NCBI GenBank assembly: GCA_019426215.1
Contig: CM033396.1
Span: 21,343,101-21,407,100 of the forward strand
DNA length: 64,000 nucleotides
Source: Buddleja alternifolia
Taxonomy: Eukaryota > Streptophyta > Magnoliopsida > Lamiales > Scrophulariaceae
Direction: 5' to 3'
The position numbers and the translations under genes were made by a program. Below the pieces are notes generated by a model. It made no database searches and was not told where the DNA came from. It saw only the letters and a program-made list of their open reading frames with translations. Positions 1 to 64,000 of the stretch are shown piece after piece; positions within the stretch are counted from its first letter, which is position 1, and each line of letters starts with the position of its first letter.

Positions 1-6
1 ATTTGA

Positions 7-741
7 GGAATACTCAATGCAGTGGACAAAAGTAGAGTTACTGACTTGAGAAATCAAGCGAATGCAAGTTCAGCAAAAGGGCTTGATGCAAAGGTCCCAC
101 TGATTACCGAGCTCAATGAAAAGTTCAACCCATCGCTAGCTCAAAATGCCACTGTAGATACCGAGCGACACAACAACTCTAATTCAGTCGGTTAAAGTAT
201 CGCTAAGTAGGTTGCACTTCTAGTCGATGAGGTCAAACTCATCCACCATGATATAGTTGAAATACGTTCATCTCTTGATGAAGTCAAGAAAGGGGAAAAA
301 GATCCAAAAGCCAAAGTTGCCTCCGAGCCTTTATCTAAGACTGATAATAAAAATTGGCGCATGTTCGAAGAACTCAAAACTCTTAAACAGACTGTCACAA
401 AGAAGAGAAATCCAAGATATTTCAAAGGCAGGCACAAGCTACCCGACATTGACATCGATTTTCTCAAAGGCATAGGTTTTCACCCTTATGCTGCACCTCT
501 AAGAAGGTCACTTGGATGGAAGCCTTCTAATGACGCTATCCTAGATGTTTATCACAACCTGATTAGGACGCTTGGTATTCAACCAAGAGAATGGATAGAA
601 AGGTTGCTATAATTTCAAGAAAGCGCTAGGAAGAACCGAGACGATTATAATGAAGAATAGTATACAACAATGGTAGATATCGATAGGCTTCTTCTAGATC
701 TTGCCAAGGAGAACTTTGATGCTGATAAAGCAGCTAAGTGA
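7..741 (+). pseudogene. Broken 3' ORF of a Sirevirus-like Copia element
   Basis: A single reading frame can be followed from the window edge to a TGA at 739-741, broken by four internal stops (193-195, 208-210, 610-612, 658-660). The best open piece encodes a charged, coiled-coil-like stretch followed by a segment containing FLKGIGFHPYAAPLRRSLGW. It lies directly upstream of a polypurine tract and LTR, where Sireviruses carry an extra, sometimes env-like, ORF after pol. I do not recognise a named domain, so the env-like reading is positional inference. The 5' part and the rest of the element lie outside the window. It is a decayed ORF and not a host gene. Confidence 0.5.
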
Positions 742-1006
742 CAGAAAAGACGACAATGAGCTTTATGTGTTTTATTGTTTTTGTATCTTCTTTTGTTTTC
801 TTTATTTTCAGTGCAATCATTGTATGTTTTTCAATGCTTATATATATGAATGAATGATTGAACGCTAAAACATCTTATTGAAGCTAATATAACTGTTAGC
901 TAACTCAACTAACTTTCTAACACTAACTTATTACATCTTTTGGCTTTTGTCTAACTCTTGAATTATAAAAGAGTTAAGGCCTTGACATCATCAAAAAAGG
1001 GAAAAT
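742..1006 (+). other. Non-coding 3' end and polypurine tract of the Sirevirus-like element
   Basis: The interval between the ORF remnant and the LTR has no coding signal. It ends with the block CATCATCAAAAAAGGGAAAA at about 984-1005. A run of this kind ('catcatcaaaaaggggga') immediately before the LTR is typical of plant Sireviruses and would prime plus-strand DNA synthesis. Confidence 0.6.
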
Positions 1007-2468
1007 TGTTAAGAAATTTCATGGTAGATGTTTTGATGATGACTAGATTAGATTTTAGTTAGGCCCCAAAAGAATGTAAGTTTAAGCTTTCATATAATAT
1101 GTGTATAAGCGTTTGAAAGCATTTTTATTAAAAATTTTAGGCTTGAATTTTTATCTCTATAGATTTTAGACAGAGTATTGGATACCAAGTCGCTAATAGA
1201 ATTCTAGATAAGTCTGTCAAAGATGAAGTTGAAGCTCAGTCTCTGAAGCCAAGTGAAGATGAAGATTGTCTTAAGTGTTTGTCAAACACTAAGGATATTT
1301 CAGGAGTTACAAATCAGCGCTTAAAGCTATCAAGCGATCAAGAGATCAAATTCACCAAAAATAAATTTTGAAGTCATTAAGGACTTAAATGTAATCATCA
1401 ACGGGCATTTATTTCCAACCAACAAAAAATAAATTCAAATGCATTAAATGCCTGATAAGAGCATTAAATGTGATAAGGACTAATTGCATACGGACAAGCC
1501 ACCATTGACTAGTCTGTTAGAGTTCAAAGACTGCAACATTCAATCGGTGAAGTAGAAATTCAGAATTGTCAAAAAAAAGGGACTACTCACTCGCTGCGTG
1601 AGAGACACGCCCCTGCATATGTCCAACAGACAAATCCCAAGAAAATCTCTATAAGTAGTACCCTTCAGCAAACCCTAATTAGACATGCACATACACAAGA
1701 AAATAGGTCAAAACTTTACTGAAATCCTTCCAAGAAAATCTTACAAACTCCGTAGCCCAAAAAAAAAATCTCCAAGCTTTTCATACATTCCAAAGATAGT
1801 CACAGATATCTCAAACATCTTCAAAGAAGAACCTATCATTATTATTGAAATATCCCAAGTTGTTTGAACTTCCAAAAATCAAACAAACGTTTATGACAAA
1901 ACCCCTCCAACCTCTTTCATATATGTGAGGAAGAAGTTGTGAACCAAGCAATATTTCTGAGTGAGAGAAGCTTGTTAAAGAGATCTCAAGTGGAGCTGAA
2001 GTCTGTGTGATCAAGGAGCTCAAGATCATCTTCGTGTTTATTCATCATTTGTAGAAGTCCTCTGTGTGAAGACTTTAATCATAATCAAAGGAGAAGAAGG
2101 ACTTAGCTGGGATTACATCACCCAGTGAACCTTTCATATCATGTGTCATTTACATAACTGTTTTATTGCTTTCCTTATTATTTGCATATTATCCTTAAAA
2201 AGCTTTAAAATCATTTAAGCAACTAATTGACGAAACCGAATGCTAAGCATTAAAATCATTTCTGTTGTGCTAATCCTAATTCAGTGATATAAGCATTACC
2301 CTACTTTAGTAATTGCTAAAATCACTAAGTCTAAGTTATCTCTTTTCTAGCACTTTGCTTACCAAGCGTTCAAAATATTTTAAGTGATACGAAATTTTTT
2401 GGAGTCGAAGAAAACTTCAGGGTTCAACCCCCCTTCTAGACCCTTTCGTATGCCACTTGGGACCAACA
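1007..2468 (+). mobile_element. 3' LTR of a Sirevirus-like Copia retrotransposon
   Basis: The LTR starts TGTTAAGAAATTT directly after the polypurine tract and ends GGGACCAACA, giving canonical TG...CA ends and about 1,462 bp. Near its 3' end it has the phrase GGTTCAACCCCCCTTCTAGA, which is characteristic of Sirevirus-type LTR ends. The partner 5' LTR and the left target-site duplication lie outside the window, so the candidate right duplication (GAGAG, 2469-2473) cannot be confirmed. Short open frames inside it are spurious. Confidence 0.75.
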
Positions 2469-3327
2469 GAGAGATGCACTAATTACATAGGCAATTGTTT
2501 TACACTACTTATAGATGCTAATAAAATTTATGTGAAACTAGTATAATGCCTTTTATTATAAATAAAATATGTGCCCTATACAATCTATCTTCTATGGCAT
2601 CTGAGGGCATAATCCTAATAATAAGATTAATAAATTAATTAGTGATCTAATTAATTAAGATGAGAGAAATAAAATTAATTAAGCGGGCTTGATTAATTTT
2701 AGTCTTGTAATTTAAATGGGTTAATTAAATTATGATAAAATCAAATAATTGTTGGGGTAATTAATTGATAAAACCATTTAAATAAATAGTGGGCTATTTA
2801 ATTATAATTGGCTTGGATTGAATAGAAAGAGACTGCCAGGGTTAACTCTGGCAGTTGGACGCCTAAAGAGGCGTGTACCAAGAGATATTTATATCCCTCA
2901 GTACACACCTCCCTTACTAAGGGAGAACATAGCGATTTGAGTCTTCTTTTTTTCATTTTTTATTCTCTCCATCTCTTCTTTGCATTAGAGCCAAACACTT
3001 TTTTCTACTCCTTTCTCCACAAGCCAAAAGTTTGAATCTTCTTAGCTAGCATAGATAGAAGATCTCATGAATACAAACTAAGGTGTGGATAATTTAGAGG
3101 CGCAACACTTGGAGCGCTGAAGCAAATCAATCCAGAAATTGAAGCTGTGGAGTAGCATTGAAGGACTGTTGTTGATTTGTTCTTCAAGAGGTAAATATGA
3201 GAAAAATTATCATGTGAGTTTTTAAATCCGATGGTATAATATCTACCTAACCCTGTTTAGGGGATGCCTTGCATTCAAATTATTTTTTTGTTTCCGTTGC
3301 GGCGGTATCCCTAGGGCGATCCCAATA
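2469..3327 (+). mobile_element. Truncated 5' LTR (3' portion) of a Copia-type non-autonomous element
   Basis: About 860 bp that resembles the 3' parts of the LTRs at 16634-17456 and 17457-18172. Shared features are the pyrimidine-rich CTCTCCATCTCTTC stretch, the block GTGTGGATAATTTAGAGGCG (3083 onward) and a terminal 'gatccc.a.a'. It ends CCCAATA where CCCAACA is expected, and is followed at once by a Met-type primer site. The 5' end is missing, probably because the Sirevirus-like element inserted into it or because of truncation. Confidence 0.6.
2832..2874. repeat. Two adjacent perfect hairpins in the LTR
   Basis: ACTGCCAG (2832-2839) pairs with CTGGCAGT (2848-2855) across an 8-base loop. 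Four bases later ACGCCT (2859-2864) pairs with AGGCGT (2869-2874) across a 4-base loop. A weaker form of the second hairpin is seen in the related LTR near 16880. They lie upstream of the conserved leader block at 3083, so they may fold in the 5' part of the transcript. That role is inferred. Confidence 0.5.
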
Positions 3328-4591
3328 GTGGCAGAGCCAAGGTTTGACATGGCGTGGATATTTCATTTTATAGCTTATGAATTGGATTGGATTTTCTTGT
3401 TTGAATTTTTGGAGCGATTAAAATTGTTTAAATCTGGAAATTCTTTTTCAAAATCTGAAAATTGCATTTTTGGCTAAACCTGGATTCCTGTGTTTTTGTA
3501 TCTAGAAATTGCATATGGGATTCATGCACTATTGTACACTGAGAGACGGAAAAAAAAGGCCTTGAACTCGTGACTGCACTCACGCGCCGTTGCGGGTACA
3601 CTTGCTACCCCCACCGCGCATGAGCAGTAGCCCACGAGCTATTCACGTTGACAAACGGCAGGATTGCCGTCGCGACCACACGTGCTGACAAAGGAGGAGC
3701 TGTGCGAGTGGGGCGCGAACAACATTCCCGCTGGTTGTGCAACTGCTATGAGCGGCGCTGGAATTTTCGGGGCAGCAAGTTTCTACCCCGATGATCAGAA
3801 ATGAACCTCCATAAGGGCGGCGGCCACTAGGGTTTTTCCAATTTTTGTAAATTGCAATTTGGGTCTTGGGGCTATTTTATAATTTTATTCTTTGGGATTA
3901 AAATGCAATTAAATATAAATTTTGGGCTTGGGCCAAAATTAATCTTTTAAAAAATATGGGTTTTATTTAAATTTGAAGTCTAAATAAAATTGATATTTTA
4001 TTGGATTTTAAAATTAAAATAAAATTGAAGTTCTTGAAATTTGGCCACTTTGTGATTAAATGAAGAAGTGGGCTTCTTCATGGGTTTTCAAAGATAAAAT
4101 TGGTATTTTTATGGATTTTGGAAATTAAATAAAATTGAGGCTCGTTTGAATTTGGGCGTTTAGAATTAATTGACAAAGAGGGCATTTTCATAGGTTTTCC
4201 AAACATGAGTATATTAATTTTTAGAAATTAATATTATGATATTAATTAATTCTATGAATTAAATAATATTAAAATTTTGGAAATTACTTTTGATTTATGG
4301 ATTAATGAAAAAAATATGGTTTTTGAAGATCTTTACAAAATATGATTTTTTATTTTAATTCTTGGAAATTAATATTACGATATTAATTAATTCTTTGGAT
4401 TAAATAATTTTGGAAATTTGGAAATTAAGTTAATTTTTGGATTAATGAAAAATTATGATTTTTCATGGGTTTTTCTAAAATTGGTTTTTAAAAGTAATTA
4501 ATTGGTCCACTAATTTAATTAGATTATCCTTAATTAAAAAAGGAAAATTAAGTTTATAAATGCATGATGCGAGCATGTATTATGTGATTAT
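3328..4591 (+). mobile_element. Non-coding interior of a Copia-type LARD (with degenerate Met primer site)
   Basis: Begins with GTGGCAGAGCCAAGG, a decayed form of the initiator tRNA-Met primer site TGGTATCAGAGCC. Then comes an AT-rich leader, a GC-rich block (about 3541-3830) without a credible ORF, and an AT-rich tail in which 'ggaaattaatatta' phrases recur. It ends where the LTR starting TGATAGAGTT begins (4592). The same layout (primer site, GC-rich block, AT-rich quasi-repeats) is seen at 18173-20750 and 51574-53667, so this is a recurrent non-autonomous (LARD-like) design and not a gene. Confidence 0.6.
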
Positions 4592-7529
4592 TGATAGAGT
4601 TAGTGCCCGACACACCAATTATTTGGGCGCCATTCTCGAGATAATAACAGTCTGATTATAATTAAGTCAATCATATGATGACATTCTTTATTCTTAAACT
4701 ATCATTTAATAGTTAGAATAAAGTCCCTTAGGATCACACATAGCTATGTGACCTCATCACGCATCGGGTATGGGGATGATGGAATATGTCTCCAAGGCTA
4801 TGATCCTTTAATATGTTCTAATTCGTGAAAGGGTTCATCAAGATGAGGGATATTGATGAACCTAAAAGACTTGCTCATACGATACCTACTCTTGGAGAGT
4901 GTACCTCGTTCTATAGGTATTAGCAGGGTAAAAGTCGGTGTATGTATGAGGGTTCCTATTTGGGAAATAGGTAAACTGAACTACCCCAAGGAAGTTACTT
5001 AAAAGGAATCACAGTCGAATCAGAAACTTCTTACAGTCACGCAGTATAAGAGTAATCCTTATGGACCTAAGGTTCCACAGATTGTCTTGTATGTGATCCA
5101 TCAAACTTTGATTTACTTCGTGATCACATAGCGGATCGCCATATGGGGTATTTTGGGTGTGATCTGATCATGTATCGAGTTGGGATCCATCTCTGACTTG
5201 TGTAGTCAGTGCATCTTCTATGTTTACATAGTGAGTTGACTTAAGAAATTTTTGGCCAAAGTAAAATATCTAAAGAGGCCTAAGGTTTCCTCGTTTAGAT
5301 GATCAAAGTCAACTATACTGTAAATGGGAAACATAGATATTGAATTATTAGTGTTTCAACTTAACCTATACCCTAGACTAAATTGGAAGATCAGATGGAA
5401 GGATCTTACTTATACGAGAATCGTGATTGTGAAAGGCGTATCTTTACCTTTCGTTTATGTCTAGGTCTTGGTGACCCATTGCTAGATAGTAACCATGATT
5501 TGTAGGTGTCTTGAATTAATATGGTGATTAATTGAAGGTTTGATTAAATCAAGTAAGATTTAATCTTGTATTTTCTACCTTAGCAAATTACACTATCACT
5601 TTGGGAAGTGTACCTACTACTGGCACATGAACGAGCCTAAGGGTTTATACACATAGCTCTCTAGATTTTTTGCTTTTATAGTGTGATTAACCAATTTAAG
5701 GAAATTGAGGAATTAGAAAAGTCTAGTACTTTGCTAATTAGGAATATAAATTAATTGGTGGAATCCAATTAATTAAACTAGTTAATTAATTTAGGTGGAT
5801 TAATTAATTAATGGTCCTAGTAGAGTCCAAATCTTTTATTTAGTTGGGCTAAGCCCACGTTTAAATAAATAAAATAAATATTGGTGGAAATAATTAAAGT
5901 TAGACTTTAATTATTGGAATTAATTAAAAGGATTGGATTCTATGATTAATTAATTAATTATTGAAGTCAAGAACTAATTCAAGATATTAAAACTTGGACT
6001 CCAAGATAAGTGAGTGAGGGCATATTGGGCAAGAATTTTAGGAAGGGAATTATTTCCTTCCTCAACCTCTTTGATCAAATTAAATCTTGGATGATTTATT
6101 TAGATAAGGAAAGTAAAGTTAGTTGGTGACTAAGTTTATTCCTTATAGGATTATATGTATATTAGACATACATATAAGTTATATATATAGGCCTGTGTAT
6201 ATATATATATATATATATGAAAGTGTTATATGCCCAGTGAGCCATTTGTTGGCTTAAACATTAACATTATGTCAGTCTTATCATTTAGATTATATCAAAC
6301 CTGTTACGGAATGCTTCTTTATTGTCGACCACTCATGGAGTATAGATAAAGATCCCATGGATTACATATGGTTAGGGGGGCGGTCGGGATACCTATGGAA
6401 TGCTCTCAAAGATCATAATCCTAAATATACGTTCCAAGTCATAGAGCCTCACTAGCCTCGCCAAGACTTGTTCATGCATGTAACTTTCCCAAGAGGTCGA
6501 CATGTTCCATTGTCGATGGTTTGTATGGAAATACATTTATGAAGATTCATTCTTTGGATATGGAATTGGACGGGCCCGCAAGGATTCCTCGTTAGTGCTG
6601 TCGAACTTGGAGTCCTCCGGTTTTGTAGTGTGAGATATTCTTTAGACCTGTGAAAGGGTATTACTCATTATGCTTTGATATGCACGTGCACTCCAGGAGA
6701 GTCATACGGCATGTATGTTGGGTATAGTCTGGTAGTACAACAGAACAAGTGACAGTCGAAAGGGATTTATCCAAGGTTACGAGTACCCGGTATTTCCTAT
6801 GTTGTTGAGTGAAGTTGAATGATCGAAAAGTCTCTGGCTAGAGCATAATCTTATAAGAGGGTTGGTGATCTCTGCTTAGAAGATCGAATCATTAGTGGAA
6901 TCAACATAGTCATAGTTTCCGAGGCTATTAGGGTTTCGACCGTCGCCAAACCCTAGGTCTTAGATGGGAAAAAGATGGAGGGATTCGACTCACACAAAGA
7001 TCAAAATCTGGATAGGTTTGCTTTTCATCGTTAACATCTAGGAAGTTGTGGCGACATTGCTAGACATCGAACCACGACCGATAGGTGCCTTGGGTTAGTT
7101 GGTTAAATCAATCCAAGGCCTAGTTAATTATTATGAATAATTAATCTACCCTATGGATGGACTTATTGCTAGCTTGTTAATGAGCCGAAGGGGTCACATA
7201 CAATATTTAGTGTAGCACCTATTGGCTAGTTAATACTTTGTAAATTAATGGAGAGATTAATTAATTGGAATTAATTAATCGGAAAAAAAAGAATAAATTA
7301 ATTAAATGGTCTTCATTAACAATAGTCTTATAATTTAATATTGGAATATTAAATTGGGAAAGACTAGTTAATTAATTAATATGTGAAAGAGAAAAATAAA
7401 TATATGTATATTAATACATGCATAGGCGTGTATGTGTGTATAGATTTGGTGGAGGATTTTATCTTGTTTACCAAGTCTATGTGTAAATATATATATATAT
7501 ATATTATAATATATATGGTAGAATCTATT

Positions 7530-8035
7530 TGATGATGGTAAAAGTCGTCAGACAGTTGATGTCACGTGATTAACCACATAGAGTGAAGGAACCAGTCCAA
7601 CTCACGACAAACTAGGTTGAGGGATAAATAATTTATAGACTGCACTCGGTTACTTTGAGCTGCCTACGTACTCAACGTATGTGAGATCAAGTCAATTCGT
7701 AGTTCTTTTGTAGGTTTACTCTCAATAGCCAGTGGGTTTTTACTGAGGGAGTATATAATGTGTCTCTCCAGCTCCTTTAAGGTATTTATAGGGAGCTGAT
7801 AGTGGGCTACAGGCCATGGCCCCAATTTAATTGATAACCCATTAGGTTTAATCTCATCGATCTTATGGTCTTTTAGACTAATAATAAGACCCAATTATCT
7901 TTGGTGGGTCTTCCACCCTTTTTGGGCTCGTATGACGGGTTATCCACGGATGCTCACCAGCGGGTGGCGACCCGACCCGGTTTGGGAACACATGTAATTA
8001 CCATAGTGCCCTTAGGTATATTTTGGTGCACATCA
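7530..8035 (-). repeat. 3' LTR of the Tat-like element
   Basis: 506 bp; its partner at 16137-16633 is visibly similar over its whole length with scattered substitutions and small indels. Both contain the phrases CAGACAGTTGATGTCACG and ACTGCACTCGGTTACTTTGA. An apparent reverse-strand ORF at 7664-7894 falls entirely inside it and is not a gene. Confidence 0.75.
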
Positions 8036-8052
8036 TAATGTCCCCCCTTCCC
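8036..8052 (-). other. Polypurine tract of the Tat-like element
   Basis: The plus strand reads TAATGTCCCCCCTTCCC right after the LTR, which is a G/A-rich run on the minus strand ending at the LTR boundary. This fits a plus-strand primer for an element transcribed on the minus strand. Confidence 0.6.
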
Positions 8053-8545
8053 GAGTTCTCCGGGTGAGATACTCGGGAGTAGAAATAATCCCGCTTAGGC
8101 AGTGCTATTTAGCTTAGGAGATTGCTTGCTCTTCTACCCCTATTTTAATTGATTTAGCCTATGACCTCTCCGCCCTCAAGGAGCACTCTTATAAAGGTTG
8201 TTGGCTTTTATCCGATGGTGTAGCGAGCGTCGCTTAATGAATAAAGGTGAAGGTGCCAGGAGACGACCTTGGTGCCTCGCGGCTGGTCATGTTGGTCGCA
8301 AGGGACTTGGTGCCCCCCGGTTGGTCGCGCTAGTCACGACTGGTCATGCTGGGTAAAGTCCTTAGCCTCTATTGCGAATAGGCGAGGTCTTAGCCTCTAT
8401 GTGTGGAGGTCATTTTTTTTGCCAACACGTAGTTGATTCCCTTCATGATCTCTCCTCCCTCGGAGCATTTTTACTGGGGGCGTCAAGTGGCTTCGACAAG
8501 TTAGCCTCGCGGTGGGGCTGTGAGGTATAGCGCCTCACGTTGCTC

Positions 8546-8670
8546 ACTGCGAGGAATTTGTACCTCGCGGCGGTCACTGCGAGGCATCTCGCCTAGAAGT
8601 GCCACTGCGAGGCATTTGTGCCTCGCGGCGGTCACTGCGAGGCATCTCGCCTCGCGGTGCCACCGCGAGG
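8546..8670. repeat. Short GC-rich tandem repeat, about 59 bp x 2 with smaller sub-repeats
   Basis: The unit CACTGCGAGG-N-ATTTGT-N-CCTCGCGGCGGTCACTGCG occurs at about 8550 and 8608, each copy followed by CATCTCGCCT. Inside each unit CACTGCGAGGCAT occurs twice, so the array also has a shorter period. It explains the low stop density of the overlapping reading frame. Confidence 0.7.
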
Positions 8671-10704
8671 CGCCTTCCTCCAGGTCATTGAACTGGGGCT
8701 TGTTGTTCTTTAATGGGGGCGACTTATGGCTTTTTCGTAGGCCTTACGTTCGTATCCATTTACTTTATCATATGGTCACTTTTTGTTTTTACGACTATGA
8801 GCTAGTCGAACGTTAGCAGCATTCTTACTTTTGACTTAGCACATTTGTTAGACATTCCTTGGCCCTTAGTAGGCTTTGAGTAGGTCTTTTGTTTTCCTAA
8901 CCCCGTTGCCTCATGAGCTTGGTCGGGGTGACAGCGGTGGCGTTTACTTGTTAGCTCCGTGTGATGTTAATGGGTGCCCCTAGTGGCATCACCGTTTTCA
9001 TGGCACGTTTCATTTCTCCTACCCCCATGATTAGATTTGGTGGGCGAATAATCTTGATGGGTGGACTTAGCACCTCATAAGGTTCCCTGCCCCCCACTTC
9101 TTAGTATATTTGCATGGTTAACACTGTAGGTAGGAAGGATTGTACAGGGTAGGTGTTATCTTTTGCTAGTAGAGGGCTAACTTTGCGCTTGGTCTCCTCC
9201 TTTACCTACGCCTTTTTGAGTTAGTGGTGTTTGATTGTGTTTAGCAAGACTATCTCTTATCTGCTCATTTTGCCATAGTATCTTGTACTTAGAAATTTTA
9301 ATACGCCGTGGGCGAGATTCAACGAATGGTGGGGGCAATGCCTCTTGGGCATTTTTGCTATAGTTGAATTCACTTGTTAGCAATTCGCCTTTTAAATGCT
9401 GAAAATTACTTAGCCTTGAAATATCAAATTTCCATGGCCTTTGCATATTAGCTGGCTAGGCTTTGCATAGTTACTGGCTAGCTATTTGTTCACTAGCTAG
9501 GCGTTTGTTTATTCCATTCCTATTCCCCCCACTACTTGCCCCCCTACTCCTTAGTATGTGAGTCATATTCAGGAGTAAGTTACCAAGTGGTGTTTCTTGG
9601 ACACCAGGGGGTTAGAGATGGTTCCTTGATAATGATAAGAGTTGTAGGCTCTGCTCATCGAATGCCAATCCCGGTAATTTGCAGACTAATGCCTTGAGGC
9701 TTTGAGCGTCACAACTCTTTACTAGGGTGACCTCTGTCTTAATTTTAGGAGGCTTGGATAGGCACTAGCATTGATATGGGTTGAACTATCACCATTTTTA
9801 TGTTTCTATGATGTGAGTTATCACCTTAGTTTGTATGAGGGTATGATGAGAGTTCTCACCTTAAATTGTATGAGGTGGGCCCTCACCTTCGTTATATAGT
9901 CACGATATCAGACTAGATTCTATGTCGAAGGGAGATCCTTTGTGGAGCCTGGACCTCTCTTGGTGTTGCTGGAAGCACTATCTGGTGGACTATCCTCATT
10001 CGAGTCTTTGGTAGCTCAGGGGATTTTTGTTGTTCCACCCACATTAACCTCTAATAGGGTCAAGGATTGTAACGCCCACCGACCACCTGGTGGCCCGCTA
10101 CACCGCGACACTAGCTCGATCCACGAGACTGTCCTTTCTCGAGCTAGCGCTAAGCGTCAGAACTATACCAATTCTTCATCTACTAAAACTAAAAGAATTT
10201 CATTCCACTTAAACCAACAATACCTTATTCATCAGTCTTACACAATTAAATAATAACCCTATCAATTACAAATCTCCAAGCCAAAACATATACATACCCA
10301 ATCGTACATCCCAAAACATTACTCCCTTTGATAGAAACAAACCAATGCTTCCTTTATTTCTCATTTCTCCATTTGTATCCGACATTCTAAGCTTATCTGA
10401 AAAGGAAGAAAGAAGGAGGGGTGAGTCCGAATGACCCAGTGAGGTAGGCTAATGGCTTGCTTTACCTTATCAGGAGAGATAGAATCTACAGCGAAAATCA
10501 ATAACGACATGGACATATACGATGGCAAGCAAAAGAATAGAATAACATATCACAAGTTAAATTAATCGAGTATGTTACGTATGAATCAGAGGACATAACC
10601 CATGTACTTTTGTAATCATATCATGTGATCGTGATCCACCTTCCACTGTCCCATACCAGCAGGAGGCTTCACACCTTTATGTTCTATGAAGTGTTCCAGG
10701 TGTC

Positions 10705-10945
10705 GGGATTCTAGTGGTGGCTCCTACGGGTTCAAGAGGTGGCCCCCGCCGTCGCGTGGCACTTTGTCCCGTATAGCACTTAGCTCCCTTTACTCTGCTT
10801 TTTCGAATCAAAGCTGTATATCAAGAAAATGACACATCGCGGATGGATGCCAGACTTCGGGATTCTAGAGGTGGCTCCTACGGGTTCAAGCGGTGGCCCC
10901 CGCCGTCACGTGGCACTTTGTCCCGTATAGCACTTAGCTCCCTTA
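10705..10945. repeat. Direct repeat of about 85 bp, two copies 152 bp apart, in the solo LTR
   Basis: The block beginning CGGGATTCTAGTGGTGGCTC near 10706 recurs near 10858 as CGGGATTCTAGAGGTGGCTC. Both run to GTATAGCACTTAGCTCCCTT with only a few mismatches. Confidence 0.75.
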
Positions 10946-12353
10946 GCCGACGGAATAGAGCCAAGAAGAATAATCATTTCAACGAGTTTCCTACTAGAAT
11001 AGGTATACTGATTTGTATTCGAGCTAGAGCGAGCGAAAACAAGAACGATAGACTACAAATTGGGACACGGTTGGACACTTACCTTAGATGAGAATAAGGG
11101 TCTGATCAACGAAACTTTACGAGGTCACACTTGGCTATGATTTATTAGATAAAGGGAACGAAAAATGGTAAGCAAGATCAAGTTGAAAGAACAAGAGAAA
11201 CCCTCACTATAATAAACCGGCGTCGTTGCCTCGGCCTCGGAATCACGAAAGTATCCTGTGATACAAAATACTATCATTTTCACAAAACAATACACTTTAA
11301 GCTAATCACATGCAACAAGTTATATGATACTATCCAAACATATAGGCAATTAAGTTCCAACTAGCTCCCTTACATGCGCAACATATTTCAACAATTTTTT
11401 AACATATTCTCGGATTGGAATTTCTTTCTCAAAATTTTCCGGATAACATATAGGATGCTGTAAAAGTCTACATAAATTTTCTAGATTTAATTTCCTTGTC
11501 AAATTGGGGATTTGATCAACGAAACTGGACCGTCTCGGCAGATTTGTTTCAGAACAGACACCTTATACTCAAATATTTTTGTAAAATCCCCTGTTTACTG
11601 AAAAATTCCGAAATTTATATGACATCTCTATAACACATGTATCAAGCTACTGTAAAAGGTTTAGAGTAAACAAAAATTTCCAAGTACACGAAATATCTTC
11701 AAAACAGTAACAATTTGCACTTCCGCCGAACAGACTGGCGATTTTGTTCAACGATTTTTTAGAAAATTCTACACAACTCTAATCCTTACCAAATTTTTCA
11801 GAGATGTTTACCACACAATCAAGTTATTCTAGAAAATGTATCATAATCAAACTCACAAGTTTAGGTACCTCATTACAGCTTTAAACGTAACTTCAGAAAC
11901 AGAAAGTTCCAAACACAGTTAAACATCATGCCATAGAAGTTAACTAAAATACATATATATGATATGATATTCTCAATTCAAGGTCATATACGGATTGAAC
12001 TACATTTAGTCTACAATATATTCATGCAAAAGCAATGATTAACTACCATATACCTTAAGAGAATCAAGTGAAGGTGATGTCTTTAGAGTATCCTTGGCAA
12101 ACCTTTCTCTCCCTATGTAAATTGTTTCTTTCTACAATTGTTTGTATCTTAAGAGGATAAGAAGGCTGAATTGGGGAGATGTTCAGCCGTGAGTGTGAGT
12201 TGTATTATATAAGGAGTCTTGGTCAAACAAAAAAAGGTATTGAAAAAGAAATGGAGATTAATTCTCCCTTAGCCACGTTTGTTTTTTGGTAGATGAGATG
12301 TACTTCCTAGTTGCCACCTCCTAGTCTTCCTTCTCTATTAGAGCATGCATGGT

Positions 12354-12413
12354 ATATATATATATATCTATGTGTGTGTGTGTGTGTGTGTGCATGCGCC
12401 TATATATATATAT
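12354..12413. repeat. Compound (TA)n / (TG)n / (TA)n microsatellite
   Basis: A TA run, then about ten GT units at 12370-12391, then CATGCGCC and another TA run. It lies near the right end of the solo LTR. Confidence 0.85.
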
Positions 12414-12723
12414 ATGTAGTTAGGCATAGTTAGGCATAGACCCACTTAACTATTACTAATCATTTGATGAAGATGAACATATATGTGTATATATATATAC
12501 CTTAAATGATATAATGCATCAACTATTCCACCATGAGGTATAAACTACTAACCTATTTCACATATAGATATAATAATAGTTATATAAGTAAGTAGAAAAA
12601 TATTTTTAGTCGAACGCGAATCACTACAATCAAATAATTCACAAAATCTAATTAGCGGTGATTGTAATGTTTACCTTCACTTCTACGAAATTAGGAGCGG
12701 AGATTATTGGGTGTTACAAGGAT

Positions 12724-14900
12724 GGTTTGTTAATGCCTCTATTGGAGGCGATTTTGGCTCCAAGGCATAAGTTTTATCTTTGGTACTTTGCTATTCCAAC
12801 ACTATGTTGGTGGTTTTTTCATCGGTGGTGATTTTTTCACCATTGGTGATTCCATCGTCTAACAGTCCAACAGTCGGATCCGACTGTCTGCTGGTGATTC
12901 TATCATCCAATGGTCCAATAGTGGGATCCAACAGTCAGCTATTTCTTCTCCTCCTATATATGCCCCCTACTCCTTAATGTGTTAGTCAAATTTAGGAGTA
13001 AGTGACCATATAGTAAGGGAGTTAGAAATTTTTTTGTTATTTTTGACATGTAGGTCTCTCCCCATGTTGAGGATGGAGGGAATGGATAGTTATTCATGTG
13101 GCTACTTAGTAATCAGTTGTGGACTGATCAGCTTTTCAATAGGTTGCCATCAGTCCGCATTTGTTATGTTCTTGCTAATACTCACTTCCTATACTACTTA
13201 TTGGAGAAGAGGTGTGTAAGTAATAGCAACATAGTTGGCATGTGGTGCCTTGATTACTTAGCTTAGTCAACTATTACTTTCATGCATTGGGAGCATGAAG
13301 TGATGTTGATTATATATATTTCGTTACCTCTCTTTTGCTATCTCCATGGTGTTTGATAACAACGCTCAGATCAGCGAGGTTTACTTAATTGAATGGGCGA
13401 CATAGTTCGTGATACCAAAAGTCACCACTTATTATGGGCTTGGCTGCCTCTTAGTTATTCTTATGGGTGACATGGTTCGTATTACCAGCGGTCACTTGTT
13501 AATGGGCATGGATGCCTCTTAATATGTTCACAATCTCCATCTGTACCCTTAATGGGAGTGGGGAGACCTTTTGTAGGTCCTCAGCCTCTCTCGGTATTAA
13601 CGGAGGGATTATGAGGTATAATCTCAATCCATAGCCTTAATGGGAGTGGGGGGGCTTTTTAGGTCCTCAGCCTCTCTCGGTATTATGGAGGGACTATGTG
13701 GCATGATATCAATCCATAGCCTTAGTGGAAGTGGGGAGACCTTTTGTAGGTCCTCAGCCTCTCTCAGTACTATGGAGGGATTATGGGGTCGCCCATCCTC
13801 TGGCGAGTCATATATGGCTCGGGGGAGTTAGCGGTGCTACCCATATTGACCTCTAGTAGGGTCGCGTAAGGCCTCTAGTAGAAACGTAGTGAGCTTCCAG
13901 GGTCTAATTTATATTTTTGTTTCGCCCTTATGTGAGTGAAACGTTTAATTAACAATTACTGACAACAGCTATCATGGCAACTCGTAGAATAGCAAAAATA
14001 AACTAAGTAATAGAACTTTTTAATAGCCTTCGTCGGATGCAATGATTCCGAGGGGCTTTGGTTCTGGGCGTTGTTAAATCACCCATCGTTAATGTCATAC
14101 TTTTGTGTATGACGTGAAATGCCTGATTTGGCCTCATAAGGCTTGACGTCTGGTCAAGCTTGGAGGATATTTCCAGTGGGGGTCATCTTAATAGTGGTAC
14201 CCATAGTGGTATCCACTGCCGGTGCGACTGTCTCTTTGGAGTCTTGTCCACCAACAGCGGTTGCTTTATTTTTGAAATAGGCGTTGTCTTCTTGGGGTGG
14301 CATGTCATGGCATGTGTTTTTTTCTTAGACCTCTGACTGCTAGGATTCTGACCAAGTATCAGATTGAGTTGATCTTGACCCCCCAAGCGTATTTTCTCTA
14401 GTGAGATCAAGTTTATCACTGCTTGTTCCCCCTGGTCACTGTGATCCACGTCATGTTTTCTTTTACGCTTTTTCAATGTGTTAGCATAACACTTGCTATA
14501 TTTTCATCACTAACAGCTTCCTCCGTTATTATAGGGTTGGAAATTTTACCCAGAGATAGTGAAAGCATTGTTAAAGAGGATGGCTGATGAACTCCCACTG
14601 TCGGACAAAACCTTCTTCACTCGGTAGTCGGAGATGGTCACCGATATCACTAAGGCATCATTGACCTATGGGATGTTTTCCAAGTTTTGTATTCTAATCT
14701 TTATGATTTGAGTCTTTGGCTCCATCTGATTCACCTGTCCTTCCCGTGGGGAGATGATGGCATGTTGACCAGTAGCAGCCCTCAGAGAAATTTTCCTTGA
14801 GTTCACGGAGTCACCCCCTGCTGGACCTCCCAAGATCACCCTTATCATTCCATTCACTGTGGGGTTATCCATCTATGATTCCGCTCTTGGGGGGTTGCCT
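12724..14900 (-). mobile_element. Middle of the Tat-like element, repeat-rich and non-coding
   Basis: The interior resumes after the nested solo LTR. It contains two 'GGTGACATGGTTCG...GCCTCTTA' repeats of about 70 bp (13393-13522), the 86-bp tandem array at 13547-13795 and short 'GGTCCAATAGTGGGATCC'-type repeats near 12850-12930. A minus-strand open stretch at 14183-14476 is lysine/arginine-rich and could be the basic C-terminal part of Gag; I cannot identify a zinc knuckle in it. Confidence 0.45.
13547..13795. repeat. Three tandem copies of an approximately 86-bp unit
   Basis: Copies start at 13547, 13635 and 13720 with CCTTA-N-TGG-N-AGTGGGG and share GGTCCTCAGCCTCTCTC. Spacings are 88 and 85 bp. 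Differences between copies show an old array. Confidence 0.75.
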
Positions 14901-14944
14901 TTTATTCCATCTCTACCTCTCTGTCTCTTCGATTCTTATATATT

Positions 14945-15330
14945 CTTCAGCTCTGGCCACCAACTTCTCCATGGTTGATGGGGGCTTCAGACACCGAGTT
15001 GGAGAAATGTTGTACGTATTCCCTCAAAGATTCACCATCTTCTTGAACCATAGTAAATAAGAAAGATGATATCTTGGGGCACTTCTTCTTCATGAAAAAG
15101 TGATTGAGGAAATGATTGATCGACTGCACGAGGCCAACGATGGTAACGGCCGGTAGTCGGTTGAATGATCACTGGCGTCATACATGCCATCCTTGGTGTT
15201 GAACTTGTTAACATGTTTTTGGGGATCTCCTTCCCCCTCATACTCACTTAAGTGTGGAATCTTAAGCCTTGGGGAAAGGACTCAGCCAATATTGCTGAAC
15301 AGAACAGGTTTTTTTTCAATGGAGCCACTG
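14945..15330 (-). pseudogene. Gag remnant of the Tat-like element
   Basis: On the minus strand a frame reads RLPAVTIVGLVQSINHF and continues through MKKKCPKISSFLFTMVQ and ESLREYVQHFSNSV. This matches the Retrotrans_gag pattern of Tat/Retand-type elements, in which a phrase like LPxGSI is followed by 'F...Q.....ESLR.YV.RF'. It lies about 0.8-1.2 kb inside the right (5') LTR, the correct position for gag. Stops and shifts upstream and downstream show it is not translatable as a whole protein. A capsid role would be expected for the intact family protein. Confidence 0.55.
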
Positions 15331-16120
15331 CTAAGGGCACCAATTGCATGTCTTCATACCTCCCGTAGTCTTCCAGGCTTCTATCATAGTGAGATTCACG
15401 CCTTCGCCAAGCCCTCAGGGGTCACGAAGATGTGACCTCGGCGTGGAGACCGAGGAGCTATTGGCCTTCTATCTCTGCTTCTTGGTGGCCTCTCAGGGGG
15501 TGAGGCTACATTGTTCTCTTCTTCTCTGGCAGCGCTGTTCACCGAGGAATCGAATTATTTCGAACCAATCCCTCCAGGGGCCAGAGATTCTCGACCTCGG
15601 TAGGGGGATTGGCCTAGCAACACTCGGTGATGGCGACACTTCTGACGAGGCTCAGTACCTTTACAAATAGATGGTGGAGGCGGATCTTGCATCCGCTGCT
15701 CCCGGGGAAAGGGAGCCTTCGGATGGCTCCTCTAATGCGGGTCTTACCCCCTGCTAGATGCTGGACCTTGGGGTGCCGGGGAAGGATGTGCCCTGGCCTA
15801 TTGCTAAACAGCCCTTGCTGCGGCTCTCACCTAGGTATCCTCTAGAAGAGCAAGTAGAACCTCTTCGGTGATCTCGAACACCCTGGAAGCAGGGGTGGGA
15901 TCACATCTGGTACAACATGTGGTGCATTTTGCTCTCTGATCGGACCTCCAGACCTCCGCCTAGAGGATTTTCTTCCCCCTCTGGATGACCATGCCGATCC
16001 TTAGGCACTGGGTCAGGAGTTCCATCAGCAGCAGTCGGGTGATGTTAGCTGGTCATTCTCTCTCCAGTAGTACGAGCTTGTTACCTAGTTTGCATACTCA
16101 GTGGTTAAGACACTGTTCCC
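15331..16120 (-). mobile_element. 5' interior (leader and decayed gag N-terminus) of the Tat-like element
   Basis: GC-richer sequence between the primer site and the gag remnant. On the minus strand it has alanine/arginine/proline-rich open stretches typical of the N-terminal part of Tat Gag, interrupted by stops. Plus-strand frames at 15344-15845 are shadows of this low-stop composition. Confidence 0.4.
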
Positions 16121-16136
16121 ATAGACGGCACCAATC
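16118..16136 (-). other. Tat-type primer binding site
   Basis: Read on the minus strand the sequence next to the LTR is GATTGGTGCCGTCTATGGGA. Plant Tat-lineage elements commonly have TTGGCGCCGTCTGTGGGA here, so this looks like a copy with C-to-T type changes. It fixes the element's orientation and 5' end. Confidence 0.6.
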
Positions 16137-16633
16137 TGATGATGGTAAAAATGGTCAGACAGTTGATGTCACGTTATTGACCACATGGAGTGAGGGAATT
16201 GGTCCAACTCACAACAAACTAGGTTAAGGGTTGAATAATTTATAGACTGCACTCGGTTACTTTGAGTTGCCTACGTACCCAACTTATATGGGATCAAGTC
16301 AATTCGTAGTTCTTTTGTGGGGTTACTCTCAATAGCCACTGGATTTTTACTGGGGGAGTAAATAATGAGCCTCTCCAACTCCTTTAAGGTATTTATAGGG
16401 AGGTGGTAGTGGCTACAGGCCATGGGCCCAATTTAATTAATAAGTTTAATCTCATCGATCTTATGGTCTTTTAGACTAATAATAAGATCCAATTATCTTT
16501 GGTGGGTCTTCCGCTCCTTTTGGGCTCGTATGGCGGATCCTCCACGGATGCTCACCCGCAGGTGGCGACCCGACCCGACTTGGGGACACATGTAATTACC
16601 ATAGTGCCCTTAGGCATATTTTGGTGCACATCA
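16137..16633 (-). repeat. 5' LTR of the Tat-like element
   Basis: 497 bp, partner of 7530-8035, with canonical TG...CA ends, and followed by the imperfect right target duplication CTACT. Confidence 0.75.
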
Positions 16634-17459
16634 CTACTTTAATTAATTAGGTAACTAATTGATATGGAAAGATCTTATAAATATATTAGGATAGATATTG
16701 TGGATATGGTAAGATCTAATTAATTAGTTAGTTGACTAATTATATGGAAAAAATCTTATTGGATTGATATGACAATATCTTATTAGTTGAACAGATATCT
16801 AGTTAATTAAGGAAGATAGTTTGAGAAAGAATGAAAACTAAATAAAATAAAATAACACATACATAGATATATATCACACGCCTATTTTAGGCAATGTGAA
16901 CTCACAAACTAGGTGCGTGTGTGTAGGGGCGTGTATGCCCTGTATAGATATATGTGTGTGCGTTGTTGTTTGAATTAATCAAGTTTTCTCTCAAGAGTTT
17001 TTCATAAGCTAAAAACCAAAAGTTTTAAAGTTTCAATTCTTTCTCTCCATCTCTTCCACCACTTTTACATCCAATTCCTCCAACTCATGTGTTATGTATG
17101 AAGAACACTAAATATATTCCTACCCTATTTCTCACAAGCCAAAATTCAATATTCTCTTGGCTAGCACTGGTGGAGCTAATCGAGGGTACGAGCTAAGGTG
17201 TGGATAAACTCAGAGGGGCAACACTTGAGGCGCTAGGGCAAATCTATCTAGAGAGTTGTAGCATGGACTTGTTGAAAAAGACGTTGTTGCTTTAAGGTCT
17301 TCAAAAGGTAAACACGAGAAAACCTCCTCTAGGATAGTTTTTGAATCCGATGGTACTATGTCTACCTAGCCCTAATTTCGGGGATGCCGCTTTAATTTTT
17401 AAATTTATACCTTCCACTACGTTGGCATCCCTGGGGGTTGTACCTAGATCCCAACAATA

Positions 17460-17461
<2 letters not shown>

Positions 17462-17502
<41 letters not shown>
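17462..17502. repeat. (TA)n microsatellite
   Basis: About 20 perfect AT units directly right of the solo-LTR end. It is continuous with the TA tract at 6185-6217 once the nested insertion is removed. Confidence 0.9.
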
Positions 17503-17505
<3 letters not shown>

Positions 17506-17600
17506 TCCTATATAAGGTATATATAGAACTAAGGAAATAATTAAATCTTGGAGATTTAATCTTACCTTATCTCTAATTATACTAGGGCTGAGATTCTACT

Positions 17601-17605
<5 letters not shown>

Positions 17606-17659
<54 letters not shown>

Positions 17660-17661
17660 TG
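17606..17661. repeat. (TA)n followed by (GTAT)n microsatellite
   Basis: About 13 AT units run into seven or eight GTAT units. This is a slippage-type extension inside the host LTR. Confidence 0.9.
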
Positions 17662-18172
17662 TGTGATCAAAGAAGAGAAAAATCACTCTTGCTTCTACAC
17701 ATAGAATTCGACCAACACAATAAAAAGAAGAGGAAAATTCTATCCTCTCACTCTCTGATATTAGCCGTCCCCTACTCATTATTCAAGGTGTAATTTTGCT
17801 CATGCGTTGAGTTTAATTACTTAGAAATATATGCCACTCCTTCACACATAAAGCCTAGACAATTAGTTCAAGATTTATTCTATTGGCTAGTACTGGGAAT
17901 AGGACAATTGGAGATTCGAGGAGGTGTGAATACTCTTAGAGGCGCAACAATTGAGGCGTTTCATCCGGGAGATACATCGGGCGATTTTTGTGGAAGCTCG
18001 TAGTGGGTTGATGAAGATCCAACCAAAACTTAAATTCGTTGATGGTAATTTTCATTTCGTGCATTAAATAATAAATAGATTAATCGAACCAACCATAATC
18101 CTTGACGGGGTGTTTTATTATTACGCCTTAAATTTTTTTGAATTCTGCTGTCGGGGATTACCCAACCCAACA

Positions 18173-18625
18173 GTGGCATCAGAGCCAGGTTAGCTCGATT
18201 AATTTATTTTTATGTGATTTACATGCTTCGGATTATATTTTTTTCTGTTGAGAAAATTGAAAACCATGCTAAATTAATATATTCTTTGTTAATTATGAAT
18301 TATGTTATTTGGAATTGAACTTTTTATAATTATAATCTGGTTGAGTTATTTATTAAAATGAAGTTTGGTATCAAGAATTAACAAAAACGGAAAGTATATG
18401 TTGCGCTAAATTCTTGATGGTCTGACATTGACAACCGAAGGTGATAGAAAGTGATCGGTGGGAAAGGCCAAAGTCCACCCACCAGAGCACTACCTGTCGC
18501 CATCGGTTTGCTATGGGGACCTCCTCGAAGGCGGCGGAAGAAGCATGACGAAACAACAAAACTATTTGGCGTTGTTTGTGCGCCGCTACTGAAAGCGTTG
18601 GACATTGTCGAGTGAAACTACTGAC
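18173..18625 (+). mobile_element. Primer site and start of a non-coding Copia-type interior
   Basis: Begins GTGGCATCAGAGCCAGG, one change from the initiator tRNA-Met primer site, directly after the LTR end. An AT-rich leader follows, then a GC-rich block from about 18391. There the solo LTR 18626-20247 interrupts it. Short minus-strand frames at 18371-18646 lie in the GC-rich block and have no recognisable domain. Confidence 0.6.
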
Positions 18626-20247
18626 TGTTGGGAATCCTGTTAGCATGTGTAGTAGAAAAATAAAACAGATCTAGATTCTCAAGTCAAGATCAATTTATGA
18701 ATTTCATCAATTTTAACATAAAAGGATGAACACGAGAACTTACCTTTTGCGAGTTCAATCAATCCTCGTGAATCTTGAACGAACGGTCCAAGTGTCCTGT
18801 CTCTAGATTGTCATGCAGGAACAAATTTTTGGAAATCTCCTTCATTTCCCATAAGCGGCTAGGAGAGAGAAAAGGAGCTTGTTCCGTCTTGTATTTTCTG
18901 GTAGAGGATTTTCACGTGTTTTATGTCATGTTACTTTAGAGCTTGTGTTGGAGGATTGAATAAATCCTCCAACTTAGCCTACAAGTTACACGCCCATATG
19001 GGCTTTTGGACCTCAGTTGGGGTAAGTTGACCTTGTCAACTTAGTTGAATTAATTTAACCATTTAATATTTAATCTAATTATATATACACATAGATTAAA
19101 TTTACATTCTAATTCCTTAACTAATATTCTTAGTTGACCAAGTCAACATAATTAATTTAATTATTCATGTTTAATCCAATTGAATAACAAATTAAATTAA
19201 TTAGTCCAATTGAATTAATTCTTCCTTTCAAAGGACAAATTACCAAAACGCACTCGAAATACAAAACTTGATTTTCTCATCCATTCCTATGTAGAGCGAC
19301 TCTCTAGGTTCGTCTCGATTGGTAATGGGAGGATACCAAAGGATGTGGGTGACACCCAGCAAGAACCATGGCCCCACATCGTAGTCCAACTGAGTACGAA
19401 ATGACTATGTCATTACGAACCTCTAGATTATGAATACTATATGATTATAAGTCTTTCACTGACGTATCCCGATCGAATGAGAGTCATGGAATATGTCAAA
19501 CTCAAAGGACTTGATGCTATACTAAGAGTCATAGTAACATGAGATTACCAAACTATCCTCTGGGTCAAACATGAGTTAGTTCATCAGCTTTGGATAGAGA
19601 CTTTCAATTTCTTTTACCTATGATCGCATGGGATACTTCCCGTTTACTTTCAAGACAGTAATTCCCTTTTGGCCTATTATAATGCACTTCGAGGATGGCA
19701 CCACCAATGGGTGAATTGGGCCTAACTACTCACATGACATAACCCACGTCACAAGCACACTGTGATCGTGACTCCTCAGGTCTAAGGCTCACGCATACTG
19801 TCATAATCAGTAATCCAATCATTGACAGTCACTGAGTAAAATCCCATGTGATCGGATTACTACGAGCCGTGTTTAAGTACACTAGTCCTATCAATGTATC
19901 TATGACACAAACTCCCACTATCCCACAGTATTTTACTAGCATTCCTCGTTAGAGCATGTGTCATACAAATCTACACGAATCTCAATGCCCAGTTGAGATT
20001 TTTTGACATGCGAATCGTTTAAGTGATTAAGTACCAAACCCTTCCAGTGCCTATCTTATTAATTACTATAAGGAGTGGAATGTTTACCTTGATACGCATG
20101 GACTAGTTGTTCATTAAAGAATCATAGATGTCATTCAGAATTATATGAAAAGTATGCCAATGCCTTTCTATTAATAATGGGTTGTACAATACAAATGAGT
20201 TCCTTACATTCTAACTGCTTGTTGGCATCGAGAGCACTTTCCCAACA
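18626..20247 (-). mobile_element. Solo LTR of a second Copia-type family
   Basis: Plus strand starts TGTTGGGAATCCTG and ends TTTCCCAACA (1,622 bp). The same family occurs at 53668-55668, where a Met primer site at its left end proves the minus orientation. Shared phrases include the minus-strand leader block at 18784-18815 and GACGAACCTAGAGAGTCG at about 19300. No primer site or polypurine tract adjoins it. Flanks (CTGAC and ACGAT) do not form a target duplication, so rearrangement after insertion or ectopic recombination is possible. Confidence 0.65.
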
Positions 20248-21745
20248 ACGATAGCGTTCGATATTGTCTCGGCAGCCACCGAAAACAGTCATTGCCCAGG
20301 TGGTGATGCTCGCTGGTAGGGTAATCCGGTACCCCACTCGGATTCTTGATTATTTTTTTTTGAAATTATAATAATTATTGAAATTAAAAATTCTAGAAAA
20401 TATGATTTTCTTAAAATTAGATTTTTGAGAAAATAAAATTCCTTAAATTGGATTTAAAGGATTTAATTAATTTAAGGTTTAAAATTTTTATTTTTGGAAA
20501 ATATTAAGTTTTGATCTTAAAGGATAGATTTTTTGAAAACTAGATTTTTAAAGATTGTGTTATTTTAGGTTGAAATTAATAATTTCAAAAATTATTTATT
20601 TCAAGCCTTGGAAATAATATTTGAATAAAAATCCAAATAAATCTCAATGTACATGATTTTAAATTGAACGATGAATGGGTAAATTTAAATATTGCATTTA
20701 TGTGAGCTTGGCATGATTTATGTGATATAGGATGAACCACGAGCCTAGGTTATGGATCTGGTTTTGTTTGTATGTAATTTTTAAAGTTAGAAAAATAGCC
20801 AGTTCGGCTCTTTTTATTTTCTGTAATTAGATTAGATGTAATTAGATTATAATTTTAATCGAAGATGAAGAATGAAGATGGAGGCCAAATTGAAGATGTG
20901 TATGCTTTGACGAATCTCTTGTAATAGATTAGCTGTTTTTAAATTGCTAGAAGTCTAGACCCACTTTGACTCAGTAGGTTGCATAGGATAAAGGCTCAAG
21001 GTGGTTCATCCTTATTTACTCACTTTGTGGATGTTTATTTTATCTATCATGTTTTATTATGTTATGTGTTTGGAATGCATGCATAGGATAGATAACCTTA
21101 ACAACATATTAATATGATGAAACCTATAAAACTGTTAACTCCCTCCTGAGAAAGTATTGGGCTTATATGGAATATAAGGTGGGATCTTTAATTCCATGTC
21201 TTCCATCATAAGTAATGACATGAGAAATGCCTCTGAAGGTTACCAATCAAGACGAACCTAGAGAGTCGCGCTACAAGGAATAAGCAGAAAATCACTTTTG
21301 TGTAATTTGAGGGGCATTTTGGTAATTTATCATTACAAGGAACTTAGACTTAGGTTAATCAGTTATTAGTTGCCATAAAAATTATTTAGTAGAGAGAAAA
21401 ACATTCTCTCCCTCTTCTTCTCTTCTAGCCACCACTTGGAGATGGATGAGAAAGATTTCTGGTGACTTCCGCGCGTGATAATCTAGAGGCAGGAGTCTTG
21501 TGGATTACTGATGTAGGCGGTAGATCATGAAATAAAACACGCTACAACGAGGTTAATTTTCATTTTTCGTATATCTTGGTTTTAATTAAAATCAACTTAC
21601 GATCAAATTGATCCATGGATTCGGGAATCAAAAATTATTCTGCTATATTTTTCATGTATCGATTCCCAAGACAGTTAGCCGAATTTTAGCGATTTAATGC
21701 ATGTTTGTTAATCAGTCTTCCAAATAGAGATATTACGGGAGTTAT
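20248..21745 (+). mobile_element. Continuation of Copia-type non-coding DNA with LTR-like 3' part
   Basis: The GC-rich block resumes (to about 20340) and is followed by AT-rich quasi-repeats. From about 20750 the sequence resembles the second Copia-type LTR family in the plus orientation: AAGACGAACCTAGAGAGTCG near 21252 and GATAATCTAGAGGCAGGA near 21477. It then runs to the chromovirus insertion point. Internal boundaries are unclear and no coding capacity is seen. Confidence 0.45.
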
Positions 21746-22307
21746 TGTAACGCCCTCAAATTTAATCCTAAAGAATCCAACACGAAAGCGTCAACATGCC
21801 CTCAATTTAATCCTAAAGAATCCAACACGAAAGCGTTATCCTATCCTTACAGAAGTACAAACCAAATTCTGGACACAATTAAACAATTCATCTTATCGGG
21901 TCACAACCCCAATACATCAACTAAATAGCTATGCGAACTTAATATACATGAGTCAATCTACATCATCACCTCTAGGATAGTCCGAGTTTATACTCCGATC
22001 CTTCAAGCTAGTTTCACTTCTTAACTTGCCTATAACTGGAAGGAGGAAAGTGAAGTACATAAGCAAAGGCTTAGTGAGCGCCAGTGTACGTGTGTGAAAG
22101 GTGCTTAAAATAGTTTTAGACCCCAAAGTGATAAATTAATAATGTGAAAACAATAATAGTTTCTATTTTTCAAACGCTCATTAAAAGGCGAGTAAGAATG
22201 ACATTTGCGTTCAAGCAGCAGCTGGTATGACACCAGGATCTTAGTATACATACGATAAAGTTTTAAAACATGCATTTTTAAAAGTGTGCAGTCAATGTAA
22301 GTACCAC

Positions 22308-22407
22308 GTACAAGACTCAATGCAAGTATCATGTACAAGACTCAATGCAAGTATCATGTACAAGACTCAATGCAAGTATCATGTACCAGACTCAATGCAA
22401 GTATCAT
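22308..22407. repeat. 25-bp tandem array, four units
   Basis: Four adjacent copies of GTACAAGACTCAATGCAAGT plus ATCAT, the fourth with one A-to-C change, then a partial unit. The same array occurs with four units at 28925-29024 and, inverted, with five units at 30394-30518. Confidence 0.9.
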
Positions 22408-24364
22408 GTACAAGACATGTTTAAGTAACACGTACACGTCACGCTTAAGCAGTAGGGGGCCATGTTAGCAATACTATCGCGTCCGATGATTTACCCATAG
22501 CACTTTGGATCCCTCTACTTCTTCCTTATCACCCCTGAACACGCGGCTTAAAAGCCATCACCTTATACCTCCCCACGCAGGCTCGCGATGCCCGATTTGG
22601 TCATATCCGGAATATGCCACACGATAAATGACCCATGCACCCTCAGAGCACTCCGTCCTAGGTGCATGGATCTGGACGTGGATAGCGGGAACTATTTAAG
22701 ACCGCAAGCCCATGCTTGACCGGCCGAACCCTGCCCTATCCATCGCCCGACCTTGGGCCCAACACAACCACGCAAGATGAAACATGTCACAAGAACACCA
22801 TCACGACAAATGATCATGATACAAGAACCAAAAGATGGAGTACTTCAACGAAATCCATAAAAACCGATGTTTATTTTGAAATCATGCTTGTAAAATATGC
22901 ATTTGAAACAAGTATGCAATCATGTATGTCACGAATGATTAAATGAAGCGTTTTGGCTCACGAAAGAATATTGAATCGAGCAAATATTTTTTTTTTTTTC
23001 AGAATTTCATCAAAAGAATGTTTTCTTGAAATCATTTTCACAAAACCTGCCTGGAAAATTATTCTCGCAAGATATGTCTTTGAAACGTGCCAAGAAATGG
23101 TTAATGCAAACTGAGTCCATGATTTGATTTGAAAGTGTTGAAATTCATTTTCATGTGAAGTATTGAAAGCATGATGAAAGTATATAGATATATATACAAC
23201 GTGCTCCCTGCAGTTTTGAAAGACATATAACTATAATTTTTAGAGGCACTCACACTACGTCCAAGCTTATACGGCGTTGTCCTTGTTCATCTCACCGACA
23301 ACACCTGCTAAGCGAAATTATATCAGAAACTCATTTTCTAACTCGTCTAAAGTCCACCCGGGGTAGTCTATGAGGTCCTAATAACTATACAAACATGCAC
23401 AACAAGTTACCTTAATGAAAACTAGGCTTAATTTCAATCTTCCCCAAAAGGTCGATAAGAGGCATAAAAACAGATTTGTGCAATTTTAGTGTATGAATTG
23501 TTAAAAAATCATAAACTCAATAATTGTGGGTGAATTTATTTTTTTTCATAAATGTTCTAAATTTTTTTAAAAGACCTTAGATAAATTTTTCAAAGGTAAA
23601 TGATCACTTAAATGTGGCTATTTTATTCAAAACCGAAGTAAAATTGGGTTTAATTTTTACTGGGGCAGCATTACTTTAAAATTCATATAAAATCACCCTT
23701 TAATCCAATAAGCCCCAATTTCATACACAAAAACCCCAATACATATGATTATCCCCTGTAAAATTTTGAAATCAAAATAAAGTTCGTAAGAACCCCAAAT
23801 GATGTCTCAAACAAACATTTTGAAATCCCGTAAGGCTTCTGGCAGTCTATACTTAACAATTTCCATAATTCACATTACAACTCTAAAAATCCCACACAAT
23901 TCCAGAAATATTTTAGACATGCAGTAACATACACAGTAAAAGGTTTGAACTCAAATAACATTTCGTAATTTCGATACAATTCTTTGAAATCAGCAGCAGA
24001 TTTAAAGACCCAACTTACAATTGTCATGCATGTGTGATTTCTTCATTTAAGCCTTTAGGTTAGTTACTACAAATTGTAAATTTAAGCTTAAAACTTATAG
24101 ATCTACTCTTCTAATAACCATGCAATAACATTTTCAAAGCACATTTAGCCTCTACCATTACCTACTAATGTAAGATCAAGGAATTACAAGTTACCTTTAA
24201 TGCTACCCACAAGTGTGAAGATGGTTGAGGTTGAAGCTAATATACTAATTTGTATCTATCTATATATAACTTGAATGGAAGGATGAATAGGGTTGAAGAT
24301 GATGAAAATGGAGAAGAAGAGTGAAGAGATATTTGTATGTAAACTAAAATAATGAAACTAAGGC

Positions 24365-24366
<2 letters not shown>

Positions 24367-24398
<32 letters not shown>
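24367..24398. repeat. (TA)n microsatellite in the chromovirus 3' LTR
   Basis: About 16 TA units; the corresponding region is absent from the rearranged 5' LTR. Confidence 0.9.
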
Positions 24399-24406
<8 letters not shown>

Positions 24407-24621
24407 GTGTGATGGTGGTGGTCGGTCAAGGCCCCATTTTCTACCCCACCTTTTTTTTTATTATTATTATTATAGAGTGAAATGAAAGTGGAATACTAGA
24501 TCCTTTAATTTACCTAAGATGTATAATCTAATATCTCCCTTGAACATATGTCTAAGATCCTAGGTCATGTCCTAATGCTTTAGATAGAAACTAGTCGACT
24601 AAAAAAAACTCGGGTATCACA

Positions 24622-24634
24622 TTCTCCCCTCCTT
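24622..24634 (-). other. Polypurine tract of the chromovirus
   Basis: Plus strand TTCTCCCCTCCTT, i.e. AAGGAGGGGAGAA on the minus strand, abutting the 3' LTR. It fits a plus-strand primer. Confidence 0.8.
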
Positions 24635-24649
24635 AAAAGAATTTGGTCC

Positions 24650-25850
24650 CCAAATTCTCACCTGAGAACAATTCCGGGTAGTGTCTTCGCATGTAAACCT
24701 CGGTTTCCCAAGTTGCTTCTTCTAGATTGTCGTGATTTTCCTATAACACCTTTACCATTGGGATGCTTTTAGTCCACAGCTCACGCACTTTCTTGTCCAC
24801 AATCTTTATCGGTTTTTCTTCATAAGTCAAATTGTTCTGAATTGGTATTGCATCCACCTTGAGTACATGTTCAGGATCGGGTCGGTATTTCTTTAACCTG
24901 CTTGCGTGAAAGACATCGTGCAAACCAGAGAGTGCTGGTGAGAGTGCCAGTCGATATGCTACTTTTCCAACTCTTTCCAAGGTCTTGAAAGGTCCAACAA
25001 ATCTAGGACTTAACTTTCCACCTTTCTTAGGTTGAATGATGCCGCTCCGAGGAGATAGCCGCAAGAAAACCTCATCTCTGACGAAAAATTCTAAGTCTTT
25101 TCTTCTTTGATCGGCGTAACTCTTCTGACGACTCTGTGCAGCTTTCATTCGTTCCTGGACAATTTGGATTTTATCTATAGCTTCTTGTACCAATTTCAAT
25201 TGTGGGAACGTTGTTTGTCCCTGATTTTTCCTCTTAGGAATCCATGTATCTCCAACTTTCCAACGAATTGGGGACCTGCACTTTCTCCCATATAAGGCTT
25301 CATATGGTGCCATTCCAATTATGGCCTGATAGCTATTGTTATAAGCAAATTCTGCTAAAGCTAAGTATTGAGCCCAATTTCCTTTAAATCCAAAACACAT
25401 GCTCGCAACATGTCTTCTAGTATTTGAATGACTATCTCAAATTGTCCATCCAACTGAGGATAAGTTGTCATGCTAATGACTAGCTTAGTTTCCAATGCAA
25501 CATGTATGCTTTTCCAAAATTGTGAGAGGAATGAGAGGAACCACTGCTCAATGGTATGGATCTCTGGACTCTACTAAGGACAAGGTTAACTAAAACACCA
25601 TGCCGTCTCACAATTTCCTTAACGTACCATCAAGCTAACTTAGAGAGGTTCTACCTCCCGGACGGGCAAGAAATGAGCTCATTTTGTGAGCCCATCCACA
25701 ATTATCCCAATAGAATCATAGCCACTTGTAGCTTGGGGCAAATCAGTTATAAAGTTCGCTGTTAGATATTCACCTTTCCATTCCGGTATTTTTGTTTTTA
25801 AAGGTGGTAAGAGTCCAGAAGATCGTTAAGGTTTGATGTTTTGATTTCAC
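24650..25850 (-). pseudogene. Chromovirus integrase and chromodomain remnant
   Basis: The longest piece (24741-25400) contains AEFAYNNSYQAIIGMAPYEA and GRKCRSPIRW, diagnostic of the plant Ty3/gypsy integrase C-terminal region. It is followed by a GPF-type motif (LSPRFVGPFKTLERVG) and HDVFHASRLKKY. A stop (VL*ENHD, about 24738) then interrupts a chromodomain-like tail, NLEEATWETEVYMRRHYPEL, which would direct integration to marked chromatin in an intact element. Upstream, beyond a stop, the frame shows LEDMLRACVLDLKG; a decayed zinc-binding segment (CFTCQQVK) lies near 25850. Stops and frameshifts make it non-functional. Confidence 0.8.
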
Positions 25851-26129
25851 TTGTTGACATGTAAAGCATCGTGAGACATAATTAGTGACTTGGCTGTTCA
25901 GATTGACTAACCAGTAATATTCCTTAATTCCTTATGCATCTCATTACTGCCAAGGTATATGGTCTTTTTCAAGCGACGAGCTTCATCAAGTATAACCTTC
26001 TTCACACTAGTGTCATTTGGTACATACACCCTATTTTAAACTATATCAGGCCGTCTTCCCAGATATGAAATTCACGCCTATATTTCTTGAAGGGTCTTCT
26101 CTCTTAAGTTCTTGAATATAGATCTTTCT

Positions 26130-26450
26130 CTAGTGCAACTTTGATCCAAGAACATTGGGTTCTACTTTGATATTAGCACACAAGATGTGTAATCCAAATT
26201 CTTTTGTATTCCAAAAATTCACATCCTTCCACATCCTCCATCCGTTATCCATTAATCTTGCAACACTCCTTTTCTGACTTAAAGCATCTGCTTCTACATT
26301 AGATTTTCTAAGATGGGTTTGGATTGAACACTTGTAGTCTTCAAGAAGTTTCATTCTCTTTGTTTGTCTCAAATTCAACTCTTTTTGAGAGAATAGATAC
26401 TTAAAACTTTTGTAGTCGGTATGATGCTCCATACAAGTAATGTCTCCACT
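26130..26450 (-). pseudogene. Chromovirus RNase H remnant
   Basis: The minus strand encodes HTDYKSFKYLFSQKELNLRQ and, further on, RKSNVEADALSQK. These correspond to the Ty3 RNase H end pattern 'TDHKSLKYLF.QK.LN.RQ...ANVVADALSRK'. It lies between the RT and integrase remnants in the expected order. The N-terminal RNase H part is broken by stops. Confidence 0.75.
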
Positions 26451-26799
26451 TTGTTATTTCATAAATAATGGAGGCTACTGCCATATCATGGGTTGGGTAG
26501 TTCTATTCGTAGGGTTTGTGTTTACCCTATACATATCTCTTTACCATTTTGCATAAGCATACATCCAAGTCCCTCCTTAGAGACATCACCATAAACTCCA
26601 AAATTATCATTTCCATTAGGAAGTTCTAAAATGCGTTGTTGTGAGCCTTTTCTCTAACTCTTGGAAGCTTGACTTAGACTCATCATTCTATTCAACTTCA
26701 TCTTCCTTTGAGTTAGTTGAGATAAATGTCCTGCTATCTTAGAGAAATTCTTGACAAATCTCCGATAGTATCCTGCTAATCCGAGAAAGCTTCTTGCTT

Positions 26800-27500
26800 T
26801 TTTTTTTTCTCAGGTCTTTTCCATTCCAAAATAGATTCTACCTTCGAGGGGTCGACATAGATTCCATTACCCATAATCACATGACCTAAGAAGGCAACCT
26901 TAGTTAACCCAAACTCACACTTGCTAATTTCACGTAGAGCTTGTTGTCTCTTAAGACTGGCAATACAATCCTTAAGTGTCGTTCATGATTTTCTTTGGTC
27001 TTAGATATAGACAATGATGTCGTTTATAAATATCACCGCAAGCGATCCAAATTAGAAGGTAATATACTATGCATAATATCCATAAGGGTTGTTGGGGTAT
27101 TGGTCAATCCAACTGGCATTTCAACAAACTCATATTGTCCGTATCTTGTTTGGAAAGTGGTCTTAAGTTCATCTTCATTGTTAATTCTTAATTGATCATA
27201 TCCTTGTTGCAAATCAAGCTTAGAATCTAACGTAGCTCCTTGGAGTTGGTCAAACAATTCTTCAATTCATGGAAGAGGACACTTGTTCTTGATGGTTACA
27301 CTATTTAACCCCCGGTATTCTACACCTAGCCCTAATGATCTGTCTTTCTTCTTGCCAAATAACACTAGAGCTCCCCACAGAGACGTATTAGGTTCAATAA
27401 ATCCTATCTCCACAACTTTAATAGCTAAGCTTTCCTTATATTGGAGTAGTTCGGAGTAAACGCTCGATGGCGAACTCCCTTCCCTATCTGTTGGTAAAGA
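26800..27500 (-). pseudogene. Chromovirus reverse transcriptase remnant with mutated active site
   Basis: The minus strand shows LDLQQGYDQLRI, RYGQYEFVEMPVGLTN, then FINDI at 27018-27032 and KCEFGLTKVAFLGHVI. In the family the active-site motif is F-I/V-D-D-I. Here the first catalytic Asp is Asn, so the enzyme would be inactive even without the stops. Reading frame is lost shortly after the motif. Confidence 0.8.
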
Positions 27501-28349
27501 GATTAAAATTCAGGAACTACAAATACTTATTTAATATTCACTTTATCTTTTGTCTTGTTAATCATGGAAGCTCAATATTGTTCCCTTTCTTTCCAAAGTG
27601 TCTTTTGCACCATAACAACTGAAATGATAGGTGCTAAAGTAATCCTTATGTTCCCCTACTAGATCTGTAATCAACTTACCAGATGCAAAAGACTTCACAA
27701 ACCTTGTAAGATAATCTATTAGGCATGATGATAAGACAACTAATCCATTTCTAGAACATTGTCTTACTCTTGTATAGGTAGCACTATAAGACCAGTTGTA
27801 AACGATTTTCCACTAATCATTATGTTACTGGACTTAAATCACTGAATCCATAACCATGCCACTATCCTTTCGTGTAGTAACTTCTAAGTTAACTTTTATA
27901 GTACGATCAAAAATTAAAATAGTCATTTATAATCACCTTTCCTGTATCACATCCAAAAATTATTCTGTAATATCAATAAACTATCACTGTACTAAAGAAA
28001 CTACATGAAAGCTAATTTCCCACTTGTTTTCTCATAAGTAGGAGGTTGAGTAATTAATGTAATTCCTCTTGTTCACAAGAATATTCATCCTTCATTCTAT
28101 TACACCTTTTCCGATTCAAGTGTCTCTTTGCAATCAAAGCACCTATAGTGTTTTATTCTAGACACGTTCCTAGCTCAGCCCTACAATTGTAATCAATCAT
28201 CGCTTGGTCAGCCGCCCAAACAATGGTTTGTCACAATTTAAGTACTGAAACACTATATCTCCAACCTTATTATCATATCGAACTCTCACTTAATACCTAA
28301 AACCACAGTCCGAGGAACCTATCCCGGAATAGCTCAGGCACTAGCCCAA
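27501..28349 (-). pseudogene. Residual gag/protease region of the chromovirus
   Basis: About 850 bp between the RT remnant and the primer site, where a full element would carry gag and protease (normally over 1.5 kb). I see only a possible zinc-knuckle scrap near 28130 (minus strand, CFDCKE) and many stops, so most of gag has been deleted or decayed beyond recognition. Confidence 0.4.
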
Positions 28350-28361
28350 GCTCTGATACCA
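28350..28361 (-). other. Initiator tRNA-Met primer binding site of the chromovirus
   Basis: Plus strand GCTCTGATACCA is the complement of TGGTATCAGAGC, the canonical primer site. It lies two bases from the 5' LTR end. Confidence 0.9.
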
Positions 28362-28924
28362 TCTGTAACGCCCTCAAATTTAATCCTAAAGAATCCAACA
28401 CGAAAGCGTCAACACGCCCTCAATTTAATCCTAAAGAATCCAACACGAAAGCGTTATCCTATCCTTACAGAAGTACAAACCAAATTCTGGACACAATTAA
28501 ACAATTCATCTTATCGGGTCACAACCCCAATACATCAACTAAATAGCTATGCGAACTTAATATACATGAGTCAATCTACATCATTCACCTCTAGGATAGT
28601 CCGAGTTTATACTCCGATCCTTCAAGCTAGTTTCACTTCTTGACTTGCTTATAACTGGAAAGAGGAAAGTGAAGTACATAAGCAAAGGCTTAGTGAGCGC
28701 CAGTGTACGTGTGAAAGGTGCTTAAAATAGTTTTAGACCCCAAAGTGATAAATTAATAAGGTGAAAACAATAATAGTTTCTATTTTTCAAACGCTCATTA
28801 AAAGGCGAGTAAGAATGACATTTGCGTTCAAGCAGTAGCTGGTATGACACCAGGATCTTAGTATACATACGATAAAGTTTTAAAACATGCATTTTAAAAA
28901 GTGTGCAGTCAATGTAAGTACCAC

Positions 28925-29024
28925 GTACAAGACTCAATGCAAGTATCATGTACAAGACTCAATGCAAGTATCATGTACAAGACTCAATGCAAGTATCATG
29001 TACCAGACTCAATGCAAGTATCAT
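28925..29024. repeat. 25-bp tandem array, four units (direct arm)
   Basis: Same unit and same fourth-unit variant as at 22308-22407. Confidence 0.9.
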
Positions 29025-30393
29025 GTACAAGACATGTTTAAGTAACACGTACACGTCACGCTTAAGCAGTAGGGGGCCATGTTAGCAATACTATCGTGTC
29101 CGATGATTTACCCATAGCACTTTGGGTCCCTCTGCTTCTTCCTTATCACCCCTGAACACGCGGCTTAAAAGCCATCACCTTATACCTCCAATTAAATGAT
29201 CATTTACCTTTGAAAAATTTATCTAAGGTCTTTTAAAAAAATTTAGAACATTTATGAAAAAAACAAATTTCACCCACAATTATTGAGTTTATGATTTTTT
29301 AACAATTCATACACTAAAACTGCACAAATCTGTTTTTATGCCTCTTATCGACCTTTTGGGGAAGATTGAAATTAAGCCTAGTTTTCATTAAGGTAACTTG
29401 TTGTGCATGTTTGTATAGTTATTAGGACCTCATAGACTACCCCGGGTGGACTTTAGACGAGTTAGAAAATGAGTTTCTGATATAATTTCGCTTAGCAGGT
29501 GTTGTCGGTGAGATGAACAAGGACAATGCCGTATAAGCTTGGACGTAGTGTGAGTGCCTCTAAAAAGTATAGTTATATGTCTTTCAAAACTGCAGGGAGC
29601 ACATTGTATATATATCTATATACTTTCATCATGCTTTCAATACTTCACATGAAAATGAATTTCAACACTTTCAAATCAAATCATGGACTCAGTTTGCATT
29701 AACCATTTCTTGGCACGTTTCAAAGACACATCTTGCGAGAATAATTTTCCAGGCAGGTTTTGTGAAAATGATTTCAAGAAAACATTCTTTTGATGAAATT
29801 CTGGAAAAAAAAAATATTTGCTCGATTCAATATTCTTTCGTGAGCCAAAACGCTTCATTTAATCATTCGTGACATACATGATTGCATACTTGTTTCAAAT
29901 GCATATTTTACAAGCATGATTTCAAAATAAACATCGGTTTTTATGGATTTCGTTGAAGTACTCCATCTTTTGGTTCTTGTATCATGATCATTTGTCGTGA
30001 TGGTGTTCTTGTGACATGTTTCATCTTGCGTGGCTGTGTTGGGCCCAAGGTCGGGCGATGGATAGGGCAGGGTTTGGCCGGTCAGGCAGGGGCTTGCAGT
30101 CTTAAACAGTTCCCGCTATCCACGTCCAGATCCATGCACCTAGGACGGAGTGCTCTGAGGGTGCATGGGTCATTTATCGTGTGGCATATTCCGGATATGA
30201 CCAAATCGGGCATCGCGAGCCTGCGTGGGGAGGTATAAGGTGATGGCTTTTAAGCCGCGTGTTCAGGGGTGATAAGGAAGAAGCAGAGGGACCCAAAGTG
30301 CTATGGGTAAATCATCGGACGCGATAGTATTGCTAACATGGCCCCCTACTGCTTAAGCGTGACGTGTACGTGTTACTTAAACATGTCTTGTAC

Positions 30394-30518
30394 ATGATAC
30401 TTGCATTGAGTCTGGTACATGATACTTGCATTGAGTCTTGTACATGATACTTGCATTGAGTCTTGTACATGATACTTGCATTGAGTCTTGTACATGATAC
30501 TTGCATTGAGTCTTGTAC
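30394..30518. repeat. 25-bp tandem array, five units (inverted arm)
   Basis: Reverse complement of the array at 22308, with one extra unit. The variant unit lies at the expected end. Confidence 0.9.
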
Positions 30519-31242
30519 GTGGTACTTACATTGACTGCACACTTTTAAAAATGCATGTTTTAAAACTTTATCGTATCTATACTAAGATCCTGGTGTCATA
30601 CCAGCTCCTGCTTGAACGCAAATGTCATTCTTACTCGCCTTTTAATGAGCGTTTGAAAAATAGAAACTATTATTGTTTTCACCTTATTAATTTATCACTT
30701 TGGGGTCTAAAACTATTTTAAGCACCTTTCACACGTACACTGGCGCTCACTAAGCCTTTGCTTATGTACTTCACTTTCCTCCTTCCAGTTATAGGCAAGT
30801 CAAGAAGTGAAACTAGCTTGAAGGATCGGAGTATAAACTCGGACTATCCTAGAGGTGAATGATGTAGATTGACTCATGTATATTAAGTTCGCATAGCTAT
30901 TTAGTTGATGTATTGGGGTTGTGACCCGATAAGATGAATTGTTTAATTGTGTCCAGAATTTGGTTTGTACATCTGTAAGGATAGGATAACGCTTTCGTGT
31001 TGGATTCTTTAGGATTAAATTGAGGGCGTGTTGACGCTTTCGTGTTGGATTCTTTAGGATTAAATTTGAGGGCGTTACAGATTATTATTATTATAGAGTG
31101 AAATGAAAGTGGAATACTAGATCCTTTAATTTACCTAAGATGTATAATCTAAGATCTCCCTTGAACATATGTCTAAGATCCTAGGTCATGTCCTAATGCT
31201 TTAGATAGAAACTAGTCGACTAAAAAAAACTCGGGTATCACA

Positions 31243-31349
31243 GTTATCGCGGGGGATCGGCTAATGAACATAAAAGGAAAATCCACCTTAGCAACATTGG
31301 AATAATAATATGAGAACGTGTGTATAACAAAAATTGATTAATTTGTGCT
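31243..31349. other. Short unassigned segment between chromovirus and Athila LTR remnant
   Basis: Continues from the left flank at 21745 once the chromovirus is removed. No feature recognised; probably the end of the Copia-type DNA or the decayed start of the Athila LTR. Confidence 0.4.
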
Positions 31350-31623
31350 AATGCATGTGTCTTAGTTGCTCTCTTCCATAGCTATCTTGTTTCATCACTT
31401 TGTTTTCATTATCTTGTTTACCCATTGTTTCTAATTTATTTAAATTTTCAACTATAATCTTTCAGTTAATTCTTTGTTCTTTCAGTTGAAGTTTGCTTGC
31501 TTTGAATTCAACAGTCTAAAATACAAGTCTCTGTGAGATCGACAATCTGGACTTATTATCCAGTTTATTACTATACACGACCAGTCCACTTGGTATGCAA
31601 ACACGATCGGATTTCTCATGTCA
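31350..31623 (+). mobile_element. 3' end of the 5' LTR of an old Athila element (Athila-A)
   Basis: Contains ACAAGTCTCTGTGAGATCGA and TTATTACTATACACGACCAG, which match the U5 end of the complete Athila LTR here (its minus-strand reading near 43380-43460). It ends ...CTCATGTCA just before a tRNA-Asp type primer site. The 5' part is lost or unrecognisable. Confidence 0.7.
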
Positions 31624-31629
31624 AGTTTT

Positions 31630-31646
31630 TGGCGTCGTTGTCGGGG
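31630..31646 (+). other. tRNA-Asp type primer site, decayed
   Basis: TGGCGTCGTTGTCGGGG compared with the perfect TGGCGCCGTTGCCGGGG of the young element: two C-to-T changes, one of them at a CpC/CpG-type site. Confirms an Athila-lineage element on the plus strand. Confidence 0.85.
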
Positions 31647-31729
31647 ACTTGTTTAATTTTAGTTTTTGATTTTATTCCAAGTTTTTAGTATTTACTTTAT
31701 TTCCATTTTTGTTTCAGGACTAGCTAGCA

Positions 31730-32114
31730 ATGGCTGGCAACTTTCCAGATATGAACCTTCCAGAGAACCAAATATGGTTGTAAAATGTCATTCAAGCATG
31801 TCATGCGCAAGAGTTCTTTCCATCACCAATCCAAGTGAGATTTCCAACTACGGGGGAACAAGCTTCTTTTTATAGTTTGATATTTCCGTTCAGTCCCATC
31901 GACCCACCCACACAACCACAGGGAACATATCACGTACCTCAACCCTCCTACCATCACAATCAAAGCCCAAGCCAAGGAATTCATCAACCAATTGACCAAG
32001 GGAGAGCTTCTATTGTAGAGGAGAGACTAGATGCCCATATTCGAAAGTGTGATGAAGACAACAATGAACTTTTCCGGATGATTAAAGAAATGCTATGTCA
32101 TATGAGTCAATTAT
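31730..32114 (+). pseudogene. Athila-A gag, N-terminal remnant
   Basis: The ATG at 31730 opens a frame reading GNFPDMNLPENQIWL, matching [15 protein letters not shown] of the intact Athila Gag. A TAA stop follows at 31781-31783. After a large internal gap, ERLDAHIRKCDEDNNELFRM and MLCHMSQL match the pre-C-terminal Gag segment ([20 protein letters not shown]). So most of the capsid region has been deleted, and the reading frame is then cut by the solo LTR at 32115. Confidence 0.75.
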
Positions 32115-34047
32115 TGATAAGAGGTGTTTTTACGTGTTTTTAAGACCGTAATTCTTATGATTTGGATTCACTTATTGCTTAAATCATGTCACATTTGCAT
32201 TTAATAGGTGTGTTAAGTGAATACAGGTAATAAATGGGAATACATGAAGAAAAGGAAAAAAAAACGATGTACAAAACAAGTTCAAGCATGTTTTTCAACA
32301 CCAAGGCGGTTAATGCATCTCCTACCACATTCAAGTGATAATTCTGTACATTTCGAGATGGACTTAGACAAAGTTTCCTTCTACAAAGTTTTATATGTAT
32401 GTCTTAGCTTCAAATGGGAACTTGAAACATCCAAATCCGAGGTCTATAGAGATAATTGTGAAGGAAATACGATTGCTGCGCCGACCAGAGAAGTACATGT
32501 GTCAGGATACGCTCCAGCGCCCTCCTAGTCATGCCTAGGCATGGATAGTCCGAATGTTACTCCTTTTCAGACTAAATTCCAGCATTATATGATGGGTAAG
32601 AATCACTTTTGGCCATAATTCAGCACATGTGTTGAGGGGTTGTCATAAGTGTGTTTCTTGGTAGATTTACTTTATGGGCGCCAAATCAGAAACAACCTCC
32701 TTGTTGAAACGTAATTTAGGTATACTTAGCGACCGAATTGGACAAAATGTCCTTCTGGAAAGTTGTAGATCTGTGTTTTATCTGAACATGGGGACTTAAA
32801 TCATCCAATTTGGAGATCTTTGGAGAAGTTTAGGAGGAAAATACTAAGACTGCGCTGGAAAGCAAGAAAATGGCAGCATGCATGTGTTTTGTTGAAGTTT
32901 TCACATGGTTATTCTTGGTGGAATTCTTAAGGGCCGAAAGTTCAGCATTTTTTAGCTGGTTGGAATCTTAAAAGCCAAACTTTAAGCATCACCTTAGGTG
33001 GAATTCTCATTGGGGAACTTTAATGGGAATTCTTAATGCATACTTTAGTGGAATTTTGGCTATAAAAGGAGGAGGAACCCATACTCTTCATAATTCACTA
33101 TCAATTCCAGATTCTTAGAGGAGAGGGGGGCAGCCCCTAATCTGATTTCTCCACCATTCATCACCATTCTTCATCACTCTTGGAGGGGAAAACTAGAGGA
33201 AGGAAAAGAGCTTGGGGATTGAAGGCTCAACTTCAAGATCCATCATCATTCACCATTTAGGGAGTTTTTAAGAGCTTTTCATTTCATTTATGTCTATGAA
33301 TATTCCTCTTATGTCTTTTATGCTTTCAATTATGAACTAAATTCGTAAGACTAGGGCCATGTAAGGCCAAATTGTGATATATGCTTACAATAGATGATTG
33401 TTGAGGTTGTTCTTATATTGTTATGTGATGTGAATTGTGTTTTAGTCTATCTTGCATATACTTGATCACTATATGTTAGAATCTTAGGCCTAGGTTAATA
33501 TTTCGGGAGAAAATTGACTTAGGGTGCAAGAAATTCACATCATGACCCGCAACTAATGAGGAATTGCCCTACACATAGGTAAAGATTCCCGGGTGAAGTC
33601 GTTCGATTCAAATCGAGTGAACTCTAGTACATTAATGCATGTTTAGTGGTTAGATTTTCGGATAGGGATATTTGGGAAATCACGATCTAAGTATAGGAGT
33701 TTATACGCGAGACATCGGTTATTCTCTACCTTAGGAGTTTTCACCATAACAATATAAGAGTAATTCTACAACAAGAGCCTTTATAAGTATATTTGATCAA
33801 TTTGGACCTAGCATGTGCCTTAGTCTCCCTTTATAATTGCTTTTAATTCATTTGCATAACCTTGTTCTTATTGTACATGCAATTTTACCTATAATTTACT
33901 TTAATTATATTTGTTCTTTTTTTTTGTTAAAATCATAAACTAAAATTCAAGTCTCCGTGGTTCGACAACCCGGACTTTTCATCCACACTTATTACTACAC
34001 ACGACTAGTGCACTTGCTACAATAGCACGTTAGCTTTTAGCGTGTCA
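32115..34047 (+). mobile_element. Solo Athila LTR inserted in the Athila-A gag
   Basis: Plus-strand copy of the LTR of the complete element, starting TGATAAGAGGTGTTTTTACG and ending TTAGCGTGTCA, 1,933 bp. Flanks ATTAT (32110-32114) and ACTAT (34048-34052) are a 5-bp duplication with one mismatch. The gag frame resumes on the right as SSKMSEEALGTLLSDTD. Contains a TATAAAAGG box at about 33060. This is the longest version of the LTR here and keeps both U3 blocks that are each missing from one LTR of the complete element. Confidence 0.85.
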
Positions 34048-34298
34048 ACTATCGAGCAAAATGTCCGAGGAAGCACTCGGAACATTGCTGAGTGACACTG
34101 ACTAGAATTTGAAGGAGCAATGTAATACCGTGGCTTTGAATGAAAGAAAGTTAGAAAATTCAGGAATTTTTTCCCTACATAGCACATCTGAACGTGCAGA
34201 CCATGACATTCGAACGTCCACAGCTGACTCCTCAAGTGATGAGTATTCGACTCCTATCCTTTCTAAGCCCGTTGACATTCATTTACCATATCCCCTAG
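34048..34298 (+). pseudogene. Athila-A gag, C-terminal remnant
   Basis: Reads SEEALGTLLSDTD*NLKEQC, matching [20 protein letters not shown] of the intact polyprotein, with one stop. It continues to PILSKPVDIHLPYPL, matching the segment before the protease. The insertion site of the complete Athila element (34299) cuts it. Confidence 0.8.
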
Positions 34299-36182
34299 TG
34301 ACACGCTAAAAGCTAACGTGCTATTGTAGCAAGTGCACTAGTCGTGTGTAGTAATAAGTGGACTAAAAGTCCGGGTTGTCGAACCACGGAGACTTGAATT
34401 TTAGTTTATGATTTTAACGAAAAAAGAACAAATATAATTAAAGTAAATTATAGGTAAAATGCATACAATAAGAACAAGATTACACAATTGATTTTACACA
34501 AAGTATAAAGGGAGACTAAGGCACATGCTAGGTTCAAATTGATCAATTATACTTATAAAGATTCTAGTTGAAGGATTACGCTTATATTGTTATGGTGAGA
34601 ACTCCGAGGGTAGAGAATAACCGATGTCTCGCGTATAAACTCCTATGCATAGATCGTGATTTCCCAAATATTCCTATCCAGAAATCTAACCACTAAACAT
34701 GCATTAATGTACTAGAGTTCACTCGATTTGAATCGAACAACTTCACCCGGGAATCTTTACCTATGTCTAGGGCAATTCCTCATTAGTTACGGGTCATGAT
34801 GTGAATTTCTTGCACCCTAAGTCAATTTTCTCCCGAAATATTAACCTAGGCATAAGATTCTAACATATAGTGATCAAGTATATGCAAGATAGGCAAAAAC
34901 ACAAATTCACATCACATAACAATATAAGAACAACCTCAACAATCATCTATTATAAGCATATATCACAATTTGGCCTTACATGGCCCTAGTCTTATGAATT
35001 TAGTTCATAATGGATAATATGAAAAACATAAATGAATTAATACACATGTTCATAGACATAATTGAAATGAAAAGCTATAAAAACTCCCTCAAAAGTGAAT
35101 AATGATGGAACTTCAATTGAATCTTCCTTCTCCAATGATGATGATGAATCAAGAATCCTTCTCTCTCCCCTCTTTTCTTCTCTATGGATCGGTCACTTCC
35201 TCCCCCTCTTCTCCAAGAATCTGAAATTGATAGTGAATGATGAAGAGTATGGGTTCCCCCTGCTTTTATAGCCAAAATTCCACTAAAGTATGCATTAAGA
35301 ATTCCCATTAAAGTTCCCCAATGAGAATTCCACCTAAGGTGATGCGTAAAGTTTGGCTTTTAAGATTCCAACCAGCTAAAAAATGCTAAACTTTCGGCCC
35401 TTAAGAATTCCACCAAGAATAACCATGTGAAAACTTCAACAAAACACATGCATGCTGCCATTTTCTAAACTTCTCCAAAGATCTCCAAATTGGATGATTC
35501 AAGTCCCCATGTTCAGATAAAACATAGATTTACAACTTTCCAGAAGGATATTTTGTCCAATTCGGTCGCTAAGTATACCTAAATTACGTTTCAACATGGA
35601 GGTTGTTTCTGATTTGGCGCCCATAAAGTAAATCTACCAAGAAACACACTTATGACAACCCCTCAACACATGTGCTGAATTATGGCCAAAAGTGATTCTT
35701 ACCCATCATATAATGCTGGAATTTAGGCTGAAAAGGAGTAACATTCGGACTATCCATGCCTAGGCATGACTAGGAGGGCGCTGGGGCGTATCCTGACACA
35801 TGTACTTCTCTGTTCGGCGCAGCAATCGTATTTCCTTCACAATTATCTCTATAGACCTCCGATTTGGATGTTTCAAGTTCCCATTTGAAGCTAAGACATA
35901 CATCTAAAACTTTGTAGAAGGAAACTTTGTCTAAGTCGGTCTCGAAATGTACGGAATTATCGCTCGAATGTGGTAGGAGATGCATAAACCGCCTAGGTGT
36001 TGAAAAACATGCTTGAACTTGTTTTGTACATCGTTTTTTTTCCTTTTCTTCATGTATTCCCATTTATTACCTGTATTCACTTAACACACCTATTAAATGT
36101 AAATGTGACATGATTTAAGTAATAAGTGAATCCAAATCATAAGAATTACAGTCTTAAAAACACGTAAAAACACCTCTTATCA
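34299..36182 (-). repeat. 3' LTR of the complete Athila element (1,884 bp)
   Basis: Starts TGACACGCTAAAAGC and ends ACACCTCTTATCA on the plus strand. It carries a U3 segment of about 0.37 kb (roughly 35503-35878) absent from the other LTR and lacks about 45 bp present there. A TATAAAAG box lies at 35263-35270 on the minus strand. Confidence 0.95.
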
Positions 36183-36197
36183 ACACCCCCAAACTTA
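36183..36197 (-). other. Polypurine tract of the complete Athila element
   Basis: Plus strand ACACCCCCAAACTTA, i.e. a TAAGTTTGGGGGTGT reading on the minus strand, next to the 3' LTR. A second similar run lies near 37455. Confidence 0.9.
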
Positions 36198-37836
36198 TCA
36201 ATTGCTCGACCTCGAGCAATAAGAGCTATAAGGCAAGACCAACATCATTCAATGGGAGAAAACAAAACAACTAACTAACTCACTTTCGTGGAGTAAACGA
36301 TTGCACTTAGCGGGTGCAACAAGCCTTTAAACCTTTGAGTTACCTCAAAGGACGAGCTATAGTCTCGTGAGGGTTTGCATAAGATATACCCACAAAATCT
36401 AGCAAATTTTCAATCCCAACCGAATCAACACATCTCAATATGATCAACAAGAATGAATGGCATAAAATCAACCTTTTAAAGTTCACAAATATATATATAC
36501 ATATCAACTACTTTTGCTCATGTGACACCAATACTTGAAACGACTCCCTAGGGTATAGTGAAAAATAAATCTAGGGTATTATAGTCGAGAGGCATCCTTA
36601 CCAAATTTTGGACATTAATCCCATATCTATCAACTTTTGATCAAACACAAGGCACAAGAATTATAGAAAATCTCATAGCCATTTAAATTTCATTATCTCA
36701 AATATTCAACATTCAATTCATATGGAATTTCCATTAAACTTCATTAAGGCTAGATCATGTGCAATGTTTTATTCCATTAGGCTTTCTATGACACCCATGT
36801 AACAAGTTTTAGACCAATGACTCCCAAACTAGATAGTTTTGGGGCATTAAGTGTAGAGACACTCCTAAGGATTTAATCACTCGAGTATCAAAGGCCACGA
36901 AATAAAACTAGATCTTTTAAACAATTCACTTCTTTTGGCTTGAGCATAGCTCAAATTAGCATAATAGTACAGTATATAGGCATGAAACTTTTCACCTCCG
37001 GTACGTATTAGCCTGACCACTTTTGGTCATACCAAAATTCAACCTTTTCAATTCATTGTTAGCATATAAAATTACTACTCAACTTATAACCTTATGAGAA
37101 ATCTAAGTTAATATTTCTGGAAATAATTCCTTAAGTGTCTTAAGATGGTTATCCTCTCAACTCCTCTACCTTCGATTTAAGTGCATTGTGAATCATCTAA
37201 AGAATCAATTCTAGTCTAAGGTCTCCACGAGCAATTTCAAAGATATATATATTCCATTAAATTCAGATTATTTCAAGAATTCATGCCATTTTTCCAAGTC
37301 AATCAATTTCAATGCATCAATTGGAAGGACTAAAAAATTTTCATGCTTGATTTTCTCAACAAAGAAGCATATAAACATGATATCAAACAAACTTTCCCCA
37401 AATTCAAGTTAAAAATTAGGATTGCATTTTCAATATTCAAAATAGATACTCTTCTACCCCCAAACTTAAATCCAACATTGTCCCCAATGTTGTTACAACA
37501 TGCATACACAAAGGTAAAAGAACACTTACAACCAAGGATATTGAAGAACATCCTTAAGCTTCCAATGCATCCTTACAAAGTTTCTCCTCTTATCGAGTAA
37601 AATAAGAATCTCTAAAGGTGGGGTCCAAATGTGCATCATATCTAACACTTCAACTTTTTAAACCATCAAGCATAAGAAAAACATACATGCCAAAAGTGCA
37701 TGCTTGAACACAATAAAAAGAAACAAACTAAACAAAACAAAAACGAAAGCAAAAAGAAAAGAAAACTTACAAACTTGGGTTGCCTCCCAAGAAGCGCTAG
37801 TTTAGAGTCGGTAGCTCGACTTGAGATAAAGAATCG
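36198..37836 (-). mobile_element. Non-coding spacer between pol and 3' LTR of the complete Athila element
   Basis: About 1.6 kb with no long ORF. Recognisably similar sequence is found in the same place in the two other Athila elements (45417-46760 plus strand; 56345-57957 minus strand), for example around GAGTTGAGAGGATAACCATC. It is therefore a conserved part of the lineage even though it encodes nothing obvious. Confidence 0.75.
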
Positions 37837-40800
37837 CTAAAGATCCTGGAGGGGAATGGTCACTTTATCCCTCGACCCGTCAATCCCAATGTAATGCTTT
37901 AACCTTTGGGCGTTTGTCATGAAGGTTCGTCCATTATCCGTTATAAGTTCAATGGCACCAGAAGCATACACACGAGATACAACAAATGGTCCCGACCATT
38001 TTGACTTGAGCTTCCCGGGAAAAAGTCGAAGGCGAGAATTGTATAGTAAAACCTTGTCTCCTTCATGAAATTCTCGGGGAATAATACGCTTATCATGCCA
38101 TGTTTTCGTTCGCTCCTTGTAAAGCTTGGCGTTCTCATACGCTTGATGGCGCCATTCCTCAAGTTCGTGTAATTGGAGTAATCGCTTGGTACCTACGAGT
38201 TGAGAATCAAAATTTAGAAATTTAATAGCCCAAAAAGCGCGATGTTCGAGCTCAACCGGTAAGTGACATGCTTTTCCAAAGACAAGGCGATATGGGGACA
38301 TGCCAATCGGAGTTTTAAACGCGGTTCTATATGCCCACAAGGCGTCATCTAGTTTAAGGGACCAATCTTTTCTAGATGCGTTAACCGTTTTTTCAAGAAT
38401 GCGTTTAATCTCCCGATTCGACACCTCCACTTGACCACTCGTTTGAGGATGATATGGGGTTGAGATTTTATGTCGTACCCCGTACTTGTTCAGTAAGTGC
38501 TCGAATTGTTTGTTACAAAAATGGGTGCCCCCGTCACTAACGATTGCTCTAGGAGTTCCAAAACGAGTGAAAATCCTTTTTTTAAAAAATCGAGTAACCA
38601 CCCGAGCATCATTAGTTGGTAAAGCCTCAGCTTCGACCCATTTGGAGACATAGTCGACCGCAACAAGAATATACTTATTGGAACAAGAACTAGGGAAGGG
38701 TCCCATAAAATCAATACCCCATACATCAAATAGTTCACATTCAAGCATGTTATTCAATGGCATTTCGTGTCTTTTAGAGATGTTACCTGTTCGTTGACAC
38801 CTATCACAAGATTGAACATACAAGAATGCATCTTTAGAAAGAGTAGGCCAAAAGAAACCTGATTGAAGCACTTTAGCCACTGTTTTAGAGGGTCCAAAGT
38901 GACCACCTACCGACATATCATGACAATGGGCGAGAATTGATGCTATTTCCTCCTCGGGGATACATCGTCGAATGAGGCCATCTGCACAAATCTTAAATAG
39001 ATATGGTTCGTCCCACAAATATCGCTTCACATCAAATAAGAATTTCTTCTTTTGATGATAAGTGATATCCGGAGGAAGAACTCCCGTGACAAGATAATTT
39101 GCATAATTGGCATACCAAGGAGCATCATTATGAAGTATAGCATACAATTGCTCATCGGGAAACTCCTCACAAATAGGTTTATCAAACACGCACTCAGGCT
39201 TAGGAATCTCTATCCTAGACAAGTGGTCGGCAACAACATTTTCTACTCCTTTCTTATCCTTAATTTCTATGTCAAATTCTTGAAGAAGTAAAATCCACCT
39301 AATGAGTCTAGGTTTGGCATCCTTTTTGGCAAGCAAGTATTTTAATGCGGAGTGATCAGTGTACACAATTACTTTATTCAAAATGAGATAAGCATGGAAC
39401 TTGTCAAATGCAAATACTATGGCTAGTAATTCTTTTTCCGTGGTTGCGTAATTCATTTGTGCATCATTTAAAGTCTTACTAGCATAGTAGATGGTTTGAA
39501 ATACCTTATCCTTCCTTTGGCCAAGGACCGCACCCACCGCGGTGTCACTAGCATCACACATCAATTCGAAGGGCAAACTCCAATCGGGAGGTGCCATGAT
39601 GGGAGCGGATATCAATAGCTCCTTAAGAGTCATGAAGGCCTGTAAACAAAGGGAATCAAAATTGAATGGTGCATCTTTGACAAGCAAGTTAGATAACGGC
39701 TTTGCAATTTTGGAAAAAATTTTGATAAATCGCCTATAGAAGCCGGCATGACCAAGAAAGCTCCTCACGGCTTTCACCGATGTAGGTGGAGGAAGCTTTT
39801 CTATTACCTCAATCTTGGCTTGGTCCACTTCAATCCCTTTTTGGGAGATTTTGTGACCTAGCACAATCCCTTCCCGGACCATAAAATGACATTTTTCCCA
39901 ATTCAAAACAAGATTTGTTTCCTCACAGCGTTTTAGAACACGGTCCAAATGATCAAGACATGTGTTAAATGAGGTTCCAAAAACAGAAAAATCATCCATA
40001 AAAATCTCAAGGAATTCTTCAACCATGTCATGAAAGATCGCCATCATACATCGTTGAAATGTGGCCGGGGCATTGCATAATCCAAACGGCATCCGCCTAT
40101 AAGCAAACGTGCCATAGGGACAAGTGAAAGTTGTTTTCTCTTGGTCCTCGGGGGCTATGGCAATTTGGTTATAGCCGGAATACCCATCTAAAAAACAATA
40201 AAAATCATGTCCGGCTAACCTTTCAAGCATTTGGTCAATGAATGGGAGGGGGAAATGGTCCTTACGAGTGGCATCATTTAACTTGCGATAATCTATACAC
40301 ACACGCCACCCGGTAAGCATTCGAGTAGGGATTAATTCATTGTTCGCATTTTCTATCACAGTTATTCCGCCCTTCTTGGGTACTACTTGAGTCGGGCTTA
40401 CCCATGCACTATCAGAGATAGGATAGCTTATACCTGCATCGAGTAGTTTTATAACCTCTTTCTTTACCACCTCTTGTATTTGTGGATTTGACCGTCTTTG
40501 TGGTTGGCGTGTAGGTTTTGCGGACTCCTCCATGAGTATTTTGTGCATGCACACCGCTGGACTTATGCCTTTTATATCCGCAATTTTCCACCCGAAGGCC
40601 TTTTTGTTGGCCTTCAATACTCTCATGAGTCGCTCCTCCTGTTCTCCTGTCAAAGAAGATGAGACAATTAAAGGTAGAGTCTCATTATCATTTAAAAATA
40701 CATATTTCAAATGTAATGGTAATGGTTTAAGCTCAAGGATAGGGGCCTCTTCGATAGAAGGGCGAGGAGGAGCCAAGAGTGATCTTTCTAATTTTTTAGC

Positions 40801-43200
40801 TCCAATGACGTGGTAAAGAGGTGGCTTCTCTACGCTAAACATGGTTTCCAATTGTTCTTCACTCGCTGAATCGACATCCATAGATTTGGAAAGACATGTC
40901 TCCAATGGGTCGTCTACCATTTGTGCCTGAAAAGTCTCATCAATCAACATATCAAATACATCGATGCGTAAACATGAGTCAGGATCACATGGGTGTTTAA
41001 GCACTTTAAAAACATCAAAGGTGACCTTTTCATCTCCCACATTTAAGGTTAGCTTACCATTGGCAATATCGATTACCGCCTTACCAGTGGCTAGGAATGG
41101 TCTTCCTAGGATCAGGGGTACCTCAACATCTTCCTCCATATCAAGAACCACAAAGTCAACCGGGAAGTAGAATTTGTCGACTTGAACGATTACATCTTCG
41201 ATTATTCCCCGTGGTCTCTTGATTGATCTATCGGCAAGTTGGAGGCTCATTGAAGTCGGCTTTGGGTTACCAAGGCCCAACTTTTTGAAAAGAGAGTACG
41301 GGAGGAGGTTGATGCTAGCTCCCGAGTCGCACAATACTTTTTCGAAGGATAATGGCCCAATCGTGCAAGGAATAGTGAGACTCCCAGGGTCTTCAAGTTT
41401 CATTGGTAATTTATTAAGCAATACGGCGGAGCATTCCTCGGTTAGGCACACCGTTTCGTTTTCCTCCCACTTTTGTTTGTTGGATAAAATATCCTTGAAA
41501 AATTTCAAGTAATTTGGCATTTGTAAAATTGCGTCTATAAAAGGAATATTAATTCTAACCTCACGAAGAATTGCTAAGATTCGAAGGAAACTTGGATCCA
41601 TCTCCTTTTTTTTCTTTCTATGTGCATTAGGAAATGGCAGACGGACCTCGATGGGAGGATGCGTTGGAGTTGAAGAGCCCGCTGTGGAGGGTTCAGGAGG
41701 TGGCGCCTGGGCGCGACAATCGGCGCCAAGGCGCTGGGTCTCGGGCGCCTGAGCGTGATCATCGGGACGCTCGGGCGCGCAATTGCGAAGCATTCGTTCA
41801 CTGTGGGTTGATTCCGGCGCCTGGGCGTTCTCATCGGGGCGCTCGGGCGCGGAAATGCGAACAACATCATTGACTACCTGTTTGCCACTTCTTAAGGTGA
41901 TGGCGTGGCATTGCTCCTTCGGGTTTTTTTCTGTGTCACTTGGTAAAGTTCCCGGGGCTCTCTCGCTGATCGCCTTTGCCATTTGACCCATTTGTGTCTT
42001 TAAATCCTTCATGTCCATCATTATATCCTTCATCATAGTACGGAGTTCGTTGATTGCTGAATCCGATTTCTTTATTTGTTCATCGAGACGCTCTTCGGTT
42101 GTAAGAGGTCTTATTTGCCTTTGTATATGAGGATTACCTTGCCTTTGAGCTTGGTTATTGTTGAATGGGGGCCTTGGTGCTTGATAGACGCCGGGATGGG
42201 CATTTTGTGCCGGATTGGGCCTCCTTGGAAAATTTTCGGGCACATGGAAGTTCAATTGAGGTCGATTGGCATTTCCAACATAGTTTACATTGCCAACCAT
42301 TGTTTCCAAAGCAACTTCTTCGCCCAACTCTTGAACACAAGCAATCTTTTTAGTGGGTGTGATTTCTTCATCATCGGGATAGAGTTCATCTTCCCGGGCT
42401 AATTGCTCAATCTTGTCCCACACACTTTGGCAATCGAGCCCAAGGAGATCACCACTGGCGCCGGCATTGAGCCTATTTCGGATGCGCGAACGGACTCCAT
42501 CATGGAATCGTAATACTTGCTCGCTCAATCTTAGGTTGTGATCCGGACATTTTTGGAGCATGTTTTTATATCTAGCCCATGCCTCGGCTAAGGACTCATG
42601 ATTCCCCTGCTTAAACTCCTTAATGTTGCTCCTTAGCTCATTGATTTTGGAGGGTGGAAAGAATTTGCTCAAAAAGGCATCGACCAATTGTCCCCATGTT
42701 GTGATGGATTGGGGTGGTAGAGATTTGTACCACATGGTCGCCCTTTCCTTTAATGAGAAGTGGAAGACTCTTAGACGAATTGCATCGAGATCCCGTGGAT
42801 GAAATTGGGTAGTCATGAGAGTATCGTCTAAAGTCTCCAAATGCTCATGAGGTGATTCATGGGGCTCTCCATAGAAGGGTTCGCTTTGCACCATGCTAAA
42901 GATGTGTGACGGAATGTGATAATTTGGTGCAAAGAAATTTGGAAAGACTACGGGCCCCGGTATGGTGTGGACCCTTGGAGGTAGACTTTCCCGGACCGAT
43001 GGAAGTCTTTGAGGAGGTGCCGGTTGCATAGCTTGGAAAAGATTTTGCAGCCATTCCCTGTTTTCCGGAAGATTTATGTCGGGAAAATTTCCATTTGGAT
43101 TTAGATTGTCGGCCATTTCTCGAGCTTGTCTACTAGATCGAAGAACACGCTCTATCTCCGGCTCAAAATTGTATAGAGGCTCGTTAGAAGAGCGGGTCAT
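37837..43200 (-). CDS. gag-pol: Intact Athila Gag-Pol polyprotein
   Basis: One ORF encodes capsid, protease, reverse transcriptase, RNase H and integrase, which package, copy and insert the element. I start it at the ATG at 43200 ([10 protein letters not shown], typical Athila start; 1,787 aa); an upstream in-frame ATG at 43239 would add 13 residues. Numbering from 43200: Gag about 30-430 (Retrotrans_gag about 130-225, no CCHC knuckle visible); protease CDSGAS with Asp625; reverse transcriptase with [17 protein letters not shown] near 970 and active-site FMDDFSVFG (Asp1069, Asp1070); RNase H with CDASD (Asp1216) and [10 protein letters not shown]; integrase HHCC finger about 1429-1470 (CDRCQ), catalytic Asp1497, Asp1556, Glu1592 with the family's 35-residue spacing; GPF motif near 1738. 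All catalytic residues I checked are present. There is no gag/pol frameshift, so processing must be proteolytic. There is no chromodomain, as expected for Athila. Confidence 0.95.
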
Positions 43201-43335
43201 GCACCACAAATTATACCTAACAATTAAACACAAGAACAAAATTAGAATAATAAAATAAAAGAAAGGTTACAAATAAACGAAAAACTAAGAATTATGAAAA
43301 TTTAAATGAAAAATCAAAAACTAAAATGAACAAGT
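43201..43335 (-). other. 5' untranslated leader of the complete Athila element
   Basis: Short AT-rich leader between the primer site and the Gag-Pol start, rich in AAAATTAAAA-type runs. An in-frame ATG at 43239 lies inside it. Confidence 0.6.
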
Positions 43336-43352
43336 CCCCGGCAACGGCGCCA
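43336..43352 (-). other. tRNA-Asp primer binding site (perfect 17-base match)
   Basis: Minus strand TGGCGCCGTTGCCGGGG is the exact complement of the 3' end, including CCA, of plant tRNA-Asp. It starts 6 bases from the LTR end. Use of tRNA-Asp is a hallmark of the Athila lineage. It is not a tRNA gene: the cloverleaf is absent. Confidence 0.95.
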
Positions 43353-43358
43353 AAAACT

Positions 43359-44907
43359 TGACACGCTAAAAGCTAACGTGCTATTGTAGCAAGTGCACTA
43401 GTCGTGTGTAGTAATAAGTGGACTAAAAGTCCGGGTTGTCGAACCACGGAGACTTGAATTTTAGTTTATGATTTTAACGAAAAAAGAACAAATATAATTA
43501 AAGTAAATTATAGGTAAAATGCATACAATAAGAACAAGATTACACAATTGATTTTACACAAAGTATAAAGGGAGACTAAGGCACATGCTAGGTTCAAATT
43601 GATCAATTATACTTATAAAGATTCTAGTTGAAGGATTACGCTTATATTGTTATGGTGAGAACTCCGAGGGTAGAGAATAACCGATGTCTCGCGTATAAAC
43701 TCCTATGCTTAGATCGTGATTTCCCAAATATTCCTATCCAGAAATCTAACCACTAAACATGCATTAACGTACTAGAGTTCACTCGATTTGAATCGAACAA
43801 CTTCACCCGGGAATCTTTACCTATGTCTAGGGCAATTCCTCATTAGTTACGGGTCATGATGTGAATTTCTTGCACCCTAAGTCAATTTTCTCCCGAAATA
43901 TTAACCTAGGCATAAGATTCTAACATATAGTGATCAAGTATATGCAAGATAGGCAAAAACACAAATTCACATCACATAACAATATAAGAACAACCTCAAC
44001 AATCATCTATTATAAGCATATATCACAATTTGGCCTTACATGGCCCTAGTCTTATGAATTTAGTTCATAATGGATAATATGAAAAACATAAATGAATTAA
44101 TACTCATGTTCATAGACATAATTGAAATGAAAAGCTATAAAAACTCCCTCAAAAGTGAATAATGATGGAACTTCAATTGAATCTTCCTTCTCCAATGATG
44201 ATGATGAATCAAGAATCCTTCTCTCTCCCCTCTTTTCTTCTCTATGGATCGGTCACTTCCTCCCCCTCTTCTCCAAGAATCTGAAATTGATAGTGAATGA
44301 TGAAGAGTATGGGTTCCCCCTGCTTTTATAGCCAAAATTCCACTAAAGTATGCATTAAGAATTCCCATTAAAGTTCCCCAATGAGAATTCCACCTAAGGT
44401 GATGCTTAAAGTTTGGCTTTTAAGATTCCAACCAGCTAAAAAATGCTAAACTTTCGGCCCTTAAGAATTCCACCAAGCATAACCATGTGAAAACTTCAAC
44501 AAAACACATGCATGCTGCCATTTTTTTGCTTTCCAGCGCAGTCTTAGTATTTTCCTCATAAAATTCTCCACAGATCTCCAAATTGGATGATTCAAGTTCC
44601 CATTTGAAGCTAAGACATACATCTAAAACTTTGTAGAAGGAAACTTTGTCTAAGTCAGTCTCGAAATGTACGGAATTATCGCTCGAATGTGGTAGGAGAT
44701 GCATAAACCGCCTAGGTGTTGAAAAACATGCTTGAACTTGTTTTGTACATCGTTTTTCTTCCCTTTTCTTCATGTATTCTCATTTATTACCTGTATTCAC
44801 TTAAGAAATAAGTGAATCCAAATGCAAATGTGACATGATTTAAGAAATAAGTGAATCCAAATCATAAGAATTACGGTCTTAAAAACACGTAAAAACACCT
44901 CTTATCA
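43359..44907 (-). repeat. 5' LTR of the complete Athila element (1,549 bp)
   Basis: Identical ends to the left LTR and nearly identical R-U5 half, but a shorter, mosaic U3: bases 44521-44907 cannot be derived from the other LTR by one deletion. A 20-bp phrase (AAATAAGTGAATCCAAAT) is duplicated near 44806 and 44845. Confidence 0.95.
44321..44333 (-). promoter_or_regulatory. TATA box of the Athila 5' LTR promoter
   Basis: Minus strand GGCTATAAAAGCAGG, a strong plant-type TATA box; transcription would be expected to start about 25-30 bases downstream, near 44295. The same box is kept in the 3' LTR (35263-35270) and in the solo LTR (about 33060). Confidence 0.7.
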
Positions 44908-45380
44908 CCTAGCCACAGGTAAAGGGGTACTTGTTGCCAACAATGATAAGTTATCATTGAATGTAGGAGATTACATGGTTATTTTTTTATAGCTATGAGG
45001 TTTTTAAGCATTTGTATTCACACATTGATTCTTTTGATCCTTTTAGTTTTGAGAATGTTCAGGAAAAACGAACCAATGATCTTCTCCATCCCTATATCAT
45101 GGATTTAGAGTATGTCAAAGTTCTGGGTGAAGAAAAACGAGACATTATCTCTAGCTTGGAAGAAAGTCCATACCACCACCCAAAGCATGGGGAAGAAAGT
45201 CTAGAAAAAGTAATAGAGGTGCTGAAGGACCATAATAAATTTCTTTAGTGGGTGATTGCTTGGTCTCAACTTATGGTATTTATCGTGAACAAATGGGCTA
45301 ATCTTCACTACAAATGGCTAAAAGTTGAAGCGATACCCAAGAATGGATTGGAGAACGAACAAGGTGTTCATACGTAAACC
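44908..45380 (+). pseudogene. Athila-A protease tail and protease-RT linker remnant
   Basis: Immediately after the CCTAG duplication the frame reads ATGKGVLVANNDKLSLNVGD, matching [20 protein letters not shown] at the end of the intact protease. Then 45012-45248 has an acidic open stretch (FENVQEKRTNDLLHPYIMDL) resembling the linker between protease and reverse transcriptase. Joined to the left flank the frame runs from the Gag C-terminus straight into the protease tail. The active-site part had therefore already been deleted, in frame, before the young element inserted. Reverse transcriptase, RNase H and integrase are missing. Confidence 0.7.
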
Positions 45381-46760
45381 TCCTTGATCTAACTCTGTAA
45401 AGTCAAGCTAGTGACTTTAAAAGAGCACTTCTTGTGAGGCAACCCAAACTTTGTAAGTTTTACTTTCGTCTTCTGATTTCTTTTGTGTTTTCTTAGTTTT
45501 TAGGGTTTTTTTTGTCTTGTTTTGTTTGAGCATGCAATTTGAGCACGCACTGAGTATGTTTAGCATGATTAGTAGACATTCCCATTGGATTGATTTTTTG
45601 TATTTTGATGACTTGGAACACATGAGATGAAGGATTGCTCTTCAACATCCTCTGTTGTAAGCCTTCTTTTACCCTTTATTTTGTGCTTATTGTTGAGAAA
45701 TATTGAGGATAATGTTCAACTTTAGTTTTGGGTATGTGGGTTGCTTAGAGATTTTTGTGTTATCCTGATCTTAGTTCAAGTTTGGGGGGAATTTGTGTGC
45801 TATTACATATTTATATACTTTTATGTTGAGAAAAATCTAGCATGAATTTTTTTTTTAGCCTTATAATTAATACAATAAGAGTGATTGACTTGAGGCAATG
45901 GCATGATTTCTATGAATAATTGGATTTTAATGGATTTTACATATCTTTGTATTGATTAGGGAGACCCTAGATTAGGATTGAGTTTCTTAGAAAATACACA
46001 TTGCACTAAGTCGCAGGTAGAGGAGTTGAGTGGATAACCATCTTGAGATACTCAAAGAATTTTTTTCTGGAAATATTGACTTAGATTTTTCAAATTGCAT
46101 AAGTTGATTAGTTGCTTTGTATGCTTAAGAATAAATTAATAATGTTGATGATTGGTAATGAGTTGAGAAGTAAGGTTGATTTGTACTGGAGGAGAAAAGT
46201 AACATGCCTACATACTGTGCTATTATGCTAATTTGAGCTTTGCTCAAGCCAATTGGAAGTTTAAATTGATTAAGGGCCTAGTTTTGTTTTGTGGCCTTTG
46301 ACACTTGAGTGATTAAGCCCTTAGGAGTGTCTCTACACTTAATACCCTAAAGCCATTTGGTTTGAGAGTTGTTGGCCTAAAACTTGCTACATGAGTGCCA
46401 TCGAAAACCTAATGGAATAAAACATTGCACATGGTCTAACCTTAATGAATTTAATTGGAGGTTTCATGTGAGTTCAAAGTTTAATTTGTTTAAGTAATGA
46501 AATATAAATGGCTATAAGGTTTTCTATGATTCTTGTGCCTTGTGATTGATCGATGTCGATAGATATGGGATTAATATCAAAAAGTTGGTAATGATGCCAC
46601 TTGACTATAATACCGTAGATTTACTATCACTGCACTCCTTTGGAAGTCTTTTCTAAATCTTGGTGTCACATGAGCATTGCTTGATATGTATGTATAATTT
46701 TGAGCTTAAAGGTTGATCTTGTGAGATTGTTTCTTCTTGATTATCCTCTTATCCGAGTTT
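45381..46760 (+). mobile_element. Athila-A 3' non-coding spacer
   Basis: GCACTTCTTGTGAGGCAACC at about 45424 matches the first bases after the intact integrase ORF (plus strand near 37780), which proves that all of RT to integrase was deleted. The rest parallels 36198-37836, for example AGGTAGAGGAGTTGAGTGGA at 46015. A polypurine-like run, CAAGTTTGGGGGG, lies at 45778. No LTR follows; the element is cut near 46760. Confidence 0.7.
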
Positions 46761-47983
46761 ATGTATCCTAAGGATACCATGTCCATTACACCTTGAAACG
46801 AGTTAGATCGTTTCAAAAGATCCTACCTTCAAAGTGAAGAAGTTCTTTCATGAAAGAACCAAGATTATAATGGAATCTGTAAACTCAATAAACACAAACA
46901 CCACTGATGGTTAAAGAAAATAAATAGTAAACCTATAAACCTATTAACACAAGTTCCAAATGCTGTGTTTTTTAGAAAGACATTTAAGGGATATATTGAA
47001 ACTTAAGAGGCCTTGACAAATAGTGGGAGCTAACACAAAGTGTACAAGCTCCAAAGATCGATCCATGGTTTGAGATGTTTTTTAGGAACTTAAGAGTTAA
47101 AGGTTAATGGGAGTACAACTAGCTTGTTAGTATATTATGTTGACAAACATTATATGAATAGTGTAGATATGTTGTCTATCAACATATATGTAATCATCAG
47201 CTCAATTTCGCAAATAGACTTGATAAGGGAAAGAGCTAACCTAATTGTACGATATAGAAATATATCGAGATATGCCATTAGGCTGCTGAAACTCTCTCAG
47301 TCCAGATACATAGATAATATATTGACGAGGTTCAGCATGTAAGAATCAAAAGGGGATTTCTCCTGAAAGCATGACCAATGTGTGCATGGTCTAAGAGTAA
47401 AATTCATTTTACTAATACATTTGATGTAATGAATCAATCCCAAAAATAATCCACGATGGATCAATTTAGTGCTGTACTTAGGAAAATTGGAATGAGAAGA
47501 TAATTGAAATCACTAGTCTTAAGTCAATGGAGTTAAGAGATGACAAATGATTTGTTTTATGCTAAATGGAAGAACAAAAATTGAGGATGTCTCTAAAGAA
47601 GAGACAAAGGCTGGCTCTGCCATGAAATAAATCACCGATAAGGGTGCAACGAGAAAGGATGTTTAGATGTATAAACCTATCTTATGTTAAAGATGAGGTT
47701 CTACACATCAAAAATCAAGTAGAAGTATACTAAGATTGTCGATGGTGTTCAAGCTCTTGAATAAAGAGTGAGGGTCTCACCTGATATCTATACATACCTA
47801 TTGGCGAAATAACTGATATGAGAGATCATTTATCAGAGGCGACATTAGAATGGAAGAACTCAACTCGACAGAAATGTGGCAAACCCCCATCACCAAACCC
47901 TTGAGTAAGAGCTACGTTTAGAAGGACATATGGAATATGGGCCTATGAGACATGTACAACTAGCTCTAGGGAAAGTGAGAGAT
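46761..47983 (+). pseudogene. Copia pol remnant (RT/RNase H end)
   Basis: Around 47290-47345 the frame reads LLKLSQSRYIDNILTRFSM, which matches the Copia reverse transcriptase C-terminal phrase 'LSQ..YI..IL.RF.M'. Near 47890 PITKPLSKSYV matches the Copia end motif 'DPLTKPL'. Frames are heavily broken. GGGAAAGTGAGAGA at 47969-47982 would be its polypurine tract, directly before the LTR. Reverse transcriptase would copy the element RNA in an intact relative; this copy is dead. Confidence 0.6.
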
Positions 47984-48438
47984 TGATAGTGTTAAATGCC
48001 GGCGAGCCAAACAATATGACAATCTTATCTTTAATGATATATAAAACGTTTTGGAAACTTGTTTGTCATATATACTTTAATTAGTAAAGATAAAGATCTC
48101 ATGGATTACACAAAGGCTAGGGGAGCGGTTATGATGACTATGAGATGCTCTTGATGGCCATAATCCTTAACACTGTTCCAAGTCATAGAGACTGTGAGAT
48201 GTGGGATATCAGAGTCTCACTAAGACTTGTTTGTGTGTGGGATTCTCATAGGAGAGTGCATTGTTCCATGTGCATTGACCCGCTGGGTTAGCGCATGCAA
48301 AAATATCCATGCTTAAGTGAGCATGAGATTGAATGACCCTGCAAAGACATCTTGTTGGTTACGTGTTGAACTTGAAGTCTTTCGATTTCTTAGTATGAGA
48401 TTAGTCCTTAGACGTGAGATGTCATTAGTTGGGATGTG
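47984..48438 (+). mobile_element. 5' part of the 3' LTR of the Copia remnant
   Basis: Starts TGATAGTGTTAAATGCC and resembles the first ~450 bp of the LTR at 6218 (shared AGATAAAGATC-type and TTCCAAGTCATAGAG phrases). It is cut by the Athila-B LTR at 48439. This links the LTR family of the non-coding elements on the left to an autonomous Copia pol. Confidence 0.65.
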
Positions 48439-50990
48439 TGATAGGGTTGAGATTTACGTAATTTAATCCCATGTTTTCATATGCTTTAAGCTTGATTATG
48501 AGTAATTTATGCCACAAATGCATGTAATGAGTTGATATTTGAAGTCAAGTATAATCATCACAATTGAAGAAAATAGGGGAATGAAGTACATATTCAGTGG
48601 AGAACCGAGAAATCAAAGTCCAACGTACGAACGTCAGAAGAGTTACACCCAGATGTGATGATTGTAACGTTCGGACGTGGGGAAGTCTGACGCACGAACA
48701 TGAAGAAGGTTTATGCACGGACACCAGGTGCATAATGTTTGAACGTTGATGCCGGCGGAGTAGTTTTTGAAATTTCCATCTCTAAACCTAAAAGGACTCT
48801 TCCAACTTATACCTATAAATACGAGATACAGCATCAAGAAAAGGAGATATACACGCTTTACTTAGGTTAGGGTTAAGGTTTAGTTTAGATATATTCTTGT
48901 TTATTTTTGGATCAAGATTACATAGTTTTGAAGAGCAAGAAGAAGGAAAGAGATCATCTTCTACAAGAGGGAGTTTCTTAGATTTAACAAGATTTGTGTC
49001 TATGAATATTTATCTTTTTCTTTGTTAGTGTGCATTTTATGCATATTTTACATATATTTCCTTTATTCTTTTATTAGTATTTGAGTTTAAATTATAGATA
49101 TTTATTATGATTTTTATGTTGATAGGTGAAATTTGAAAGAAGAAGAAAATGAAGAAAAAGATGGAGAAAAAGAAGAAAAAGAAGAAGACACATCAAATTG
49201 TAGGAGTCTTCCTATATTTTAGGAGCTTTCCTATTTCTTTAAGGAGTCTTATTAGTATTTTACTCTAGTAAGTAATTATTTTCCTTCTTCCATTAGAATT
49301 AGAGTTTTATTTAGTTAGGAGTTTTTTGGCTAGGCATATATAATTAGATTTGCTGGAATTTTATTACCTCTTCCAGACTTTATCATATTACACGTTATTT
49401 TCATGGAGAAAAGAAGAATTCCTGCGTTTTTTTTTTCTTTCAAAATGTATTGCTAAAAACTCAAGTTCTAGCCAAGGATTATTGAAGTTTTGATTCTACA
49501 AAAGTTGTGAGATCTAATTTATGTTTATTCTTTCTTTGTTCTTGAGTATTTGTATATTTTCTGTGTTTGTTGAAATTATTATTTTGATTAATTAAATAAT
49601 AAGGGCCCGTTATTTGATTGTCGGAATAGTATATAACCATTTAGAATCCCAAATCCGTAATTGTTTGGTCAATTCTAATATTTGTGGCAGTTAATAACGT
49701 TGATTATGGATAAATTTTCGATTGTTGTTATGGGAATATGTGATCTAATCTAAATGAACCGAGCTTGCGAGTTTGTTGGTTAGAATTGGTGTTTCTCTAT
49801 TTCTTAATGCTATTGTTAAATTAAATCCTAAGAGCTTATTTAGGGTTGTTTAATCAATAAGAGAAATAATCAAAGAGCTTGTTTTGGTTATCGATAAATT
49901 AAGGAGAAACTAGGTTGTTAGAGTTTGTTAATAACTATAGCCAATTTATTCATGAACATTGAAGTATCTTTGCATCAAGGATCAACTATTTGAATCAAAA
50001 CGGAGATAACTCCTTAGGCTAGAATCTCACTACATATTGATTTATTCTATTTGATTAATTTTGCATCTCTTGATTTTAATAATTTTAGTTATTTACTTTA
50101 ATTTTAGTTTAATCAATTATAAAAAAAATCCCCCCTTTTATTTTATTCGTTTATTGAGAATTAAATCTAAACCAATCCCTGTGGATTCGACCCTACTCAT
50201 CGCTATCTACAAATTTAGGAGTAGGAATTATTTTTGTTTAGATTCGACACCCATCATTCTTTGTATTTTTTCTTTTATAGTTATGAAATAATTTCTTAGA
50301 TTAAGACCATGCAAAGGTCGGATTGATCTTGAATAATATATGATAGTTTTTGGGTCCAAGTTAATTCTATGATTGCTATGTATTGTGATTTTTGTGCTTT
50401 TATTATCTTCATATGATTAGCTACCATGTGTTGAATTGTTGCCTAGCTTATCTGTTCAGGAGAAAGTTAATTAGGGTGTAAAAGAAATCATCATATCTCC
50501 TAAGTCAGTTGATGCTAGGGATAGCTACATACTCCGGATGCTGTTAGCCAGATTTATTTGGAAGAATCTGAATTAATCGGGGGGAAATTCTAGTGTTTAA
50601 TGCATGCAAGAGAGATTGCTACACCCAATCTAGTATAGGTCATCATGAGCGAGGAATCGGATTTATAATAATCCTAAGGAATTTTCCACCATAGCATTGT
50701 AATCTAATAACCTAAACAAATAACAATCATATATGAAGCAAGTAAATCTATGTTGATGTATGAGTCTTAATCGCCTTTCTCACCATTGTTCTTATCATCA
50801 TCGTTAATTTCTGTTTAATTATATTTCTTGTTTTATTTGTAGAAGTCTTGATTTTATACTTGCATTAAATCTCGTAAAACTAGAATACAAATCTCTGTGG
50901 GTTTGACATCCTGGACTTAATTGTCCACTTTATTACTACACACGATCAATCCTCTTGCTGTTAAATACACGACTGAGTTATTGTGCATCA
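48439..50990 (+). mobile_element. 5' LTR of a second Athila family (Athila-B), with an insertion
   Basis: Starts TGATAGGGTTGAGATTTACG and ends TTATTGTGCATCA just before a tRNA-Asp type primer site. The minus-strand copy at 55669-56328 has matching sequence without the insertion at 49025-50256; without it this LTR is about 1.3 kb. It contains several ACGTTCGGACGT-like palindromes (48621-48750). The U5 phrase TCTGTGGGTTTGACATCCTG resembles the other Athila LTRs. Confidence 0.75.
49025..50256 (+). mobile_element. LTR-like insertion inside the Athila-B LTR
   Basis: Absent from the related LTR at 55669-56328 and flanked by TTCTTTG on both sides (49018-49024 and 50257-50263). It runs from TTAGTGTGCATTTTATGC to TTCGACACCCATCA. 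The end phrase, with CCCTGTGGATTCGACCCTAC just before it, is typical of plant Ty3/gypsy LTR ends, so a solo LTR is the best guess. A 7-bp repeat is longer than the usual 5 bp, and the left end does not begin with TG at the exact junction. It includes a GAAGAAG-rich run near 49138-49190. Confidence 0.55.
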
Positions 50991-51573
50991 AGTTTTTAGC
51001 GCCGTTACTGGGGATTTGTTTATTTTAGTTTTTGATTTAATTGCAAGTCTAATTTCTTTTTCTATCTTTAATTTTTAGGATTCTAAGAATGACCACAAAA
51101 TTTCACAGTTTACTGCTAAAAGAAAAAATCATCTAGTTACAAAGCGCTACTCGAGATATGAAATTATTAGTAGTTCCACCGTGTCCTTGGGATGTATCAC
51201 CCATGATTGATTCACCTATGCCAATTACCGCGCCGGTGATATCTGATGTCAATCCACAATAGAATTAGATAAAGAAACTTGTTTTGGATCCGAAACTCGA
51301 TTACACTTAATGAGGGAATTCTATAGGGGTTGAGAGAAACAAGGCTTCAAATTGAGAGTTTGTCGAGTAATACACATAAGAAAGTACTTGAGGTAGTATC
51401 AATAAGGTACGAAAAAGAAGTAGAGGGACAGTCTTACAGTGTCGTGACACAGGAGGAAAGGGAAGAAGAACAAGCAGAAAATCTAAAAATCCATGCCCAG
51501 GAACTAACGTCCGAACATGCCGCACTCAACGTTCGAGCGTTCATGAACATGTTGAAAATTGATGAGCCACTGT
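50991..51573 (+). pseudogene. Primer site and decayed 5' interior of Athila-B
   Basis: AGTTTTTAGCGCCGTTACTGGGG begins here: a tRNA-Asp type primer site with two changes. A broken frame with an ATG near 51087 follows, and an open stretch at 51330-51578 is rich in Glu/Gln and includes 'HAQELTSEHAALN'. In position it fits the Gag coding region, but similarity to the intact Gag is too weak for a firm call. The element stops at the Copia-type DNA near 51574. Confidence 0.5.
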
Positions 51574-53653
51574 TATGAAAAGTGTATCCATCACATATAA
51601 CAAACATATATCAAATACAAGGCATATGTGTGAACATAAGAATAAAATAAATCCTATTTATTTATTAATCAAATCCAATTTGACTATTGCAAAATTGAAT
51701 CCCACTCAATTTTCATACTAAGACTAAATCAAATTTAGCCGAAGTCAAATTGAATCCAATTTAATTTTCATGCGATCGAAAAATCTAACTTATAGATACT
51801 AAATTTAGCCGAAGTCAAATTCAATTTAATTATCATGGAAAGATTAAATATGATTTAATCCAAGAGAAATTAAATCCAATATAATTTCCATGTGAGGACT
51901 AAATCTTACTTAATCAAAGTGAAATTAAATCTAATTTAGTTTCATGGGCTCACAAATCGTTACAAAATTAAAAACAATATAATTAAGTACATAATTAAAA
52001 CCAATTCAATATTGATAGGTGATTAAATCCAATTTAATCAACTTACAAAATTAAACTCAATTTAATTAAAAACTTCATTAAAACTAATTTAATTTTGATA
52101 GGTAAACTAAATCCAATTTAATTTAAAATAAATCAAATCCAATTCAATTTATTATAAACTTAAATCCCATATAGTTTATTACAAAGTCAAATCTAATTTA
52201 ATTTTGAGAGGAAAGATTAAATCCAATTTAATCTCTTACAAAATTAAATCCCATTTGATTTGGAAGAATAAATTAAAACCTATTTAATTTAATATCAATC
52301 AAATTCAATTTGATTTATTGTAAATTAAATCTTATATAATTTAATTGAAGACTTTAATTTAGAAGAAGAAGGAAAAACCCAATTAACAAATGGGTATTGA
52401 GTCTAGTCCAATTTAATTGAATGGGGTGTCATTGAGTCAATATTTAAATAAACCCATATTCATGTAAATACAAGCCCAACACCTTAATTTTGAAATCAGG
52501 TTGTCCCATTTATTAAATTAATCCAAGTTGTGCCAAGCCCAATTCCCTATTAATTAATAAATCATTTTGGGCATTAATTTAATTAATCCGAGTGGGCCAA
52601 ACCCAACTTCCTATTAATTAAATAAATCAACTTCGGCTTTTGTTTAATTAATTCGAGTGGGCCAAGCCCAACTCCCCATTAATTAATTTCTGCATTGGAC
52701 CAAACCCAACACATAATTTAATATGTGTTAGGCCGAACCCAACACATAAAAAATTGCCCTAGCCCAACCCGTCTTCCCCTTTCATCTTCATCCTTAAGGT
52801 CGCGCGGCCATCGTTGGAGGGGCGCCTCACCAGCGACTTCTGGTCATGGCTGCGGCGCAGCCTCCTTTGCCCATCATCCTCCGACCATCCCCGCCACTAT
52901 ATCGGTGCAAAACCGGCGTTTCCATGGCCGATTACTCAGCCACTTCAAGAGCCCCTTTTCGCGACCATAAAAACCGGCGAACTTCAGGCAAAAATCGATG
53001 GTAACAGCATCGCTATTCATTGCGAACAATGGTGCTTCCAGCGCCGCCGTCAACATTACCAAGTGACGCAATCGGCTTCGCTTTCGGCGTCTCACTGAAG
53101 CTTTCGAATTTGCCGGTCATGGAAATCTAAACAAGCAGATTTTCGACCCGCTTCCACGGCAATTTCAGTGACCCTTTTCCAGCGACGAATGACACTGCTG
53201 AACGGAGAGTCGAGCAGCATGTACAACGCTCTCAATAGCAGATCATGGCAGCGAGTTCAGCGCCGCCCCCACCACCATCGAGTTGTTGTGCGCAGTTCCG
53301 CCGCTGTGCTACAGTCATTACGGGTCAAACCCATTTCGATTTTGTATTCAACTTTTCCAGATTTCGGTTCAATTTCAGATACAAAATTCAATCGATTTTC
53401 CAGAAAGATAATTTTCAGCCCAAAAACAGAATCAATCAATTTTTAGAAATTCAGTTTTTTAGAAATTCATAAACTTTCAGATTCAGATTTTCAGATTTGT
53501 TTTTGCAATTTTGAATCCAATTAAAAATTCCAAAAACAACAAACAGATAAGATCTTTCGATCCACAATACATATTGATTCAAAATCAATAGAATACGCAT
53601 TCAACATGAACACGAAGAACACGTATATAAAAATCAACGAAGCCAACAAATAC
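51574..53653 (-). mobile_element. Non-coding interior of a Copia-type LARD (minus strand)
   Basis: Read on the minus strand, the order after the primer site is a short AT-rich leader, a GC-rich block (about 52790-53330) and an AT-rich tail (51640-52350) of loosely spaced AAATCCAATTTAATT phrases. This mirrors the layout at 3328-4591. Small frames in the GC-rich block occur on both strands and none has a recognisable domain. No 3' LTR is present at the left end, so the element is truncated there. Confidence 0.55.
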
Positions 53654-53666
53654 GGCTCTAATACCA
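53654..53666 (-). other. Initiator tRNA-Met type primer site
   Basis: Plus strand GGCTCTAATACCA, i.e. TGGTATTAGAGCC on the minus strand: one C-to-T change from the canonical site. It adjoins the LTR starting at 53668. Confidence 0.85.
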
Positions 53667-53667
53667 C

Positions 53668-55668
53668 TGTTGGGAATCCTGGTATCATGCACAGTGGAAA
53701 TATAAAATCATATTCGGATTCTCAAAGCCAAGATCAATTTGTTTCGTTCATTGATTTTAATTAAAAAGATGAATACGAAAAACTTAGGTTGTGTTTGCTT
53801 TTGTTTTCAAACACATTTTGGCCAAAACTTGTTCTTAGCTATTGTCTCTCTATTTGTGTCTACTTTAGGGTGCCTACTAATTACATCAACTACAATATAT
53901 ATACATAACCATAATATTATAATCATTTAAAACTTATATTATATTATATTTTTCAATCATTAACTACTTATAAACACAATTTTTCAGACAAAAACTTGCA
54001 TGATTTGACTGCTACAGTAACTTTTGTCTCTTCTGAAAATAAAACGAAACACATTTTCAATAAAATACACAACTCCCAATAAACATTTTCACCAAAATTT
54101 TTACCCAAAAAAACCCCAAAATTAAAGCAAACACAGCCTTACCTTTTCGCGTATTCAATCAATCCTCACGAATCTTCGTTCAACGGTCCACGTGTCCCGT
54201 CTCTAGATTATCACGAGTCGAAGTTGACTCTGGAAATCTCCATCTCTTTTCTTCGGGGCTGCTAGATGTGAGAGAGTGGAAGATAATTTATTTTCTCTGT
54301 GTTGTATTTCTGGTGGATGAACTGAGTTATGAATTCTCATGTCTCTAGAGCTTATGTTGGAGAATTAAATAAATCCTCCAACTTAAGCCCACCAAACACA
54401 TGCCTATTAAGGCCCAAATGGACTTCTATTAGGCTATGTTGACTTAGTCAGCTTAGCCCAATTAATTTAACCCTCTACTGCTTAATCCAATTAAATATAC
54501 AGAGATTAAATTAATATTCTAATTAACTAAATACTTAATTAACATCATAGTAGACCTAGTCAACATAATTTATTTAAAACTATTTTTAATCCAATTAAAC
54601 AACTAATTAAATTAATTCGAACAACTAATTAATTCGTCCTTCCAAATGACAAATTACCAAAACGTCCTCTAAATTCAACAATCGATTTCCCCATCTATTT
54701 CTATAGTGCGACTCTCTAGGTTCGTCTTAATTGGCAATGGGAGGATGCCAAAGGATGTGGATGACACCTAGCCAGCACCGTGACCCCACGTCGTAGCTCA
54801 ACCGAGTACAAAATGACTATGTCATTACGAACCTCTATATTATGAATATTGTATGAGTATAAGCCCTCCACTGACGTATCTCGATCAAGTGAGAGTCATG
54901 AAATATGTCAAAATTATAGGACTCGATGCTATGCTCAAGTATCATAGTTATATGAGATTCCCGCACTACCCTCAGTGTCCAACACGGGTTAGTTCATGAG
55001 CTTTGGCCAGAGACTTTAATCTCATTTACCTATGATTGCATAGGATACTTCTCGTTTACTTTCGAGACAGTGAATTCCATTTTGCTAACAAGTTAAGACT
55101 GCTACTTTGAGGTCGACCCAAATGGGTGAATTGGATCTAACTACTCTAATGACAGACTTGATGTCACAAGCACATCTTTAAATTGATTACTCAGGTCAAA
55201 GGCTCACGCATACTATCATAATCAGTAATCCGATCATTGACAGTCACTGAGTAAAAACTTATGTGATCGGATTACTACGAGCCGTGTTAGAATACAGTAA
55301 TCCAATCCAATCAATATATCCATGACACAAACTCCCACTATCCCATAGTGTTCAGTTGAGACTCCTTGTCAAAACATGTGTCATACAAGTCTATACGGAT
55401 CTCAATGCCCACTTGAGATTCTCCAACTTGCGAACCGTTTAAGTGATCAAGTACTAAATCTTTCCAATGCCCATCTCCTTAACTACTATAAGGAGTGCGA
55501 AGGTTTGCCTTCACACACATGGATTAGTTGTTTATTTAAGACTTACAGATGCCAATAAGAATTATATGAACAACTTACTAATGCCTTTATATTAATATTA
55601 GGTTGTACTGCATAAACTAGTGCCCTATTCTCTAACTCCTCCTTAACATCGAGGACACAAACCTAACA
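53668..55668 (-). mobile_element. 5' LTR of the minus-strand Copia-type LARD
   Basis: Plus strand starts TGTTGGGAATCCTGG and ends ACAAACCTAACA. It is the same family as the solo LTR 18626-20247 and carries the same two conserved blocks (54184-54216 and about 54712). A MITE (53787-54138) is inserted in it. It lies against the Athila-B LTR remnant that starts at 55669. Confidence 0.75.
53787..54138. mobile_element. MITE, PIF/Harbinger (Tourist) type, TTA duplication
   Basis: 352 bp with terminal inverted repeats GGTTGTGTTTGCTTT and (reverse complement of the right end) GGCTGTGTTTGCTTT, 14 of 15 matching. It is flanked by TTA at 53784-53786 and 54139-54141. The related LTR at 18626 reads through the same position without the insert. 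No transposase is encoded, so it would depend on one in trans. A 63-residue frame inside it is not a gene. Confidence 0.85.
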
Positions 55669-56328
55669 GTATGGTCTTAATCCAAGAAATTAGTTCATAA
55701 CTATAAAAGAAAAAATACAAAGAAAAAGATAACTATTCATAGACAAAAATCTATCTAAATCTAAGAAACTCCTTTTGTAGAAGATGATCTCATTCCTTCT
55801 TCTTGCTCTTCAAAATTACGTAATCTTGATCCAAAAGTAACCAAGAATATATCTAAACTAAACCTAAACCTAACCCTAAACTAAGCGTGTATTTTCTACC
55901 TACTGAAAACTAATTATCCTCCTTTACTACTGCAATGTCTTGTATTTATAGGTATAGTGTTGGAAGAGTCCTTTTAGGTTTAGAGTTGGAAATTTTCAAA
56001 ACTATTCTGTCGACATCAACATTCGAACGTTGTGCACCTGGCGTCCATACATAAGTCTGCTTCACGTTTGTGCGTAAACTTCCCAACGTCCGAACGTTGC
56101 AATCATCACGTTCGTATGTTTCTCTTCTGACGTTCATGCATTGGACTTCTGATTTCTTATTTCTCCACTGATTACGTACTTCATTCCCCTATTTTCCTCA
56201 ATTGTGATGATTTATACCTGACTTCAAATATCAAACTCATTACATGCATTTGTGGCATAAATTACTCATAATCAAACTTGGATCATATCTAATCATGGGA
56301 TCAAATTACATAAATTTCAACCCTATAA
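55669..56328 (-). mobile_element. Truncated 3' LTR of the minus-strand Athila-B element
   Basis: Reverse complement of the first part of the LTR at 48439, for example CTTCTTGCTCTTCAAAATTA, but without the 1.23-kb insertion. It ends ...AACCCTATAA, where CA is expected, against the polypurine tract. The rest is cut off by the Copia-type LTR at 55668. Several CGTTCGAACGT-type motifs lie at 56020-56140. Confidence 0.75.
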
Positions 56329-57957
56329 ACACCCCCAAACTTAAACATTGATCGTCCCCGAGCAATGACAATCATAGATCACAACGTCTAACAATAAGAA
56401 ATTAAAAAAAAAACAAAAAGGATAAACTCACTTTCTTGGAGTAAACGATTATATTTAGCTTGTGCAACAAGCCTTTAACCTTTATGTTACCCAAAAAGGA
56501 CGAGTCTAGTCTCGTGAGGGTTTGCAGACGATATACCCACAAAATCTAACAAATTTCAGACCCAACCGAATCAATACACATCAACATAATTAACAAGAAT
56601 CAATGGAACAAATTCATCCTTTTAAAGATCAAAATATATATAAATACATATCAAGTAATTTTGCTCATGTGACACCATTACTCAAAAAGACTCCAAAGTG
56701 TGAGTGAAAATAGATCTAAGGCATCATAGTCAAGAGGCATCCTTACCAATTCTTGGTCATTAATCCCATATCTATCAACTTTAGATCAAACACAAGACAC
56801 AAGAATCATGGAAGTTTCATAGCCATTTTAAATTTCATTATCTCAAATATTCAAATTTTAAACTCATATGAAACTTCCCTTTTAAATTCATCAAGGCTAG
56901 ATCATGTACAATGTTTTATTCCATTAGGCTTTCTATGGCACCCATGTATCAAACTTTAGATCAATGACTTTCAAACTAGATAGTTTTGGGGCATTAAGTG
57001 TAGATACACTCCAAAGGATTTAATCACTCGAGTATCAAAGGCCACGAAACAAAACTAGATCTTTTATTCAATTAACTTCGTTTGGGATGAGCTTAGCTCA
57101 AATTAGCATAATAGTACAATATATAGGCATGTTACTTTTCACCTCCAGTACAAATTAACCTGACCTCTTGGTCATACCAAATTTCATCCTTTTTCATTAT
57201 TTAGCATACAAAATTAACTAATCAACTCATAACCTTTTGAAAAATCTAAGTCAATATTTCCAAGAAAATTCCTTAAGTGTCTCAGAATGGTTATCCTTAC
57301 AATTCCTCTACCCTCGACTTATGTGCAATGTGAATCATCTAAGAAAATCAAATCTAGTCTAGGGTCTCCACGAGCAATTTCAAAGATATATATGTTCCAT
57401 TAAATTCTAATTATATCAAGAAATCATGCCATTATTCCGAGTTAAATCAATATCAATGCATCAATTAGAAGGACTAAATTTTATTTTTTTCATGCTTGAT
57501 TTTTTTCATGCTAGAAGCATTTATCTCAAAAATTGACACTCCTCCCCCAAACTTAAGCTAAAACACATAACATGCATTTTTTAATACTTTCCTACCCCCA
57601 AACTGAACTCCAACATTGTCCCTAATGTTGCACAAGCTAAAAATGGAAATTAAAAAATAAAAATAAAAATACTACCGACTAGGGTGCTGAAAAGCAAACC
57701 TAAATTCCTCAGGCATGTTTTCCTGTGTAAGTTCACTGAAAAAGCTCTTATTTCAATGTCGTTCCAACTCCAGCAATTTAAAGAGATAAACTACTAATCA
57801 TCACAAAACTCAAACCAAACAACAAAATATCCAACATAATCAACATAAATTAAAAAAAAAACATAACATCCACAAACTTAAAAATAAACAAACGAGAAAT
57901 AAAAACTAACATCCAACAAAAGAAATAAAAACAGATAACTAGTAATCCAGGCTGTCA
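56329..57957 (-). mobile_element. Athila-B 3' spacer with polypurine tract
   Basis: The polypurine tract (plus strand ACACCCCCAAACTTAA) is at 56329-56344. The following 1.6 kb closely parallels the spacer of the complete Athila element (36198-37836), for example GGAGTAAACGATT and ACGAGTCTAGTCTCGTGAGG, and has no ORF. A second CCCCCAAACTTAAG run lies near 57545. Confidence 0.7.
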
Positions 57958-59211
57958 CTACTCATCAGCCTCAGCATGATCATCCTCATCCTCTTCCAAG
58001 TCATCCTCGTCAAACATATTAGCACCAGGAGTAGGAGTAGGAAGATGATGGAAATCCGGAATAGGAGAGTAGGAATAGATAGGTATCCTAGCAGATAGAT
58101 CCATCTCTAGAGCTAGTTGCCTCTGGTACTGGTTCATCAGCTGAAAATTAGTTGTGGTCAATGACATCCCCATCTGGAAAGTGTCCTCCAGTGCAGTCAT
58201 ACGGGTTTGTAGATGGTTCACATTTATTCTCAGCTCAATCATGGTAGTCGGTGCTGGTGCAGCTGCTGAACTCGAGCTCTGACCCTGTGAAGTTCGCGCC
58301 CTATTCCCCCTGACGGGTGCCCTCGCCTTCTCAGAGTAGTTAATCGGAATACCACCCTCCTCGGAGACGTCATCCTCATATTCTAGTACCTGAGCAGTCT
58401 TGCACAAGGCTAGGATCAAGGATGAGAAGATAAACGGGGTCTTCTTCTTCTTTGCCGTCTTCTTATCCTTTATTTTCTTTTTCCCCTCTTTCTTTCCAAA
58501 TTTTTCAATCTGTCCACTCAAAGCTTTGTGAATCAAGTTTACAAAGTTAATTTTCTGCTGCTGCAAAATGGCATAGACCAATATAGCTCTGTCTCTCGTT
58601 ACCTCTGACTTATTAGTAGTCGAAAGGATGCAATGACGGATCAACTCATACCAAAACATAGCCACGGCTGTCAAATCCCTTCGACGAAGATAACTCCCAC
58701 CGCGACTCCACTCAGATCCCTCTATAGTAATCCCCTACCAAACCGCCTCCAAATCCACCTGATACTGCCCCGAATCCCCTATCATGGCAGTATACTCGCA
58801 CTCGTCTGGCACTGTCATCCCTAAGCTGTTCTGTATCTGCTCCGGTGATATAGCAACTACAGTGCCTCGAACCCGAATCTAGTCCATAACCAAATATGCC
58901 TCCCTCCTATACATCTCAGTTGCTTGGGCCTAGAACTCCTGAACCCACTGTACCACTATCTTGTGTGGCTCCTCATAAAATGGCTCCAACATGTGGAATC
59001 GGATAATGCCCGTGACTGCCTTAGAACGCCCTATAATTGGACGCTCCTTAAGAATCGTCCTCATAGTCAACTGCCTATAAATGCTCTGCACAATCAGGTC
59101 GTCAAACCTATAGTCGAGTTGCTCAGTCTCCGACCCCTGAATATCCCCCGGCATGGGGTCTGGGTTCCTAGAAGAACTACCCGCTACTCTTCTTCCTCTT
59201 GTTCTCACCAT
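57958..59211 (-). pseudogene. Athila-B ORF2 (putative plant transposon protein type), three stops
   Basis: A 418-codon frame from the ATG at 59211 (MVRTRGRRVAGSSSRNPD) to a TAG/TGA-type end at 57958, interrupted only by three in-frame TAG codons (58930-58932, 58879-58881, 58735-58737). N-terminal part: EPFYEEPHKIVVQWVQEF, typical of the 'putative plant transposon protein' family found as the extra ORF of Athila elements. Middle: a lysine-rich segment (about residues 250-270) that could be a nuclear localisation signal. C-terminus: very acidic (DEDDLEEDEDDHAEADE). It sits upstream of the 3' spacer, where Athila elements keep an env-like or ORF2 gene. Function in the family is not established. 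All three stops sit where Trp (TGG) is plausible, which suggests G-to-A changes from cytosine deamination on the other strand. Confidence 0.7.
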
Positions 59212-59689
59212 TTTTTTTTTAGAGATTGAAAATTAACCAAAATTCACTACTGTTTTGCTTCAACAACAGTAACCACACCCACAATCAACCAAAACAAGCA
59301 CAAACTCCACAACAATCCACCAACAACCCCAACAACAAAAATCAGCAATATATCAACAACTAACAAGCCCCACACGTCTTCAAAAATTCGAGAGGGTTTA
59401 AGATAATCACTCACCAGCAGAAACAAAAATTTCTTTTTGAAACTGTAGAACTCACACCAGAACGTTCTATAAATCACGTTCGAACGCAGATGGCGGCGTT
59501 GTCTAACGGAGATGTTAGTGGTGGAGGTTTTATTTTCACAAAGATTGAGTTTTTAAAGGGGCAGTTTTTGAGAATTTGAAAAGCTAGGGCTTACGGGGTT
59601 CTTCTTTTCCACGTCCGAACGTTTGAAAATGAAGAGTCAACCCAAAAGTTTGAGTTTTTATAATTTTTTTCTGAGATTGGGAAAGTTGC
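59212..59689 (-). other. Region upstream of Athila-B ORF2, up to the chimeric junction
   Basis: AC-rich on the plus strand (59225-59345), with ACGTTCGAACG at about 59475 and ACGTCCGAACG at about 59611. No ORF was recognised. The expected Athila pol is missing; instead a different Ty3/gypsy gag begins near 59690. Confidence 0.45.
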
Positions 59690-60351
59690 CTGGAACTCCA
59701 TTACAGTCCCAGTTTGCCTCAACTTAAAGAGGGCGGCTTGGTGGTTTTCGTAGGAAGTTGGCCCGAACCGCAATTCTAATGAGTGGGTAAAGCCATCCCA
59801 ATGTGTTAATTGCCTATTACTGTACATCCACTTGTACCAACTGAGGGCTTCACCATGTAAATAAAATTAGATCGAGTCAAGCCTTTGGTCTTCCGGAATC
59901 TGATAGAAATAAAAGTATCGCTCAGCCTGAAATAACCAATCAAGTGGATTGGATCCGTCAAACGCTGGAAGTTGGATTTTGGAGATTTTGGGCTAAATGA
60001 ATTCGGTGGTTTTGAGTTGAATATGTTTTGGGTTACTGTTTGGTATAAGGGATTATTATGGGTTGCTGTTGGATTGTTGGGAGATGAGCAAGGCTGATAG
60101 AGGTAAGGTTGGGCTTGTGGTGATGTTGTTTGTGTGGGGATAATAGGTTGAGGTTTTGGTTGTGCTTGGGAGGCATTACTAGACCTCTGGTTTTGCAGTT
60201 CGATCATTGAAGCCACCAAAGAGTCGAGGCATTGATCGGTGCAGGCTCAATTGTCATCTTTTTTTTGCGTCAATGCATTCAATAACTCAGTTAATCCGGC
60301 GATGGCTTCATCGAAGGCGGGGTTAACAGTTTGATTGGGTTTGGGAGGCAT
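59690..60351 (-). pseudogene. Gag N-terminal remnant of another Ty3/gypsy element
   Basis: Starts MPPKPNQTVNPAFDEAIAGL at 60351 on the minus strand, with a TGA stop a few dozen codons in and at least one frameshift. Later frames give LTHWDGFTHSLELRFGPTSY followed by ENHQAALFKLRQTGTVMEFQ, a strong match to the Retrotrans_gag domain of plant chromovirus-type elements (pattern 'W..F..AL..RFGPS.YE.....L.KL.Q.G.V..Y...F'). It is lost near 59690 at the junction with Athila-B. An intact relative would form the capsid. Confidence 0.75.
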
Positions 60352-60358
60352 AGCTCGA

Positions 60359-60371
60359 GATGAAAGCACCA
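60359..60371 (-). other. Candidate primer site of the Ty3/gypsy remnant
   Basis: Minus strand CTGGTGCTTTCAT begins next to the LTR end and starts with TGG after one or two bases, as expected for a site complementary to a tRNA ending in CCA. The tRNA is not assigned. Confidence 0.5.
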
Positions 60372-60372
60372 G

Positions 60373-61110
60373 TTGATAGAAAACTATCAAGATTATTCCT
60401 TTTCGAGTGAGGAATTAACTCCAGAATATTGAGGGAGAAAGAATACAATAAAAATCTAAGGGAATACTTTTCTTCTACTTCAAACTTTTGAATGAGTGTA
60501 TTCCCCTTTTTGTACAAATTAGTTCCAAAAATAAAACAAATAACATCACCCACTAAATTGATAGAAAACTATCAGGATTATTCCTTTTCGAATAAGGAAT
60601 TAACTCCTAAATATTGAGGGAGAATAATACGATAAAAATCTAAGGAAATACTTTTCTTCTGCTTCAAACTTCTGAATGAGCGTGTTCCCCTTTTTGTACA
60701 AATTAGTTCCTAAACTAAAACAAATAACATCACCCACTAAATTGATAGAAAACTATCAAGATTATTCCTTTTCGAGTAAGGAATTAACTCCAGAATATTG
60801 AGGGAGAAAGAATACGATAAAAATTTAAGGAAATACTTGTCTTCTGCTTCAAACTTCTGAATGAGTGTGTTCCCCTTTTTGTACAAATTAGTTCCTAAAA
60901 TAAAGCAAATAATATCACCCACTAAATTGATAGAAAACTATCAAGATTATTCTTTTTCGAGTGAGGAATTAGCTCCAGAATATTGAGGGAGAAAGAATAC
61001 GATAAAAATCTAAGGAAATACTTTTCTTCTACTTCAAACTTCTGAATGCGCGTGTTCTCCTTTTTGTATAATTAGTTCCTGAAATAAAGCAAATAACATC
61101 ACCCACTAAA
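60373..61110. repeat. Four tandem copies of a 184-185 bp unit
   Basis: Copies start at 60373, 60558, 60742 and 60927 with TTGATAGAAAACTATCAAGA, a near-perfect palindrome, and end CATCACCCACTAAA. They differ at only a handful of positions each. The minus-strand frames at 60323-60553 and 60737-60922 are the same repeat translated twice. Confidence 0.9.
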
Positions 61111-61340
61111 TCCACTAAAACCAAAAGCTTCTCAACTGCTAAACTAAAGGAAATACTAATTAATTAAACTAGAAAATACTAAAATAACAACTAATGACAA
61201 TAATTAAAATTAAACAACTAATTTCTAATAAGATTGAATAGGATGAATTAAATCAAAGCTTCATGTGCAAAACAGTTGCACCATTTAAATTCTTGTTTTG
61301 CTTCCTTTGCATTTTTGGGTGCAACCCGTGATTGATAACG
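60374..61340 (-). mobile_element. 5' LTR of the Ty3/gypsy remnant, with internal tandem repeats
   Basis: The left end TGATAGAAAACTATCA adjoins the primer site. The right end GTGATTGATAACG is where CA (here CG) is expected. About 967 bp, three quarters of it the four-copy 184-bp array. No second LTR is in the window, so the right boundary is an estimate. Confidence 0.5.
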
Positions 61341-62836
61341 ATCAGGAAATTCATCGACGCGGACAATTTATTCATTTGATTCTTATGAAAAAAAGCATTA
61401 AATCAAACTATTTTATTTTATATTATGTGATTTTTACTCAATAATGTTTTTTAAGCTTGTCTCTTTCTACACACACATCGAGTGTGCTACACCAACTAAT
61501 TCATAATAATAATTCTATGATTATCATAATATTGTGATAACATAAAGTCCAACTTATTTTTGTCTTTTGATAACTTCGGGTTTAATTGGATGATATGTCC
61601 ATCTCTGGAAATTTTAAATAAATAATATAAAAATAAATTAGAAATAAAAATTAGGCAAAATGGGTCTTAGTAATTTGCAAGTTGCATCATTTCGCATTAG
61701 AATTTGTGAATAATATTTTTATTCCCATTGTCGAATAACTGGATGAACCCTTTTTATTCGATAAGTGAACAGTCTAATTATGAATAATAAAGATTTATTT
61801 TTTTCTCTTATTTTTTTGCAAAATATATATAAAAACAATGAGACATTGTTTTTATGAAAAAATCTTAATATCATGCTATTCAAATGCGTTTTCCATAAAA
61901 GTTGCATTAAAAAAATGTGTTTTTAAGGGATGAATATGTCAACTGGCAGATGGGTTCATAAATATTTCATTACATCCCGACATAAGATAGCAGTCAACAT
62001 TAGCCGTAGCGATTACAGGGTGGTGTCGGGAACTCGGGGTACAATAAATATACTGCATTTAATTCCAATACTGCAACTTACAGCTTTGAATTGATAAGTT
62101 GTTGAATGACATTCTTAGTGGGGAGTTGGGAGTTGGGAGTTGGGAGTGGTAGTTGGGAGCGGGAACAGTGCGAAGGAAGGGAATAAAAGGCAGGTGATAA
62201 TGCCAGAGCAAATTTCCTAATGCCAGAGCGATAATTTGACATGGTCGGATATACCCTTTCATCAACAAGAAAAATAAAGGAATCCATCTAAAAACAAATT
62301 CAGAGCGGGGATGGGATGGGTATTTGAAGATTCAGTACCTAACCGCGTGCTTATATTTCTTGATGAAAATCGAATAATGGGTGGATATATCGACTGCACT
62401 TTCATCATTCTTGTGTGGGTTAATTTAATATCTAATCATTTTTCATGTTTTATTCCCTAAAATGGTTAATTAATCTGGAGATTATAAATCAAATTCTTGC
62501 TCCCAAGGAAACATGGTTTCATGAGTTTGCTGATGGGTGTTTGATAGAGAGAGAGAGAGAGATTGATTAAATGATTAAGTTTTAAGAATAAAGACAAAAG
62601 CAACATTCTAGTTTTGATGATATTTTCCGTGAGAGAGCGTGAATAATTGAAGCTGCTGAGAGAGCAAGGGCGGCGCAAAAACGACGGACGGGACTGTTGT
62701 TGAGAGAAATGTGATTTTTCGCTTTTTCTTTTTATTTTTAGGTTTATTTTGAAATTAAGGTTAAGAATGTAAGTTTACTCTTTTTTGCTCAGCCATTAGG
62801 AGATTTACTCTAGCGTTATCACCACCTGGCATAAAA
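61341..62836. other. Unassigned AT-rich DNA
   Basis: About 1.5 kb without a recognisable gene or element. It contains a G-rich 7-bp repeat (GGGAGTT, 62118-62165) and a GA run (62549-62564). Small minus-strand frames near 62059-62287 overlap the simple repeat and have no domain. This is the best candidate in the window for old host intergenic sequence. Confidence 0.5.
62118..62165. repeat. (GGGAGTT)n minisatellite
   Basis: Four to six imperfect tandem GGGAGTT units. Confidence 0.8.
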
Positions 62837-62902
62837 GGGTGATACTTAGTGGCTACGAGAATCTAACTCTTCAGAAATATCAACCACTCAAAATATTAAA
62901 GC

Positions 62903-62943
<41 letters not shown>

Positions 62944-63024
62944 ATAGATCTCACACATATTTTAACACTGTATGTAGTGGATATTTTCAGAGAGTTAGGC
63001 CCCGGGAGCCACCAAGTATCACTC
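62837..63024. mobile_element. MITE with 34-bp inverted repeats, Mutator-like
   Basis: 188 bp. The left end GGGTGATACTTAGTGGCT and the reverse complement of the right end GAGTGATACTTGGTGGCT match well and continue to CTAACTCT on both sides (about 34 bp). Flanks GGCATAAAA (62828-62836) and GGAATAAAG (63025-63033) agree at 7 of 9 positions, as for an old 9-bp Mutator-type duplication. A (TA)n tract (62905-62939) fills the centre. No coding capacity. Confidence 0.7.
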
Positions 63025-63709
63025 GGAATAAAGGGATAGAACCATAAAATATAATGGTGGAGTATTATAATCGTGTCAAGAAAGAATGTATTATAATCTC
63101 ACCTTTTATATTAATTTAAAACCAATAATGTTAGGCTCTGTTTGGATGTATTTTCATTTTATTTTTAACCGTTATTTTCTAAAATGTATGGAAAAATGAA
63201 TTTTTTTAATTTTTTGTGTGAAAATGACGGCATGTTTGGTTGTATTTCTAAAAATGATTGTAGTTGATGATTTGATGATGTGTGATATAATTGAATTTGT
63301 TAAAAGTAATGATTATGATAATAGTAAAGGAATGAAGGATTAAAGGCTTACTAATATTTTTGGTTTGAATAGTTTCACGATGGACTGTTTCCAAATTAAA
63401 CGATGTAATTAAAATGTCAGAAAATTAATATTAAAGTTGTAAGCTATCAAGTCGAGTTGAATATAATATTGTTCGGACTAGTTTCAAATTTATCGAATTT
63501 GAAAAATTACGTTTGAGCTTGATTTAACTTATTTTAAATAAAAGGCTGTTGAACGCGCGTTAGTCGATTCAAGTTCAATTAGATTTGATATTTGTATATG
63601 TGTAGGGAATTAAGTAACATGTAATTTCACATAAACACATGTTGAGATTCAGGGACATACCTTCACCTATATCGAATCCTTGATCTTGCAGCGAAATAGT
63701 GATATGAAT
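63025..63709. other. Unassigned DNA with a possible MITE fragment
   Basis: TTA followed by GGCTCTGTTTGGATG at 63131-63148 looks like the left end of a Tourist-type MITE, but I find no matching right end. The remainder is AT-rich with nothing recognised. Confidence 0.35.
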
Positions 63710-64000
63710 TGTTGTGAATCCTGGTTCACGCGCAACGAAAACGTAAATACATATCCGGATTCACAATCTGATCACTTTTGGATTTTAATGATTTTCACAA
63801 AATTCCAAATTTAACAAGAAGATGAAATCAAATTTCATCTTTTCACTAACCTTTTGATTTGATTAAAAAACTTGATCTCCGGATAGCGGCAATTGATAAA
63901 CTCCTGCCTCTAGATATCACGCCGGAATAAGTTTGAAGAAAAATCCACCACCTTTGGCACCTCCAAGGCCGACGGCTATACTAAGGGGGGAGAGAGAGAT
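63710..64000 (-). mobile_element. Start of a third Copia-type LTR, cut by the window edge
   Basis: Plus strand TGTTGTGAATCCTGG with the downstream phrase ATCCGGATTCACAATCTGAT parallels the starts of the LTRs at 18626 and 53668. The minus-strand block at about 63893-63923 contains CTAGAGGCAGGAG like the other family members. No primer site adjoins its left end, so it is a 3' or solo LTR. Confidence 0.6.

What the first reader, a model, noticed from the sequence alone, without database searches (positions are those of the whole stretch)
28364..31242. 5' LTR of the chromovirus carries a 1.9-kb inverted LTR copy
The right LTR is: direct first part, then a reverse complement of LTR bases about 1-1866 that runs two or three bases past the LTR edge into primer-site flank, then the last 160 bp. 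The LTR ends and the GTTAT duplication are intact. The inverted part includes LTR/primer-site junction sequence and an extra 25-bp unit. This suggests aberrant strand transfer during reverse transcription between two template copies, or a post-insertion fold-back repair event. It creates inverted arms of about 0.83 kb that would make a long hairpin RNA, a natural trigger of small-RNA silencing.
Basis: partly seen in the sequence, partly recalled or inferred. Interest (0 to 1): 0.75.

Follow-up and report, generated by a model that had tools for sequence, protein, structure and literature searches.

The report
Retrotransposon end with inverted self-copy
One end repeat of a plant retrotransposon contains a 1.9-kb backwards copy of itself, most likely made when the copying enzyme folded back on its own new DNA strand before the element inserted; it looks like a well-preserved single accident and not a new kind of element.

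Summary
The right (5') LTR of a minus-strand Gypsy element (21746-31242) reads: LTR 1-827 direct, reverse complement of LTR 1-1866, LTR 2715-2876 direct. LTR ends, 5-bp duplication and primer site are in place. Junction 1 matches once in the 853.6-Mb genome; none of 38 other LTR copies examined (some partial) shows an inverted piece. The inverted piece belongs to this element's own lineage: it shares ten near-private variants with the left LTR (clade support 99-100). In LTR 1-827 the three window copies form a star, with no derived base shared by only two, so the event dates to about the insertion (95% upper bound 47% of its age). Junction 2 ends 2-3 bases past the LTR, at the primer-site edge that reverse transcription defines. 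Junction 1 carries a perfect 14-bp palindrome. Best reading: fold-back or opposite-strand switching while the 5' LTR was being reverse-transcribed. The small-RNA claim is not supported by the anatomy: putative LTR promoters in the two arms point outward and would not transcribe the hairpin. New variant of a known kind of error. The junction-2 genome search did not complete.

The parts
21741..21745 (.). GTTAT target-site duplication, left copy
21746..24621 (-). Left LTR = 3' LTR of the minus-strand element, 2876 bp, used as the reference for LTR positions
24622..28363 (-). Internal region, 3742 bp, with degenerate pol pieces (RT piece 27033-27266, integrase H2C2 25770-25931, integrase C-terminal SH3 in 24741-25400); no gag domain in the 11 distinct pieces scanned of 41 open stretches listed
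28350..28361 (-). Primer binding site TGGTATCAGAGC (initiator tRNA-Met type, name recalled), two bases (GA) from the LTR edge
28364..29189 (-). Right (5') LTR, direct piece = LTR 1-827 (left arm of the inverted repeat)
29190..29206 (.). Junction 1: 3-base filler AAT and perfect 14-bp palindrome TAAATGATCATTTA (29193-29206)
   Evidence: junction pattern matches once in the genome
29193..31079 (+). Inverted piece = reverse complement of LTR 1-1866, with one extra 25-bp repeat unit; 30229-31079 is the right arm
31080..31082 (.). Junction 2: GA(T), the bases that lie between LTR edge and primer site next to 5' LTRs of the family; AT also fits the acceptor
31081..31242 (-). Right (5') LTR, last direct piece = LTR 2715-2876
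31243..31247 (.). GTTAT target-site duplication, right copy
28601..28611 (-). TATA-like box in the direct arm, pointing out of the hairpin into the element
   Evidence: promoter role inferred
30832..30842 (+). TATA-like box in the inverted arm, pointing out of the hairpin towards the right flank
   Evidence: promoter role inferred

Best explanation
The 5' LTR was rearranged while it was being made by reverse transcription, before integration. The growing minus strand, copying the plus-strand strong-stop LTR, stopped at a self-complementary TGATCA site and folded back, or switched to an opposite-strand LTR template. It copied minus-strand LTR to the primer-site edge (LTR end plus GA), then returned to the still uncopied part of the plus-strand template and finished the outer 162 bases. 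The intact ends were then integrated normally, with a 5-bp duplication. If the fold-back was on itself, part of the palindrome (about 1 kb of one arm) was lost then or later. Shown: anatomy, shared lineage, rough age, palindrome, endpoint. Inferred: the strand events and their order.
For: Same lineage: ten sites in LTR 828-1866 where left LTR and inverted piece agree against both C5 LTRs and all but at most one of the 33-36 other loci readable at each; clade support 99 in 828-1866 and 100 in 1-1866. Age: left-direct 10/825, left-inverted 24/1862, direct-inverted 7/825 substitutions; at 12 variable substitution sites in 1-827 no derived base is shared by exactly two of the three copies; modelled time of the event as a fraction of element age: median 0.15, 95% upper 0.47 under a flat prior. 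Junction 2 falls at LTR edge + GA(T), where minus-strand cDNA has its 5' end: about 4 positions in 2,876 if ends were uniform (own estimate). Junction 1 has the only perfect 14-bp palindrome in the right LTR (the left LTR has such palindromes only inside an AT repeat); it is one base away from the left LTR's sequence, and none of the 35 other copies compared there has its TGATCA core. TSD and LTR ends intact. Self-priming of minus-strand cDNA is a documented HIV-1 error (PMC4668388, passages).
Against: The extra 25-bp unit is in the inverted piece but in neither direct copy; one template alone does not give that without slippage. In LTR 1-827 taken alone the raw distances do not single out a common origin: the inverted arm is 8/825 from the left LTR and 7/825 from the direct arm, but also 6/825 from one C5 LTR and 6/800 from several other copies, and the grouping of the three window copies there rests on two sites with support 76. 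Changes of the inverted piece, counted by hand with two doubtful sites included, are denser in its loop (12/1037) than in its arm (3/825, p 0.07) or in the left LTR's same stretch (12 against 3, p 0.035); unexplained. The palindrome could be one later G-to-A change. Timing rests on 13 substitutions and cannot separate reverse transcription from an event soon after insertion.
Confidence: 0.6

Rival explanations
1. Post-insertion fold-back or microhomology-mediated replication repair (MMBIR-like) inside a normal 5' LTR: a polymerase switched to the opposite strand, copied back past the LTR edge, then switched forward again.
For: Junction 2 has a 2-base overlap (AT) and junction 1 a 3-base filler, as such repair leaves. 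The donor flank GAT fits the 5' LTR in place, not the 3' LTR, whose flank is the target site. Inverted LTRs next door (32114-36183) show a tract that looks converted after insertion.
Against: No derived base shared by direct arm and inverted piece alone. Stopping within 3 bases of the LTR edge would be coincidence.
Confidence: 0.18
2. A sibling cDNA of the same RNA lineage, inserted or end-joined backwards into the 5' LTR at position 2714/2715, followed by a deletion that removed its other end together with LTR 828-2714.
For: The inverted piece ends at an LTR edge, as an inserted or captured cDNA would; the three-way star relation also fits a sibling; the extra 25-bp unit would be natural for a second RNA.
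Against: Integrase-made ends stop at CA, but here GA follows and the left LTR has T at that target base. Needs a second insertion by the same lineage at about the same time plus a deletion. Among the 36 other loci compared site by site no copy of this private lineage was seen, but only 40 of 1387 candidates were scored and a deeper search did not complete.
Confidence: 0.17
3. Assembly or library artefact joining copies wrongly.
For: No reads were available; the family is repetitive.
Against: Arms differ by 7 substitutions and a 25-bp unit, and the inverted piece has its own private changes, so a simple foldback read, which gives identical arms, does not explain it; the pieces share variants found in at most one other copy; it lies in a 43.9-Mb contig.
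Confidence: 0.05

Closest known systems
Template-switching LTR retrotransposon complexes of Triticeae, rice and maize (Sabot and Schulman 2007, PMC1950507, main text read whole)
   Same: Aberrant product of one reverse-transcription cycle, integrated once: flanking TSD intact, outer LTRs of one age
   Different: Those have a third, internal LTR and two internal regions; this has two LTRs with an inverted self-copy inside one
HIV-1 proviruses with inversions or asymmetric LTRs (PMC9278108, passages)
   Same: Integrated proviruses with strand-transfer errors; the passages report two single cases with inversions (1.3% each) and many with unequal LTRs
   Different: The model shown there is an intact 5' LTR with a deleted 3' LTR; here the 5' LTR holds an inverted copy of itself
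Self-priming of minus-strand strong-stop cDNA (PMC4668388, passages, citing Guo et al. 1997)
   Same: A minus strand folds on a hairpin and copies itself
   Different: Described there as aberrant cDNA linked to the TAR hairpin; here the product would have been completed and integrated, and the hairpin is a TGATCA site in the LTR
Autointegration inversion circles (PMC2644782, passages)
   Same: Inverted arrangement with an LTR end inside the element's own DNA
   Different: Products are circles made by reactive CA ends; here the product is integrated with TSD and keeps GA after the CA

Membership tests
LTR retrotransposon insertion (Ty3/Gypsy) | Two LTRs, TG...CA, 5-bp TSD, PBS next to the 5' LTR | tested here: met
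LTR retrotransposon insertion (Ty3/Gypsy) | pol domains in order RT - integrase | tested here: met
   RVT_1, Integrase_H2C2 and SH3_Tf2-1 pieces on the minus strand in that order; reading frames broken
Chromovirus | Chromodomain at the integrase C-terminus | tested here: inconclusive
Product of aberrant reverse transcription | Single integration event: intact TSD and outer LTR ends | tested here: met
Product of aberrant reverse transcription | Rearranged part as old as the insertion | tested here: met
   within wide limits (upper bound 47% of age)
Product of aberrant reverse transcription | Breakpoints at landmarks of cDNA synthesis | tested here: inconclusive
   Junction 2 at LTR edge + GA(T): met. 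Junction 1 at no known landmark; no TATA[AT]A motif 25-35 bases upstream of it
Nested inverted insertion | Integrase-processed CA end joined to target, TSD on both sides | tested here: not met
   G follows CA where the left LTR has T; a second TSD copy is not present, but it could have been deleted
Natural hairpin silencing locus (such as maize Muk, recalled) | Transcription across both arms and matching small RNAs | not testable with these tools
   No RNA data; TATA-like boxes face outward

The most novel reading that the evidence does not exclude
The 5' LTR is a chromosomal record of minus-strand self-priming: a lineage-specific base change created a TGATCA hairpin in the LTR, the nascent minus strand folded on it, copied itself to the primer-site edge, returned to its template, and the product was integrated. 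This would be a single-molecule route to inverted-repeat LTRs in plants, with a predictable hotspot.
Probability: 0.4. Interest if true: 0.5.

Novelty: new variant of a known kind. Interest (0 to 1): 0.36.

Why it matters
Template switching between element RNAs is known in plant retrotransposons, but opposite-strand switching inside an LTR that still integrated cleanly seems little documented: searches of the held open-access papers showed no plant case in the titles and abstract starts listed (25 of 209 and 20 of 96 papers were listed, so this is no proof of absence). The copy is well enough preserved to date the event and read both breakpoints. Inverted LTRs made this way are also ready-made hairpins if a neighbouring promoter reads through them.

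Tried and rejected
Complete minus-strand strong-stop DNA as the inverted piece: rejected, because the inner breakpoint (sense position about 1011) has no TATA[AT]A motif upstream within the expected distance, while a conserved TATA-like box sits at sense 2630.

C5:24920895 copy as donor: it scored like the inverted piece, but over LTR 1-1866 it differs from it at 33/1856 sites against 24/1862 for the left LTR, and lacks the shared variants. In 1-827 alone it is as near (6/825) as the window's own copies. Rejected for the whole piece.

3' LTR as donor after insertion: its outer flank is the target site, not GAT. Rejected.

Equal length of the two LTRs (2876 and 2879) as a sign of a simple inversion: rejected; the inverted piece is 1-1866, not the replaced 828-2714, and the match in length depends on the 25-bp unit.

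Coding search: 11 distinct stretches of the internal region were scanned with Pfam (2, 10, one of them nearly the same stretch twice) out of 41 open stretches listed.

Full report
What is there. The window lies at C7:21343101-21407100 of an 853.6-Mb, 429-contig genome. A minus-strand LTR retrotransposon spans 21746-31242, flanked by GTTAT on both sides. The left LTR (3' LTR) is 2876 bp. The right LTR (5' LTR, next to the primer site TGGTATCAGAGC read on the minus strand) is 2879 bp and is built of LTR 1-827 direct, the reverse complement of LTR 1-1866, and LTR 2715-2876 direct. The internal region is 3742 bp, with broken RT and integrase pieces.

How unusual it is. A 42-base pattern across junction 1, with up to 3 mismatches, matches once in the genome, at this locus. 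One search scored 40 of 1387 candidates for the first 600 LTR bases: 3 of the 40 strong places are the window's own, and the 37 others were all fetched; with the second LTR of the C5 element that makes 38 other LTR copies. None shows an LTR piece over 80 bp in the opposite direction within its fetched stretch. At least three (L006, L013, L041) cover only part of the LTR. The junction-2 search did not complete in 19 tries, so uniqueness rests on junction 1, and the family is larger than the sample.

Lineage of the inverted piece. In LTR 828-1866 the left LTR and the inverted piece agree at ten sites (nine substitutions and one inserted base: 1088, 1102, 1266, 1453, 1463, 1465, 1544, 1817, 1821, 1858) against both C5 LTRs and all but at most one of the 33-36 other loci readable at each. 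In IQ-TREE they form a clade with ultrafast-bootstrap support 99 (37 of 42 rows kept) and, for 1-1866, 100 (38 of 42 rows kept). In 1-827 (41 of 42 rows) the three window copies stand together against the rest with support 76 and are unresolved among themselves; they share 300G (0 of 36 other loci) and 277T (1 of 36). Raw distances in 1-827 are too small to settle it: the inverted arm is 8 from the left LTR, 7 from the direct arm, and 6 from one C5 LTR and from several other copies. On the whole piece the inverted copy comes from this element's own lineage.

Age. Differences are 10/825 (left-direct), 24/1862 (left-inverted) and 7/825 (direct-inverted). Of the 12 variable substitution sites in 1-827, five are changed only in the left LTR, four only in the direct arm, two only in the inverted piece, and one has three states; none is a derived base shared by just two of the three. 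Two of these bases (735, 772) recur in one C5 LTR. A Poisson model with counts 6, 4, 3 and 0 shared puts the event at median 15% of the element's age after insertion, 95% upper bound 47%; of the printed values the likelihood is highest at insertion. The C5 element's own LTRs differ by 25/1857, so the two insertions are of similar age.

Junctions. Junction 2 reads TTACA-GAT-TATTATT. Five-prime LTRs of the family are followed by GA and then the TGG of the primer site, so the inverted piece stops at the LTR/primer-site boundary, where minus-strand cDNA has its 5' end; the T may come from either side. A uniform endpoint would fall there in about 4 of 2876 positions (own estimate). Junction 1 has a 3-base filler and a perfect 14-bp palindrome at 29193-29206, the only one of that length in the right LTR; the left LTR has such palindromes only inside an AT repeat. 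The left LTR has the same site with one mismatch. Of the 35 other LTR copies compared there, 33 have TGACCA, one has another change and one is gapped across the site; none has TGATCA. This favours, but does not prove, fold-back priming at this site. The re-entry point (sense position 162) lies in the part of the plus-strand template that would still have been uncopied.

Mechanism. The simplest account is an opposite-strand excursion of the growing minus strand during synthesis of the 5' LTR, with return to the same template, followed by normal integration. On the fold-back version the original product was a full palindrome and about 1 kb of one arm was lost; on the direct-switch version the jump occurred at junction 1. 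Results against it: the 25-bp extra unit in the inverted piece alone, and more changes in its loop than expected (hand count, tested). Post-insertion repair and a captured sibling cDNA remain possible.

Hairpin silencing. Arms of 826 and 851 bp would pair well, but the conserved TATA-like box (TATAAACTCGG in 40 of 41 readable rows) lies about 240 bases from the outer end of each arm and points outward (28601-28611 minus, 30832-30842 plus). Transcripts from these boxes would not include the loop. A hairpin RNA needs read-through from outside. Nothing here tests small RNAs.

Comparison with print. Sabot and Schulman 2007 (PMC1950507, main text read whole) describe template-switch complexes with intact TSDs in cereals, but with a third internal LTR. 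HIV-1 work reports proviruses with inversions and asymmetric LTRs (PMC9278108, passages) and self-priming of minus-strand cDNA (PMC4668388, passages). Autointegration gives inversion circles (PMC2644782, passages). High-frequency recombination within one plant LTR family is the subject of PMC5668417 (title and start of abstract in the listing only). Searches listed no plant LTR with an inverted self-copy by title or abstract start; searches returned no papers. Not every paper that held the terms was listed.

Verdict. A real, apparently single, well-preserved rearrangement: a known kind of process in an uncommon form. Interest is moderate.

Noticed in passing
window 32114-36183 and 43358-44907: A second element beside the first has LTRs at 34299-36183 and 43359-44907 and an inverted relative of the LTR at 32114-34047. 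The left LTR is a mosaic: 34299-35464 is 99.6% like the right LTR, while 35465-36183 is 97% like the inverted neighbour (about 90% over the whole length), which looks like gene conversion between inverted LTRs.
   Followed up: partly
G000:C10:13705597-13721814 (L042-L044): LTR-internal-LTR-internal-LTR of the same family with GCTAA on both sides, and the right flank repeated at 13736117: a three-LTR complex plus a roughly 14.3-kb duplication.
   Followed up: partly
window 24622-28363; C5 element (L001): The internal region is only about 3.74 kb, with broken pol and no gag hit in the pieces scanned, yet a C5 copy has nearly the same length at 98.8% identity and several other LTR pairs are 6.6-6.7 kb apart: the family seems to have spread in this short, probably non-autonomous form.
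   Followed up: no
LTR 2749-2756 (24494-24501): This element, C5 and two other copies (L017, L036) lack a stretch of about 70 bases that most of the other sampled LTRs carry here, marking a subfamily.
   Followed up: no
LTR 958-1022 (left LTR 22703-22767) against the inverted piece: Five changes of the inverted piece, found in at most one of 36 other loci, fall within 65 bases (LTR 958, 967, 971, 981, 1022); cause unknown.
   Followed up: no
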